42,979 bases of DNA from Anaerolineales bacterium (GTDB taxonomy: Bacteria; Chloroflexota; Anaerolineae; Anaerolineales; UBA6668). The notes under the pieces are model-generated. The model did not search any database, was not told the DNA's origin, and saw only the letters and a list, made by a program, of their open reading frames with translations. Shown here in pieces: positions 1 through 42,979 of this stretch (positions are counted from its first letter, which is position 1; every line of letters starts with the position of its first letter). The DNA lies in the NCBI GenBank assembly GCA_020630175.1, contig JAHDBW010000014.1:1-42979 (forward strand), in the 5' to 3' direction. Both the position numbers and the translations under genes were made by a program.

Positions 1-791
1 GGCGCTGATGTTGGTGTTGGCACTACACAAGTGCTGTCAAACGGCCCACAATCACTTGCAGATGAAAGCGGTGCTGTCGTGTCTGCTGGTGCGCTACTTG
101 ATGTATCTTCTACAGGCGGATCTTGCGCTGGCGGTTCACTAGGTGGCTCTTCAGCAGGCGGATCTTCGGCTGGCGGTTCACTGGGTGGTTCTTCAGCAGG
201 CGGCTCTTCGGCTGGTGGCTCGCTAGGCGGATTTTCAGCAGGTGGATCTTCAGCAGGCGGTTCGCTTGGTGGCTCTTCGGCTGGTGGTTCTTCATCTGCG
301 ACTGGAGCGGCTGGTTCATCATCTTGTCTGATATCAGCAATACTAGATTGGCTGATACTGATGACTGAGGCTGCATTCTGGTTTGTGCAGGTTGCGTCAA
401 ATGCACTCGCGCAAGCGGTTTCGCTTACAGCTGATTGCTTAAACACAATGTCACGAGAGGACTGAACATCCGACTCGCTATTTACACAGCCTGAACTAAA
501 CCCGTTTGCACAGTTGCTTTCCGCTGTATCTGGTGCAATTGCAGCCGTATTCGTGTGCAATACACTAAAGATTTCTGCACCTGAAGCCACCACAGAACTG
601 GATTGGCTAGGGGCGTCAGCGGCTATTGCAGCAATAGGTTGTTGCTGAAGTTGTTGTTGCACAGGTGCGGCATCGGGTGGCCCATGGGCCAGCGCCAATG
701 GCACTGTGAATGTTAACTGACCCATTAGCATCAGCGAGGTTAATACCCTAAACACTGAGACCACTGGGCGCATTAATCGCCATCTCCTCAT
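1..791 (-). CDS. Secreted Pro/Glu-repeat protein, 3' end outside window
   Basis: This is an open reading frame of 263 codons without a stop, read on the minus strand from ATG at 791 and leaving the window at base 1. A GGAG ribosome site (797-800) sits 5 nt before the ATG. The N-terminus is a signal peptide: a basic start (MRRWRLMR), a hydrophobic stretch and a likely cleavage after ALA at about residue 35. A Ser/Ala/Gln-rich region with scattered Cys pairs follows. Residues from about 170 to 230 form a low-complexity array of PPAEEPPSE / PPAEDPPAE units, typical of a wall-spanning or stalk segment. Glycine-rich and lysine-rich frames over the same bases are shadows of this repeat. No functional domain is visible, so the role is unknown beyond a secreted or surface protein. 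Confidence 0.8.
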   Translation of the reverse strand, partial: MRRWRLMRPVVSVFRVLTSLMLMGQLTFTVPLALAHGPPDAAPVQQQLQQQPIAAIAADAPSQSSSVVASGAEIFSVLHTNTAAIAPDTAESNCANGFSSGCVNSESDVQSSRDIVFKQSAVSETACASAFDATCTNQNAASVISISQSSIADIRQDDEPAAPVADEEPPAEEPPSEPPAEDPPAENPPSEPPAEEPPAEEPPSEPPAEDPPAEEPPSEPPAQDPPVEDTSSSAPADTTAPLSSASDCGPFDSTCVVPTPTSA

Positions 792-828
792 ATTTACTCC
801 TCTAGAGATTTTTAGTATTTTCTGGATG

Positions 829-874
829 AGCCGATGGGTCGTTGCATCTTCCCCATTTGACTCAAAAAGCCGAT
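829..874 (-). other. Structured leader upstream of the Pro/Glu-repeat gene
   Basis: Read on minus, the motif ATCGGCT occurs twice, at 868-874 and 829-835, exactly 39 bp apart. Between the copies lies a hairpin, ATGGG/CCCAT (852-856 with 834-838). It ends about 38 nt before the ATG at 791, so it is probably in the 5' UTR. It could be a structured leader RNA, but I do not recognise it as any named riboswitch. Confidence 0.3.
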
Positions 875-965
875 AGTGCTGTGTGATTTGCACGTCTCGC
901 TTTTCAACGTGTGGTTACTGTACCTGTCTCAAAATGCAATGTCGATAAAGGGTGTGTTACAGATT

Positions 966-991
966 CGTTTTATTTCCGTTTGAATAAAACG
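966..991. promoter_or_regulatory. Inverted repeat, possible operator
   Basis: CGTTTTATT (966-974) and AATAAAACG (983-991) are perfect 9-bp arms separated by 8 bp, with GAT/ATC continuing just outside. It lies in the gene-free stretch 792-1204, about 175 bp upstream of the secreted-protein gene. Apart from this, the leader and a terminator, I see nothing in that stretch. No clear -35/-10 pair was found nearby, so the operator role is a guess. Confidence 0.35.
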
Positions 992-1142
992 ATCTAAGGT
1001 AAGCGGTAGAGGGCGGCTGTACGTGGTTTTGCGCTTGTCAGGCGTGGCTTGACGTGTTTTTTAGGCAGCAGGGTGCGTTTTTGGAGAATCGTTCTCTAGC
1101 TTGAAATATGGCGAGTTAACTTCTAACTTTGTAAATTAAACA

Positions 1143-1170
1143 AAAAGACAACCCACAAAGGTTGTCTTTT
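1143..1170 (-). terminator. Rho-independent terminator of the AIM24-like gene
   Basis: An 11-bp stem, AAAAGACAACC (1143-1153) with GGTTGTCTTTT (1160-1170), encloses a 6-nt loop. On minus it is followed by a T-rich tail, about 35 nt after the AIM24-like stop codon. The tail on the other side also has T residues, so it may work in both directions. Confidence 0.8.
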
Positions 1171-1204
1171 TTAGTTATAACACTTGAGACTTTCTACGAT
1201 ATTT

Positions 1205-1987
1205 CTATTCTAAAAATGTAGACAGCCCTTTTAGAACTGATCCTTCACCGCTACTTGCGCCACCGGCAGACGGGGCGTTTGCAAGTATACGGTCTGCTAA
1301 CCTTGAGAACGGTAGGGATTGTAACCAAACGCGTCCGTGGCCGCTTAAGGTGGCTAGGAATAAGCCCTCGCCGCCAAACATCATTGAGCGCAATCCACCG
1401 GCGGCTTGAATGTCATAATTGATGCCAGATTCAAACGCCACAATACAGCCGGTGTCAACGCGCAAGGTTTCTCCAGTGAGGCGTTTTTCAATCATCGTGC
1501 CGCCAGCGTGAATAAAAGCCATGCCATCTCCTTGCAGCTTTTGCAGAATAAATCCTTCACCGCCAAAGAACCCCGATCCCAAGCGGCGATTGAGTGCAAT
1601 GCTGACTTTTGTGCCTAATGCGGCGGCCAAAAACGCATCCTTCTGACAAATGAGTGTGCCGTTGGCCTCATCTAAGTCAATCGCCATGATCTTGCCTGGA
1701 TAGGGTGCGGCGAAGGCTACTTTTTGTTTGCCTTGGCCTTGATTGGTGAAGTGCGTCATAAACAATGATTCACCAGTGAGTGCGCGTTTGCCAACGTTCA
1801 TCAGCGTGCCAAAAAGGCCGTTGGCAGAGCTTGCCCCATCGCCAAGTTTGGCTTCGAACGTAATACCCGGTTCCATGTACATCATGGTGCCAGCTTCCGC
1901 GATGACGGTTTCGCGTGGATCTAATTCCACTTCCACCATTTGTAAATCATCACCATAGATTTGATAGTCGATTTCGTGACTGCGCAT
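1205..1987 (-). CDS. AIM24/TIGR00266 family protein
   Basis: This 260-residue protein matches the TIGR00266/AIM24 family, a beta-rich fold of unknown biochemical function found as a stand-alone protein in many bacteria. Family hallmarks seen are an early [10 protein letters not shown] stretch (about residues 30-40), repeated Gly-rich turns such as GSGFFGGEG and [11 protein letters not shown], and a late [17 protein letters not shown] segment. Length is normal for the family. No signal peptide or membrane segment is visible, so it is probably cytoplasmic. The gene is monocistronic, with its own terminator at 1143-1170 and a 198-bp gap back to pepT in which I see no distinctive site. Confidence 0.85.
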
Positions 1988-2185
1988 AGAGTTCCTTCCA
2001 AGTTATGAATTGTATTTGTCGATTGATCTTTGGCTACCCAGATGATCGTTTTGCAGTGGCATGGGTTACGGTTACCCACTGCATTCAGACAAATTATTAG
2101 CGTGTTACCAATAGTTACGTAAGCTGAGCGGTTTGGTTGCGCCGCGCCCTTACGGTTTTAGTAATATTATTATCGCAATCATCAT

Positions 2186-3439
2186 TTAGTTGATGCTTGT
2201 TTCTTGCCCCCATAGCGTGGCGAGTGCAATGAGCGTGTCTAAACTCTTTTCCATGTCTTGCCGCGTGATCCATTCTTGTGGGCCGTGATAGTTGTGCCCA
2301 CCGGTGAAGATGTTAGGTGTGGGCAGGCCTTTCTCTGTTAATCGCGAGCCGTCTGTACCGCCACGGACTGGTTTTATGCATGGTTCTACGCCCGCATTGA
2401 TTGTGGCTTGCTTCATTAAATCAACAATTTTCTTTTGATCACGTAGCCAGTAGCCCATGTTGCGATATTGTGGCGTAATTCTGACCGAGATTTTGGCCGT
2501 TGGGTGCGCCGCTTGGAAGGCATCACAGAGCTTTTCTAGTAGCGTGCCTTGGGCTGCCAATTTGTCGTTATCATGATCGCGCAAGATAAATTTGATCTCC
2601 ATTTTGGCAGAGTTCCCTTGCATAATGTAAGGGTGCACAAAGCCTTGGTAGACATCAGTTGTCTCTGGGCTTAGCCATTCAACGGGCAGGGCGCTAATCA
2701 GGCGCGACGCCACTTGAATGGCATTTACCATGCCATATTTCTGCGCCGTACCAGGATGAGTCGAGACCCCCTCTACAATAATTGTTGCGCCATCGGCTGA
2801 GAATGTCTCCCAATTTAGATCACCAAGTGGTCCGCCATCTGCGGTATAGGCAACATCGGCACCGATTTCTTCTAGGCTCACATGATCCACACCACGGCCA
2901 ATTTCTTCATCTGGCGTGAAGCAAACGCGCAATTTTCCATGTGGAATTGAACCATCATTTAAGAGCGTTTCGACCATCGTCATGATGATGGCAACCCCAG
3001 CTTTGTTATCTGCACCGAGCAATGTATCGCCGCTGGATGTGATCAGATCTTTGCCGATTGCGGTTTTCAATTCCGCTTGCATCGGATCATTTGGATCCAA
3101 GATTTGGGTCGTGTCTTTTGGCAATATCAGCACTTGCCCTTGATAATTTTCATGGACAATCGGCGTGACATCTGTTCCCGAATATGCGGGTGATGTATCT
3201 ACGTGTGCAAGAAAACAAACGGTTGGCGCGGCTTCTAATCCGGCGCTGGCGGGCACCGTTGCAAGCACGTATCCGGTTTCGGTTAAGGTCACATCCGCTG
3301 CGCCGAGGTCGGTTAATTCTTGCTGTAATTGTTTGAGCAAATTGAATTGCTTGGCCGTTGAAGGCACAGTTTTAGATGTGGCGTCACTGGTTGTATCGAC
3401 ACGCACATAAGATAGAAAGCGTTCAAGTAATGTGTTCAT
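2186..3439 (-). CDS. pepT: Peptidase T (tripeptide aminopeptidase)
   Basis: PepT is a dinuclear zinc aminopeptidase of family M20B that removes the N-terminal residue from tripeptides in the cytoplasm. The metal-binding motifs are present in order: AHVDTSP, LLGADNKAG, PDEEIGRG with its catalytic Glu pair, YTADGG, and the C-terminal GGHNYHGPQEW histidine motif. I place the start at the ATG at 3439 (417 residues), because MNTLLERFLSYVRVDT is the family's usual beginning. An upstream ATG at 3484 adds 15 residues that overlap the divergent lipoprotein promoter region. Neither start has a strong Shine-Dalgarno sequence. The gene is divergent from the CrtC-like lipoprotein gene. Confidence 0.95.
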   Translation of the reverse strand: MNTLLERFLSYVRVDTTSDATSKTVPSTAKQFNLLKQLQQELTDLGAADVTLTETGYVLATVPASAGLEAAPTVCFLAHVDTSPAYSGTDVTPIVHENYQGQVLILPKDTTQILDPNDPMQAELKTAIGKDLITSSGDTLLGADNKAGVAIIMTMVETLLNDGSIPHGKLRVCFTPDEEIGRGVDHVSLEEIGADVAYTADGGPLGDLNWETFSADGATIIVEGVSTHPGTAQKYGMVNAIQVASRLISALPVEWLSPETTDVYQGFVHPYIMQGNSAKMEIKFILRDHDNDKLAAQGTLLEKLCDAFQAAHPTAKISVRITPQYRNMGYWLRDQKKIVDLMKQATINAGVEPCIKPVRGGTDGSRLTEKGLPTPNIFTGGHNYHGPQEWITRQDMEKSLDTLIALATLWGQETSIN

Positions 3440-3552
3440 AGCATTCAGTATATTGCGATGTTCACGAAAGGCAAGTGTACTCATTTGCTATCTTTCGCGA
3501 TATTGAGACTTTTCATACGGTCATCTATTTCGGCAATCGATATACTCAATAT

Positions 3553-4728
3553 ATGCAACCCTTATTTTTTGTAAAACGAACGCGATCTTGGCGTGCTTAT
3601 CTACTTGTGTTGATAGGTGCGTTTGTACTTTCTGCATGTAGCAATACTGCGGCTGGCCCAACAACGCAGTTGATTGGCGCTGTTGATGAAGTGCCCGACA
3701 CATTTGCGCGCGCCGCCGCCGGACGTGAATTTGTGTTTCCCGCTGATCATGGGCCGCATCCAGAATATCAAACCGAGTGGTGGTATTACACCGGCAACTT
3801 AGATGCAGACACCGGCGAACATTTCGGATATCAACTTACGTTTTTCCGACGCTCGCTGATTCCAGTGGCTGAGCAAGTTGACCGTGACACCGCGTGGGGC
3901 GCTAACGATATTTACATGGCGCACTTTGCGGTGACGGATGTGGCCGACAATAACTATCGTGCGTTTGAGCGCTTTGCGCGCGGCGCTGCCGATGTTGCCG
4001 GTTCAACCAATGATCCCGCTTATGCGGTTTGGCTTGAAGATTGGCAAGTTCAAACAAATCCAGACGGTACGGTGCACTTGTATGCTGCGCAAGAAGAGGT
4101 CGTGCTAGATTTACAACTCACTATTCGTAAAGCGCCTGTTTTGCAAGGCATCGATGGTTACTCTCAAAAAGGCCCAGATCCGGGCAATGCTTCTTACTAC
4201 TACAGCCTAACCCGTCAAGAATCGGTTGGCACTATTGCAGTCGGCGATAGACGTTTTGCTGTTACCGGCGAAAGTTGGATGGATCATGAGTTCAGCACAA
4301 GCGCACTTTCTGAAGGCCAGATAGGCTGGGACTGGTTCTCGTTGCAGGTCGATGATCAAACTGAGCTGATGTTTTTCCATATTCGGCGGGATGATGGGTC
4401 AATTGATCCGTTTTCGAGCGGGACATTTGTCGCTAGCGACGGAAAGCTTACAAAACTGAACGAAGCAGACTTCGAGATTGTTGTAACAGACACTTGGCGC
4501 AGCCCACGCAGCGACGCAGAATATCCAGCAGCGTGGGATATTGAAATTCCTAGCTTAGAGATTGCGCTCTCATTGGAGCCATTTATTGCGGACCAAGAGT
4601 TAGCCGTTTCTTACGCATATTGGGAAGGAGCCGTCAAATTTGAAGGCACACGGGCGGGATCGTCCATTTCTGGCGTTGGATATGTTGAAATGACAGGGTA
4701 TGCTGGCTCTATGGAAGGTCAGTTCTAA
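3553..4728 (+). CDS. CrtC/AttH lipocalin-like lipoprotein
   Basis: The protein carries a lipoprotein signal peptide (basic KRTRSWR, hydrophobic stretch, lipobox LSAC) and should be anchored on the outer face of the membrane. The mature part begins with the signature FPADHGPHPEYQTEWWYYTG, typical of the AttH / carotenoid 1,2-hydratase-like (CrtC) lipocalin-like superfamily. A second typical motif is GESWMDHEFS around the middle. I chose the ATG at 3553 (391 residues) because it puts the signal peptide at the N-terminus; the frame stays open back to 3475. Members are often annotated as secreted hydrolases or hydratases, and the substrate cannot be told. It may be co-transcribed with the hydrolase starting at 4848. 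Confidence 0.85.
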   Translation: MQPLFFVKRTRSWRAYLLVLIGAFVLSACSNTAAGPTTQLIGAVDEVPDTFARAAAGREFVFPADHGPHPEYQTEWWYYTGNLDADTGEHFGYQLTFFRRSLIPVAEQVDRDTAWGANDIYMAHFAVTDVADNNYRAFERFARGAADVAGSTNDPAYAVWLEDWQVQTNPDGTVHLYAAQEEVVLDLQLTIRKAPVLQGIDGYSQKGPDPGNASYYYSLTRQESVGTIAVGDRRFAVTGESWMDHEFSTSALSEGQIGWDWFSLQVDDQTELMFFHIRRDDGSIDPFSSGTFVASDGKLTKLNEADFEIVVTDTWRSPRSDAEYPAAWDIEIPSLEIALSLEPFIADQELAVSYAYWEGAVKFEGTRAGSSISGVGYVEMTGYAGSMEGQF

Positions 4729-4847
4729 AACGCGATTGCCAAGCATCGTTATAATACTGAAGTGGGTCGTCATTTGATGACAAATTACTTGGGCAGCGGC
4801 TTGTGAAAACAGCGTGAATTTGTTGCCCTCAATTGAATCCCTTTTAA

Positions 4848-5675
4848 ATGAAGAAAGAAACTGAACCAAGAGAGGAAGACGTCCATCCTCTGCTAAGAAA
4901 AAAGCTAGGTTGGCCGCTAATTATCTCAACAATTTTCATGACATTTGTTGCGATTGGCTGTGGATTTTTTGTCTGGGTTGGCATCAATACCTTAGATGCT
5001 TTGCCCGAAGCCAGCCGCGCTTTAGAAACAGACGCCGCTGTTGCCGTCAACACAGAGCAGTGGCTCCAGTTTGATCCGACTGCCGATGCCAAGACCGTTG
5101 GGTTTATTTTTTACCCCGGCGGGCTAGTGGATGAAGGTGCTTATGCGCCTTATGCCAAAGCAATTGCAAATGAAGGCTATCCAACTATTATTGTGCCGAT
5201 GCCGCTCGATTTAGCACTTTTTGGCGCAAATAGAGCTGGTGGCGTGATCGAGGCTTACCCAGACGTAACGCATTGGGTAATTGGCGGGCACTCACTTGGT
5301 GCTGTTGCTGCGGCGCGTTTTGCTGATGAGAACCGCGACACAATTGACGGCATGATCTTTTTAGCCGGACATCCTGAAGAAGGGATTGACTTTAGCCAAA
5401 CTGATATGCACGTACTCTCGCTATATGGCACATTTGACGGTTTACTTGCAAATGTGAATGAAGATAACGAACTTTACTTCCCAGCAATCGAAAAATCACG
5501 CACAATCTTGCCCGCAGACGCCACGTTTGTGGCAATTGAAGGCGGGAACCACGGCCAATTTGGTTGGTATGGGGAGCAAGAAGGCGATCTACCGGCTGAT
5601 ATTACGCGTGCCGAGCAGATGCGTGTCACCATCGATGAAACTTTACTGTTGCTTAGCGCTGTAGCGGAGGACTAA
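4848..5675 (+). CDS. Membrane-anchored alpha/beta hydrolase
   Basis: This 275-residue protein has one N-terminal transmembrane segment (about residues 22-46) followed by an extracytoplasmic alpha/beta-hydrolase domain. The nucleophile elbow GGHSLGA places the catalytic serine at S149. D197 (YGTFDG) and H235 (GGNHGQFG) complete the expected triad, and FYPGG near residue 90 fits the oxyanion-hole loop. It resembles the PF12695-type hydrolases; the substrate is unknown. The start lacks a strong ribosome site. Only 2 nt separate its stop from the SDR gene, so the two are almost certainly co-transcribed. Confidence 0.85.
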   Translation: MKKETEPREEDVHPLLRKKLGWPLIISTIFMTFVAIGCGFFVWVGINTLDALPEASRALETDAAVAVNTEQWLQFDPTADAKTVGFIFYPGGLVDEGAYAPYAKAIANEGYPTIIVPMPLDLALFGANRAGGVIEAYPDVTHWVIGGHSLGAVAAARFADENRDTIDGMIFLAGHPEEGIDFSQTDMHVLSLYGTFDGLLANVNEDNELYFPAIEKSRTILPADATFVAIEGGNHGQFGWYGEQEGDLPADITRAEQMRVTIDETLLLLSAVAED

Positions 5676-5677
5676 AT

Positions 5678-6316
5678 ATGACTGCACAAACAGTTGTGGT
5701 GTGGGGTGCAAATGGCGGGATTGGGCAAGCCGTAGCCGCCAGCCAGCGCGCCTTAGGAAACACCGTCATTGAAATTGCCCGTGACACAAGTCTGCTCACG
5801 CAGGCTGATCACACAATTGATGCTGACATAAATGACTGGAACGATGTTCAGTCTGCTGCGCATCAAATTGCGGTTGAGCATGAGGCGGTGGATTTGTGCG
5901 TCTATGCCGTTGGCGATATTGCGCTTGATACGGTCGATACGTTAGACGTGGCCGATTGGGAGCGCATTATTGATGCAAACCTGACGGGTGCATTTCGTAT
6001 GACGCAAGCATTCCTGCCGTTGATGGCCGATAAATCGCACTTGGTGTTTCTAGGGGCAATGATCGAGAAGCTAGTGCTGCCTAAATTCGCTGCTTACGCT
6101 GCCGCCAAAGCCGGGTTAGAAGTATTTGCAAAAACCCTCGCGCGTGAAGAGCGGCGTAAACTGCGCGTAACCATTGTACGTCCTGGCGCCGTTGATACAG
6201 GCTTTTGGGAGAAGGTGCCGCTGAAATTGCCTAAACGGCACATTACGCCCGCAGACGTAGCCGATGCAATTCAGGCTGCACATTCAAGCGGCTATAGCGG
6301 ATTGCTAGATGTTTAG
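5678..6316 (+). CDS. SDR-family oxidoreductase, atypical active site
   Basis: This 212-residue Rossmann-fold protein is of the short-chain dehydrogenase/reductase family. The nucleotide-binding glycine motif is GANGGIG (residues 10-16). The NxxG region is IIDANLTGAF with N101, and the catalytic YxxxK is Y140/K144. The serine expected about 13 residues before the tyrosine is not present: that stretch reads VFLGAMIEK, with Ala at 127. It is short for a classical SDR (about 250 residues). It follows the alpha/beta hydrolase by 2 nt in one operon. The altered triad suggests weak or different catalysis, or a binding role. Confidence 0.85.
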   Translation: MTAQTVVVWGANGGIGQAVAASQRALGNTVIEIARDTSLLTQADHTIDADINDWNDVQSAAHQIAVEHEAVDLCVYAVGDIALDTVDTLDVADWERIIDANLTGAFRMTQAFLPLMADKSHLVFLGAMIEKLVLPKFAAYAAAKAGLEVFAKTLAREERRKLRVTIVRPGAVDTGFWEKVPLKLPKRHITPADVADAIQAAHSSGYSGLLDV

Positions 6317-6340
6317 GCGGCCTGAGCCTTTAAAAAGGAA

Positions 6341-6364
6341 AAGCCACTCTGTGAAGAGTGGCTT
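6341..6364 (-). terminator. Terminator of tRNA-Met
   Basis: A perfect 10-bp stem, AAGCCACTCT (6341-6350) with AGAGTGGCTT (6355-6364), has a 4-nt loop. On minus it is followed by TTCCTTTTT. It begins 3 nt after the 3' end of the tRNA. Confidence 0.8.
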
Positions 6365-6367
6365 GAG

Positions 6368-6439
6368 TGGCGAGGGCGGGATTTGAACCCGCGACCTACG
6401 GCTTATGAGTCCGCAGCTCTACCACTGAGCTACCTCGCC
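6368..6439 (-). tRNA. tRNA-Met (CAT anticodon)
   Basis: The sequence folds as a full cloverleaf on minus: a 7-bp acceptor GGCGAGG/CCTCGCC, D arm GCTC...GAGC, a T arm GCGGG/CCCGC with loop TTCAAAT, and anticodon loop CTCATAA giving CAT. The first acceptor pair is intact, so it is not an initiator tRNA; tRNA-Ile2 (lysidine-modified CAT) is the alternative. The inner pair of the anticodon stem is A-G, which is unusual. CCA is not encoded. Confidence 0.9.
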
Positions 6440-6533
6440 TAGCGCCGCAAAAGTATATCAAATGCCAGACGTGAGAGCAAGTATTTGCCCCAACCAAATT
6501 TGGATCAATTTCTAAACAGATTTTGAGGAAAAC

Positions 6534-6562
6534 TTGCATGCGTTTCTAAACTGGCGTATATT
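6534..6562 (+). promoter_or_regulatory. Sigma70-type promoter of the response-regulator pair
   Basis: TTGCAT (6534-6539) and TATATT (6557-6562) are separated by an ideal 17 bp. The direct repeat TTTCTAAAC lies at 6509-6517, upstream of the -35, and again at 6543-6551 inside the spacer, 34 bp apart. Such spaced direct repeats fit binding by an OmpR-type regulator, so autoregulation is possible. The predicted 5' UTR is about 80 nt. Confidence 0.65.
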
Positions 6563-6602
6563 ATTTATAGGTTAGAATCTGTGTACAGAAATGCATAAAT
6601 TC

Positions 6603-6618
6603 TAATTTCTAGAAATTA
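6603..6618. promoter_or_regulatory. 16-bp perfect palindrome in response-regulator leader
   Basis: TAATTTCTAGAAATTA (6603-6618) is perfectly self-complementary and sits 33 bp before the TTG start at 6651. It shares the TTTCTA core with the two upstream direct repeats. It is a candidate operator for the downstream regulator or another factor. Confidence 0.45.
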
Positions 6619-6650
6619 AACCCAAAGTCAACAAGAAAACGGAGAAAGCC

Positions 6651-7499
6651 TTGAAAGTATTACTCGTCGATGACGATGCAATTATCAGGCGCATGTTTGA
6701 CCGTGTCCTCCAGCGGTCAGGTTATACAGTCAACATCGCCGCTGATGCAGAGAACGCACTCGAGTCTATTGAAAAAGACACGGTAGATATTGTCATTTCT
6801 GACATTCGAATGCCCGGTCTATCTGGGCTTGATCTTTTGCGTCATGTAAAAGAAAACGAAATTGACTGTGAAGTTATTTTGATGACCAGCTACGCCAGCG
6901 TGGATACTGCAATTCAGGCGTTACGCGAAGGTGCTTTTGACTATCTGACAAAGCCTGTTTCACAGGAAAAGCTGATTGTCTGCCTAGAACGGGCAACGGA
7001 CCAGATCTCAAAAGCGCGCAATCGCCGCAATGCACTCAAAGCAGTGCAGTCTGGTTTGCAGGCAATAATGGGCGATGCGGCAGCGGCCGATTTTGGCGAC
7101 CAAATGACAGAAACAGCCGTTTCTGCGCCAGCCGCGAAGTCTGAACCGCAAAAGAAAACGCAATTCCCAACGTCTGGTCAATATCTTGTTGGTCCGGTGA
7201 CATTGGATTTGGATCGATTTGTGATTTATGTCAATGACAAACAAATTGATGCGACGCCGTCTGAGTTTGAAATTTTGCATACGCTGTGCCGCAACCCAGA
7301 ACGCGTGCTAACACCGCAAGAACTAGTCCTCGCCATTCGAGGGTATACGGTTGAAGCGTGGGAAGCGAAAGACGTTATTCGGCCACATATCAGTAACTTA
7401 CGCCGTAAGTTGCTTGCTGCCTCGCCAGAAGCCGATATTATCGGCACGGTGCGCAGCGTTGGGTATATGCTCAAGTCTAAGTCTGAGACTGTCCAGTAA
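6651..7499 (+). CDS. Response regulator, receiver plus winged helix
   Basis: This 282-residue two-domain response regulator starts with TTG, supported by GGAG (6641-6644) 6 nt upstream. The receiver domain (about 1-120) has the acidic pocket DDD (7-9), phospho-acceptor D51 in ISDIRMPG, T79/S80 and the conserved K101 (TKPVS). A charged, Ala/Lys-rich linker (about 120-178) leads to an OmpR/PhoB-type winged helix (about 180-276) with the motif TPSEFEILHTL and a recognition region PHISNLRRKL. The receiver itself looks more NtrC-like than OmpR-like. No histidine kinase is adjacent, so it is an orphan here. It is followed after 17 nt by a single-domain regulator, probably in one transcript. Confidence 0.95.
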   Translation: MKVLLVDDDAIIRRMFDRVLQRSGYTVNIAADAENALESIEKDTVDIVISDIRMPGLSGLDLLRHVKENEIDCEVILMTSYASVDTAIQALREGAFDYLTKPVSQEKLIVCLERATDQISKARNRRNALKAVQSGLQAIMGDAAAADFGDQMTETAVSAPAAKSEPQKKTQFPTSGQYLVGPVTLDLDRFVIYVNDKQIDATPSEFEILHTLCRNPERVLTPQELVLAIRGYTVEAWEAKDVIRPHISNLRRKLLAASPEADIIGTVRSVGYMLKSKSETVQ

Positions 7500-7516
7500 G
7501 GGGCGAGGGGTATACC

Positions 7517-7900
7517 ATGAACGATGAAAAGAAGGGCACCATTCTGCTGCTGGAAGACGAAAGCGGCTTCCGCGCCTTGCTAAAAGAAATCTTAGATGGG
7601 GCAGACTATCACGTGATCGATTTTGGCGTTGCAGAAGCAGCCATGACGGCGTTAGATGAAAGTGATGTCGATCTCATATTGCTAGACCATTACTTACCGG
7701 GCATTACCGGTCTGGATTTCTTAGGGCAATTGCGCAAAAAGGGCAACGAAACGCCAGCAATTGTAATGACGATCTCAGATGAACTGCCAACTGTTGTCAA
7801 TGCTATCCGCGTGCAAGCAGTTGATTACTTACAGAAGCCGTTCGGCGCTGTAGAAGACCTGCTCCCTGCCATTGAGAAATGTCTCAATAACGCACACTAA
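7517..7900 (+). CDS. Single-domain response regulator (CheY-like)
   Basis: This 127-residue protein consists only of a receiver domain. It has acidic pocket residues E14/D15 (LLEDESG), phospho-acceptor D57 (LLLDHYLPG), T85 in VMTISDE and a conserved lysine in LQKPFGA. It has no output domain, so it would work as a phosphorelay intermediate or through a partner protein. A purine-rich GAGGGG site precedes the ATG. It shares a transcript with the preceding winged-helix regulator, and a terminator follows at 7922. The kinase for the pair is not in this window. Confidence 0.92.
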   Translation: MNDEKKGTILLLEDESGFRALLKEILDGADYHVIDFGVAEAAMTALDESDVDLILLDHYLPGITGLDFLGQLRKKGNETPAIVMTISDELPTVVNAIRVQAVDYLQKPFGAVEDLLPAIEKCLNNAH

Positions 7901-7921
7901 TTTATTTTTTTTGAAAGATTT

Positions 7922-7945
7922 AGCCACCGTCAGGTGGCTTTTTTC
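7922..7945 (+). terminator. Terminator of the response-regulator operon
   Basis: AGCCACC (7922-7928) pairs with GGTGGCT (7933-7939) around a GTCA loop and is followed by six T residues. It lies 22 nt after the stop of the single-domain regulator. Confidence 0.85.
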
Positions 7946-8117
7946 TTTAAACTCGACTGTTGCACATTGGGGCGTATGCTGATCATGGATTGAAAGCATT
8001 TTCCTGCTGGCTCTCAACATGCTTCAGCATGTTTACTCCACTAGTCGCAGAATTCATTCTGCTGACAAGGTGAACTGGGTTTTTCACAATGGTTGATCAT
8101 GTTATCCAGCGTTCACA

Positions 8118-8663
8118 TTATGTAAATAACCAATCAAGTGCAAAATATCCAGAGTAGGCGACGAGTAGCATTTTGATAATCTTGCCGGGTAAGGCTGCAA
8201 TGAAGAATTGCCAAATTGGGATCTTTAGCGCGCCTGCGGCCACGCCGGCCACATCAAACAGCGGGGTGGGGATTACTGCCAAGGCAAAGATAATACTCAG
8301 CGCCGTTGAGCGGTTGGTCTCCATCCAGTTAACAAGTTGTGCGTAACGTGGATGGTTGTCCGCCATTCCTTGTCCAGAATAGCCCGCCGCATAGCCAGAA
8401 AGTTCGCCAATTGTTGCCCCGGTGCCTGCCGTGACTGCCACCCAAAATGGCGACAGCACGCTGCTAAATGCAAATACCGCCAGCAGGCCCGGTGCAGGTA
8501 AAACCACGGTTGCATTGGCCAAAATGCTCAGAATAAATATTCCAGGGTAGCCATAACGCGTTAATTCGTTCGCGGCATCCCGAAATATGTAAATTACAAC
8601 CGTAATCACCACAACTGACAAAAAGATCAATAACCGCTTGAGATTTGGATTTAATGGCTTCAA
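8118..8663 (-). CDS. VTT-domain (DedA-like) membrane protein
   Basis: This 181-residue integral membrane protein of the SNARE-associated/VTT (DedA-like) family starts at TTG 8663. It has an N-terminal membrane anchor (about 9-27). The body has the re-entrant-loop features of the family: an LPAPG motif near residue 55, a Gly-rich TAGTGATIGELSGYAAG segment, and a VIPTPLFDVAGVAAGA segment with the conserved Pro pair. Family members include undecaprenyl-phosphate and phospholipid flippases or scramblases; the substrate here is unknown. It is monocistronic and sits between two plus-strand operons. Confidence 0.85.
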   Translation of the reverse strand: MKPLNPNLKRLLIFLSVVVITVVIYIFRDAANELTRYGYPGIFILSILANATVVLPAPGLLAVFAFSSVLSPFWVAVTAGTGATIGELSGYAAGYSGQGMADNHPRYAQLVNWMETNRSTALSIIFALAVIPTPLFDVAGVAAGALKIPIWQFFIAALPGKIIKMLLVAYSGYFALDWLFT

Positions 8664-8854
8664 AAATTCTTTTACCTAAGAAATATGTTCTTCGATTGTG
8701 AGATTCATACAATCATCGTTTTACAGACCTTGGGCAAACGACTTGAAAGCACAACGCTGTGCATGCTTTATGATATGCAGGTGCTTGGTTTGTGCAAAAT
8801 ATCTCTAAAATCGTGCAACTGAGTACAAAATGACATCCTACTGTGCAATAGTGA

Positions 8855-8866
8855 CAATTATAATTG
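8855..8866 (+). promoter_or_regulatory. Perfect -10 hexamer within a palindrome
   Basis: CAATTATAATTG (8855-8866) is a perfect 12-bp palindrome containing the hexamer TATAAT (8859-8864), 41 bp upstream of the BMP lipoprotein start. No good -35 lies at 16-18 bp. ACTGTGC occurs on both sides (8840-8846 and 8874-8880). It could be an activator- or repressor-controlled promoter of the importer operon. Confidence 0.4.
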
Positions 8867-8905
8867 GTTGTTCACTGTGCGCTCTTCATTTCTACAGAGG
8901 AGAAA

Positions 8906-10177
8906 ATGAAAAAGCTCGTCAAAACCCTATCTTTGTTGTTGGCCGCTGCGTTTGTGTTAGCTGCCTGTGGTGGTGCTCCAGAAGCTCCACCTGAACCAGA
9001 AACTGTTACCGTCACTGGCTTTGATGGTAGCGAAATTGATATTAGCATTCCACAAGTGGAAGCTGATAAAACCAACGTTGCATTTGTTTACGTTGGTGTG
9101 ATTGGTGACGCAGGTTGGACCTACGCACACAATCAAGGCCGTGAGTATATTGAAGCAAATGGCGAAAATATGCACACCGCTTACATCGAAGCTGTACCAG
9201 AAGGTGCAGATGCAGAACGTGTCATTCGCTCTTTGGCTCGCCAAGGCTTTGACGTGATCTTCACAACCTCATTCGGTTACATGGATCCAACCGCAACCGT
9301 TGCTGAAGAATTCCAAGATATCGATTTCATCCACATTTCTGGTCAAAAGAAAGCTGAACCTAACTTCGGCAACGTTTTTGGCGCACTAGAAGAAATGCAA
9401 TATCTTTCAGGGATGGCTGCTGGTGCTAAGGCAGCAGAAGATGGCTCTAACCGCGTTGGTTACATTGCGCCATTCCCAATCGCTGAAGTTATCCGCCTTT
9501 CAAATGCTACCGCTCTTGGTATGCGCGCAACTTGCCCAGAGTGTGTCATGGACATTCGCTGGATCTTTACCTGGTTCGATCCAGTAAAAGAACGTGAAGC
9601 TGCTGAATCATTGCTAGATGCTGGCGCTACCGTCATCATCACTGGTGCTGATACGCCGGGTCCAGTACAAGCTGCTGCTGACCGTGGTTACACCGGTATT
9701 GCACACAACTCAACCGAATCTTGTAACGGTCTTGAAGATAGCTGTCTCGGCGTTCCTTACTGGAACTGGGGCCCAGTTTATCTTGACATCGTAGAAGCTT
9801 CAGTTGCAGGCACCTACACCCCAGAAGATTACTACGGTTCAGTTGCTGACGGCATGGTTGGTTTCCTTGGCTTTATGGAAGGCGAAGAACCACTCCCAGC
9901 ACTACCAACTGAAGTAATCCCATTGATTGAAGCAACATTGGCTGACATGGAAGCAGGGCTGTTTACACGCTTTGACATGTTCACCGGTCCAATCAATAAC
10001 AACCAAGGCGAAGTTGCGATCCCAGACGGTTACGCAATGACCCAAAGTGACCTAGAAGGTTTATCTGCAGGTTACATGGACGCATTTGGTATCGCAGACC
10101 GCCCAGCTTGTGAAGTCTGTATGGATTTCTTGGTTGAAGGCTTCGACGAAACCGCAGAAATTCCACCGCTAAACTAA
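8906..10177 (+). CDS. BMP-family nucleoside-binding lipoprotein
   Basis: This is a 423-residue substrate-binding lipoprotein of the BMP/Med family (PF02608), which captures purine nucleosides for an ABC importer. I chose the ATG at 8906, preceded by AGAGGAG (8896-8902), although the frame is open back to 8864. The lipobox LAAC places the lipid-modified cysteine at 21. Family-typical strings are FVYVGVIGDAGWTYAHNQG near residue 55, IIFTTSFGYMDPT-like text (VIFTTSFGYMD), SGQKK, and later ADTPGP with a Cys-rich ESCNGLEDSC. It is followed, after two terminator-like hairpins, by the ATPase and two permeases. This arrangement allows surplus binding protein over the transporter. Confidence 0.93.
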   Translation: MKKLVKTLSLLLAAAFVLAACGGAPEAPPEPETVTVTGFDGSEIDISIPQVEADKTNVAFVYVGVIGDAGWTYAHNQGREYIEANGENMHTAYIEAVPEGADAERVIRSLARQGFDVIFTTSFGYMDPTATVAEEFQDIDFIHISGQKKAEPNFGNVFGALEEMQYLSGMAAGAKAAEDGSNRVGYIAPFPIAEVIRLSNATALGMRATCPECVMDIRWIFTWFDPVKEREAAESLLDAGATVIITGADTPGPVQAAADRGYTGIAHNSTESCNGLEDSCLGVPYWNWGPVYLDIVEASVAGTYTPEDYYGSVADGMVGFLGFMEGEEPLPALPTEVIPLIEATLADMEAGLFTRFDMFTGPINNNQGEVAIPDGYAMTQSDLEGLSAGYMDAFGIADRPACEVCMDFLVEGFDETAEIPPLN

Positions 10178-10212
10178 TTTCCAACGAATTAGCCGTTAGC
10201 AAGTAAAATTGG

Positions 10213-10247
10213 CAGGCAGAGTGCAATAAACGCTCTGCCTGTTTTTT
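10213..10247 (+). terminator. Terminator after BMP lipoprotein
   Basis: An 11-bp stem including CAGGCAGAG (10213-10221) and CTCTGCCTG (10233-10241) is followed by six T residues. It lies 36 nt after the lipoprotein stop. It probably acts as an attenuator between the abundant binding protein and the transporter genes. Confidence 0.85.
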
Positions 10248-10290
10248 GATTAAGATCATTTTTCTCGAAATCTAAGTGTTTTTGCAAAAT

Positions 10291-10316
10291 GCGCGCAATT
10301 TAGGCGCGCGCTTTTT
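10291..10316 (+). terminator. Second hairpin terminator
   Basis: GCGCGC (10291-10296) can pair with GCGCGC (10306-10311) and is followed by TTTTT (10312-10316). It stands in tandem with the preceding terminator, about 84 bp before the ATPase start. The transporter genes therefore need readthrough or their own promoter, and I see no obvious one. Confidence 0.55.
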
Positions 10317-10399
10317 GTGGCAACCAATTAAGTGAAAGCAAGTTTTGCATTGGCCGAACGCCAGTAAATACTTGGCTTTTACAAAGCGAGGGTACCCTT

Positions 10400-11920
10400 T
10401 TGACAGCAGAGTATGCCGTTCAAATGCGTGGCATTACGAAACGTTTTCCGGGCGTTGTTGCAAATGACAACGTCTCTTTTGAAGTGAAACGTGGCGAGAT
10501 CCATGCATTACTGGGCGAAAATGGAGCCGGTAAAAGTACGCTGATGAATATGTTGGGCGGGCTCTATCGGCCTGACCAAGGTGAAATCACTATTAATGGC
10601 GAGGCTGTGTATTTCAGCTCTCCGCGGGATGCCATCAAAAAGGGCATTGGCATGGTGCATCAACATTTCATGCTGGTGCCAACTCAAACGGTTGCCGAAA
10701 ATATGGTGATTGGCGCGTCGACTGGCTTTTGGCTTAGTCCTAAAAAGCTTTATGCCGATATTGCCGCCGTTTCTGAACGCTACAATTTGCCAATCGCGCC
10801 AGATGCGAAAATTTGGCAGCTTTCAGTTGGAGAGCAGCAGCGGGTTGAAATTCTAAAAACACTCTATTTGGGCGCAAAGATCCTAATCATGGATGAGCCT
10901 ACCGCTGTGCTCACCCCGCAAGAAGTTGAGAAGATGTTTGTCACGCTGCGTGAGATGACGAAAAATGGGCACACCATTATTTTCATTAGTCATAAGCTAG
11001 ATGAAGTGTTGTCAATTGCAGACCGCATTACCGTATTACAAAAGGGTAAAGTTTCAGCAAACGTTGCTGCCAAGGATGTAAATAAAGCTGAACTGGCAAA
11101 GCTGATGGTTGGCCGCGAAGTGTTGTTCCGTATTGATAAAGAGGCCGCTAAGCCCAAAGATGATGTATTGGTGCTGAAAAATGTCAGTGCTAATAATGAT
11201 CGCGGTTTGCCAGCGTTACGCTCGCTTTCGCTCAATGTACGGGCTGGCGAGATTGTGGGCATTGCTGGCGTCTCTGGCAACGGGCAACATGAGCTGGCAG
11301 AAACGCTTACTGGCCTGCGGCACGTCACAGACGGCGTGATCGAGATCAACAATACGGGCATTCAAAATCAACCGCCGTTAGCGGCAATTGATCAAAAGGT
11401 TGCCCATATTCCGGCTGACCGAAACGGCATGGGTAGCGCGCCTACGCTTTCGCTTTCTGATAACTTAATTATGAAAAGCTATCGGGCAGCCCCAGTGCGC
11501 AAAGGGTGGCGGCTTTTGAACGCAGTCGCCCGCAATACTTCAGAAGACTTGATCAAGCAATATAACGTCGCTACGCCCTCAATTGATGTTGAAGCACGCT
11601 TGTTATCAGGTGGGAACTTGCAAAAGCTTATTTTGGCGCGTGAGATTTCCGCTGAGCCGACCTCTATCGTGGCAGTTACGCCAACGCGTGGGCTAGATGT
11701 TGGGGCAACTGAAGCGGTGCATCAACGCTTGATTAGTGAACGCGATCGCGGCGCTGCTGTGCTGTTGATTTCTGAAGACTTAGATGAATTACTGTCACTT
11801 TCTGACCGCATCCTTGTGATGTACGAAGGCCAGATTGTGGGCGAATTGCCACCAGATGAAGACCGCATCGATGAAATTGGCTTGCTAATGGCCGGTGGGG
11901 TGCAGGAGGCGCAAGCCTAA
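10400..11920 (+). CDS. Nucleoside ABC importer ATPase (tandem domains)
   Basis: This 506-residue cytoplasmic ATPase with two ABC domains is of the type that energises BMP-dependent nucleoside uptake (NupO-like). The start is TTG at 10400, supported by GAGG 8 nt upstream; an ATG nine codons in is the alternative. Domain 1 has an intact Walker A (GENGAGKST, residues 39-47), a signature LSVGEQQR and Walker B ILIMDEPTAVLT. Domain 2 has the degenerate P-loop GVSGNGQHE, signature LLSGGNLQK and VTPTRGLDVGA in place of a canonical Walker B, as is usual for this family. The stop codon overlaps the next gene's ATG by one base (TAATG), indicating translational coupling. Confidence 0.95.
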   Translation: MTAEYAVQMRGITKRFPGVVANDNVSFEVKRGEIHALLGENGAGKSTLMNMLGGLYRPDQGEITINGEAVYFSSPRDAIKKGIGMVHQHFMLVPTQTVAENMVIGASTGFWLSPKKLYADIAAVSERYNLPIAPDAKIWQLSVGEQQRVEILKTLYLGAKILIMDEPTAVLTPQEVEKMFVTLREMTKNGHTIIFISHKLDEVLSIADRITVLQKGKVSANVAAKDVNKAELAKLMVGREVLFRIDKEAAKPKDDVLVLKNVSANNDRGLPALRSLSLNVRAGEIVGIAGVSGNGQHELAETLTGLRHVTDGVIEINNTGIQNQPPLAAIDQKVAHIPADRNGMGSAPTLSLSDNLIMKSYRAAPVRKGWRLLNAVARNTSEDLIKQYNVATPSIDVEARLLSGGNLQKLILAREISAEPTSIVAVTPTRGLDVGATEAVHQRLISERDRGAAVLLISEDLDELLSLSDRILVMYEGQIVGELPPDEDRIDEIGLLMAGGVQEAQA

Positions 11921-13020
11921 TGATACGTTTTAGACTTGAAAGGCGCGAGACCACATCGCGCTGGTTACCTATATTCACGACGATTGGCGCTGTGCTAGTC
12001 GCGCTGCTTATGGGCGCAATTCTGCTAGCTTATGGTGGCCTCAACCCAATGGTTGCGTACGGCCAAATGTTCAAGGTCGGGTTTGCAGAGTCTTACTCTG
12101 TGTCAGACACGTTGGTCAAGTCTACGCCGCTGTTGTTGGCAGGGCTGGGCGTTTCGATTGCGTTTCGCATGCGGCTCTGGAACATTGGCGCTGAAGGGCA
12201 ATTGCTAATGGGGGCTTGGGCCGCGACTGGCGTTGCCCTGTTCATCCTGCCAGAGACAACCCCGCGCTTTATTATGCTTGCCGCAATGAGCATTGCTGGC
12301 TTTGCGGCTGGTGCTTTTTGGGGCGTTATTCCAGGCTGGCTGAAAGCGAAGATGGGCGTTAATGAAATTATCTCTTCACTAATGCTGACCTACGTTGCCA
12401 CGTTTTTTATCAATTACTTTGTATTTGGACCATGGGCAGTGGGTGGCTTTCCGCTTACCAAGAAGTTTCCGCGCAACGCCTGGTTCCCGCGTTTGTTGGA
12501 TTGGGCCGATGCCATTCCATTCTTCCGAGGCATGACCGCACACATCGGATTCTTTTATGGCGTTGTGGCGGCCATTCTTTTGTATATTCTTTTCAAGCAC
12601 AGTAAATGGGGCTATGAACTCAAAGTGATTGGCGACAATCCAGAGGCAGCCCGTTATGCGGGGATGAATATTTCGCGTACGGTTATTCTAACGATGGTTA
12701 TTTCTGGTGGCTTGGCTGGTCTAGCTGGGATGTCGGAAGTGGCTGGCGTTGTGCACCGGTTGCAAGAGAACTTTTCGCCGGGATATGGCTTTACTGCGAT
12801 TATTGTGGCGTGGTTGGCGCGGCTCAATCCGCTGGCCATGATTATTGTGGCCTATTTGTTTGGCGGCTTGCTGGTGGGCGGCGATGCTATTCAGCCCGCA
12901 GGTATTCCGCTGATGATCCAAGGCATGATTATGTTCTGTGTGATTAGCGCTGAACTATTTACAAAATATCGCATTCGTATCAAGCGCAATGCGCCGCTAA
13001 CGGAGGTGTCACATGGATGA
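11920..13020 (+). CDS. Nucleoside ABC importer permease 1
   Basis: This 366-residue polytopic membrane protein of the BPD_transp_2 family (NupP-like) has about eight to ten hydrophobic segments. A cytoplasmic N-terminal stretch (RFRLERRETTSRW) precedes the first one. The family-typical coupling region is seen as RMRLWNIGAEGQLLMGAW near residue 85, and the later VIGDNPEAARYAGMN motif faces the ATPase. The gene starts at the ATG overlapping the ATPase stop and ends 8 bp inside the second permease. It forms the membrane channel with that second permease. Confidence 0.93.
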   Translation: MIRFRLERRETTSRWLPIFTTIGAVLVALLMGAILLAYGGLNPMVAYGQMFKVGFAESYSVSDTLVKSTPLLLAGLGVSIAFRMRLWNIGAEGQLLMGAWAATGVALFILPETTPRFIMLAAMSIAGFAAGAFWGVIPGWLKAKMGVNEIISSLMLTYVATFFINYFVFGPWAVGGFPLTKKFPRNAWFPRLLDWADAIPFFRGMTAHIGFFYGVVAAILLYILFKHSKWGYELKVIGDNPEAARYAGMNISRTVILTMVISGGLAGLAGMSEVAGVVHRLQENFSPGYGFTAIIVAWLARLNPLAMIIVAYLFGGLLVGGDAIQPAGIPLMIQGMIMFCVISAELFTKYRIRIKRNAPLTEVSHG

Positions 13021-13990
13021 GACTCTCATTTTCATTTTCACAATTATCGGCGCTGGATTGCGCACGGGCACGCCGTTACTGTTTGCCACGAGCGGGGCGC
13101 TGATCAACGAACGGGCAGGGGTCTTGAACCTTGGCGTGGAAGGGATGATGCTTGTTGGCGCATTGGGCGGCTTTGCCATTTCATACGCAACGGGTAACCC
13201 TTGGCTGGGCGTTGCCGGCGGTATGTTAGCCGGTGGCATTTTGAGCATTTTGCACGGGTTTGTTTCTATCTCATTGCGCGGTGATCAAGTGGTCTCAGGG
13301 CTTGCGTTAGTGTTTATGGGCCGTGGGATTACGTCTGTTTTTGGTTCGCGTTATGTAGAAATTCGTGACGTGCCGCGCCTCCCAACAATCGAATTGCCGT
13401 TCATGAAGTCCATCCCAGTGATTGGTGAAAGCATTCTAGATCCATTGTTTGGCAGCCAGAACATCGTGTTTTATATTGGCTTACTAACCGTGCCTGCGGT
13501 GTGGTTTTTGATCAATCGCACGCGTCCCGGCTTGTATATGCGCGCTGTTGGTGACTATCCCGCAGCTGCGGATTCGGTTGGGATCAATGTGTTAGGGCAA
13601 CGCTATCTGTGGGTGTTTGTCGGCGGATTGTTTGCCGGATTGGCTGGGGCCTCTTTGTCACTCGCTATTACGCCGCTATGGATTGAAGACCTTACCGCTG
13701 GGCAGGGTTGGATTGCCGTTGGCCTCGTTATTTTTGCGAGTTGGAACCCTTGGCGCGCGGCATTGGGGGCTTACATTTTCGGGGCACTGCGCCGTATGCC
13801 ATTAGACTTGCAAGCTGTTGCTTGGCTTCCGTTTGCGAGCAACCCGATCCTTGGCGTCTGGCTAGACATGATTCCGTATCTGTTTACAATTTTGGCGCTT
13901 GTCATTTCTTCTCGCGAAGCAACCCGGCAGCGTTTAGGTGCGCCGCTGGCGTTAGGGCAACCTTATGTCCGTGGAGAGCGCGGCCTCTAA
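13013..13990 (+). CDS. Nucleoside ABC importer permease 2
   Basis: This 325-residue polytopic membrane protein of the same BPD_transp_2 family (NupQ-like) is the partner of the preceding permease. It has the typical GTPLLFATSGALINERAG segment near the N-terminus, LGVEGMMLVGA and the cytoplasmic AVGDYPAAADSVGINV motif. Its ATG lies inside the last codons of permease 1 (8-bp overlap), so the two are translationally coupled in equal amounts. It ends the importer operon; a hairpin at 14018-14058 may terminate it. Confidence 0.93.
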   Translation: MDETLIFIFTIIGAGLRTGTPLLFATSGALINERAGVLNLGVEGMMLVGALGGFAISYATGNPWLGVAGGMLAGGILSILHGFVSISLRGDQVVSGLALVFMGRGITSVFGSRYVEIRDVPRLPTIELPFMKSIPVIGESILDPLFGSQNIVFYIGLLTVPAVWFLINRTRPGLYMRAVGDYPAAADSVGINVLGQRYLWVFVGGLFAGLAGASLSLAITPLWIEDLTAGQGWIAVGLVIFASWNPWRAALGAYIFGALRRMPLDLQAVAWLPFASNPILGVWLDMIPYLFTILALVISSREATRQRLGAPLALGQPYVRGERGL

Positions 13991-14017
13991 GCCAAACAAA
14001 TTTCCCTTAATGTAAAT

Positions 14018-14058
14018 AGCAGTTGGTAAGGCCATTTGGTTTGGCGTTGCCAACTGCT
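14018..14058 (+). terminator. Probable terminator of importer operon
   Basis: AGCAGTTGGTAA (14018-14029) pairs with TTGCCAACTGCT (14047-14058), 12 bp with one G-T. The loop can form an inner helix. It is followed by a modest T-rich stretch, TCTTTGTTT. It lies 28 nt after the last permease stop. Confidence 0.5.
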
Positions 14059-14087
14059 TCTTTGTTTATTCTCCAAGCGTAACCGTT

Positions 14088-15086
14088 ATGTTTCAAGCTC
14101 CACCGTTTCAGCCCGCAACATTTTTGCGTAATCCGCATTTGCAAACGTTCGCCGGGAATGTTTTGCGTAAAGGCACCGGTCTCCACTTTGATCGGCAGCG
14201 CTACACCACGCCCGATAATGATTTTATCGATGTAGATTACCCGTATTTGGACGCGCAACAGGGCTGGCCTAAAGGGCCTGATCAACCTATTTTGGTTGCA
14301 TTGCATGGGTTAGAAGGCCATGCCCGCCGCACGTATATGCAGCAGCTTTATCGGCAGGCAATTGGCGCGGGGCTGCGCTGTGTTGGGCTAAATGCGCGCG
14401 GCTGTAGCGGGGAAGATAATCATACGCCGTATCAGTATCATGCTGGGTTTATTACGGATGTGACGTTTTTAGTCACCAAACTAACGCAGCGATATCCGCA
14501 AGCAAAAATTGTCGTTGCCGGGTTTTCGCTGGGCGGGAATATCATCCTGAACTATGTTGGGTCTGACTTTCGGGCAGCGAACGTTGTGGCGTGTGGGGTG
14601 ATTTCACCGCCAGTTGATTTGGTAGACGATATTCAGTATTTTGGCCGGTCAAGCAATTGGATGTACGATCGTTATTTCTTGCGCTCGCTCAAGAAAAAGC
14701 TCAAGCTGCGGCTAGAGAAATTTCCAGACATAACGCCTTTTCGAGATGGGTTAACCGTCAACTCACTCTATGCGTTTGATGACGTGTGCACTGGTCCGCT
14801 TAACGGCTATGCAAATGCTGAAGCATACTATACACATACCCGTGCGCTAAATAGAATCGACACAATCACTATCCCAACATTGCTTATCCGCGCGCAAGAT
14901 GACCCGTTCTTTGCGCCATCAATTCCGCAGCGCGTTTATGCTAATCAAAATATTGTGCCATTGCTGCCCACATTTGGCGGGCACATCGGCTTTGTTGGTG
15001 CAAACACAACTGCTGCCGATGCAACGCGATTTTGGGCAGAAACACAAACTATTCGCTTTTTTAGTGATGTCTTGGGGTTGCACTAA
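14088..15086 (+). CDS. YheT-like alpha/beta hydrolase
   Basis: This 332-residue hydrolase is of the YheT/ABHD1-3 type. Family features in order are the N-terminal NPHLQT motif (residues 15-20), LHGLEGHARRTY with the oxyanion region, NARGCSG, the nucleophile elbow GFSLGG (S147), the acid D271/D272 in IRAQDDPF, and H299 in FGGHIGF. No signal peptide is visible, so it is probably cytoplasmic. Relatives are esterases of uncertain physiological substrate. It stands alone between the importer operon and the converging duplicated secreted-protein gene, sharing the hairpin at 15106-15135. Confidence 0.9.
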   Translation: MFQAPPFQPATFLRNPHLQTFAGNVLRKGTGLHFDRQRYTTPDNDFIDVDYPYLDAQQGWPKGPDQPILVALHGLEGHARRTYMQQLYRQAIGAGLRCVGLNARGCSGEDNHTPYQYHAGFITDVTFLVTKLTQRYPQAKIVVAGFSLGGNIILNYVGSDFRAANVVACGVISPPVDLVDDIQYFGRSSNWMYDRYFLRSLKKKLKLRLEKFPDITPFRDGLTVNSLYAFDDVCTGPLNGYANAEAYYTHTRALNRIDTITIPTLLIRAQDDPFFAPSIPQRVYANQNIVPLLPTFGGHIGFVGANTTAADATRFWAETQTIRFFSDVLGLH

Positions 15087-15105
15087 TCAGTCGTTTTAAA
15101 ACGAA

Positions 15106-15135
15106 AAGCGGTGACGTCGCTACCCGTCACCGCTT
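15106..15135 (-). terminator. Terminator of secreted-protein gene, copy 1
   Basis: AAGCGGTGACG (15106-15116) pairs perfectly with CGTCACCGCTT (15125-15135) around an 8-nt loop. On minus it runs into TTTCGTTTT. It may also stop the plus-strand YheT-like gene that ends 20 nt before it. Confidence 0.8.
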
Positions 15136-15260
15136 GTCTCATTAAGGATACGCTGGAATGAGAGAGGGTATTCCAGTGCATCCGATTTTCACCGATATGC
15201 TTGCGTAAATGCTAACTTTTATGCTCTGCGTTAGCCCAGAGATGTCTAGCTAGTGACTAA

Positions 15261-15761
15261 CTAGGATGCTGGGCACTCGTAGTGGCCCCACATAATTGTG
15301 CCGTCCATTGGCATGCCATTGTTTTGGGTTGGGTGGTTCACTTGTACGTGAAGGATGCCCCATTGCAATGGTTTGATTGTGATTGTGCCCATCCCATCAT
15401 AGGTTGGGATCGTGACTTCGCCGTTGGTTGCACGGTTGAGCGTTGCAACGTTGGTGAATGCCATCAATTCGCCTTTGGCGAGATATAGTTTGACGCCGTT
15501 ACCAGCGTCTAGGAATGCAACAACAGGTGTGTTACAGGTGCTGTGCAAGCGCATGCTGGTGTTGTCAGTGTAAACTGCGCCAGCTTGAACGCGGCGAACG
15601 TCGACACCGTTATACATGCGTGCATTTGGGTCGCAGTCGTGGCCGTCTGGGCCAGAACCGGCAGCAAATGTGTTTGGCAATGCGCCGAACATCAAAACAA
15701 ACATTACTGCGACTAACGCAGCCAACTTAATTGTCCCTTTACGGGTCAGTGAGAAAGCCAT
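15261..15761 (-). CDS. Small secreted protein of unknown function, copy 1
   Basis: This 166-residue protein has a clear signal peptide: basic start MAFSLTRKGTIK, a hydrophobic core at about 12-27 and likely cleavage after FAA at 34. The mature part is about 130 residues, predicted mostly beta, with three cysteines (43, 76, 163) and a His/Trp-containing C-terminus (IMWGHYECPAS). I do not recognise the family. The start is supported by GGAG 8 nt upstream. The gene ends with several in-frame or nearby stop codons (TAG repeats around 15243-15260). Its twin at 16759-17259 encodes an identical protein, which suggests selection for dosage or recent gene conversion. Confidence 0.85.
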   Translation of the reverse strand: MAFSLTRKGTIKLAALVAVMFVLMFGALPNTFAAGSGPDGHDCDPNARMYNGVDVRRVQAGAVYTDNTSMRLHSTCNTPVVAFLDAGNGVKLYLAKGELMAFTNVATLNRATNGEVTIPTYDGMGTITIKPLQWGILHVQVNHPTQNNGMPMDGTIMWGHYECPAS

Positions 15762-15880
15762 CTTCGTACTCCTTACCTAATGACTAAAAGTGTTTCCTAC
15801 AGACTTGAGAATGCAGTATGTCAGCTGCTTTTGCGCGCCCCGGGGTAAATTCGCGCGCTAGCGATAACATCTGCGGAAAT

Positions 15881-15919
15881 ATGTCGGTTCGTTCAATAAT
15901 GAAAACTTTGATCCGACAT
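15881..15919. promoter_or_regulatory. Inverted repeat upstream of secreted-protein copy 1
   Basis: ATGTCGG (15881-15887) and CCGACAT (15913-15919) are inverted arms 25 bp apart, about 120-158 bp upstream of the start codon. The same pair occurs at 17379-17385 and 17411-17417 in copy 2. The identity between the two copies ends only 9 bp beyond this repeat. It is a possible operator. Confidence 0.35.
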
Positions 15920-16047
15920 CATGATGGCAACATGGAATAAATATTGAGTTGTAATATTGAGAGACTTGATTTTTGGATATTGGTCAATGTGTCTTGTACT
16001 ACGTTGCAACACTATTTGCTAGTGCTGTAAAACTGATCTCTTTCTCC

Positions 16048-16070
16048 TGCACGGCAAAGTCTACACAATA
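16048..16070 (-). promoter_or_regulatory. Conserved 23-bp block upstream of copy 1
   Basis: The 23 bases from 16048 (starting TGCACGGCAAAG) to 16070 are identical to 17547-17569. The sequence around them has diverged to roughly 60-70% between the two copies. Spacing to the edge of the perfect repeat is 119 versus 120 bp. Conservation within a diverged flank suggests a functional site, for example a promoter or regulator-binding element reading leftwards into the secreted-protein gene. Confidence 0.4.
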
Positions 16071-16189
16071 AATAGTTTAAATATCCTTATAAGCTAGTAC
16101 GAATTCAGCTTGAATTACGAAAAGTCATCATAAATGGGCTTTTTTCTTCAGATATTCTTGAGTTAAGAGCAATTGTTACTGATTTTTCA

Positions 16190-16600
16190 GACACGATATC
16201 CCATATTGGGCATGTGTTTATAAATACTAAGTTGGCAAAAATTCGCAAATATGCACGAGCACCTCTTGAATTTGGCGAAAAATCACCAAATCCTTGTTTG
16301 CGCGTTACGCTAACTATCTGGGCAATAACCGTCAAAACTGAAATGTCATCTAGTGTTTCAATAAGGTTGTATTGTTTAGCTAGCAAAACGGCGCAGTATG
16401 CACGAAAAATTTGACTGAGGCTTCTCTTGCTTTGTGATCTGGTTGGATCGCACCAAGGTTTAGACCTGCCGCAAGTGGCTCCGCTGCGTGCAAAGATGAC
16501 TGTGTGACTTGGTTTTCTCAGGCCGTTGCGAATGCTAAAAGGGGTAAAATGAAGGTGTTTGCGTAGCGAGTGGAGCGCAGCAGCGAGGCGCTTCTTAAAT
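16190..16600. other. Gene-free spacer between the duplicated units
   Basis: This stretch has no obvious counterpart upstream of copy 2. A 93-codon minus frame (16105-16386) covers part of it, but it has no ribosome site, overlaps the conserved flank and shows no recognisable motif. Near the right end, GCGAGTGGAGCGCAGCAGCGAGGCGC is a purine-rich imperfect repeat just before copy 2. I see no tRNA, terminator or mobile element in it. Confidence 0.5.
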
Positions 16601-16603
16601 GAA

Positions 16604-16633
16604 AAGCGGTGACGTCGCTACCCGTCACCGCTT
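16604..16633 (-). terminator. Terminator of secreted-protein gene, copy 2
   Basis: This is the same perfect 11-bp stem as in copy 1 (AAGCGGTGACG/CGTCACCGCTT). On minus it is followed by TTTCATTT. It keeps transcription of copy 2 from running into copy 1. Confidence 0.8.
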
Positions 16634-16758
16634 GTCTCATTAAGGATACGCTGGAATGAGAGAGGGTATTCCAGTGCATCCGATTTTCACCGATATGCTT
16701 GCGTAAATGCTAACTTTTATGCTCTGCGTTAGCCCAGAGATGTCTAGCTAGTGACTAA

Positions 16759-17259
16759 CTAGGATGCTGGGCACTCGTAGTGGCCCCACATAATTGTGCC
16801 GTCCATTGGCATGCCATTGTTTTGGGTTGGGTGGTTCACTTGTACGTGAAGGATGCCCCATTGCAATGGTTTGATTGTGATTGTGCCCATCCCATCATAG
16901 GTTGGGATCGTGACTTCGCCGTTGGTTGCACGGTTGAGCGTTGCAACGTTGGTGAATGCCATCAATTCGCCTTTGGCGAGATATAGTTTGACGCCGTTAC
17001 CAGCGTCTAGGAATGCAACAACAGGTGTGTTACAGGTGCTGTGCAAGCGCATGCTGGTGTTGTCAGTGTAAACTGCGCCAGCTTGAACGCGGCGAACGTC
17101 GACACCGTTATACATGCGTGCATTTGGGTCGCAGTCGTGGCCGTCTGGGCCAGAACCGGCAGCAAATGTGTTTGGCAATGCGCCGAACATCAAAACAAAC
17201 ATTACTGCGACTAACGCAGCCAACTTAATTGTCCCTTTACGGGTCAGTGAGAAAGCCAT
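16759..17259 (-). CDS. Small secreted protein of unknown function, copy 2
   Basis: This encodes exactly the same 166-residue secreted protein as 15261-15761, with the same ribosome site and terminator. Because the distal upstream region (beyond 17426) differs from that of copy 1, the two genes may be expressed under different conditions while making the same product. It is divergent from the ABC exporter gene that begins near 17777. Function unknown; extracellular or cell-surface location is inferred from the signal peptide. Confidence 0.85.
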   Translation of the reverse strand: MAFSLTRKGTIKLAALVAVMFVLMFGALPNTFAAGSGPDGHDCDPNARMYNGVDVRRVQAGAVYTDNTSMRLHSTCNTPVVAFLDAGNGVKLYLAKGELMAFTNVATLNRATNGEVTIPTYDGMGTITIKPLQWGILHVQVNHPTQNNGMPMDGTIMWGHYECPAS

Positions 17260-17546
17260 CTTCGTACTCCTTACCTAATGACTAAAAGTGTTTCCTACAG
17301 ACTTGAGAATGCAGTATGTCAGCTGCTTTTGCGCGCCCCGGGGTAAATTCGCGCGCTAGCGATAACATCTGCGGAAATATGTCGGTTCGTTCAATAATGA
17401 AAACTTTGATCCGACATCATGATGGCGATACGAGAATAAATTATGTAATTGTTGTGCGAACAGGTTTTGAATTTGATTATTTTTGAATACTTCTTGTACG
17501 ACGTTGAAAACTAATCTATAGAGCATTTTGTGCAGTGCTGCTCTCT

Positions 17547-17569
17547 TGCACGGCAAAGTCTACACAATA
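17547..17569 (-). promoter_or_regulatory. Conserved 23-bp block upstream of copy 2
   Basis: This is the same 23-base block as at 16048-16070, lying 120 bp beyond the end of the perfect repeat and about 288 bp upstream of the start codon. It is one of the few stretches left unchanged in the diverged flank. The remainder of 17260-17776 holds no gene that I can support. Confidence 0.4.
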
Positions 17570-17742
17570 TAGGGTTTATTTTTACTTATAAAGTAGTATA
17601 AATTTAGATTGAATTACGTAATTTCGTCACAGATGTGCGTTTTTTTGCCGCAGATTCGCATAAAAGACTCGAGTTTCTAAATCTTGGCAGTTATAAAATA
17701 CTAAAGCAGACAAATACTTACCTCTGTTTTTTTAGATAAAAA

Positions 17743-17766
17743 ATATTCCAAATCTGATTGGAATAT
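17743..17766. promoter_or_regulatory. Inverted repeat before ABC exporter
   Basis: ATATTCCAA (17743-17751) and TTGGAATAT (17758-17766) are perfect arms around 6 bp, ending 11 bp before the GTG start at 17777. On minus the hairpin is followed by TTTTTT. It could be an operator for the exporter gene or a terminator-like structure on the opposite strand. Confidence 0.4.
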
Positions 17767-17776
17767 CTCAAAATGT

Positions 17777-19759
17777 GTGACGGCATTACTGTCTGTCATT
17801 TGGTCAACACTCCTCAAAATCGATATGTTTTCAGCAAACCTTGGTAATTGGTACCGTTATATTTATGGCTCAGATGAGCGCAGCGTTCCAACAATTAGTC
17901 GGGCGCTTATTCGGCGCGTTTTAGAATATGCCGCGCCATTTCGGGGCAAGATCGTGATCCTACTGGTGGCGATTGCGTTTCAAACTGGCTTGCAAATGAT
18001 TCCGCCATTGCTCACGCGTGAGCTGATTGATGTGGCGTTGCCCAATCGTGATTTTGGGTTATTAAACCGGCTTGCGTTGTGGCTAGTGGTTGTGCCGTTA
18101 TTTGGCGGGTTACTAAATGTGGCGCAACGCAAATTTAGCTCCGAGATTGGTGAAGGCCTCATTCGCAATCTGCGCCAAGGGCTGTACAAGCACTTGCAAA
18201 GCATGTCGCTGCGCTTTTTTACAAACACAAAAACTGGCGAGATTATGGCGCGCCTCAATAACGATGTTGTCGGTGCGCAACGTGCGATTACTGGCACGCT
18301 GATCAATCTCATCACAAATTCAATCACGCTAGTGGTTGCGCTGGCGGTGATGTTTGCATTGCAGTGGCAGCTAACGTTGGTCTCAATTGTGTTGTTTCCC
18401 TTATTTGTATTGCCCGCGCGCCGCATGGGTGGGGTGTTACGTGGCATTACGCGTGACGGAATGCGCGTCAATGCTGAGATGAGTGCGCACATGAATGAAA
18501 CGCTCAACGTTAGTGGCGCGCTGCTGATGAAGATTTTTGGGCAGACGAATTCGATGTACAAAAAGTTTGAAGCCCATAGCAATGAAGTTGCCGAACTTGG
18601 CGTACGATCCGCCGTGGTGGGGCGCTGGTTCTTTATGGGGCTGGGATTAGTTGCATCTTTGGGCACGGCGTTAGTCTTTTGGTTTGGTGGATATTTAGTG
18701 TTACAAGATGCGTTTACCGTTGGGACGGTTGTTGCCTTTGCGGCGTATCTGGCGAAATTGTATGGCCCAGTGTCCGAACTTTCGAATGCAAGAGTCGAAT
18801 TAGCCACATCACTTGTCAGTTTTGAACGCGTGTTTGAAGTGCTCGATATCCCAATTGAAATTGCTGAGCAGGCCAATCCAACGGTTTTGAAAGCGGCAGA
18901 AGGCGCGATTGCGTTTGAAGGCGTGTCATTTCGATATCAGTCTGAACAAGATGCGGCCTCGAAAGTGTTTGCCGGGTTAGCCTCACAAAAACGGATGGGG
19001 CGCGATAGCTATGCCAATATGGGGATGCAGGGGCAATTGCCAGATTACCAGGCCGCAAGTAGCCGAGACTGGGCAATTGAAAACGTCTCCTTTACGGTTG
19101 CGCCGGGTCAGTTAGTTGCGCTAGTTGGGCCTAGCGGCGCAGGTAAAACCACATTGACTTACCTCGTGCCAAGGCTGTATGACCCAACCGATGGCGCTAT
19201 TACATTAGACGGGCACGACTTGCGATCGCTCGAAACTGAGTCGCTGCGCGCCAATATTGGCATGGTAACCCAAGAAACATATCTGTTTCATGACACACTA
19301 CGGGCAAATCTGTTATACGCCAATCCCAGTGCCTCAGAAGAAGAACTCATCAACGCCTGCAAAATCGCCAATATTTATACGTTCATTAGTGAATTGCCCG
19401 ATGGCTTTGACACGATTGTTGGTGAGCGCGGCTATCGCTTATCAGGTGGGGAAAAACAAAGAATGGCAATTGCGCGGGTTGTGCTGAAAGACCCGCAAGT
19501 GCTGATCTTAGATGAAGCAACGTCTTCGCTAGATTCGCAAAGCGAGTATCTTATTCAACAAGCGTTAGAGCCGCTTTTTGAAAACCGCACCAGCATTGTT
19601 ATTGCGCACCGCCTCAGCACGATCTTGGCCGCCGATAAAATTGTGGTGCTTGCCAAAGGGCAGGTGGCTGAACAAGGCACGCATTCAGAGCTGCTCGCCT
19701 TAGATGGCCTGTACGCTGATCTCTACAACACACAATTCCGCCGAGATCTACTGCAATAA
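17777..19759 (+). CDS. ABCB-type exporter (fused membrane and ATPase domains)
   Basis: This 660-residue half-transporter has six transmembrane helices (about residues 50-340) followed by an ATPase domain, and works as a dimer to export lipids, drugs or peptides. Walker A is GPSGAGKTT near residue 453, the signature is LSGGEKQRM, and Walker B is VLILDEATSSLDS, followed by the switch histidine in IVIAHRLST. An insertion of about 45 residues (from about 385 to 430, including RMGRDSYANMGMQG) interrupts the start of the ATPase domain between the FEGVSFRYQ strand and the next strand. The start is uncertain: GTG at 17777, or ATG at 17825 (16 residues shorter); neither has a good ribosome site. Substrate unknown. 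Confidence 0.92.
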   Translation: MTALLSVIWSTLLKIDMFSANLGNWYRYIYGSDERSVPTISRALIRRVLEYAAPFRGKIVILLVAIAFQTGLQMIPPLLTRELIDVALPNRDFGLLNRLALWLVVVPLFGGLLNVAQRKFSSEIGEGLIRNLRQGLYKHLQSMSLRFFTNTKTGEIMARLNNDVVGAQRAITGTLINLITNSITLVVALAVMFALQWQLTLVSIVLFPLFVLPARRMGGVLRGITRDGMRVNAEMSAHMNETLNVSGALLMKIFGQTNSMYKKFEAHSNEVAELGVRSAVVGRWFFMGLGLVASLGTALVFWFGGYLVLQDAFTVGTVVAFAAYLAKLYGPVSELSNARVELATSLVSFERVFEVLDIPIEIAEQANPTVLKAAEGAIAFEGVSFRYQSEQDAASKVFAGLASQKRMGRDSYANMGMQGQLPDYQAASSRDWAIENVSFTVAPGQLVALVGPSGAGKTTLTYLVPRLYDPTDGAITLDGHDLRSLETESLRANIGMVTQETYLFHDTLRANLLYANPSASEEELINACKIANIYTFISELPDGFDTIVGERGYRLSGGEKQRMAIARVVLKDPQVLILDEATSSLDSQSEYLIQQALEPLFENRTSIVIAHRLSTILAADKIVVLAKGQVAEQGTHSELLALDGLYADLYNTQFRRDLLQ

Positions 19760-19961
19760 TCTCTGGCTGAATGCGCAATAAATTTTTGGCATGCTGTGTG
19801 ATAATTTTGTCAGCAGTATGCCATACCTTTAAATGAAGCGCGCTTTGTGCCGCACTTACCAGCCGTTTATGTGCTGATTTGCGCGTGCTGCCGATTGGCA
19901 ACGTTTTATAGCGTTGGCCTCTTCTTTTACTTTTATAAGTACGAATTCAGGATTGATAAAA

Positions 19962-21482
19962 ATGACGACCGAAAAACAACAAAAGCGGGCGCTGCTAACG
20001 GTGTCTGACAAACGCGAACTTGTGTCCTTTGGGGCTGGCTTGCACAACCTTGGCTGGGAATTGCTTGCCTCTGGTGGCACGGCGCGTGTGCTACGTGAGA
20101 ATGGTATCCCTGTGATTGATGTGGCTGACTACACTGGCTTTCCTGAAATTTTGGCAGGCCGGGTTAAGACCTTACATCCAGCAATTCACGGTGGCATTTT
20201 GGCCCGTGGCACAGCGCAAGATAAGAATCAACTGCGCCAGTTTGAATGGGACTACATCGATCTGGTTGCTGCCAATCTGTACCCATTTGAAGCAACGGTT
20301 GCTAATCCTGACTCAACGCTAGAAGATGCCATTGAAAATATTGATATTGGGGGCGTTGCGCTTATCCGGGCTGCAGCCAAGAATTATCAACGCGTGACCG
20401 TTCTGACTGATCCTGAAGATTATGGCGCAGTATTGAGCGTGCTCGAGGCTGGTAGCGACATCAGTGAAACTGAACGCAAGAAATTGGCAGTCAAAGGCTT
20501 TTTGATGACCGCACATTATGATACCGCCATCTCGGCTTACTTTGGTGGAACTGATGTAAAAACGCTACAGGCACAACGCGTAGACGTGCTGCGCTATGGC
20601 GAAAATCCACATCAACAATCAGAGTTATATAACTGGAATGGCCAAAACGGCCCGCTTGGGGGAACGCTTTTAAAAGGAAAGGCCCTCTCTCACAATAACA
20701 TTTTGGATCTTGATGCCGCTTGGCGAACCGCAGTTAGTTTTACTGATCCGACGGTTGTCATTGTGAAGCATTTGTCACCTTGCGGTGTGGCGTCTGCCAA
20801 TACGCTGGCCGAGGCTTATCCGGCTGCGCTTGCCTGTGACCCCGTTTCTGCGTTCGGTGGCATCATCGCCACGAATAAACCGTTTGATGCCGCGATCGCA
20901 AATCAGTTGGGTGATTTATTTGTGGAGTGTATTGTCGCGCCAGGGTTTACAGAAGATGCGCTTGCTGTGCTAGCCACACGTAAGAACTTACGCCTGCTTG
21001 AGATGTCAACCACAGCGCTTGCGCCTAGCGTCGAGCTACGATCTGTCAATGCTGGCTTTCTAAGCCAGACTTTGGATGTTGGCGATCCCGCTAGTACGGA
21101 ATGGAAGGTTGTTTCTGAACGCCAACCAACAGCCGAAGAGCTTGCTGCGCTGAAATTTGCTTGGCTTAGCTGCCAGCATGTTAAATCAAATGCGATTGTA
21201 TTTGCTAAGGGAACAGCCACCATTGGGATTGGTGGTGGTCAACCGAATCGGATTGATTGTGTGCATATTGCTGCGCAACGGGCTGGAGATGCAACAAAAG
21301 GTGCAGTTATGGCTTCAGATGCGTTCTTTCCGTTCCCAGATTGTGTCGAAGCTGCCCATAGTTATGGCATTACGGCAATCATCCAACCGGGTGGCTCCAA
21401 GCGTGATCACTTGAGTATTGAGATGGCAAACAAATTGGGTCTGGCCATGGTTTGCACTGGCACGCGCCACTTCAGACACTAA
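19962..21482 (+). CDS. purH: Bifunctional AICAR transformylase / IMP cyclohydrolase
   Basis: PurH performs the last two steps of de novo IMP synthesis, formylation of AICAR and ring closure. The N-terminal MGS-like cyclohydrolase domain is recognisable from LLTVSDKRELVSF, LASGGTARVL, and GRVKTLHPAIHGGIL. The C-terminal transformylase domain has RYGENPHQQSELY, the catalytic KHLSPCGVA region, DPVSAFGGIIA, and IGGGQPNRIDCV. Length (506 residues) is normal. I chose ATG 19962 over the in-frame TTG at 19914 because the family begins right at this point and AGGA lies about 10 nt upstream. The gene stands alone rather than in a pur operon. Confidence 0.96.
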   Translation: MTTEKQQKRALLTVSDKRELVSFGAGLHNLGWELLASGGTARVLRENGIPVIDVADYTGFPEILAGRVKTLHPAIHGGILARGTAQDKNQLRQFEWDYIDLVAANLYPFEATVANPDSTLEDAIENIDIGGVALIRAAAKNYQRVTVLTDPEDYGAVLSVLEAGSDISETERKKLAVKGFLMTAHYDTAISAYFGGTDVKTLQAQRVDVLRYGENPHQQSELYNWNGQNGPLGGTLLKGKALSHNNILDLDAAWRTAVSFTDPTVVIVKHLSPCGVASANTLAEAYPAALACDPVSAFGGIIATNKPFDAAIANQLGDLFVECIVAPGFTEDALAVLATRKNLRLLEMSTTALAPSVELRSVNAGFLSQTLDVGDPASTEWKVVSERQPTAEELAALKFAWLSCQHVKSNAIVFAKGTATIGIGGGQPNRIDCVHIAAQRAGDATKGAVMASDAFFPFPDCVEAAHSYGITAIIQPGGSKRDHLSIEMANKLGLAMVCTGTRHFRH

Positions 21483-21497
21483 CCGCTTGAGACTATA

Positions 21498-21531
21498 AAA
21501 AAGAGCGTTGGCAATGCCCAACGCTCTTTTT
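21498..21531 (+). terminator. Bidirectional terminator, purH / DUF983
   Basis: A perfect 14-bp stem, AAAAAGAGCGTTGG (21498-21511) with CCAACGCTCTTTTT (21518-21531), lies between the converging purH and DUF983 genes, 16 nt after purH. A and T tails on both sides allow it to serve both strands. Confidence 0.9.
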
Positions 21532-21538
21532 GTAATTG

Positions 21539-21928
21539 TTATTGATTTGATGGGGCCTTATATTTCGGCTCGTTGGCACGTGGATTTAGCCACTCATCCA
21601 TATACAGCCATATTCCACGCGAGTAGCGGAAGATAAACGGGATGAAAAATGTCATCGCCACAAAGAAGGCAATCCAGCCATAAATACTTGAATCGATAAG
21701 CATCAGCACCACAAAAATTGGAAAGAAAATTGCCATATAAATGCCGTAACCAATGTAAATGCTTGCGGTGAAATAGCCGTGTTCGCGTTCATGCAGCACG
21801 CGGCAATAGGTGCAGTAGGCTGGCATTTTGAACATGCCTGTGAAGAGATCGCCTTTTCTACAGTGCGGGCATTTCAGCGGCAGCAAGCCCTTTAGATGTG
21901 TTCTTAATTGGCGTTTCTTTTCTTGCAT
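21539..21928 (-). CDS. DUF983 membrane protein
   Basis: This 129-residue protein of the DUF983 family has an N-terminal zinc-ribbon-like pair of CxxC motifs (CPHCRKGDLF, then CTYC). The conserved HEREHGYFTASIYIGYG stretch follows, and then two transmembrane helices (about residues 55-100). The C-terminal part is short and polar. The biochemical function of the family is unknown. It is divergent from htpG. The palindrome AACAATTGTT (21935-21944) lies just before its start and may be regulatory. Confidence 0.85.
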   Translation of the reverse strand: MQEKKRQLRTHLKGLLPLKCPHCRKGDLFTGMFKMPAYCTYCRVLHEREHGYFTASIYIGYGIYMAIFFPIFVVLMLIDSSIYGWIAFFVAMTFFIPFIFRYSRGIWLYMDEWLNPRANEPKYKAPSNQ

Positions 21929-22106
21929 TTTATTAACAATTGTTCGTTAAAATCTTGGATGGGTAAGTTCCCATTATCGTTAATCATAGCGTGTTGTTGC
22001 GGGTCTGCCCATCTCAATTATCGTTTATCGCCAGTGACTTTGCTAAACACTAGTCAACATATCTAAAAAGATGACGCTCTCGTTATCAGTTCAATAGGTT
22101 CCTAAA

Positions 22107-23975
22107 ATGGAAGAAAAAGTTCAATTCAAAGCAGAAATTCGCCAATTACTTGATATCCTGATTCACTCTCTTTACACAGAGCGCGAAATCTTTCTTCGAG
22201 AGTTGGTTTCTAATGCGTCAGATGCGATCAATCAGTTTCGTTTTGAGCAGCTGACCAATAAAAATGTGCATGATGCCGATGCTGAATTGGCGATCACATT
22301 AACAGTTGATTCAGAAAAGAAAACGCTCACTATTCAAGATAGTGGCATTGGTATGACCGCCGATCAATTGCGTGAAAACCTCGGGACGATTGCGCGCTCT
22401 GGGGCACGTGCATTTTTAGATGCTGCCAAAGAGCGTGGCGAAGATGCTTCCGATATCATCGGGCGCTTCGGGGTTGGGTTCTACTCTGTATTTATGGTGG
22501 CCGATGAAGTCCGCGTGACATCACGTTCAATGCAGCCAGATGCTGAAGCCGCAACTTGGATTTCAAACGGTGGCGATGAATACACCATCACGAGCGCTGA
22601 ACAAGCAGCGCGTGGCACCAAGATTGAAATTCAACTAAAAGAAGACGCGACTGAGTTTGCTGAGTTCTTCAAAATTCGCCAAATCATCAAGCAACATTCA
22701 GACTATGTAGAATTTCCAATTTACGTCGTCAAGGCCGATGCTGAAGATGATGATGCAGAAAAGGCACCTGTCAATCAACAAACCGCACTGTGGCGTAAGT
22801 CACCGCGCGAAGTTGAAGCTGAAGACTACAAGAACTTCTATCAGCAACTAACCTTTGACTTTCAAGAGCCACGCCATACAATTCACTATGTTGCAGATGC
22901 GCCTGTGCAACTCTACAGCTTGCTCTTTATTCCAAATAGCGCTGAGCCAAGCATGATGAGCCTGCGCCGTGAAGACGGACTCAAGCTCTACAACCGGAAG
23001 GTTTTGATCCAAGATTACACGAAGGATCTGCTGCCGGATTATTTCCGCTTTATTCGAGGGGTAGTCGATAGCGAAGATTTGCCGCTCAACGTATCGCGCG
23101 AAAGTGTCCAAGCTAGCCCGATTATTGGCAAGCTCAAAAGCACAATCACCAAAAAGATTTTGCGTGAGCTCAAGAGCATGGCCAAAGATGCTGAAGTCTA
23201 TACACCGTTCTGGGAAAGCATGGGCATCTTTTTAAAGGAAGGTGTCGCGACAGACCCAGAGCAAGTTGAAAAACTATTACCATTGTTGCGCTTCAAAACG
23301 ACTACTGAAACTGAGGCTTGGACGTCATTAGCAGACTATGTTGCGCGCATGCCTGAGGGGCAAGACGTAGTGTATTACATCCTTGGTGATGACGCGCAAT
23401 CGATCCAACGTAGTCCGCATCTGGATTATTTCCGTAAAAACGGCTACGAGGTTTTGCTGTTCTCTGACCCAGTCGATCCGTTTATGACGCAAAACGCGTT
23501 GGAATTTGAAGGCAAGGCGTTCAAGAACGTCGCATCTGCTGACACTGAATTGCCAGAAGCGAACGCCGATGCAGCCGCTGAAGACACCGCCAATGCGCTC
23601 GAAGATGCCAGCTTGGCTGAGGTCATTGCGCGCTTCAAGACCCATCTTGGTGAACGCGTAGAAGATGTGCGCACAACTGAACGCTTATCTGACTCACCGG
23701 CACGCTTGGTTGATATGGAAGGCGCGATGAACCAAGAAATGCAGCGTATGCAACGCATGATGGATAAAGACTATGAGGTGCCAAAGAAAATTTTGGAACT
23801 CAATCCAAGCCACGCTATCTTGAAAAAGGTCGCCGAGCTGCCAGCATCAGGTGAATTGCTTAGCGTGATGATTGATCAAGTGTATGAAAATGCACTGCTT
23901 ATTGAAGGGTTGCATCCAGATCCGGCCAGTATGATTGCACGCATTCAGCAATTGATGCAGGCCGCTAGCGAATAA
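22107..23975 (+). CDS. htpG: Chaperone protein HtpG (Hsp90)
   Basis: This 622-residue bacterial Hsp90, an ATP-dependent cytoplasmic chaperone dimer, has the GHKL ATPase domain with ELVSNASDAINQFRFEQL (adenine-binding Asn and Asp), DSGIGMT and GRFGVGFYSVFMVAD. The middle domain has the family text EDLPLNVSRESVQ with the ATP-contacting Arg. The C-terminal dimerisation domain ends without an MEEVD tail, as expected for bacteria. The linker around residues 480-510 is rich in Ala/Asp/Glu. AGG 9 nt upstream supports the start. It is monocistronic with its own terminator; no CIRCE-type heat-shock operator is evident upstream. Confidence 0.97.
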   Translation: MEEKVQFKAEIRQLLDILIHSLYTEREIFLRELVSNASDAINQFRFEQLTNKNVHDADAELAITLTVDSEKKTLTIQDSGIGMTADQLRENLGTIARSGARAFLDAAKERGEDASDIIGRFGVGFYSVFMVADEVRVTSRSMQPDAEAATWISNGGDEYTITSAEQAARGTKIEIQLKEDATEFAEFFKIRQIIKQHSDYVEFPIYVVKADAEDDDAEKAPVNQQTALWRKSPREVEAEDYKNFYQQLTFDFQEPRHTIHYVADAPVQLYSLLFIPNSAEPSMMSLRREDGLKLYNRKVLIQDYTKDLLPDYFRFIRGVVDSEDLPLNVSRESVQASPIIGKLKSTITKKILRELKSMAKDAEVYTPFWESMGIFLKEGVATDPEQVEKLLPLLRFKTTTETEAWTSLADYVARMPEGQDVVYYILGDDAQSIQRSPHLDYFRKNGYEVLLFSDPVDPFMTQNALEFEGKAFKNVASADTELPEANADAAAEDTANALEDASLAEVIARFKTHLGERVEDVRTTERLSDSPARLVDMEGAMNQEMQRMQRMMDKDYEVPKKILELNPSHAILKKVAELPASGELLSVMIDQVYENALLIEGLHPDPASMIARIQQLMQAASE

Positions 23976-23995
23976 GCTAGGCGGTTGATAGAAAC

Positions 23996-24026
23996 AAAAA
24001 ACGGTAGGCAGCGCCTACCGTTTTTT
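23996..24026 (+). terminator. Bidirectional terminator, htpG / esterase
   Basis: AAAAAACGGTAGGC (23996-24009) pairs with GCCTACCGTTTTTT (24013-24026), a 14-bp stem between converging genes. It is 20 nt after htpG and 26 nt after the esterase stop. Confidence 0.9.
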
Positions 24027-24051
24027 AGTTAAGTTGGTGTCAGTTGTGGCG

Positions 24052-24774
24052 TTAGGCAAATTTCTCAAGCCATTTGCCTAGATCACGAATACCCTGAATG
24101 GGTAGTTTGTGGCCCACATTGTAAGTGCGCCATTCCACTTCTGCTGCGGCACTTTCAAGAATTTGTTTATTGCGCTGGGCAGACTTCATGCGAATGACTT
24201 CGTCTTTTTCTCCATGCGCCATAAACACTGGATAGCCATCTAGATCTGCATCTGGTAGTAAAGATGACGGCAGTGGCATAAACCCCGCAAGTGGGGCGAT
24301 GCCGTGTAATAAATCTGGCTCGAAGAATGACAGCGCGCTGATCATTGCGGCACCTTGGCTAAAGCCAAACGCAATGATGCGATCGCCATTGATGGGATAA
24401 ATTTGTGAGATCGCGCGCGTAAATTTGGCTAGCGTCTCAACAGAACCGATTACGTCGTCTGTTACCGGCACTTGGCGGCCGCCCGTTTCGGTCGTGTTGA
24501 ACCAGGCATAGCCCCCATCGTTTGGATCTACATACGGCGCCCGTACGCTTACAATTGCCATGTTGGCTGGGATGGCTTTCTCAAACACCCACATCACAGA
24601 TTCATCACCAGCGCGTCCATGCACCAGCAAAACGGTTGGGGCGGGTTGCGAACGCGTCGCATTTTCAGGAATGCGCACATAATGCACGAGACCAGAGTCT
24701 TTGGTGCGCATGGTTTCTGGCCCTTGCCAGATTACATCGCTCAGGGAATCGGGTAATTTTGGTTGCGTTGTCAT
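24052..24774 (-). CDS. Phospholipase/carboxylesterase-family hydrolase
   Basis: This 240-residue cytoplasmic alpha/beta hydrolase is of the carboxylesterase/phospholipase family (YpfH/MhqD-like). It shows VLLVHGRAGDE for the oxyanion hole, GFSQGAAM for the nucleophile serine, HGEKDEVI for the acid and NVGHKLP for the histidine. The substrate is unknown, probably a small ester. Its ATG overlaps the stop of nth by 4 bp (ATGA), so it is translated from the nth transcript, as the last gene of the site-2 protease/nth/esterase operon. Confidence 0.9.
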   Translation of the reverse strand: MTTQPKLPDSLSDVIWQGPETMRTKDSGLVHYVRIPENATRSQPAPTVLLVHGRAGDESVMWVFEKAIPANMAIVSVRAPYVDPNDGGYAWFNTTETGGRQVPVTDDVIGSVETLAKFTRAISQIYPINGDRIIAFGFSQGAAMISALSFFEPDLLHGIAPLAGFMPLPSSLLPDADLDGYPVFMAHGEKDEVIRMKSAQRNKQILESAAAEVEWRTYNVGHKLPIQGIRDLGKWLEKFA

Positions 24775-25448
24775 AGTGAGAGAACATCCACTTCTGAGGC
24801 TGGACAGATGTCATTGAGCGTACACGCGGCACAATCTGGCTTGCGTGCACTGCAAATGCGGCGTCCATGAAAAATAAGTATGTGTGAAATTTTGACCCAA
24901 TCCTCTTGCGGAATGATGGCCATCAGGTCTTTTTCAATCTTGACCGGGTCTTGGTGCGTTGTAAAGCCAAACTTGTTCGCGAGCCGTTTTACGTGTGTAT
25001 CAACGACAACACCTTCAGCTTTGTTGAAAATCTCGCCCAGAACAACGTTGGCCGTTTTGCGCGCCACGCCTGCTAATGACAATAGCGCATCCATTGAATC
25101 GGGCACTTCTCCGTCAAATTCGGTCAAGATGCGGCGGCAGCTTTCTTGCAGACGCTGGGCCTTCATGCGATAAAAGCCAGTCGGGCGCACCATTTCTTCT
25201 AAATCCGTAATGTCCGCTTCAGCAAACGCTTTTACGTCTGGGTACTTTTCAAATAGCGCTGGCGTGGTTTTGTTAACGCGTACGTCAGTACACTGCGCCG
25301 ATAGAATTGTGGCTAACAATAGCTGCAGTGGCGTCTCGTAATTTAGCTCGCAATGGGCGTCTGGATGCGCGTCTTTTAACCGCTGCACGATGTCTGCTAC
25401 GTAGTTTGGATCAGGGCGCTTGGGCGCACGCGTCTTCTTTTTTGCCAT
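24771..25448 (-). CDS. nth: Endonuclease III
   Basis: Nth is a base-excision-repair DNA glycosylase/AP lyase that removes oxidised pyrimidines. The helix-hairpin-helix region reads LAGVARKTANVVL with the catalytic lysine K131, and the catalytic Asp is D150 in VVVDTHVKRL. The 4Fe-4S loop is intact, with Cys 199, 206, 209 and 215 in the C-x6-C-x2-C-x5-C pattern. Length (225 residues) fits, with a basic N-terminal extension (AKKKTRAPKR). Two nt separate it from the upstream protease gene and it overlaps the downstream esterase by 4 bp. Confidence 0.96.
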   Translation of the reverse strand: MAKKKTRAPKRPDPNYVADIVQRLKDAHPDAHCELNYETPLQLLLATILSAQCTDVRVNKTTPALFEKYPDVKAFAEADITDLEEMVRPTGFYRMKAQRLQESCRRILTEFDGEVPDSMDALLSLAGVARKTANVVLGEIFNKAEGVVVDTHVKRLANKFGFTTHQDPVKIEKDLMAIIPQEDWVKISHILIFHGRRICSARKPDCAACTLNDICPASEVDVLSL

Positions 25449-25450
25449 GT

Positions 25451-26656
25451 TTATAGACCTTGTAAAGGAATTGGCGTGAAGACCAATACAAACAATACGA
25501 GTGCGCCGATGGCTAAGGCTTTGCGCATCGGATTGACCGGTGTGATTTCATCCAACAGCGGTGCTTTCTGGCGACCCATCAAAAGGATTAGCCCAATCCA
25601 CAGCCACCAGCCAATCCAGAAAAATGCGAGCGGTACGAGTAGTGCGATTACCACTGGTACAAAGAACAACGCCTTTTTTCCAAATAATACGCTTGCAGCA
25701 TGGCCACCATCGAGTTGCCCCACTGGCAATAGGTTGAGCCCGGTTACCAGTATACCGGCCCAGCCGGCCCAAGCTACGGGGTGCATTAGGATGTCTGGCC
25801 CGCCAATTGGCAATGGTTGCCCAGTAAAGAAGAATCTGGCCCACCATACGAGCGGATTCATTTCTCCATAGGTCACCGGGCGTGGCAACAACTCTCCATG
25901 TACCAAATACTTCATCAATAAGTACACAATCGAATTGCCTTCTAACACTGCTTCTTGCGGAACAACCGACAGTTCTGAAAGTGAAATGCCAATATAGAGC
26001 ACAGGTAAGGCCACGATAAACCCTGCAAACGGGCCGGCAACGCCAATATCGGTCAAAATCTTTCGATTTTTGATGGGTGCCTTCATGCTGATAATTGCGC
26101 CAAACGTTCCAAAAGGAGAAAACGGGAACGGAATAAAGAACGGCAAAGACGCTGGTGATTTGTGATAACGTGCCGCAAAGTAATGCCCAAATTCATGCGC
26201 AAGCAAGATGGCTAATAGGCTGACGGCAAATGGCCAGCCTTTATAAATTTGCGTTAGGCTGATTTGCAACATTTCGCCAAAGGTTTCAACGACGATGCCT
26301 TCATGCCCTAACTGGTGCATTGCGCCTGTTTGTAAGACTGTGATCGCAGTCAAGATGAATAGGATCAGGTTGCGAATGGGCTTGCCTTCTTTAACATTGA
26401 CAACGCCACTGATTGCATAGATCACGTGTACACCATCTTCAATTCGGAACCAAGGGGTGTGCTTGAGCGCCTTGAACTCTGCTTCTAGATAGTCAAAGGC
26501 TTCTTCAGAGTCGCGGGTGAGTTGGCCACGGTAGCGCACTTCAAAGTCTTCATTGCGACCCACCGTGGTGTCTGAAACCGCCATCACTTGGTCTACGAGC
26601 TGCGCCATTTTGGCGTTGGTTTCAGTTCTTTTGGTTGTATCCGGTAAATTGAACAT
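25451..26656 (-). CDS. Site-2 protease family (M50) metalloprotease
   Basis: This 401-residue membrane metalloprotease of the M50/S2P family cleaves within membrane segments. The zinc motif HEFGH (residues 154-158) lies in one hydrophobic segment. The third ligand is in NLLPVGQLDGGH near residue 310, the family's N-x2-P-x4-LDG pattern. About six to eight transmembrane segments are visible, preceded by a soluble N-terminal domain of about 95 residues and no PDZ domain. It heads the operon with nth and the esterase. The substrate is unknown; relatives in Gram-positives and cyanobacteria act on anti-sigma factors or unknown proteins. Confidence 0.9.
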   Translation of the reverse strand: MFNLPDTTKRTETNAKMAQLVDQVMAVSDTTVGRNEDFEVRYRGQLTRDSEEAFDYLEAEFKALKHTPWFRIEDGVHVIYAISGVVNVKEGKPIRNLILFILTAITVLQTGAMHQLGHEGIVVETFGEMLQISLTQIYKGWPFAVSLLAILLAHEFGHYFAARYHKSPASLPFFIPFPFSPFGTFGAIISMKAPIKNRKILTDIGVAGPFAGFIVALPVLYIGISLSELSVVPQEAVLEGNSIVYLLMKYLVHGELLPRPVTYGEMNPLVWWARFFFTGQPLPIGGPDILMHPVAWAGWAGILVTGLNLLPVGQLDGGHAASVLFGKKALFFVPVVIALLVPLAFFWIGWWLWIGLILLMGRQKAPLLDEITPVNPMRKALAIGALVLFVLVFTPIPLQGL

Positions 26657-26742
26657 AAATAATAATCAATCCTACTGCGTGCGTTGGCTAAAAAATAATG
26701 CAATAGGCTTATACGATTGTAGACGAAATGCAGGGGCGTTGG

Positions 26743-27906
26743 CTACACAAAATGCCGAAACACTTCGTTTGCTAATAAGCGGCCATCTTCGGTGATCCGG
26801 ACCCGATCATCAACTTGTTCTAGCAGGCCTAATTGAGTTAGCCGTTTCAATTCTGAACCGTAAACTTGCTCTAAAGCGTGCGCGTGCTTATTGGCAAACT
26901 CAGTAGCGGAAACACCGGCTTGGGTTAGGCGCAGACCCAGCATCATGGTTTCATTCATGGCGGTTTCTGCATCAATTTCGCTTTTTTCAATCAGCGCGTT
27001 TGAGAACGGAAACGCTGGTTCACGCGTAAGCTGCATGCGTTTGATGTAGTTTTGTGGCGACCGCACCACAGAATAGCGCCAATCGGCAACCGATCCGTGC
27101 GCACCTGCGCCAAAACCGAAGTAGGGCGCATTGTGCCAATATTGCAGGTTGTGGCGGCATTGCAGGCCCGGCTTGCTCCAATTAGAAATTTCGTATTGTG
27201 CATAGCCAGCTGCGTTGAGCGTGGCACTGGCGTGTTCGTACATTTCGGCGGCTAAATCAGAATCTTGCATTGGCAAAATGCCATCTTCTACCCACGCTTT
27301 CATGGGGGTGCCATGTTCTAGGGTTAGGGCATATAGCGAGAAGTGTTCGGGGTCTAGCGCTAAGACTTGTGCCAGCGTATTTTGCCAGCTTGCCATGGAT
27401 TGGTAGGGTAAACCAAAGATCAGGTCAAGGTTGAGATTATCAAAGCCTGCCGTGCGCGCATTGGCGACGGCGCGGACAACATCGTCAAATGAGTGCAGCC
27501 GGTCTAGTAATTTGAGCTCTTCCGTTTGCGCAGACTGCACCCCGAACGAAATGCGATTAAGTCCCGCGCTGCGTAAGGCCTGCAAATAAGCAAGATCGAC
27601 AGTGCCCGGATTTGCTTCGGTTGAGATTTCACAGTCTGTTGTGAGCGAGAAGCTACTCGTAAGCGTGTTGAGAATTTGAACAAACAGCGTCGCGGGTAAT
27701 AGCGTTGGCGTGCCGCCACCAAAGAAGATGGTATGGATTTGCACATCAGCTGGCGTATTTGCGGCGACTTGCGCAATTTCGGCACATAGCGCATTGGTGT
27801 AATCTGCCATAAGCGACTCAAGACCCGCATAGGTGTTGAAATCGCAATACGCGCAGCGTACCCGGCAAAACGGGATATGGAGATAGATGCTGTAGAGTTG
27901 AGACAA
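26743..27906 (-). CDS. hemW: Radical SAM heme chaperone HemW
   Basis: HemW is a radical SAM protein that delivers heme; it was formerly called an oxygen-independent coproporphyrinogen oxidase. The radical-SAM cluster motif CRVRCAYC lies close to the N-terminus, preceded by IYLHIPF. FFGGGTPTLL, STEANPGTVD and GLNRISFGVQS follow, all family-typical. The C-terminal HemN domain includes YEISNWSKPG. I place the start at TTG 27906 (387 residues), 4 nt after the upstream gene. The frame is open to an ATG at 27984, but that extension lies entirely in the coding sequence of the neighbour and has no counterpart in the family. It is co-transcribed with the small upstream gene. Confidence 0.93.
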   Translation of the reverse strand: MSQLYSIYLHIPFCRVRCAYCDFNTYAGLESLMADYTNALCAEIAQVAANTPADVQIHTIFFGGGTPTLLPATLFVQILNTLTSSFSLTTDCEISTEANPGTVDLAYLQALRSAGLNRISFGVQSAQTEELKLLDRLHSFDDVVRAVANARTAGFDNLNLDLIFGLPYQSMASWQNTLAQVLALDPEHFSLYALTLEHGTPMKAWVEDGILPMQDSDLAAEMYEHASATLNAAGYAQYEISNWSKPGLQCRHNLQYWHNAPYFGFGAGAHGSVADWRYSVVRSPQNYIKRMQLTREPAFPFSNALIEKSEIDAETAMNETMMLGLRLTQAGVSATEFANKHAHALEQVYGSELKRLTQLGLLEQVDDRVRITEDGRLLANEVFRHFV

Positions 27907-27910
27907 AAGG

Positions 27911-28225
27911 CTAGTCGATGTTCTTAAAGGCGGCAAGCACTTTTTGCAGGGCCAGCAAACTAGCGCCAGCATGCTCAAATTCATCTAGATCTTCAATAAA
28001 ATAGACGCGCTTTAGCGGGTTGTTTTTGAATTCTGGCGATGCAATTAAGGCATCTACCCGCGCGCCAATGGTGGCTTTGCGCGCTTTATCCCAGTCGCGG
28101 GCAATTTTTGTCCAGAAGATGGAATAGGCATAATCGATTTTTTGCCCATTGAGCTGGTCGTATTTTTTTCCTTTGTTGGCATTGCCACGTTGGAAATAAC
28201 TCTGAAATTGTTCTGCAAGATTCAT
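27911..28225 (-). CDS. Hypothetical 104-residue protein before hemW
   Basis: This small, soluble, charged protein is predicted mainly helical, with an aromatic-rich start (FQSYFQRG) and a Lys-rich middle (KARKATIGARVDAL). I do not recognise the family. It lies 4 nt upstream of the chosen hemW start and downstream of the tRNA cluster, with a terminator (28269-28294) just before it. Start at ATG 28225; no strong ribosome site. It is likely a real gene, given the tight coupling to hemW and consistent codon use. Confidence 0.6.
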   Translation of the reverse strand: MNLAEQFQSYFQRGNANKGKKYDQLNGQKIDYAYSIFWTKIARDWDKARKATIGARVDALIASPEFKNNPLKRVYFIEDLDEFEHAGASLLALQKVLAAFKNID

Positions 28226-28268
28226 TAGTTGGATTATAACGTGAGTGCGGATAGGGTGCTTAAAATAA

Positions 28269-28294
28269 AAACGACTTCACAATGGAAGTCGTTT
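28269..28294 (-). terminator. Terminator after tRNA-Cys
   Basis: AAACGACTTC (28269-28278) pairs with GAAGTCGTTT (28285-28294), a 10-bp stem. On minus it is followed by TTATTTT. It starts 8 nt after the tRNA. Confidence 0.8.
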
Positions 28295-28302
28295 CTTTGT
28301 TG

Positions 28303-28373
28303 AGGCGACGAGCGGGTTCGAACCGCTGTACAAGGCTTTGCAGGCCTCTGCCTAACCACTCGGCCACGTCGCC
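28303..28373 (-). tRNA. tRNA-Cys (GCA anticodon)
   Basis: The cloverleaf on minus has acceptor GGCGACG/CGTCGCC, D arm GGCC...GGC, anticodon loop CTGCAAA (GCA) and T loop TTCGAAC. The discriminator base is T (U), usual for tRNA-Cys. CCA is not encoded. Confidence 0.95.
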
Positions 28374-28388
28374 AATTTAAGAAAAAAA

Positions 28389-28409
28389 CAGATGGGTTGT
28401 AACCATCTG
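28389..28409 (-). terminator. Terminator after tRNA-Gly
   Basis: CAGATGG (28389-28395) pairs with CCATCTG (28403-28409). On minus it is followed by seven T residues. It separates tRNA-Gly from tRNA-Cys, so tRNA-Cys probably has its own promoter. Confidence 0.8.
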
Positions 28410-28420
28410 CTTTTGTTCTG

Positions 28421-28492
28421 AGCGGGCGACGAGATTCGAACTCGTGACCCTCTCCTTGGCAAGGAGATGCTCTACCACTGAGCCACGCCCGC
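28421..28492 (-). tRNA. tRNA-Gly (GCC anticodon)
   Basis: The cloverleaf on minus has acceptor GCGGGCG/CGCCCGC, D arm GCTC...GAGC, anticodon loop TTGCCAA (GCC) and T loop TTCGAAT. CCA is not encoded. Confidence 0.95.
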
Positions 28493-28520
28493 TTACTAAC
28501 ATAACTAACTAACCAGCCAA

Positions 28521-28596
28521 TGGTGCCGAGGCCCAGACTTGAACTGGGGACCCACGCATTTTCAGTGCGTTGCTCTACCAACTGAGCTACCCCGGC
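28521..28596 (-). tRNA. tRNA-Phe (GAA anticodon)
   Basis: The cloverleaf on minus has acceptor GCCGGGG/CCTCGGC, D arm GCTC...GAGC, anticodon loop CTGAAAA (GAA) and T loop TTCAAGT. One G-T pair lies in the acceptor. CCA is encoded (28521-28523), unlike in the neighbouring tRNAs. Confidence 0.95.
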
Positions 28597-28695
28597 TTAC
28601 ACAGCTGTTTAGCAACCGACCTATATTCTATGCATTTGAAAATAACTTGTCAAGAAATTGGCAATATTCGTTTTCAAATTGGTTTAGACAAGAAG

Positions 28696-29166
28696 TCAGC
28701 TACCGAGAACGCGACACGTTGCGTGTGCGAACGCCAGTATTTTACCACTAGGTTCGAATGCTGTGGCCTTTAAAAATAATTGATTTCGAGTTTGCTCTGT
28801 AACCTCGCCTAAAACTTCGATGTAAGCATAGCTTGGTAAGGCTGGCCTAAGGTAGGTGGTGTTGAGTTGCGTGGTCAGGCTGGTTGGCGCAATCATATAG
28901 CTAAGTGGCCCAATGGTGTTGTCCATCATGGTCACAATTATGCCGCCTTGGGTAATGCCAACTGGATTTTGATAGCGCTCCATTTGTGGAAATCGAACGC
29001 GCATTGTTTTTGTTTCGAGATCAACAGCGCGCACTTCTGATTGCATGTCGACAAAAATAGGGGGCGGCAGTTTCAGTTTACGCCCATTGAATTCAACATC
29101 AGCAAGATGGGCAAATGGATCGGTCATGTTTTCTAGATGGGCAAAGGGAGAGTCGTTGTTTGTCAT
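28696..29166 (-). CDS. PaaI-like hotdog thioesterase
   Basis: This 156-residue protein of the 4HBT/PaaI hotdog-fold thioesterase family hydrolyses acyl-CoA or aryl-CoA thioesters. The active-site region reads GITQGGIIVTMMDNTIGPLS near residue 75, with the acidic residue on the long helix. The strand TTQLNTTYLRPA follows at the usual distance. The N-terminus holds a small internal duplication (SPFAHLEN then DPFAHLAD), so an alternative start at the second Met (residue 14) is possible. It is the last gene of a probable operon with the aminotransferase and the small lipoprotein (9-nt gap). Confidence 0.88.
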   Translation of the reverse strand: MTNNDSPFAHLENMTDPFAHLADVEFNGRKLKLPPPIFVDMQSEVRAVDLETKTMRVRFPQMERYQNPVGITQGGIIVTMMDNTIGPLSYMIAPTSLTTQLNTTYLRPALPSYAYIEVLGEVTEQTRNQLFLKATAFEPSGKILAFAHATCRVLGS

Positions 29167-29175
29167 ATTGCGTGT

Positions 29176-29652
29176 TTAGGATGCACAATTGCCCGGCAAG
29201 GGGCCTGTATGCTCTGTTTCTGTTGCGAAACCGACATAATCGGTAGTAAGTGTAAATGGATCGGTTGCAGAGCCGATAAATGTGGTGCCATATCCGCCGG
29301 TGTTGAGGTGGGCTCTTACCAATACGGATTGCGTCTTGCTGATGGCTACTGGACCGCCGCTGCGGGTGAAGGGCTGTTCTTCCACATGGCTGTGGGCCAA
29401 GATGCGCCGATATAGCAGATTGCCCGCGAGATCTAACACTTCCCACCAGTCTGCATATTGATCGCAGCCAGTGTCTGGGCTGCTGATGGTGACTTGAAAT
29501 TGATACGCGTTTTCAGCGCCAGTCATGGAGACCGCTGTGACGTCGGCAGTTGGTCGCTTGGCGGTATCTGCGTCAGAAATTGCTGCTTGCTCCATAGGTT
29601 GGCAGCCAGCGAGTAATGCGAGGCTTAACACTAGGGCAAAATAGAATCGCAT
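29176..29652 (-). CDS. Small lipoprotein of unknown function
   Basis: This 158-residue protein has a lipoprotein signal peptide (MRFYFALVLSLALLAGC; lipobox LAGC, Cys at 17). The mature domain is of about 140 residues, probably beta-rich, with two further cysteines and a late TDYVGFATETEH segment. The family is not recognised. Its start lies 22 bp inside the end of the aminotransferase gene, so it is translationally coupled to it. The association with an aminotransferase and a thioesterase may be only positional. Confidence 0.75.
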   Translation of the reverse strand: MRFYFALVLSLALLAGCQPMEQAAISDADTAKRPTADVTAVSMTGAENAYQFQVTISSPDTGCDQYADWWEVLDLAGNLLYRRILAHSHVEEQPFTRSGGPVAISKTQSVLVRAHLNTGGYGTTFIGSATDPFTLTTDYVGFATETEHTGPLPGNCAS

Positions 29653-30767
29653 TGATGCTCCGTTTTTTTATAAGCAGCAAGCGCTGCAATCAGCTGTTCA
29701 TTTTCATGCGCCAGCCGCGCTGCAATTCGAATATAGGCGGGCAACCCAAATGAGGTGCAGTCTCGCACTTGCAGCTTGCGCTGCATTAGAAAATTACGGG
29801 CGGCCTTTGCGTTGCCAACTTGCACTAGAAAATAATTTGTTGCGCTTGGCAAAACGGTCCAGCCTTGAGCTTCAAGCGCTGCGGCCAAGGTTTGCTTCAA
29901 CTGTTGGAGCTGTGCCAATTGCGCTACGACAGCAGCATGACTATCAATTGCGGCAATGCCTGCGGCTTGGGCCATGCTGTTTACGCTCCAAGGGGGGCGG
30001 GTACGGGAGACGGCATCAACTATTTCTGGGTGTGCAACGCCATATCCGAGCCGTAGGCCAGCGATGGCATATTCTTTGGTCATCGAACACATCGCGATGA
30101 TATTGCGTGTTACAACTTGTGTAAATCGCTCTGCGTTGCGCATGAAATTGAAATACGCCTCATCGATCACAAACAGCGTTTGCGGGAACTGCGCTGCTAA
30201 TCCTAAGAGATCTGCAATGGGTAACTTGTTGCCCGTTGGATTGTTGGGGTTACAAATAAAGCACAGCTTATGTTGCGCGGCGCTCAAATTTGCTTGAATG
30301 GCGTCAATTTCAAATGCGTAGTTGGTTTGTGCGGTTGCCCAATAGTATTGCGCGGTTGCACCACGCAGCTTTACGGCGCGCGCATATTCGCCAAACGTTG
30401 GCGCGCAAATTAGGGCGCTGTCTTGTTCTGTCAGATAGGCGTTTGTGAGTAGGGCGATCAACTCGGCGGTGCCGTTTGTAACCACCAAATGCGCTGTTGT
30501 AATGGGCTGGGTGCTAGCTTGTGAAAGATGGCTGCTGAGCGCATGGCGCAACGCCAAACAGTCACGATCTGGGTAGCGCTCTAGGCTGACGTTTTGAACC
30601 GCATTTTGAATTTTAGGGTGCGTTCCAAATGGATTTGAATTGACGCTGAAATCAATGATCTGGGATGGCGTTACACCGCGGGCCTGTAGCTCGGCGTAAT
30701 CGGGCGCACCGTGTTGATCATAAGGCGTATTGAGAATGGCAGCGCGCGGCTTTATTTGATGGTCCAC
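29631..30767 (-). CDS. HisC/CobD-like aminotransferase
   Basis: This 378-residue PLP enzyme is of fold type I (aminotransferase class I/II). It resembles histidinol-phosphate aminotransferase and L-threonine-O-3-phosphate decarboxylase (CobD). Seen are DFSVNSNPFGTHP at the N-terminus, TNGTAELI, CNPNNPTGN, VIDEAYFNF, the PLP-lysine motif SMTKEYAIAGLRLGY and a C-terminal YIRIAAR arginine motif. The DFSVNxNPxG opening favours the CobD branch; no his or cob genes are nearby to decide. It heads the operon with the lipoprotein and thioesterase. Confidence 0.85.
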   Translation of the reverse strand: MDHQIKPRAAILNTPYDQHGAPDYAELQARGVTPSQIIDFSVNSNPFGTHPKIQNAVQNVSLERYPDRDCLALRHALSSHLSQASTQPITTAHLVVTNGTAELIALLTNAYLTEQDSALICAPTFGEYARAVKLRGATAQYYWATAQTNYAFEIDAIQANLSAAQHKLCFICNPNNPTGNKLPIADLLGLAAQFPQTLFVIDEAYFNFMRNAERFTQVVTRNIIAMCSMTKEYAIAGLRLGYGVAHPEIVDAVSRTRPPWSVNSMAQAAGIAAIDSHAAVVAQLAQLQQLKQTLAAALEAQGWTVLPSATNYFLVQVGNAKAARNFLMQRKLQVRDCTSFGLPAYIRIAARLAHENEQLIAALAAYKKTEHQCDSILP

Positions 30768-30812
30768 ACCCTTATTTTAGCGCGTTCAAGTGGGCTTGGC
30801 TTAAATAAAAAA

Positions 30813-30833
30813 GCCGCCACAACTTGTGGCGGC
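30813..30833 (-). terminator. Terminator of CAP-domain gene
   Basis: GCCGCCAC (30813-30820) pairs with GTGGCGGC (30826-30833). On minus it is followed by TTTTTTATTT. It lies 31 nt after the CAP gene stop. Confidence 0.85.
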
Positions 30834-30864
30834 CTTTGGCATTGTGCTGTTAGCGTGGAGTAAG

Positions 30865-31353
30865 CTAACCAGAGAAAAGCAAGGTTACGACCCAATGCCC
30901 GGTTGTACTGTCATATGCGGTGCCAATCCCAACTTCGCGAAATACATCGGCCTCGATATTCGCCTTGTGTGCGGGACTGTTCATCCACGCGGGGAAAAGC
31001 TGATCATCGATTTGGTTATACTGCGCTGTGGTGCGGCCTAAGTTTTCCCCAAAATATGAGTAAAATCCATTGTTGCGTGCCAGTGGCAAGATAACGAGTT
31101 GCCCATTAATTGGATCATGATGACTGAAATAATGGCGAGTCACCATGTCTTGTGAGCGAATAATTGCGATTGTGTTAAGTTGTTCATTGATGCTCAGCGG
31201 GGCCAACCCTAGGCTTGAACGCTGCGCATTGATTGCGATTAGTATATTTGTTTGGGGGTCGGTTTCTTGGGCGTAGCTGGCTTGGGTGCTGTTTAGTGCC
31301 CCAAATATCGCAAGCAGCAGCGCAAGTCCGCCTATGTACCATCTGTGTCTCAT
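30865..31353 (-). CDS. Secreted CAP-domain protein
   Basis: This 162-residue protein has a signal peptide (hydrophobic stretch about 7-20, cleavage near SYAQ at about 29). A CAP/SCP-like domain of the bacterial YkwD type follows. Family features are INAQRSSLGLAPL near residue 42, MVTRHYFSHHDP, the GENLG motif, AWMNSPAHKANI and the final VGIGTAY-like strand. Such proteins are extracellular; their biochemical role in bacteria is largely unknown. It is monocistronic, with its own terminator, next to the giant surface protein. Confidence 0.9.
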   Translation of the reverse strand: MRHRWYIGGLALLLAIFGALNSTQASYAQETDPQTNILIAINAQRSSLGLAPLSINEQLNTIAIIRSQDMVTRHYFSHHDPINGQLVILPLARNNGFYSYFGENLGRTTAQYNQIDDQLFPAWMNSPAHKANIEADVFREVGIGTAYDSTTGHWVVTLLFSG

Positions 31354-31497
31354 ACCTATTTGTTCCCGATTACTGTTTCTGTTACGTACCTATACTTACA
31401 ACTAATTACATTCTAAATATAACCAAATACCAACCTTGGAAAATTAAGGATTTATGGAGGATAAATTAAGATGGAATTGGGTAGAGTATGGGAATCA

Positions 31498-31523
31498 AAA
31501 AAGACAGCCGGAGCTGTCTTTTT
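31498..31523 (-). terminator. Terminator of giant surface protein gene
   Basis: AAAAAGACAGC (31498-31508) pairs with GCTGTCTTTTT (31513-31523) around CGGA. On minus it continues into TTTTTTGATT. It starts 27 nt after the stop codon. Confidence 0.9.
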
Positions 31524-31550
31524 CGAGTTGAATGAGGTAACGAAGTTGAG

Positions 31551-34500
31551 CTAGTGCTGCTTATTGAACTTACGATGTAAGAATAAGCTTGCACCAGTCC
31601 CAACGATAACCACGAAGAGTAGGAGGAACCATTGTCCGCTTGCGAACGTTTCTTGGCCCGTTTCTGGAATACGTAGTGCGGCAACAGTTGTGCGAACTTC
31701 GTTAGATGTTGCACCACCGGCGCTGCTAGAAAGCGTTGCCGTGTTACGAATGATTGTTCCCGTTGGCGTGCCGGCTTTGATGCGTGCGGTCACACGTACT
31801 GTAAAGCGTTCTCCGGCAGCGACTGTGCCGCCATTGGCTGTTAGCACGTGGTTTGCAGCGTCGTAAGCGACTGTGCCACGGGTTGAGGTTGCACTAATGT
31901 ATTCAGTTTCTGCAGCCAGCCGATCTTGGACGACAACGTCTGTAATCGCGGCTGAGTTTTGATTGACGAATGTAATTTCGTAGATTAGCTCTGTACCGGC
32001 TTGCTCTGCGTTCACGCTGGTGCCCACGTTGCCGCCGCTAATCACTTGTTTGTTGAGCGTTGGTGCACTGAGATTGACACCGGCCACTTGGGCTGGAATT
32101 GGTGTTGCTGTCGGTGCGGGTACTGGTGTTGCGGTTGGGGCAGGCGTTTCAATGCTCAACCCAGCGTCTACATCAGAGATGCTATCGCCAGAGCGCAATT
32201 CAATCCCCACGCGGCCCCGATTGTCCACGTCACTATCGATGCTATCATCGCCGCCTTGATTGGCCGGACTAAATGCTTCTTGGTTTGGTAGGTTTGCAAC
32301 CACTTGTACGCTGTAGTTACCAGGGCGCAGGTTGGCAAATTCATAATTGCCAGCGCCATCGGTGCGCGTTGTGGCGAGTACGCCGCCATCACTGTCTAGC
32401 AAGCGCACTTCATAGTTCCCGAGCACCGTGTCGGCATTTCGGAAGATCCCGTCGCGATCTGCATCGCGGAAGACCGTGCCACGGAAGCTTGAAGGGCGGT
32501 AGAAACCACTATCAATGTTGCTTTCTGTTTCGCCTGAGTCTAGGTTGATCAGGTCAGTTTGCCCGTTAGATGGGTCCACATCGCTATCTTCTGTATCATC
32601 ACCACCACGATCTTTTAGCGTGAAGGTGTAACCGTCGCGCGTTTCAAAGCGGACAAAGTAGTCGCCAGGTGTGACGTTGCTGAAGCTGTAGCTGCCGTCT
32701 GCGCTAGTGTTGGTGCTGGCAACAATGCTGCCGTCTGGCCGAACCAATCGGACAACAATATCTTCTAAGCTCGGTTCGCCGGTGTCGCGAATGCCGTCTG
32801 CATCGCGGTCATCAAATGCCACGCCGCGAATGGTGCTTGGCAGTACCAGCCCCGCATCCACATCATCCACGCCTTGGCCTGAGTTTACAGAGAATTCTTC
32901 TGTTACCCCGTTGCTTGGGTCAGCATCGCTGTCGCGGCTGTCATCGTTCCCCGCATTGCGGGTGGTAATTTCAAAGCCTGCTGGCGTGCGGAAGCGCACA
33001 AAGTAGCCTGCTGGCGCAACGTTTTCAAAGGCATAGCGGCCAGAGGAGTCGGTTGTGGTGGTTTCCACAATGTCACCATCTTCGTTGAGCAATTCAACTG
33101 TGACGTTGCTAACTGGATCTTCGCCAATTTCACGCACGCCGTTAGCGTTCGCATCATTGAATACGCGCCCGTTGACGCTTGCAACGCGGATTAGCCCCGC
33201 ATCTTCATCGTCATTGAATTCGCCATTACGGACCACAACGTTGTTGATTTTGCCCGTGTCTTGGTCAACATCACTGTCTAAGTTGTCTTGATCGCCTTGG
33301 CGCGGTTCTACAAAGCTGTACCCGGTTGGCGCCGTGAACTTGAGCATATACGTCCCAGCGACTAATTCGGTGAAGATATATTCGCCGTTGTCGTCGGTAA
33401 TGGTCTGTTGCACCATGTCGCCATCATCATCTAGCAACATGACGACAACGTTATCGACCCCAGGTTCTGATGGATCTTGGATGCCATCACCGTCTAGGTC
33501 TTCCCAAACAAAATCACCGAGTGATGTTGCGGGTACTTCGACGATTGCAGAGTCGGTATCTGTTACTGGGTCATCTAGCACGGTGCCATCGCCAGTGGTT
33601 GGTGTCCCTGTTAGTGTGGCGGTGTTGGTGATCTGATTATTGTTTGAGTCGTTATCTTCAGTGAGCCAATCTGCTTCAATTGGCGTTTGTAGTGCATAAG
33701 TGACCGATGCACCCGGTGCCAACGGCACGCCTTCAAGAACTTCTGTTGAAATATCAACGTCTAGATCCAAGAGTGGATCATCAAAGGAAAGGGTGGTGAA
33801 GTGCGTGTTACCGGTATTACTAATGCGGAAACAGTAGGTCACGGTGTCACCAATTTGGGCGGTGAGCGTTGCGCTACCTGGGCAGTCACTAGCATCGCCA
33901 CCACCAGCGCGAACCGTTTTTTCAAGGGTCAGCTCTGGGTTGTCAATAATCACACCGGCTCCTAATGGCGCTGGTGTAGCATCTTGTGTAATGGTGACTG
34001 GCGTTGTTTCGCCACTATCTGGGTCTACGTCACTGTCAATGTCATCATCGTCACCTTGGTCTTGTGGACTAAAGCGTGAGTCGGCTGGACCTTCTACGCG
34101 AACTGCGTACTCACCGGCTGGTAAATTGTCGAAGGTGTAATCGCCATTGCTATCGGTGACGGTTGTATCGACAACGTTTCCGTCGCCGTCTAGCAGCGTT
34201 ACTTGAATTTCTTCTAGGCCGTCTTCGCCAGTTTCACGAATGCCATCGGCGTCTGTGTCGTTGAAGACAAAGCCGTCTAGGCTAACGGTGAGGTCTACAT
34301 CAACAACGGCGCTGTCTTCATCTTCAACTGGTGTTTCTGATGTTGATGTGCCGTCTGGGTCTGAGACTTTGCCGGTCACTGTTGCGACGTTGGTGATTTT
34401 TGTGTCGTCAGCGTCATTGTCTGCGGTGAGCAACGCTTCAGTAAGCTGTACGGTTTGGGCGTAGCTTACGTTGCCGGTTGGGGCAAGCGCTGCGCCGTCT

Positions 34501-37421
34501 AGGCCTTCAGCGGTGATGTCTATTTCTACATCTAATAACGTGTCGATTAGGGTTAGATCAGTGAGATAGGTATTGCCTGTATTTTGAATGACAAAACAGA
34601 AGGTCACTGTATCCCCCACACGGGCGTTGATGTTGCCTTCACCCGGACAGGCATCAGATGTTGCGGCGCTGTCGATGACGGTTTTTGTAAGTTGCACAGC
34701 AGGTGCTTGCGCGAAAATGCCAGCGTCTACGGTTAAGTCTTCTTCGCCGTCTGTCAGAATAATATCGGCAGTTTGGCCAGTTTCAGGATCTACATCACTG
34801 TCTAGGGCGTCATCTGCGCCTTGGTCTTGCGGACTGAAGAAGTTGTTGTCTGGCAAGCTAAAGCGAACGCGATAGGTGGCTGGTGCCAGATCCGTGAAGC
34901 TGTACTTCCCAAGATCGCTGGTTGTCGTGGTTGCGGCAACTTCGCCATCGGCATCGAGCAAGTCGACAGTGATGTTGGCAACCCCAGGTTCACCGTCGTC
35001 CATTAGGCCATTCTCGTTTAGATCAAGGAAGACCATATCACCAAGTGAGGCGCCAATTGAGTCTAAGCCGAAGTTTGCATCGTCAATTGCTTGGCCAGCG
35101 GTGAGTTCTACAGTCGTGCTGTTGTCGGCTGTCTCGTCACGGTCAAAGACTGGCACAAGATTGTCCGGTAGTGAGTCTGGGTCTACATTGATGGTGTAGT
35201 TGCCTTCTGGCAAGTTTTCAAAGGTATAGGTGCCATCGGCGTTGGTGGTTGTGCTATCCAGAATGTTATCGTCTTCATCTAGCAAGATTACGCGGATGCC
35301 GTCTAGTGCGGTGTCACCTTCATCAAATGCGGCGTCACCGTTTGCGTCTTCTACAACGCTACCGGCAATTGATCCGGTTTGGCGATAAATACCCGCATCC
35401 CACGTCAGGTCTTCTTCACCAGAGCTCAATGGAATAATTGATGTTTCGCCAGTGTCTGGGTCGGGATCACTGTCAAGTTCATCACTGGTGCCTTGGTTCA
35501 TGCTTGTGAAGCTTTCGTAGCCGTCTGGCAAGATGAATTTGAGCGTGTAGTCACCGGGGCTGAGGCTGTCCCAAAGGTAAAGGCCGTCGGCGTCGGTGGT
35601 TTGCGTGTCTAGTAATTCGCCGCTGCTGCGATAGAGCTCAACGGTTACATCGGCAACGCCCGGTTCGCCTTCATCTTGGACACCGTTTGCATTGCGGTCT
35701 TCCCAAACAAAGTTCCCGAGTTGGGCAGGTAGCCCATCACCAAGCACACCGGCATCCCATTTCAAATTGGTAAGGCCTTCTTCTTCAATGGTGAAGATTT
35801 CTGTGCGGCCAGTTGTTGGATCTGCGTCGCTGTCGCGGGAGTCACTATCTGGCTGATCATCTGTTTGGTTTGGCTGGGTAAAACCGTCAAAGCCGGTTGG
35901 CAAATCAAATTCTAAGAAGTAATCGCCTGGGATTAGGTCATCAAAGATGTAGAAGCCATTTGCATCGGTGAGCGTTTCGCTCAGCAGTGTGCCATCTGGC
36001 TGATAGATTTTTACGGTTGCGTTGACAACACCAAGCTCGAAAGCGTCTTGAATGCCGTTGGCGTTGGTATCGCGCCAGACGTAGTCACCCACTACACCCG
36101 GAATAACACCAACATAGTTGCTAGCGTCAGAGCTAGAGTAGTTGATGTTGTCATCACCGGTGCCGGTGACGGTTGCCACGTTGGTGTACTGACCGCGTTG
36201 CGCTGTCCCTTCAATAGAACAGGCCACGCCAACATCAGTGTTGCTTTGACCTGGCTCTAATTTATCGATTTGGCAAACTTGCCCTTCTTGGTCATCGACA
36301 ACGGTGATGTTGTTGATGGCGACCCCACCCGTATTGCGGACGAGATAGTCCCACGTGACAGGTTGGTCAACGGCGATAATGACGCCCGGTGTTTGATCAG
36401 CGTCTTGACCGTTGGTTTGTTTTTCAATGGCGAGGAAGCCGGGTGAGCTGAGACAGTCTGATGCTTCAACGTCAACAAGCCGTTCGGTGAATTCGCCAAT
36501 CAGTGTGGCTACTGCTGTTTCTTCGTTGATTTGCCACAGAATGTTGCGATCTTCGAAGGCCTTGCCGGTTGTGCCGTAGAGTTGCCCATCATTAAAGAAG
36601 CTCAGGCCTTCCATATCTGAAATGATAGAGCCAGAGTCGGCGCGGACAAAGCTGCCAACGGTGAGCGTTTCACCATTTGTTTGGTCAAGGATTGAAAGTT
36701 GGCTTGGGCCACCGTCGCGATTTTGAATTGCGTAGAACACGCCAGTAATTGGGTCAATTGCAATGTCATCTACGTCTGGGTACCCATTTTGTGGCTGAAC
36801 TTCTACATAGTCTGCGCCATCAAATTCGCCTGCGACGAGTGCGCCACTGCCTGGATCTAAGCGAACGAGCCGATCAGCGCCGGGGACAACGCGTTCAACG
36901 CCGTATAGCCTGCCGCTGCTTACATCCCAAGAGAGGCTGTCTATATCGCGGAAGGTGTAACCGTCGCTTGCGCTACCGACATCACCGACAAACGTGAATG
37001 CACCACTTGCTAAATCGAGCGCACCAATGCGACCGGCGTCGGCGGCGTAGAGGGGGCTTGCGCCATTTCTAAAGGCGACAGCTTCAATATTGAAGGTGCC
37101 GGTATTAGGAAAGAACGTGGTGATTGAGTTGGTGTTACCGGTTGCGCGGTTGAGGAACGCGAGCGTGTCTTCGGCGTCGCTGTCTTGCACTTGGACACCA
37201 TTGTCGTCAATGTAACCATCTGAGACGGCAAAACAACGGTTCGGATTTACCGCGTTTGGATCTAATGGTTGTTTGCCCGGTGGTGTCGTGTCTTGTGAAT
37301 GGGGGGCTGCAAATACGGGAAAGCCAACGCTTATTGCGAGAATAAGCGCCAGAAAAACCGGTAGTACAGTTTTCATTCGTGTGTGTTTTCGATTAAATTC
37401 CAATACATCTAAAAAATTCAT
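31551..37421 (-). CDS. Giant SdrD_B/DUF11 surface protein with IPETG anchor
   Basis: This is a cell-surface protein of 1956 residues. Start ATG 37421 has GGAAG (37428-37432) about 6 nt upstream; TTG 37433 and ATG 37376 are alternatives. A signal peptide ends near PVFAA (about residue 42). Residues of about 45-330 look like a repeat-rich beta-propeller (DIAIDPITGVFYAI and similar). A DUF11-like domain follows, then nine SdrD_B modules (each with D-x-N/D-x-NG and DSDxDP motifs, likely Ca-binding), broken after modules 4 and 5 by two more DUF11 domains. A TPAPTATPVP linker, a last DUF11 domain, IPETG (about 1920), a hydrophobic helix and a basic tail complete it. This is a sortase-type sorting signal in an IPETG form. 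No sortase gene is in the window. Role: adhesion or envelope architecture (inferred). Confidence 0.93.
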   Translation of the reverse strand: MNFLDVLEFNRKHTRMKTVLPVFLALILAISVGFPVFAAPHSQDTTPPGKQPLDPNAVNPNRCFAVSDGYIDDNGVQVQDSDAEDTLAFLNRATGNTNSITTFFPNTGTFNIEAVAFRNGASPLYAADAGRIGALDLASGAFTFVGDVGSASDGYTFRDIDSLSWDVSSGRLYGVERVVPGADRLVRLDPGSGALVAGEFDGADYVEVQPQNGYPDVDDIAIDPITGVFYAIQNRDGGPSQLSILDQTNGETLTVGSFVRADSGSIISDMEGLSFFNDGQLYGTTGKAFEDRNILWQINEETAVATLIGEFTERLVDVEASDCLSSPGFLAIEKQTNGQDADQTPGVIIAVDQPVTWDYLVRNTGGVAINNITVVDDQEGQVCQIDKLEPGQSNTDVGVACSIEGTAQRGQYTNVATVTGTGDDNINYSSSDASNYVGVIPGVVGDYVWRDTNANGIQDAFELGVVNATVKIYQPDGTLLSETLTDANGFYIFDDLIPGDYFLEFDLPTGFDGFTQPNQTDDQPDSDSRDSDADPTTGRTEIFTIEEEGLTNLKWDAGVLGDGLPAQLGNFVWEDRNANGVQDEGEPGVADVTVELYRSSGELLDTQTTDADGLYLWDSLSPGDYTLKFILPDGYESFTSMNQGTSDELDSDPDPDTGETSIIPLSSGEEDLTWDAGIYRQTGSIAGSVVEDANGDAAFDEGDTALDGIRVILLDEDDNILDSTTTNADGTYTFENLPEGNYTINVDPDSLPDNLVPVFDRDETADNSTTVELTAGQAIDDANFGLDSIGASLGDMVFLDLNENGLMDDGEPGVANITVDLLDADGEVAATTTTSDLGKYSFTDLAPATYRVRFSLPDNNFFSPQDQGADDALDSDVDPETGQTADIILTDGEEDLTVDAGIFAQAPAVQLTKTVIDSAATSDACPGEGNINARVGDTVTFCFVIQNTGNTYLTDLTLIDTLLDVEIDITAEGLDGAALAPTGNVSYAQTVQLTEALLTADNDADDTKITNVATVTGKVSDPDGTSTSETPVEDEDSAVVDVDLTVSLDGFVFNDTDADGIRETGEDGLEEIQVTLLDGDGNVVDTTVTDSNGDYTFDNLPAGEYAVRVEGPADSRFSPQDQGDDDDIDSDVDPDSGETTPVTITQDATPAPLGAGVIIDNPELTLEKTVRAGGGDASDCPGSATLTAQIGDTVTYCFRISNTGNTHFTTLSFDDPLLDLDVDISTEVLEGVPLAPGASVTYALQTPIEADWLTEDNDSNNNQITNTATLTGTPTTGDGTVLDDPVTDTDSAIVEVPATSLGDFVWEDLDGDGIQDPSEPGVDNVVVMLLDDDGDMVQQTITDDNGEYIFTELVAGTYMLKFTAPTGYSFVEPRQGDQDNLDSDVDQDTGKINNVVVRNGEFNDDEDAGLIRVASVNGRVFNDANANGVREIGEDPVSNVTVELLNEDGDIVETTTTDSSGRYAFENVAPAGYFVRFRTPAGFEITTRNAGNDDSRDSDADPSNGVTEEFSVNSGQGVDDVDAGLVLPSTIRGVAFDDRDADGIRDTGEPSLEDIVVRLVRPDGSIVASTNTSADGSYSFSNVTPGDYFVRFETRDGYTFTLKDRGGDDTEDSDVDPSNGQTDLINLDSGETESNIDSGFYRPSSFRGTVFRDADRDGIFRNADTVLGNYEVRLLDSDGGVLATTRTDGAGNYEFANLRPGNYSVQVVANLPNQEAFSPANQGGDDSIDSDVDNRGRVGIELRSGDSISDVDAGLSIETPAPTATPVPAPTATPIPAQVAGVNLSAPTLNKQVISGGNVGTSVNAEQAGTELIYEITFVNQNSAAITDVVVQDRLAAETEYISATSTRGTVAYDAANHVLTANGGTVAAGERFTVRVTARIKAGTPTGTIIRNTATLSSSAGGATSNEVRTTVAALRIPETGQETFASGQWFLLLFVVIVGTGASLFLHRKFNKQH

Positions 37422-37504
37422 AACATCTTCCAAAATCCATACCTACAAAGAAAAACTTAGGTATTTGTAGCACCGAACTTCAACAGTACAAATAACTTTT
37501 GGTA

Positions 37505-37512
37505 ATGAAACA
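37505..37512. promoter_or_regulatory. Isolated half-site of the palindrome family
   Basis: ATGAAACA (37505-37512) matches the right arm of the nearby palindromes and repeats, within TAATGAAAC, the arm at 37578-37585. The two lie 73 bp apart, about seven helical turns. It is about 84 bp upstream of the surface-protein start. Confidence 0.3.
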
Positions 37513-37561
37513 AATCTAACGACTAATTAAAGAATGCAACGACAACTTCTTTTTTGCGATT

Positions 37562-37936
37562 TGTTTCACACACTGTAATGAAACCAGATAGCCTGAATTG
37601 TGTCGATAAATTAGCTGTAAGGATATTGTTTGCAGATCGTTATAAAACTTAGCGGTTAGGTGTATAAACGATAAAAGATGTAGAAAGCGCCTATAACTGG
37701 CCGGTAATCGGGTATTTGGGTCACGCTAACGTGTTTCACGCTGTTGTAAAACAGTGATGTGATTGCTGACCTGACGCGCATGTTTTACAGGCTGTTGTGG
37801 AACATGCGCGTCTGTACAGCAAATGTTCTACAGCTTTGTAAAACATTTTGAGGTGCGCACGCTTTGTTTTACAAAATTGTGAAACAAGTCCTGATTACTA
37901 ACATGCCCTTCTCTTGTTTTACAAATTCGTGAAACA
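37562..37936. repeat. Array of six spaced palindromes TGTTTYAC-N-GTRAAACA
   Basis: Six imperfect palindromes stand in the gene-free stretch 37422-38040. Their arms are 37562-37569/37578-37585 (N8), 37732-37739/37746-37753 (N6), 37781-37788/37797-37804 (N8), 37824-37831/37838-37845 (N6), 37865-37872/37879-37886 (N6) and 37915-37922/37929-37936 (N6). The last five have centres 41-50 bp apart; the first lies 169 bp away. Arm consensus is TGTTTYAC and GTRAAACA, identical in core to the ParB site halves but with inserted central bases. The intervening sequences are unrelated. It could be an operator array for the surface protein or a replication/partition-type locus. Confidence 0.75.
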
Positions 37937-37962
37937 TTTTTCGGCAGGTGATGTTTTGCTAT

Positions 37963-37971
37963 TGTGGATAA
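37963..37971 (-). promoter_or_regulatory. Perfect DnaA-box sequence
   Basis: TGTGGATAA on plus is the complement of the consensus DnaA box TTATCCACA, 27 bp beyond the last palindrome. A one-mismatch version, TGTCGATAA, lies at about 37600-37608. A single perfect 9-mer is expected by chance now and then, so only the context makes it interesting. Confidence 0.4.
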
Positions 37972-37998
37972 CCAATTTGACTTGCGGCTTTTAAATCA

Positions 37999-38031
37999 AA
38001 AACGGCGCATCATTTTGTGATGCGCCGTTTT
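37999..38031 (-). terminator. Terminator of tRNA-Sec
   Basis: AAAACGGCGCATCA (37999-38012) pairs perfectly with TGATGCGCCGTTTT (38018-38031), a 14-bp stem. On minus it is followed by a T-rich tail. It begins 9 nt after the tRNA 3' end. Confidence 0.9.
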
Positions 38032-38040
38032 GAGCTTAGG

Positions 38041-38134
38041 CGGGGAAGGATGGGAGTCGAACCCACCGCAACTTGCTTAACAACCTGCCAACGGTGTTGA
38101 AGACCGCGAGGACCACCGGGACCTAACCATCCCC
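38041..38134 (-). tRNA. selC: Selenocysteine tRNA (TCA anticodon)
   Basis: This 94-nt tRNA on minus has anticodon loop CTTCAAC, i.e. TCA reading UGA, closed by CGGT/ACCG. It has the long acceptor typical of tRNA-Sec (GGGGATGG with CCTTCCCC, eight positions, one T-T mismatch) and a 5-bp T stem GTGGG/CCCAT with loop TTCGACT. Its D stem is extended (AGGTCC/GGTCCT, one mismatch). The long variable arm (GCAGGTTG-TTAAG-CAAGTTGC) is hairpin-forming, and the discriminator is G. These features exclude an ordinary serine tRNA. It implies that the organism decodes UGA as selenocysteine; selA, selB and selD are not in this window, and I found no selenoprotein gene here. Confidence 0.88.
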
Positions 38135-38141
38135 AATTTGA

Positions 38142-39077
38142 TTAGTCTGTACTATCTGTCTGTAATGATACCTGACCCGTCATCTTTTGGTAAAGCGTTG
38201 TCAGAAATGGTGCAATGCTGTGATATCTTGCGACGCTTGTGATGGCCTGGTTGAGCGGACCGGGAATACAGACGCCACCGCGTTTGGTGTGCAAATGTTG
38301 CAATGACGCGTCTACGACCGCATCTGTGGTTTGCCACATCACGTCTGGATAGACGCTTGCATCGAATGACTCAAAGTTTTCAGCCTGATGAAATTCTGTG
38401 CGCGTGAGACCAGGGCAGAGCGCTTGGACGGCCACGCCATGGGGGCTTACTTCACGGTCTAAGCTTTCAGAAAGCGTGGTGATATAGGCTTTAGTGGCGC
38501 AGTAGTTGGCGTGTTCTGGTTCTGCCATGTAGCTCATGACTGATGACACGTTGATAATAAACCCGGCTTGCTGATCTATCATTGCTGGTAATGCCGCGCG
38601 GCACAGGGCTGCGGTTGCCAGCACGTGCAGCTTTACCATTTTGTCGACAAGGTTTGGCTTGGTCTGCTCAAAGGTCGTGAGCGTGCCAAAGCCAGCATTG
38701 TTGACTAAGAATGAAACATTGCCGCTATCACGGATGTACTTCGCCACTTTGTTGATGCCAACTTGCGTTGATAAGTCTGCGGCAAGGTATTGCACGTCAA
38801 CGCCATAGTCGTCGCTCAATTCTGAGCCAAGCGTTTCAAGCCGGTCTTCACGGCGCGCGACTAACATTAGGTCGTAGCCAACGGCAGCGAGTTTGCGGGC
38901 GTAGGCTTCGCCAATCCCACTTGAGGCACCGGTGATCAGCGCAATCCCAGCTGGGTATTCAAAACTGGCGGCACACAGCTCTTGCTGTTGTTTGCGCCAC
39001 CAATACGTGGCTAATGCGCCAGCGGCAACGCCACCTAATGTAAGAATCGTTTTTGTTGAACTGTTTGAATTAGACAT
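38142..39077 (-). CDS. SDR-family oxidoreductase with N-terminal membrane anchor
   Basis: This 311-residue classical SDR has the cofactor motif TGASSGIG near residue 50, NNAGFG, catalytic serine in NVSSVMSYM, and YCATK with catalytic Tyr and Lys. The pattern after the Lys, and CPGLTRTEF, fit the DltE/YqjQ-like group of SDRs. A short hydrophobic helix (ILTLGGVAAGALATYWW, about 12-28) could anchor it to the membrane. I chose ATG 39077 because the 25 extra residues from 39152 run across the typA terminator; the ribosome site is weak. It ends 7 nt before the tRNA-Sec 5' end. Substrate unknown. Confidence 0.88.
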   Translation of the reverse strand: MSNSNSSTKTILTLGGVAAGALATYWWRKQQQELCAASFEYPAGIALITGASSGIGEAYARKLAAVGYDLMLVARREDRLETLGSELSDDYGVDVQYLAADLSTQVGINKVAKYIRDSGNVSFLVNNAGFGTLTTFEQTKPNLVDKMVKLHVLATAALCRAALPAMIDQQAGFIINVSSVMSYMAEPEHANYCATKAYITTLSESLDREVSPHGVAVQALCPGLTRTEFHQAENFESFDASVYPDVMWQTTDAVVDASLQHLHTKRGGVCIPGPLNQAITSVARYHSIAPFLTTLYQKMTGQVSLQTDSTD

Positions 39078-39143
39078 GTCAATAAAGAGTATAACAAGTT
39101 TGTGCACAAGGCAATTGTGTTGCAGCGTACGTTTAGTAAACAA

Positions 39144-39168
39144 AAAGCCCATCGCGGGGATGGGCTTT
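39144..39168 (-). terminator. Terminator of typA
   Basis: AAAGCCCATC (39144-39153) pairs with GATGGGCTTT (39159-39168). On minus the tail is TTGTTTA, extending the A/T run. It lies 30 nt after the typA stop. Confidence 0.85.
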
Positions 39169-39197
39169 CGATTTCAATTTGTGCAAGCCGTAACGGT

Positions 39198-41045
39198 CTA
39201 GATCTTTGATTGTTTCAAGATCTTGGCGCGTTCATTGCCATTGAGTACGCGTTTTCGCAGGCGCAGGTTTTCTGGCGTGACTTCAAGCAACTCATCCCCA
39301 GACAAGTATTCGATGCATTCATCAAGACTCATGTTGAGGTGTGGCGTGAGGTCGTTGTCGATTTCTTTGAAAGAGGTACGCATGTTGTCCAGCTTCTTCT
39401 TTTTACAGACGTTGACATCAAGATCGCCCGGGCGTTGATGTTCGCCAACAATCATGCCTTGGTATGCATCAACCCCAACGCCGACAAACAAGATGCCGCG
39501 CGGTTCTGCATTCTTTAGGCCGTAAGTGTTTGTGACGCCGCCTTCAAATGCCACAAGTGATCCCTTTGGCTTCGATTTCAACACACCTTGATAATCCCCA
39601 TAGCCGTGGAAGAGCGTGTTCAAAATCCCCATGCCGCGCGTTGCGGTGAGGAAGTGATGCCGGAACCCGAGCAAGCTGCGCGTTGGCACAATGTATTCAA
39701 CGCGAATGGTGCCGTTGCCCATGTCTTCCATGTTTTGCATTTCGCCTTTGCGGTTGCCAAGTAGCTCTACAACTGACCCAACAGTTTCGCTTGAGGTTTC
39801 AACAAAAACTTGTTCGTATGGCTCAGTGCGTTTGCCTGTTTCTGGATCGGTCTTGATAATGACTTCAGGGCTAGACACTTGGAACTCAAAGCCTTCACGG
39901 CGCATGGTTTCAATCAAAATCGCAAGGTGAAGTTCACCACGGCCAGAGACCAAGAAGGTGTCGGCACTTTCGGTTTCTTCAACGCGCAGCGATACGTTGT
40001 GCTTCACTTCTGCAAAGAGACGTTCGCGCAACTTCCGTGAGCTACCCCATTTGCCTTCGCGGCCAGAGAGTGGGGAGGTGTTGACCCCAAAAGTCATGCG
40101 GACGGTTGGTTCTTCAACGGTGATGACTGGCAACGCAATTGGATTTTCTGCATCGGCGATGGTTTCGCCAATAAAGACTTCTTCCAAACCGGCAATGGTT
40201 ACGATGTCACCAGCACCTACTGCTTCAGCGTCGACGCGGGCCATGCCTTCTTGTACGTGCAGGTAGCGGATGCGTTCAGAAACGATTGTGCCGTCTGTTT
40301 TGATGCGCGCGATGCGTTCATTGGCATTGATGGTGCCTTGGAAGACACGACCAACAGCCGTCAGGCCGCGGTAGTTGTCGTAACCTAAGGTTGTCACTAG
40401 CATTTGGAGTGGCGCGTCGACATCAACTTCTGGGCAAGGCACGTGTTCAAGAATGGTGTTGAACAGCGGTTGCAAGTTGTCTTCAAGCTCTGGCGTGAGG
40501 CCGGCGTGTCCGTGGGTTGCAATGGTGTAAACCACGGGGAAGTCGGTTTGCTCGTCTGTTGCGCCAAGTTCGATGAACAGGTCGAAGGTTTCGTCTAACA
40601 CGCGGTCTGTGTCTGCGTCTTGGCGGTCAATCTTATTGATGACAACAATTGCCTTGTGGCCAATTTCGAGTGCTTTACGCAGCACAAACCGGGTTTGTGG
40701 CATTGGGCCTTCAGCCGCATCTACGAGTAGCAGCACGCCGTCAACCATGTTGAGCACGCGTTCTACTTCACCACCAAAGTCGGCGTGACCTGGGGTATCA
40801 ACAACGTTGACCTTTACCTGTTCGCCGCTGTTTGGATCTTTGATCGTTAGCGCCGTGTTTTTAGACAGAATGGTAATGCCGCGTTCGCGTTCCAGATCGT
40901 TTGAATCCATGACGCGTTCGGCAACTTTTTGATTTTCACGGAAGACTTGCGCTTGCTTGAGCAGGCCGTCGACCAAGGTGGTTTTGCCATGATCAACGTG
41001 AGCGATGATGGCGATGTTTCTGATGTCAGTTCTTTTTTGAATCAT
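39198..41045 (-). CDS. typA: Ribosome-associated GTPase TypA/BipA
   Basis: This 615-residue translational GTPase related to EF-G assists 50S ribosome assembly, especially under stress or cold. The G motifs are G1 AHVDHGKTT near residue 15-23, switch region [14 protein letters not shown]3 [12 protein letters not shown], and G4 NKIDRQDA. The middle domain has GRVFQGTI, and the C-terminal BipA-specific part has [18 protein letters not shown] and a Lys/Arg-rich end. Length is normal. It is monocistronic and divergent from the RiPP-type operon; the intergenic region 41046-41520 holds no convincing gene. Confidence 0.97.
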
Positions 41046-41520
41046 TATTATTTTTTGAGATCCGAAACTGCGGCAAGAACATCAATGTGGACGTTGTCTC
41101 AGTCGGTTTTTGGGCAGCGCATATACGCTGTAACTTTTATTATTGGACTGTGCCAAAATCTAAATGACACAAACCGGACGATGATACCAAACATCTGCAA
41201 TTAATGAGAGTAGCAATTTGCACAGACTGTTGACTGATGTCTGGTTTGTTTAGCACGCTTGGATTACAAACCCATTGTGAAATCGTTTCAGGTTGGTTAT
41301 TTTAGAAATGAATTGGTAAATTGCGGGCTAAATCCCGCTATACTAAATACGCGCTTGTTGTTACTTGCTGTGCAATGTGTCTGTCTAGTTACACTGTACA
41401 CCGACTACAACAGCAAGACAAAGTATTTTTGAATTTCACTTACAATCAACGTTTGTCTGTTGATTTTGATATTGAGATGCTCGCAATTTGCCAGCATTAG
41501 ATTTAGGAGTTTTTTAGACA
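41046..41520. other. Gene-free divergent region typA / RiPP operon
   Basis: This 475-bp region must contain the promoters of typA and of the methyltransferase operon, but no convincing -35/-10 pair was found. A small hairpin, GCGGG/CCCGC (41323-41327 with 41334-41338), is present. AGGAG (41505-41509) is the ribosome site of the methyltransferase. A 41-codon frame at 41375-41500 has no ribosome site and no precursor-peptide character. Confidence 0.5.
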
Positions 41521-42276
41521 ATGACTAGCAAAATTCGTACGCTTGGTTACGCGCCTGACACCGTGAAGAGTGCCCGTGAACAATTGAGCGATTTATTGCA
41601 TGACACGCCAATTCCAGAAAATGAGCTCTTGGCAAACCTTGGGTTATACATGCGCCCATCAGCGCTGAACCGCTTGTTGTTTATGAATGAAATGTACCAA
41701 CACTGTGTGGGCATTCAAGGTGTGATTATGGAGTTTGGCGTGCGCTGGGGGCAGAACTTAGCGCTGTACCAAGCGTTCCGTGCGATTTATGAACCGTTCA
41801 ACTATCAACGCAAGATTATTGGGTTTGATACTTGGGAAGGCTTTCCATCTGTGCATGAAAAAGACGGCGACTCAGACATTATCGAAGTTGGCGCGTACGG
41901 CGTTACCGCTGGCTATGAGTCACACTTGCAACAAGTCTTGGACGTTCGTGAAACAGAAAGCCCAAATGCGCATGTCAGCAAGCATGAATTGCGCAAGGGC
42001 AATGCGATCACTGAAATCGAAACCTATTTAAAGGAAAACCCCCAAACCATAGTGGCGATGGCGTATTTCGATTTTGACATTTATGAGCCAACCGCACGCT
42101 GTTTGGAAGCAATCCGGCCGCACCTAACCAAGGGTAGCATCATCGGATTTGATGAACTCAATTTGCCAGATTACCCTGGTGAAACCGTTGCCGTGCGCGA
42201 AGTCTTTGGCTTGGATAAGTACACTATTCGTCGTAGCAAGCACAGTTTGAATGAGTGCTACATCATCATTGAGTAG
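41521..42276 (+). CDS. TylF/MycF-like O-methyltransferase
   Basis: This 251-residue SAM-dependent methyltransferase is of the TylF/MycF (macrocin O-methyltransferase-like) family. The SAM motif is MEFGVRWGQNL near residue 70, followed by GFDTWEGFPSVHEKDG, typical of the family. The metal-binding acidic pair is in AYFDFDIYEPT, followed by GFDELNLPDYPGE near residue 215. AGGAG precedes the ATG by 11 nt. Twelve nt separate it from the PqqD-like gene, so it is the first gene of the operon. It may methylate the peptide product or a sugar-type substituent; this is inferred from position only. Confidence 0.85.
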   Translation: MTSKIRTLGYAPDTVKSAREQLSDLLHDTPIPENELLANLGLYMRPSALNRLLFMNEMYQHCVGIQGVIMEFGVRWGQNLALYQAFRAIYEPFNYQRKIIGFDTWEGFPSVHEKDGDSDIIEVGAYGVTAGYESHLQQVLDVRETESPNAHVSKHELRKGNAITEIETYLKENPQTIVAMAYFDFDIYEPTARCLEAIRPHLTKGSIIGFDELNLPDYPGETVAVREVFGLDKYTIRRSKHSLNECYIIIE

Positions 42277-42288
42277 GATTGTTCAAAA

Positions 42289-42564
42289 ATGGATCAGTCT
42301 GTGCGTTACACGCTTGCGCCAAACATTGTTTTCCAGCCCACGGCTGATGAAGGCGTTTTACTCAACCTGACAACAGAGCAGTATTTTGGGCTTAACAATA
42401 TGAGCCGCGCGATTGTCGACGTGTTGAAAGAGGGCGCAGATATTGGCACATTGATTGACCAACTGCTACAAGACTATGACGTCGAGCGTTCAGTTTTGGC
42501 GACTGACGTAAACGCACTTATTGAAGAGTTGCTGGCACATCAGCTGTTAGTAGCTGCAGAATGA
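42289..42564 (+). CDS. PqqD-family protein (RiPP recognition element, B1-like)
   Basis: This 91-residue protein has the PqqD fold. In lasso-peptide and other RiPP pathways it binds the leader peptide of the precursor and presents it to the maturation enzymes. The pattern is typical: a hydrophobic N-terminal strand, LLNLTTEQYFGLNNMSRAI with the conserved YFGLN, and a C-terminal pair of helices ending LIEELLAHQLL. Its stop overlaps the ATG of the next gene by 4 bp (ATGA), the arrangement expected for a split B1/B2 pair. Confidence 0.88.
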   Translation: MDQSVRYTLAPNIVFQPTADEGVLLNLTTEQYFGLNNMSRAIVDVLKEGADIGTLIDQLLQDYDVERSVLATDVNALIEELLAHQLLVAAE

Positions 42565-42979
42565 AACGCGTTGGACAGTTCCTGCGCTTAAGTCGCCTAG
42601 AGCGGCGCATTTTTCTCCAAGCGCTGTGGACATTAGTTACCATCACGCTCAAACTGAGACGTGCTAAATTTGCCGCTGTTCGTAATGAATACGAACAGCG
42701 GTTTTCGTTTACCCCAAGTACGGTTGCAGACCCAACCGCAGAACGGATCGTTGAACTTGTGCAGCAGGCCAACTGGCACTCGCATTTACGGGCCTCTTGT
42801 TTACGAGAGTCGCTAGCACTATGGTGCATATTACGGCGCTATGGGTATGAGTCAGAGTTGCGGGTTGGTGTAACTGCGCCGAGCGCTGGCTTTGCCGCAC
42901 ATGCCTGGGTAGAGCGGGGCGGTATTGTTCTGAATGATACAGAAGCGAACGTTGCAAGTTATACAGTGCTGCCTTTGGA
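42561..42979 (+). CDS. Lasso-peptide B2-type leader peptidase, 3' end outside window
   Basis: This is the first 139 residues of a transglutaminase-fold (Transglut_core3) protein of the lasso-peptide biosynthesis B2 family, which cleaves the leader peptide. The triad is complete: Cys80 in SCLRESLALW, His114 in AAHAWVERGG and Asp126 in VLNDTE. The N-terminal helical region (FLRLSRLERRIFLQALW) is also usual. The gene starts inside the PqqD-like stop codon. The asparagine-synthetase-like cyclase, precursor and exporter would be expected beyond base 42979 and are not visible. Conclusion: beginning of a lasso-type RiPP cluster. Confidence 0.88.
   Translation, partial: MKRVGQFLRLSRLERRIFLQALWTLVTITLKLRRAKFAAVRNEYEQRFSFTPSTVADPTAERIVELVQQANWHSHLRASCLRESLALWCILRRYGYESELRVGVTAPSAGFAAHAWVERGGIVLNDTEANVASYTVLPL

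Follow-up and report, generated by a model that had tools for sequence, protein, structure and literature searches.

A conserved array of spaced parS-like half-sites beside the tRNA-Sec gene in a genus of Anaerolineales

The window (the whole stretch of DNA that was analysed, 42,979 nucleotides) comes from an Anaerolineales genome, labelled here G000. Two relatives belong to the same genus, G001 (the closest one, with two strain-like variants of one MAG, contigs C146 and C205) and G002, and one to the same family (G003). The genome-wide statements for G000 (4.69 Mb) are based on pattern searches. The features discussed below are presented in Table 1. An array of palindromes is located where the original prediction placed it, between the gene of a giant surface protein of the SdrD-B/DUF11 type and tRNA-Sec. 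The start of the surface gene was read as the ATG at 37421, and the same start is kept in the relatives. About 50 bp of the leader element upstream of this gene are common to a paralogous surface-type gene which has no array; the element recurs (~82%) before that paralogue in G001 (L063 ~1080-1140) and G002 (L064 ~1318-1370), and it may be a promoter or leader RNA that these genes have in common. The tests on neighbouring genes revealed no recognised regulator, nor was a rep or par gene recognised near the array among the window genes tested. Elsewhere in the window, two 166-aa minus-strand ORFs (15261-15761 and 16759-17259), ~1.5 kb apart, share an identical stretch of at least 22 bp at the same relative position; neither has a Pfam match, and they are perhaps a duplicated gene.

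Table 1. Features of the array locus (window positions) and coordinates of the direct pair upstream of ftsZ (contig positions)
Feature	Position	Strand	Remarks
Giant surface protein	31551-37421	minus	signal-peptide-like start, 9 SdrD_B stretches, DUF11
Leader/promoter-like element upstream of surface gene	37564-37646	minus	92% in G001, 86% in G002
Palindrome 1	37732-37753		TGTTTCAC-GCTGTT-GTAAAACA; N6 centre; array kept at same place in both same-genus relatives
Palindrome 2	37781-37804		TGTTTTAC-AGGCTGTT-GTGGAACA; N8 centre
Palindrome 3	37824-37845		TGTTCTAC-AGCTTT-GTAAAACA; N6 centre
Palindrome 4	37865-37886		TGTTTTAC-AAAATT-GTGAAACA; N6 centre
Palindrome 5	37915-37936		TGTTTTAC-AAATTC-GTGAAACA; N6 centre; positional counterparts are the last palindrome in G001 and G002
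DnaA-box-like 9-mer	37963-37971	minus	TTATCCACA, perfect; 26 bp from palindrome 5
tRNA-Sec terminator-like hairpin	37999-38031	minus	14-bp stem; bounds array on one side; position kept in relatives
tRNA-Sec	38039-38134	minus	anticodon tca
ftsA-ftsZ direct pair, G001	C539:18779-18807 (L211)		
ftsA-ftsZ direct pair, G002	C324:8838-8866 (L210)		

The array of G000 comprises five palindromes of the form TGTTTYAC-N-GTRAAACA (37732-37936), three of which match exactly and two with one mismatch. The centre-to-centre distances are 50, 42, 41 and 50 bp, in agreement with the predicted spacing of 41-50 bp. None of the five is the contiguous 16-bp parS palindrome TGTTTCACGTGAAACA or a near variant of it; as had been noticed, all carry 6-8 extra central bases (N6 or N8). 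Dinucleotide shuffles of the array region gave no sites at up to one mismatch, against the five observed. Palindrome 2 is nested in a longer inverted repeat (37763-37822). The original prediction counted a sixth palindrome at 37562-37585, which was left out of the array: it has two mismatches, the nearest array site is 146 bp away, it falls inside the surface-gene leader element, and its counterpart in G001, TTTTTCATTCACTGTAATCAAACC, is not a palindrome. Looking at the ten half-sites of G000 separately, five are TGTTTTAC, three are TGTTTCAC, and TGTTCCAC and TGTTCTAC occur once each. The arms had been equated with the halves of parS: this holds only partly for G000 (3/10 are TGTTTCAC), and it holds for the consensus of the three species.

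A five-palindrome array is also found beside tRNA-Sec in G001 (both C146 and C205) and in G002, beyond the tRNA-Sec terminator, so the array is kept in both same-genus genomes, and the lack of conservation which the original prediction named as a sign of coincidence is not seen. The palindrome centres in these relatives are 5, 6 or 8 bp long and the surrounding sequence is barely alignable; in G002 the array and the surface gene are on different contigs. For five palindromes at this place in the three genomes, the expectation from shuffling is near 0. Based on 30 half-sites from the three species, the profile is T26 G30 T30 T30 T27 C18/T10 A25 C22, with the consensus TGTTTCAC and an invariant GTT in all 30 units. 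Between the two variants of G001, 3 of 80 half-site positions differ, compared with 42 of 138 in the rest of the array (p=5.6e-7), and there is no indel within the array; the palindrome centres diverge by 26%. The array is real, conserved and functional-looking, and selection acts on its half-sites; therefore, what is selected for is more likely recognition by a DNA-reading protein than an RNA hairpin. A structured RNA or a row of hairpins transcribed from the region is accordingly very improbable. Folding of either strand is indeed stronger than that of shuffled sequence (z = -6.8 and -7.3) and palindrome 2 sits within the long inverted repeat, but palindromes fold on either strand by definition, neither strand is favoured and the region has no Rfam match. 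Also, the arms are interrupted by C-A mismatches (1 and 3 on the plus strand; 2, 4 and 5 on the minus strand), while the half-site letters are kept. As a separate observation on C146 and C205 (L059, L061), the array sequence between the half-sites is ~30% divergent vs 9% in the flanking intergenic DNA, without indels.

The pattern with an N6 centre occurs at up to one mismatch at four sites in G000, all of them within the array, the fifth palindrome being the one with the N8 centre. When the centre was allowed to be 4-8 bp long, exact matching added one further place only, on C134. The motif is thus not scattered over the genome, the other sign of coincidence named in advance, and the array, being a single locus, does not show the dispersal in many genome copies of REP/BIME-type repeats. 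The N6 pattern at up to one mismatch gave isolated matches only when 98 further relatives were searched, and no array is present beside tRNA-Sec in two relatives of the same order. A GTDB-wide scan with the exact pattern returned 84 stretches, and no like array was seen among those inspected outside the genus; these held canonical parS clusters with an overlapping extra half-site, repeats of a tandem or terminator-like kind, coding sequence, single palindromes and, in Parcubacteria, spaced palindromes beside parS. The Anaerolineae matches (L083, L091, L131 and L151) turned out not to be arrays, and a viral scan gave four weak matches of one or two palindromes each and no array. Pairs with an N5 centre in Lachnospiraceae (L119 ~6330-6390, L088 ~1590-1650) were rejected, as they lie within helicase coding sequence; in these two UvrD-like helicase genes, palindromes of the TGTTTCAC type are repeated in frame and encode VSQ-VKQ units. 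No description of the motif as a known operator turned up in the literature search. The array is a new arrangement of a known half-site, present once per genome.

Concerning other bacterial groups, spaced palindromes of parS halves (N4-N8) are found in Parcubacteria/Patescibacteria (L081, L118, L121, L127, L093, L129, L150, L089), where they adjoin contiguous parS-like sites in several loci (with N4, N7 and N8 centres) and are accompanied once by a TTATCCACA box; several of these loci lie near a gene which we take to be YraN-like. This is a hint that spaced halves can accompany parS, independently of the Anaerolineales array. Many species also have a parS that a further half-site overlaps (TGTTTCACGTTTCACGTGAAACA or TGTTTCACGGTTTCACGTGAAACA), at most ~60 bp from a canonical parS, among them Lachnospiraceae and other Clostridia (L143, L148, L152, L139, L117, L122) and Streptomyces (L085, L098, L138, L154).

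Perfect contiguous parS is present in five copies in each of the three genomes of the genus. Those of G000 are on C301 and C445, two of them beside dnaN; the C445 copies lie directly before this gene. All 30 halves of these 15 copies are TGTTTCAC, which the consensus of the array half-sites matches in both sequence and orientation. The difference is at position 6, which is fixed in the parS halves, whereas in the array it is C in only 18 of 30 units and T in 10. A ParB_N search of G000 found one ParB, of ordinary domain make-up and adjoining ParA, on C419. The heptamers GTTTCAC/GTTCCAC are contained in 4 of the 10 half-sites of G000, and at least one is present in 12 of the 15 palindromes of the three species; the rest are mostly GTTTTAC/GTTTCAT. 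The ParBs of several species bind such lone heptamers, and the half-parS sites of Pseudomonas aeruginosa are mainly of these two types (PMC10419367, PMC7022226).

In each of the three species, 26-28 bp separate the 9-mer TTATCCACA from the last palindrome, and its copy beside the array is the sole exact one in the 43-kb window. Exact and one-mismatch copies are found within 440 bp on C301, ~6.6 kb from the parS cluster, which suggests that TTATCCACA is the DnaA box of the genus. The 467-aa gene beside this cluster was considered as dnaA, and Pfam gives TPR repeats; because the neighbouring gene is a TPR protein and not dnaA, the cluster is a candidate oriC only. The array itself had been proposed as a previously undescribed partition or origin-type locus. 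Such a role (as a true partition site, origin of replication or terminus, of the centromere or iteron type) would fit the parS-like halves, the array form and the DnaA box, but it is largely refuted and we consider it very unlikely. The position relative to the GC skew, a check which had been recommended, argues against it: the skew is positive over nearly the entire window and does not switch at the array. Canonical parS lies elsewhere, on C301 and, beside dnaN, on C445; the TTATCCACA cluster is on another contig, the window holding one exact box and no recognised rep or par gene near the array; and the skew breaks at a different locus, that of an Xer-like recombinase.

This locus was found in a search for TTATCCACA near TGTTTYRY, which gave, besides the array, one conserved place in G000, G001 and G002. 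It lies upstream of the gene of a 331-aa Xer-like tyrosine recombinase (L183:2881-4361, corresponding to G000:C382 ~16.4-17.9 kb; orthologues L184 and L185). It contains an everted pair of half-sites, GTGAAACATGTTTCAC, inside longer perfect palindromes of 24-32 bp whose flanks covary, further half-sites ~180 bp from this pair, a dif-like 11-6-11 inverted repeat (TTCTAACCAAA-N6-TTTGGTTAGAA), TTATCCACA 23-24 bp off, and repeated TCTAACC motifs. The layout half-site-N23-28-TGTGGATAA recurs there in all three species. The GC skew drops from ~+0.10 to ~0 at this place in the three genomes, one side being short, a break that would be expected of a terminus. Other groups are known to have Xer systems with a single recombinase and dif next to it (PMC5357621), and we regard the locus as a putative module of this kind in Anaerolineales. 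Its recombinase raises the question of whether the array could be a row of tyrosine-recombinase core sites, with arms around a centre of 6-8 bp. The 8-N5/6/8-8 geometry resembles such sites, and the Xer-like enzyme exists, with a dif-like site of its own; we nevertheless find this hardly probable, since partner sites need matching centres, whereas all the array centres differ and diverge fast between variants (26%), and the likely arms of the recombinase, TTCTAACCAAA, are unrelated to TGTTTCAC.

A second place is the ftsA-ftsZ intergenic region, where G001 and G002 have a direct pair, GTGAAACA-N13-GTGAAACA, with a 21-bp period just upstream of ftsZ (ftsA and ftsZ were named from sequence alone). 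G000, in which ftsZ was not seen, gave no exact match to the pair. We estimate that ~0.1 such pairs per genome would occur by chance, and the pair is suggestive of a real related locus. Within the genus, exact paired half-sites within 30 bp are found only in parS, the array, the Xer/dif-like locus and ftsA-ftsZ; the same-family genome G003 has one direct pair of TGTTTCAC. The resemblance to parS halves which the original prediction pointed out, and a role in chromosome biology, are strengthened by the related half-sites at the Xer/dif-like locus and by those at ftsA-ftsZ in two genomes.

The prediction had also offered an operator array for the surface protein, and an operator or enhancer array, bound by a transcription factor dedicated to the downstream minus-strand surface gene, is a possible explanation, almost as likely as the docking site for a chromosome factor described below. 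The array lies ~310-515 bp upstream of the gene, in the sole intergenic space that separates the gene from the tRNA-Sec terminator; a palindrome of 22 bp is of typical operator size, its half-sites are under selection, and the degenerate position 6 suits a protein other than ParB. The operator explanation is weakened by the distance from the array to the leader element, which is 86 bp in G000 vs ~310 bp in G001, the array keeping to the tRNA-Sec side, and by the paralogous gene, which has the leader element without any array. There is thus neither a fixed promoter distance nor, among the adjacent genes tested, a recognised linked regulator gene, findings with which a trans-acting regulator is compatible. 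The presence of half-sites at the Xer/dif-like and ftsA-ftsZ loci also counts against it, and the variable centres of 5, 6 and 8 bp would be unusual for one rigid operator-binding dimer. The upstream region of the surface gene has no sigma-54 -24/-12 site; an enhancer reading of that type was dropped, as one chance GG-N10-GC and no consensus site was found.

Our tentative preference is for a dock with several sites, used by a half-site-reading protein of the chromosome or the cell cycle; ParB in a half-parS mode is the leading candidate. A homodimeric helix-turn-helix protein would read the 8-bp unit TGTTTCAC (TGTTTYAC in G000) on double-stranded DNA, mostly as inverted pairs of units 5-8 bp apart. 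With five pairs, 31-69 bp apart, several dimers could sit side by side and form one nucleoprotein complex, and DnaA might plausibly bind the adjacent TTATCCACA box, for which a single box is weak evidence. At the Xer/dif-like locus and ftsA-ftsZ, the half-site clusters would be read by the same protein, which would therefore most likely be a trans-acting chromosome or cell-cycle factor. ParB clamp loading is understood to require adjoining parS halves, and ParB at the array would bind without being loaded as a sliding clamp. ParB is the leading candidate because the half-site is identical, one copy of ParB was found in G000 and several ParBs bind half-parS; its candidacy is unproven because position 6 is more degenerate in the array than in parS, and the predominance of GTTTCAC/GTTCCAC in the half-parS of P. 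aeruginosa also counts against it. The complex could act as a local reservoir or anchor, as a modulator of the flanking surface gene, or both. Two features count against the dock: spacers of 5, 6 and 8 bp should set the halves on different helical faces, and the ftsA-ftsZ pair is exact in only two of the three genomes.

A wider reading, which we consider unlikely, is that in this genus ParB, or a chromosome factor with the same half-site, recognises a small regulon made up of half-parS layouts other than parS, and so ties segregation to termination and division through half-site geometry. Its members would be the spaced array at tRNA-Sec, the half-site cluster which accompanies a DnaA box at the dif/Xer-like terminus locus, and the helically phased direct pair at ftsA-ftsZ. 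Why some ParBs bind half-parS is an open question, and the sites of P. aeruginosa are too numerous and scattered for a clean test. Here, a compact conserved array and two small related loci present the half-sites in spaced, everted and direct geometries, and one series of binding assays could tell purposeful use of half-parS from a look-alike regulator. The putative single-recombinase Xer/dif module of Chloroflexota at the GC-skew break can be tested independently.

Several known systems resemble the array in part. Arrayed operators of bacterial surface-protein genes consist of several ~22-bp palindromes in a long upstream region, as the array does; the array differs in that its distance to the promoter is not fixed, no regulator was recognised among the neighbouring genes tested, and its half-sites are shared with dif/xer and ftsA-ftsZ. 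VirB is a ParB-family transcription antisilencer, a ParB-fold protein acting on transcription, and its distal virS sites are, like the array, parS-like and upstream of a promoter. The array differs in having many sites vs one, the ParB_N search gave no second ParB-family protein in G000, and a tie to transcription is conjectural. Chromosomal parS of the ParABS system has the same half-site TGTTTCAC in the same inward orientation and is likewise clustered in several copies in intergenic DNA, whereas the array has 5-8 extra central bases per palindrome, a relaxed position 6 (C/T) and a place away from dnaN. The half-parS sites bound by P. aeruginosa ParB are GTTTCAC/GTTCCAC units outside the oriC parS cluster (PMC10419367, PMC7022226), as are part of the array half-sites; they are hundreds of scattered heptamers, whereas the array is a single conserved set of paired units per genome, with a few related loci.
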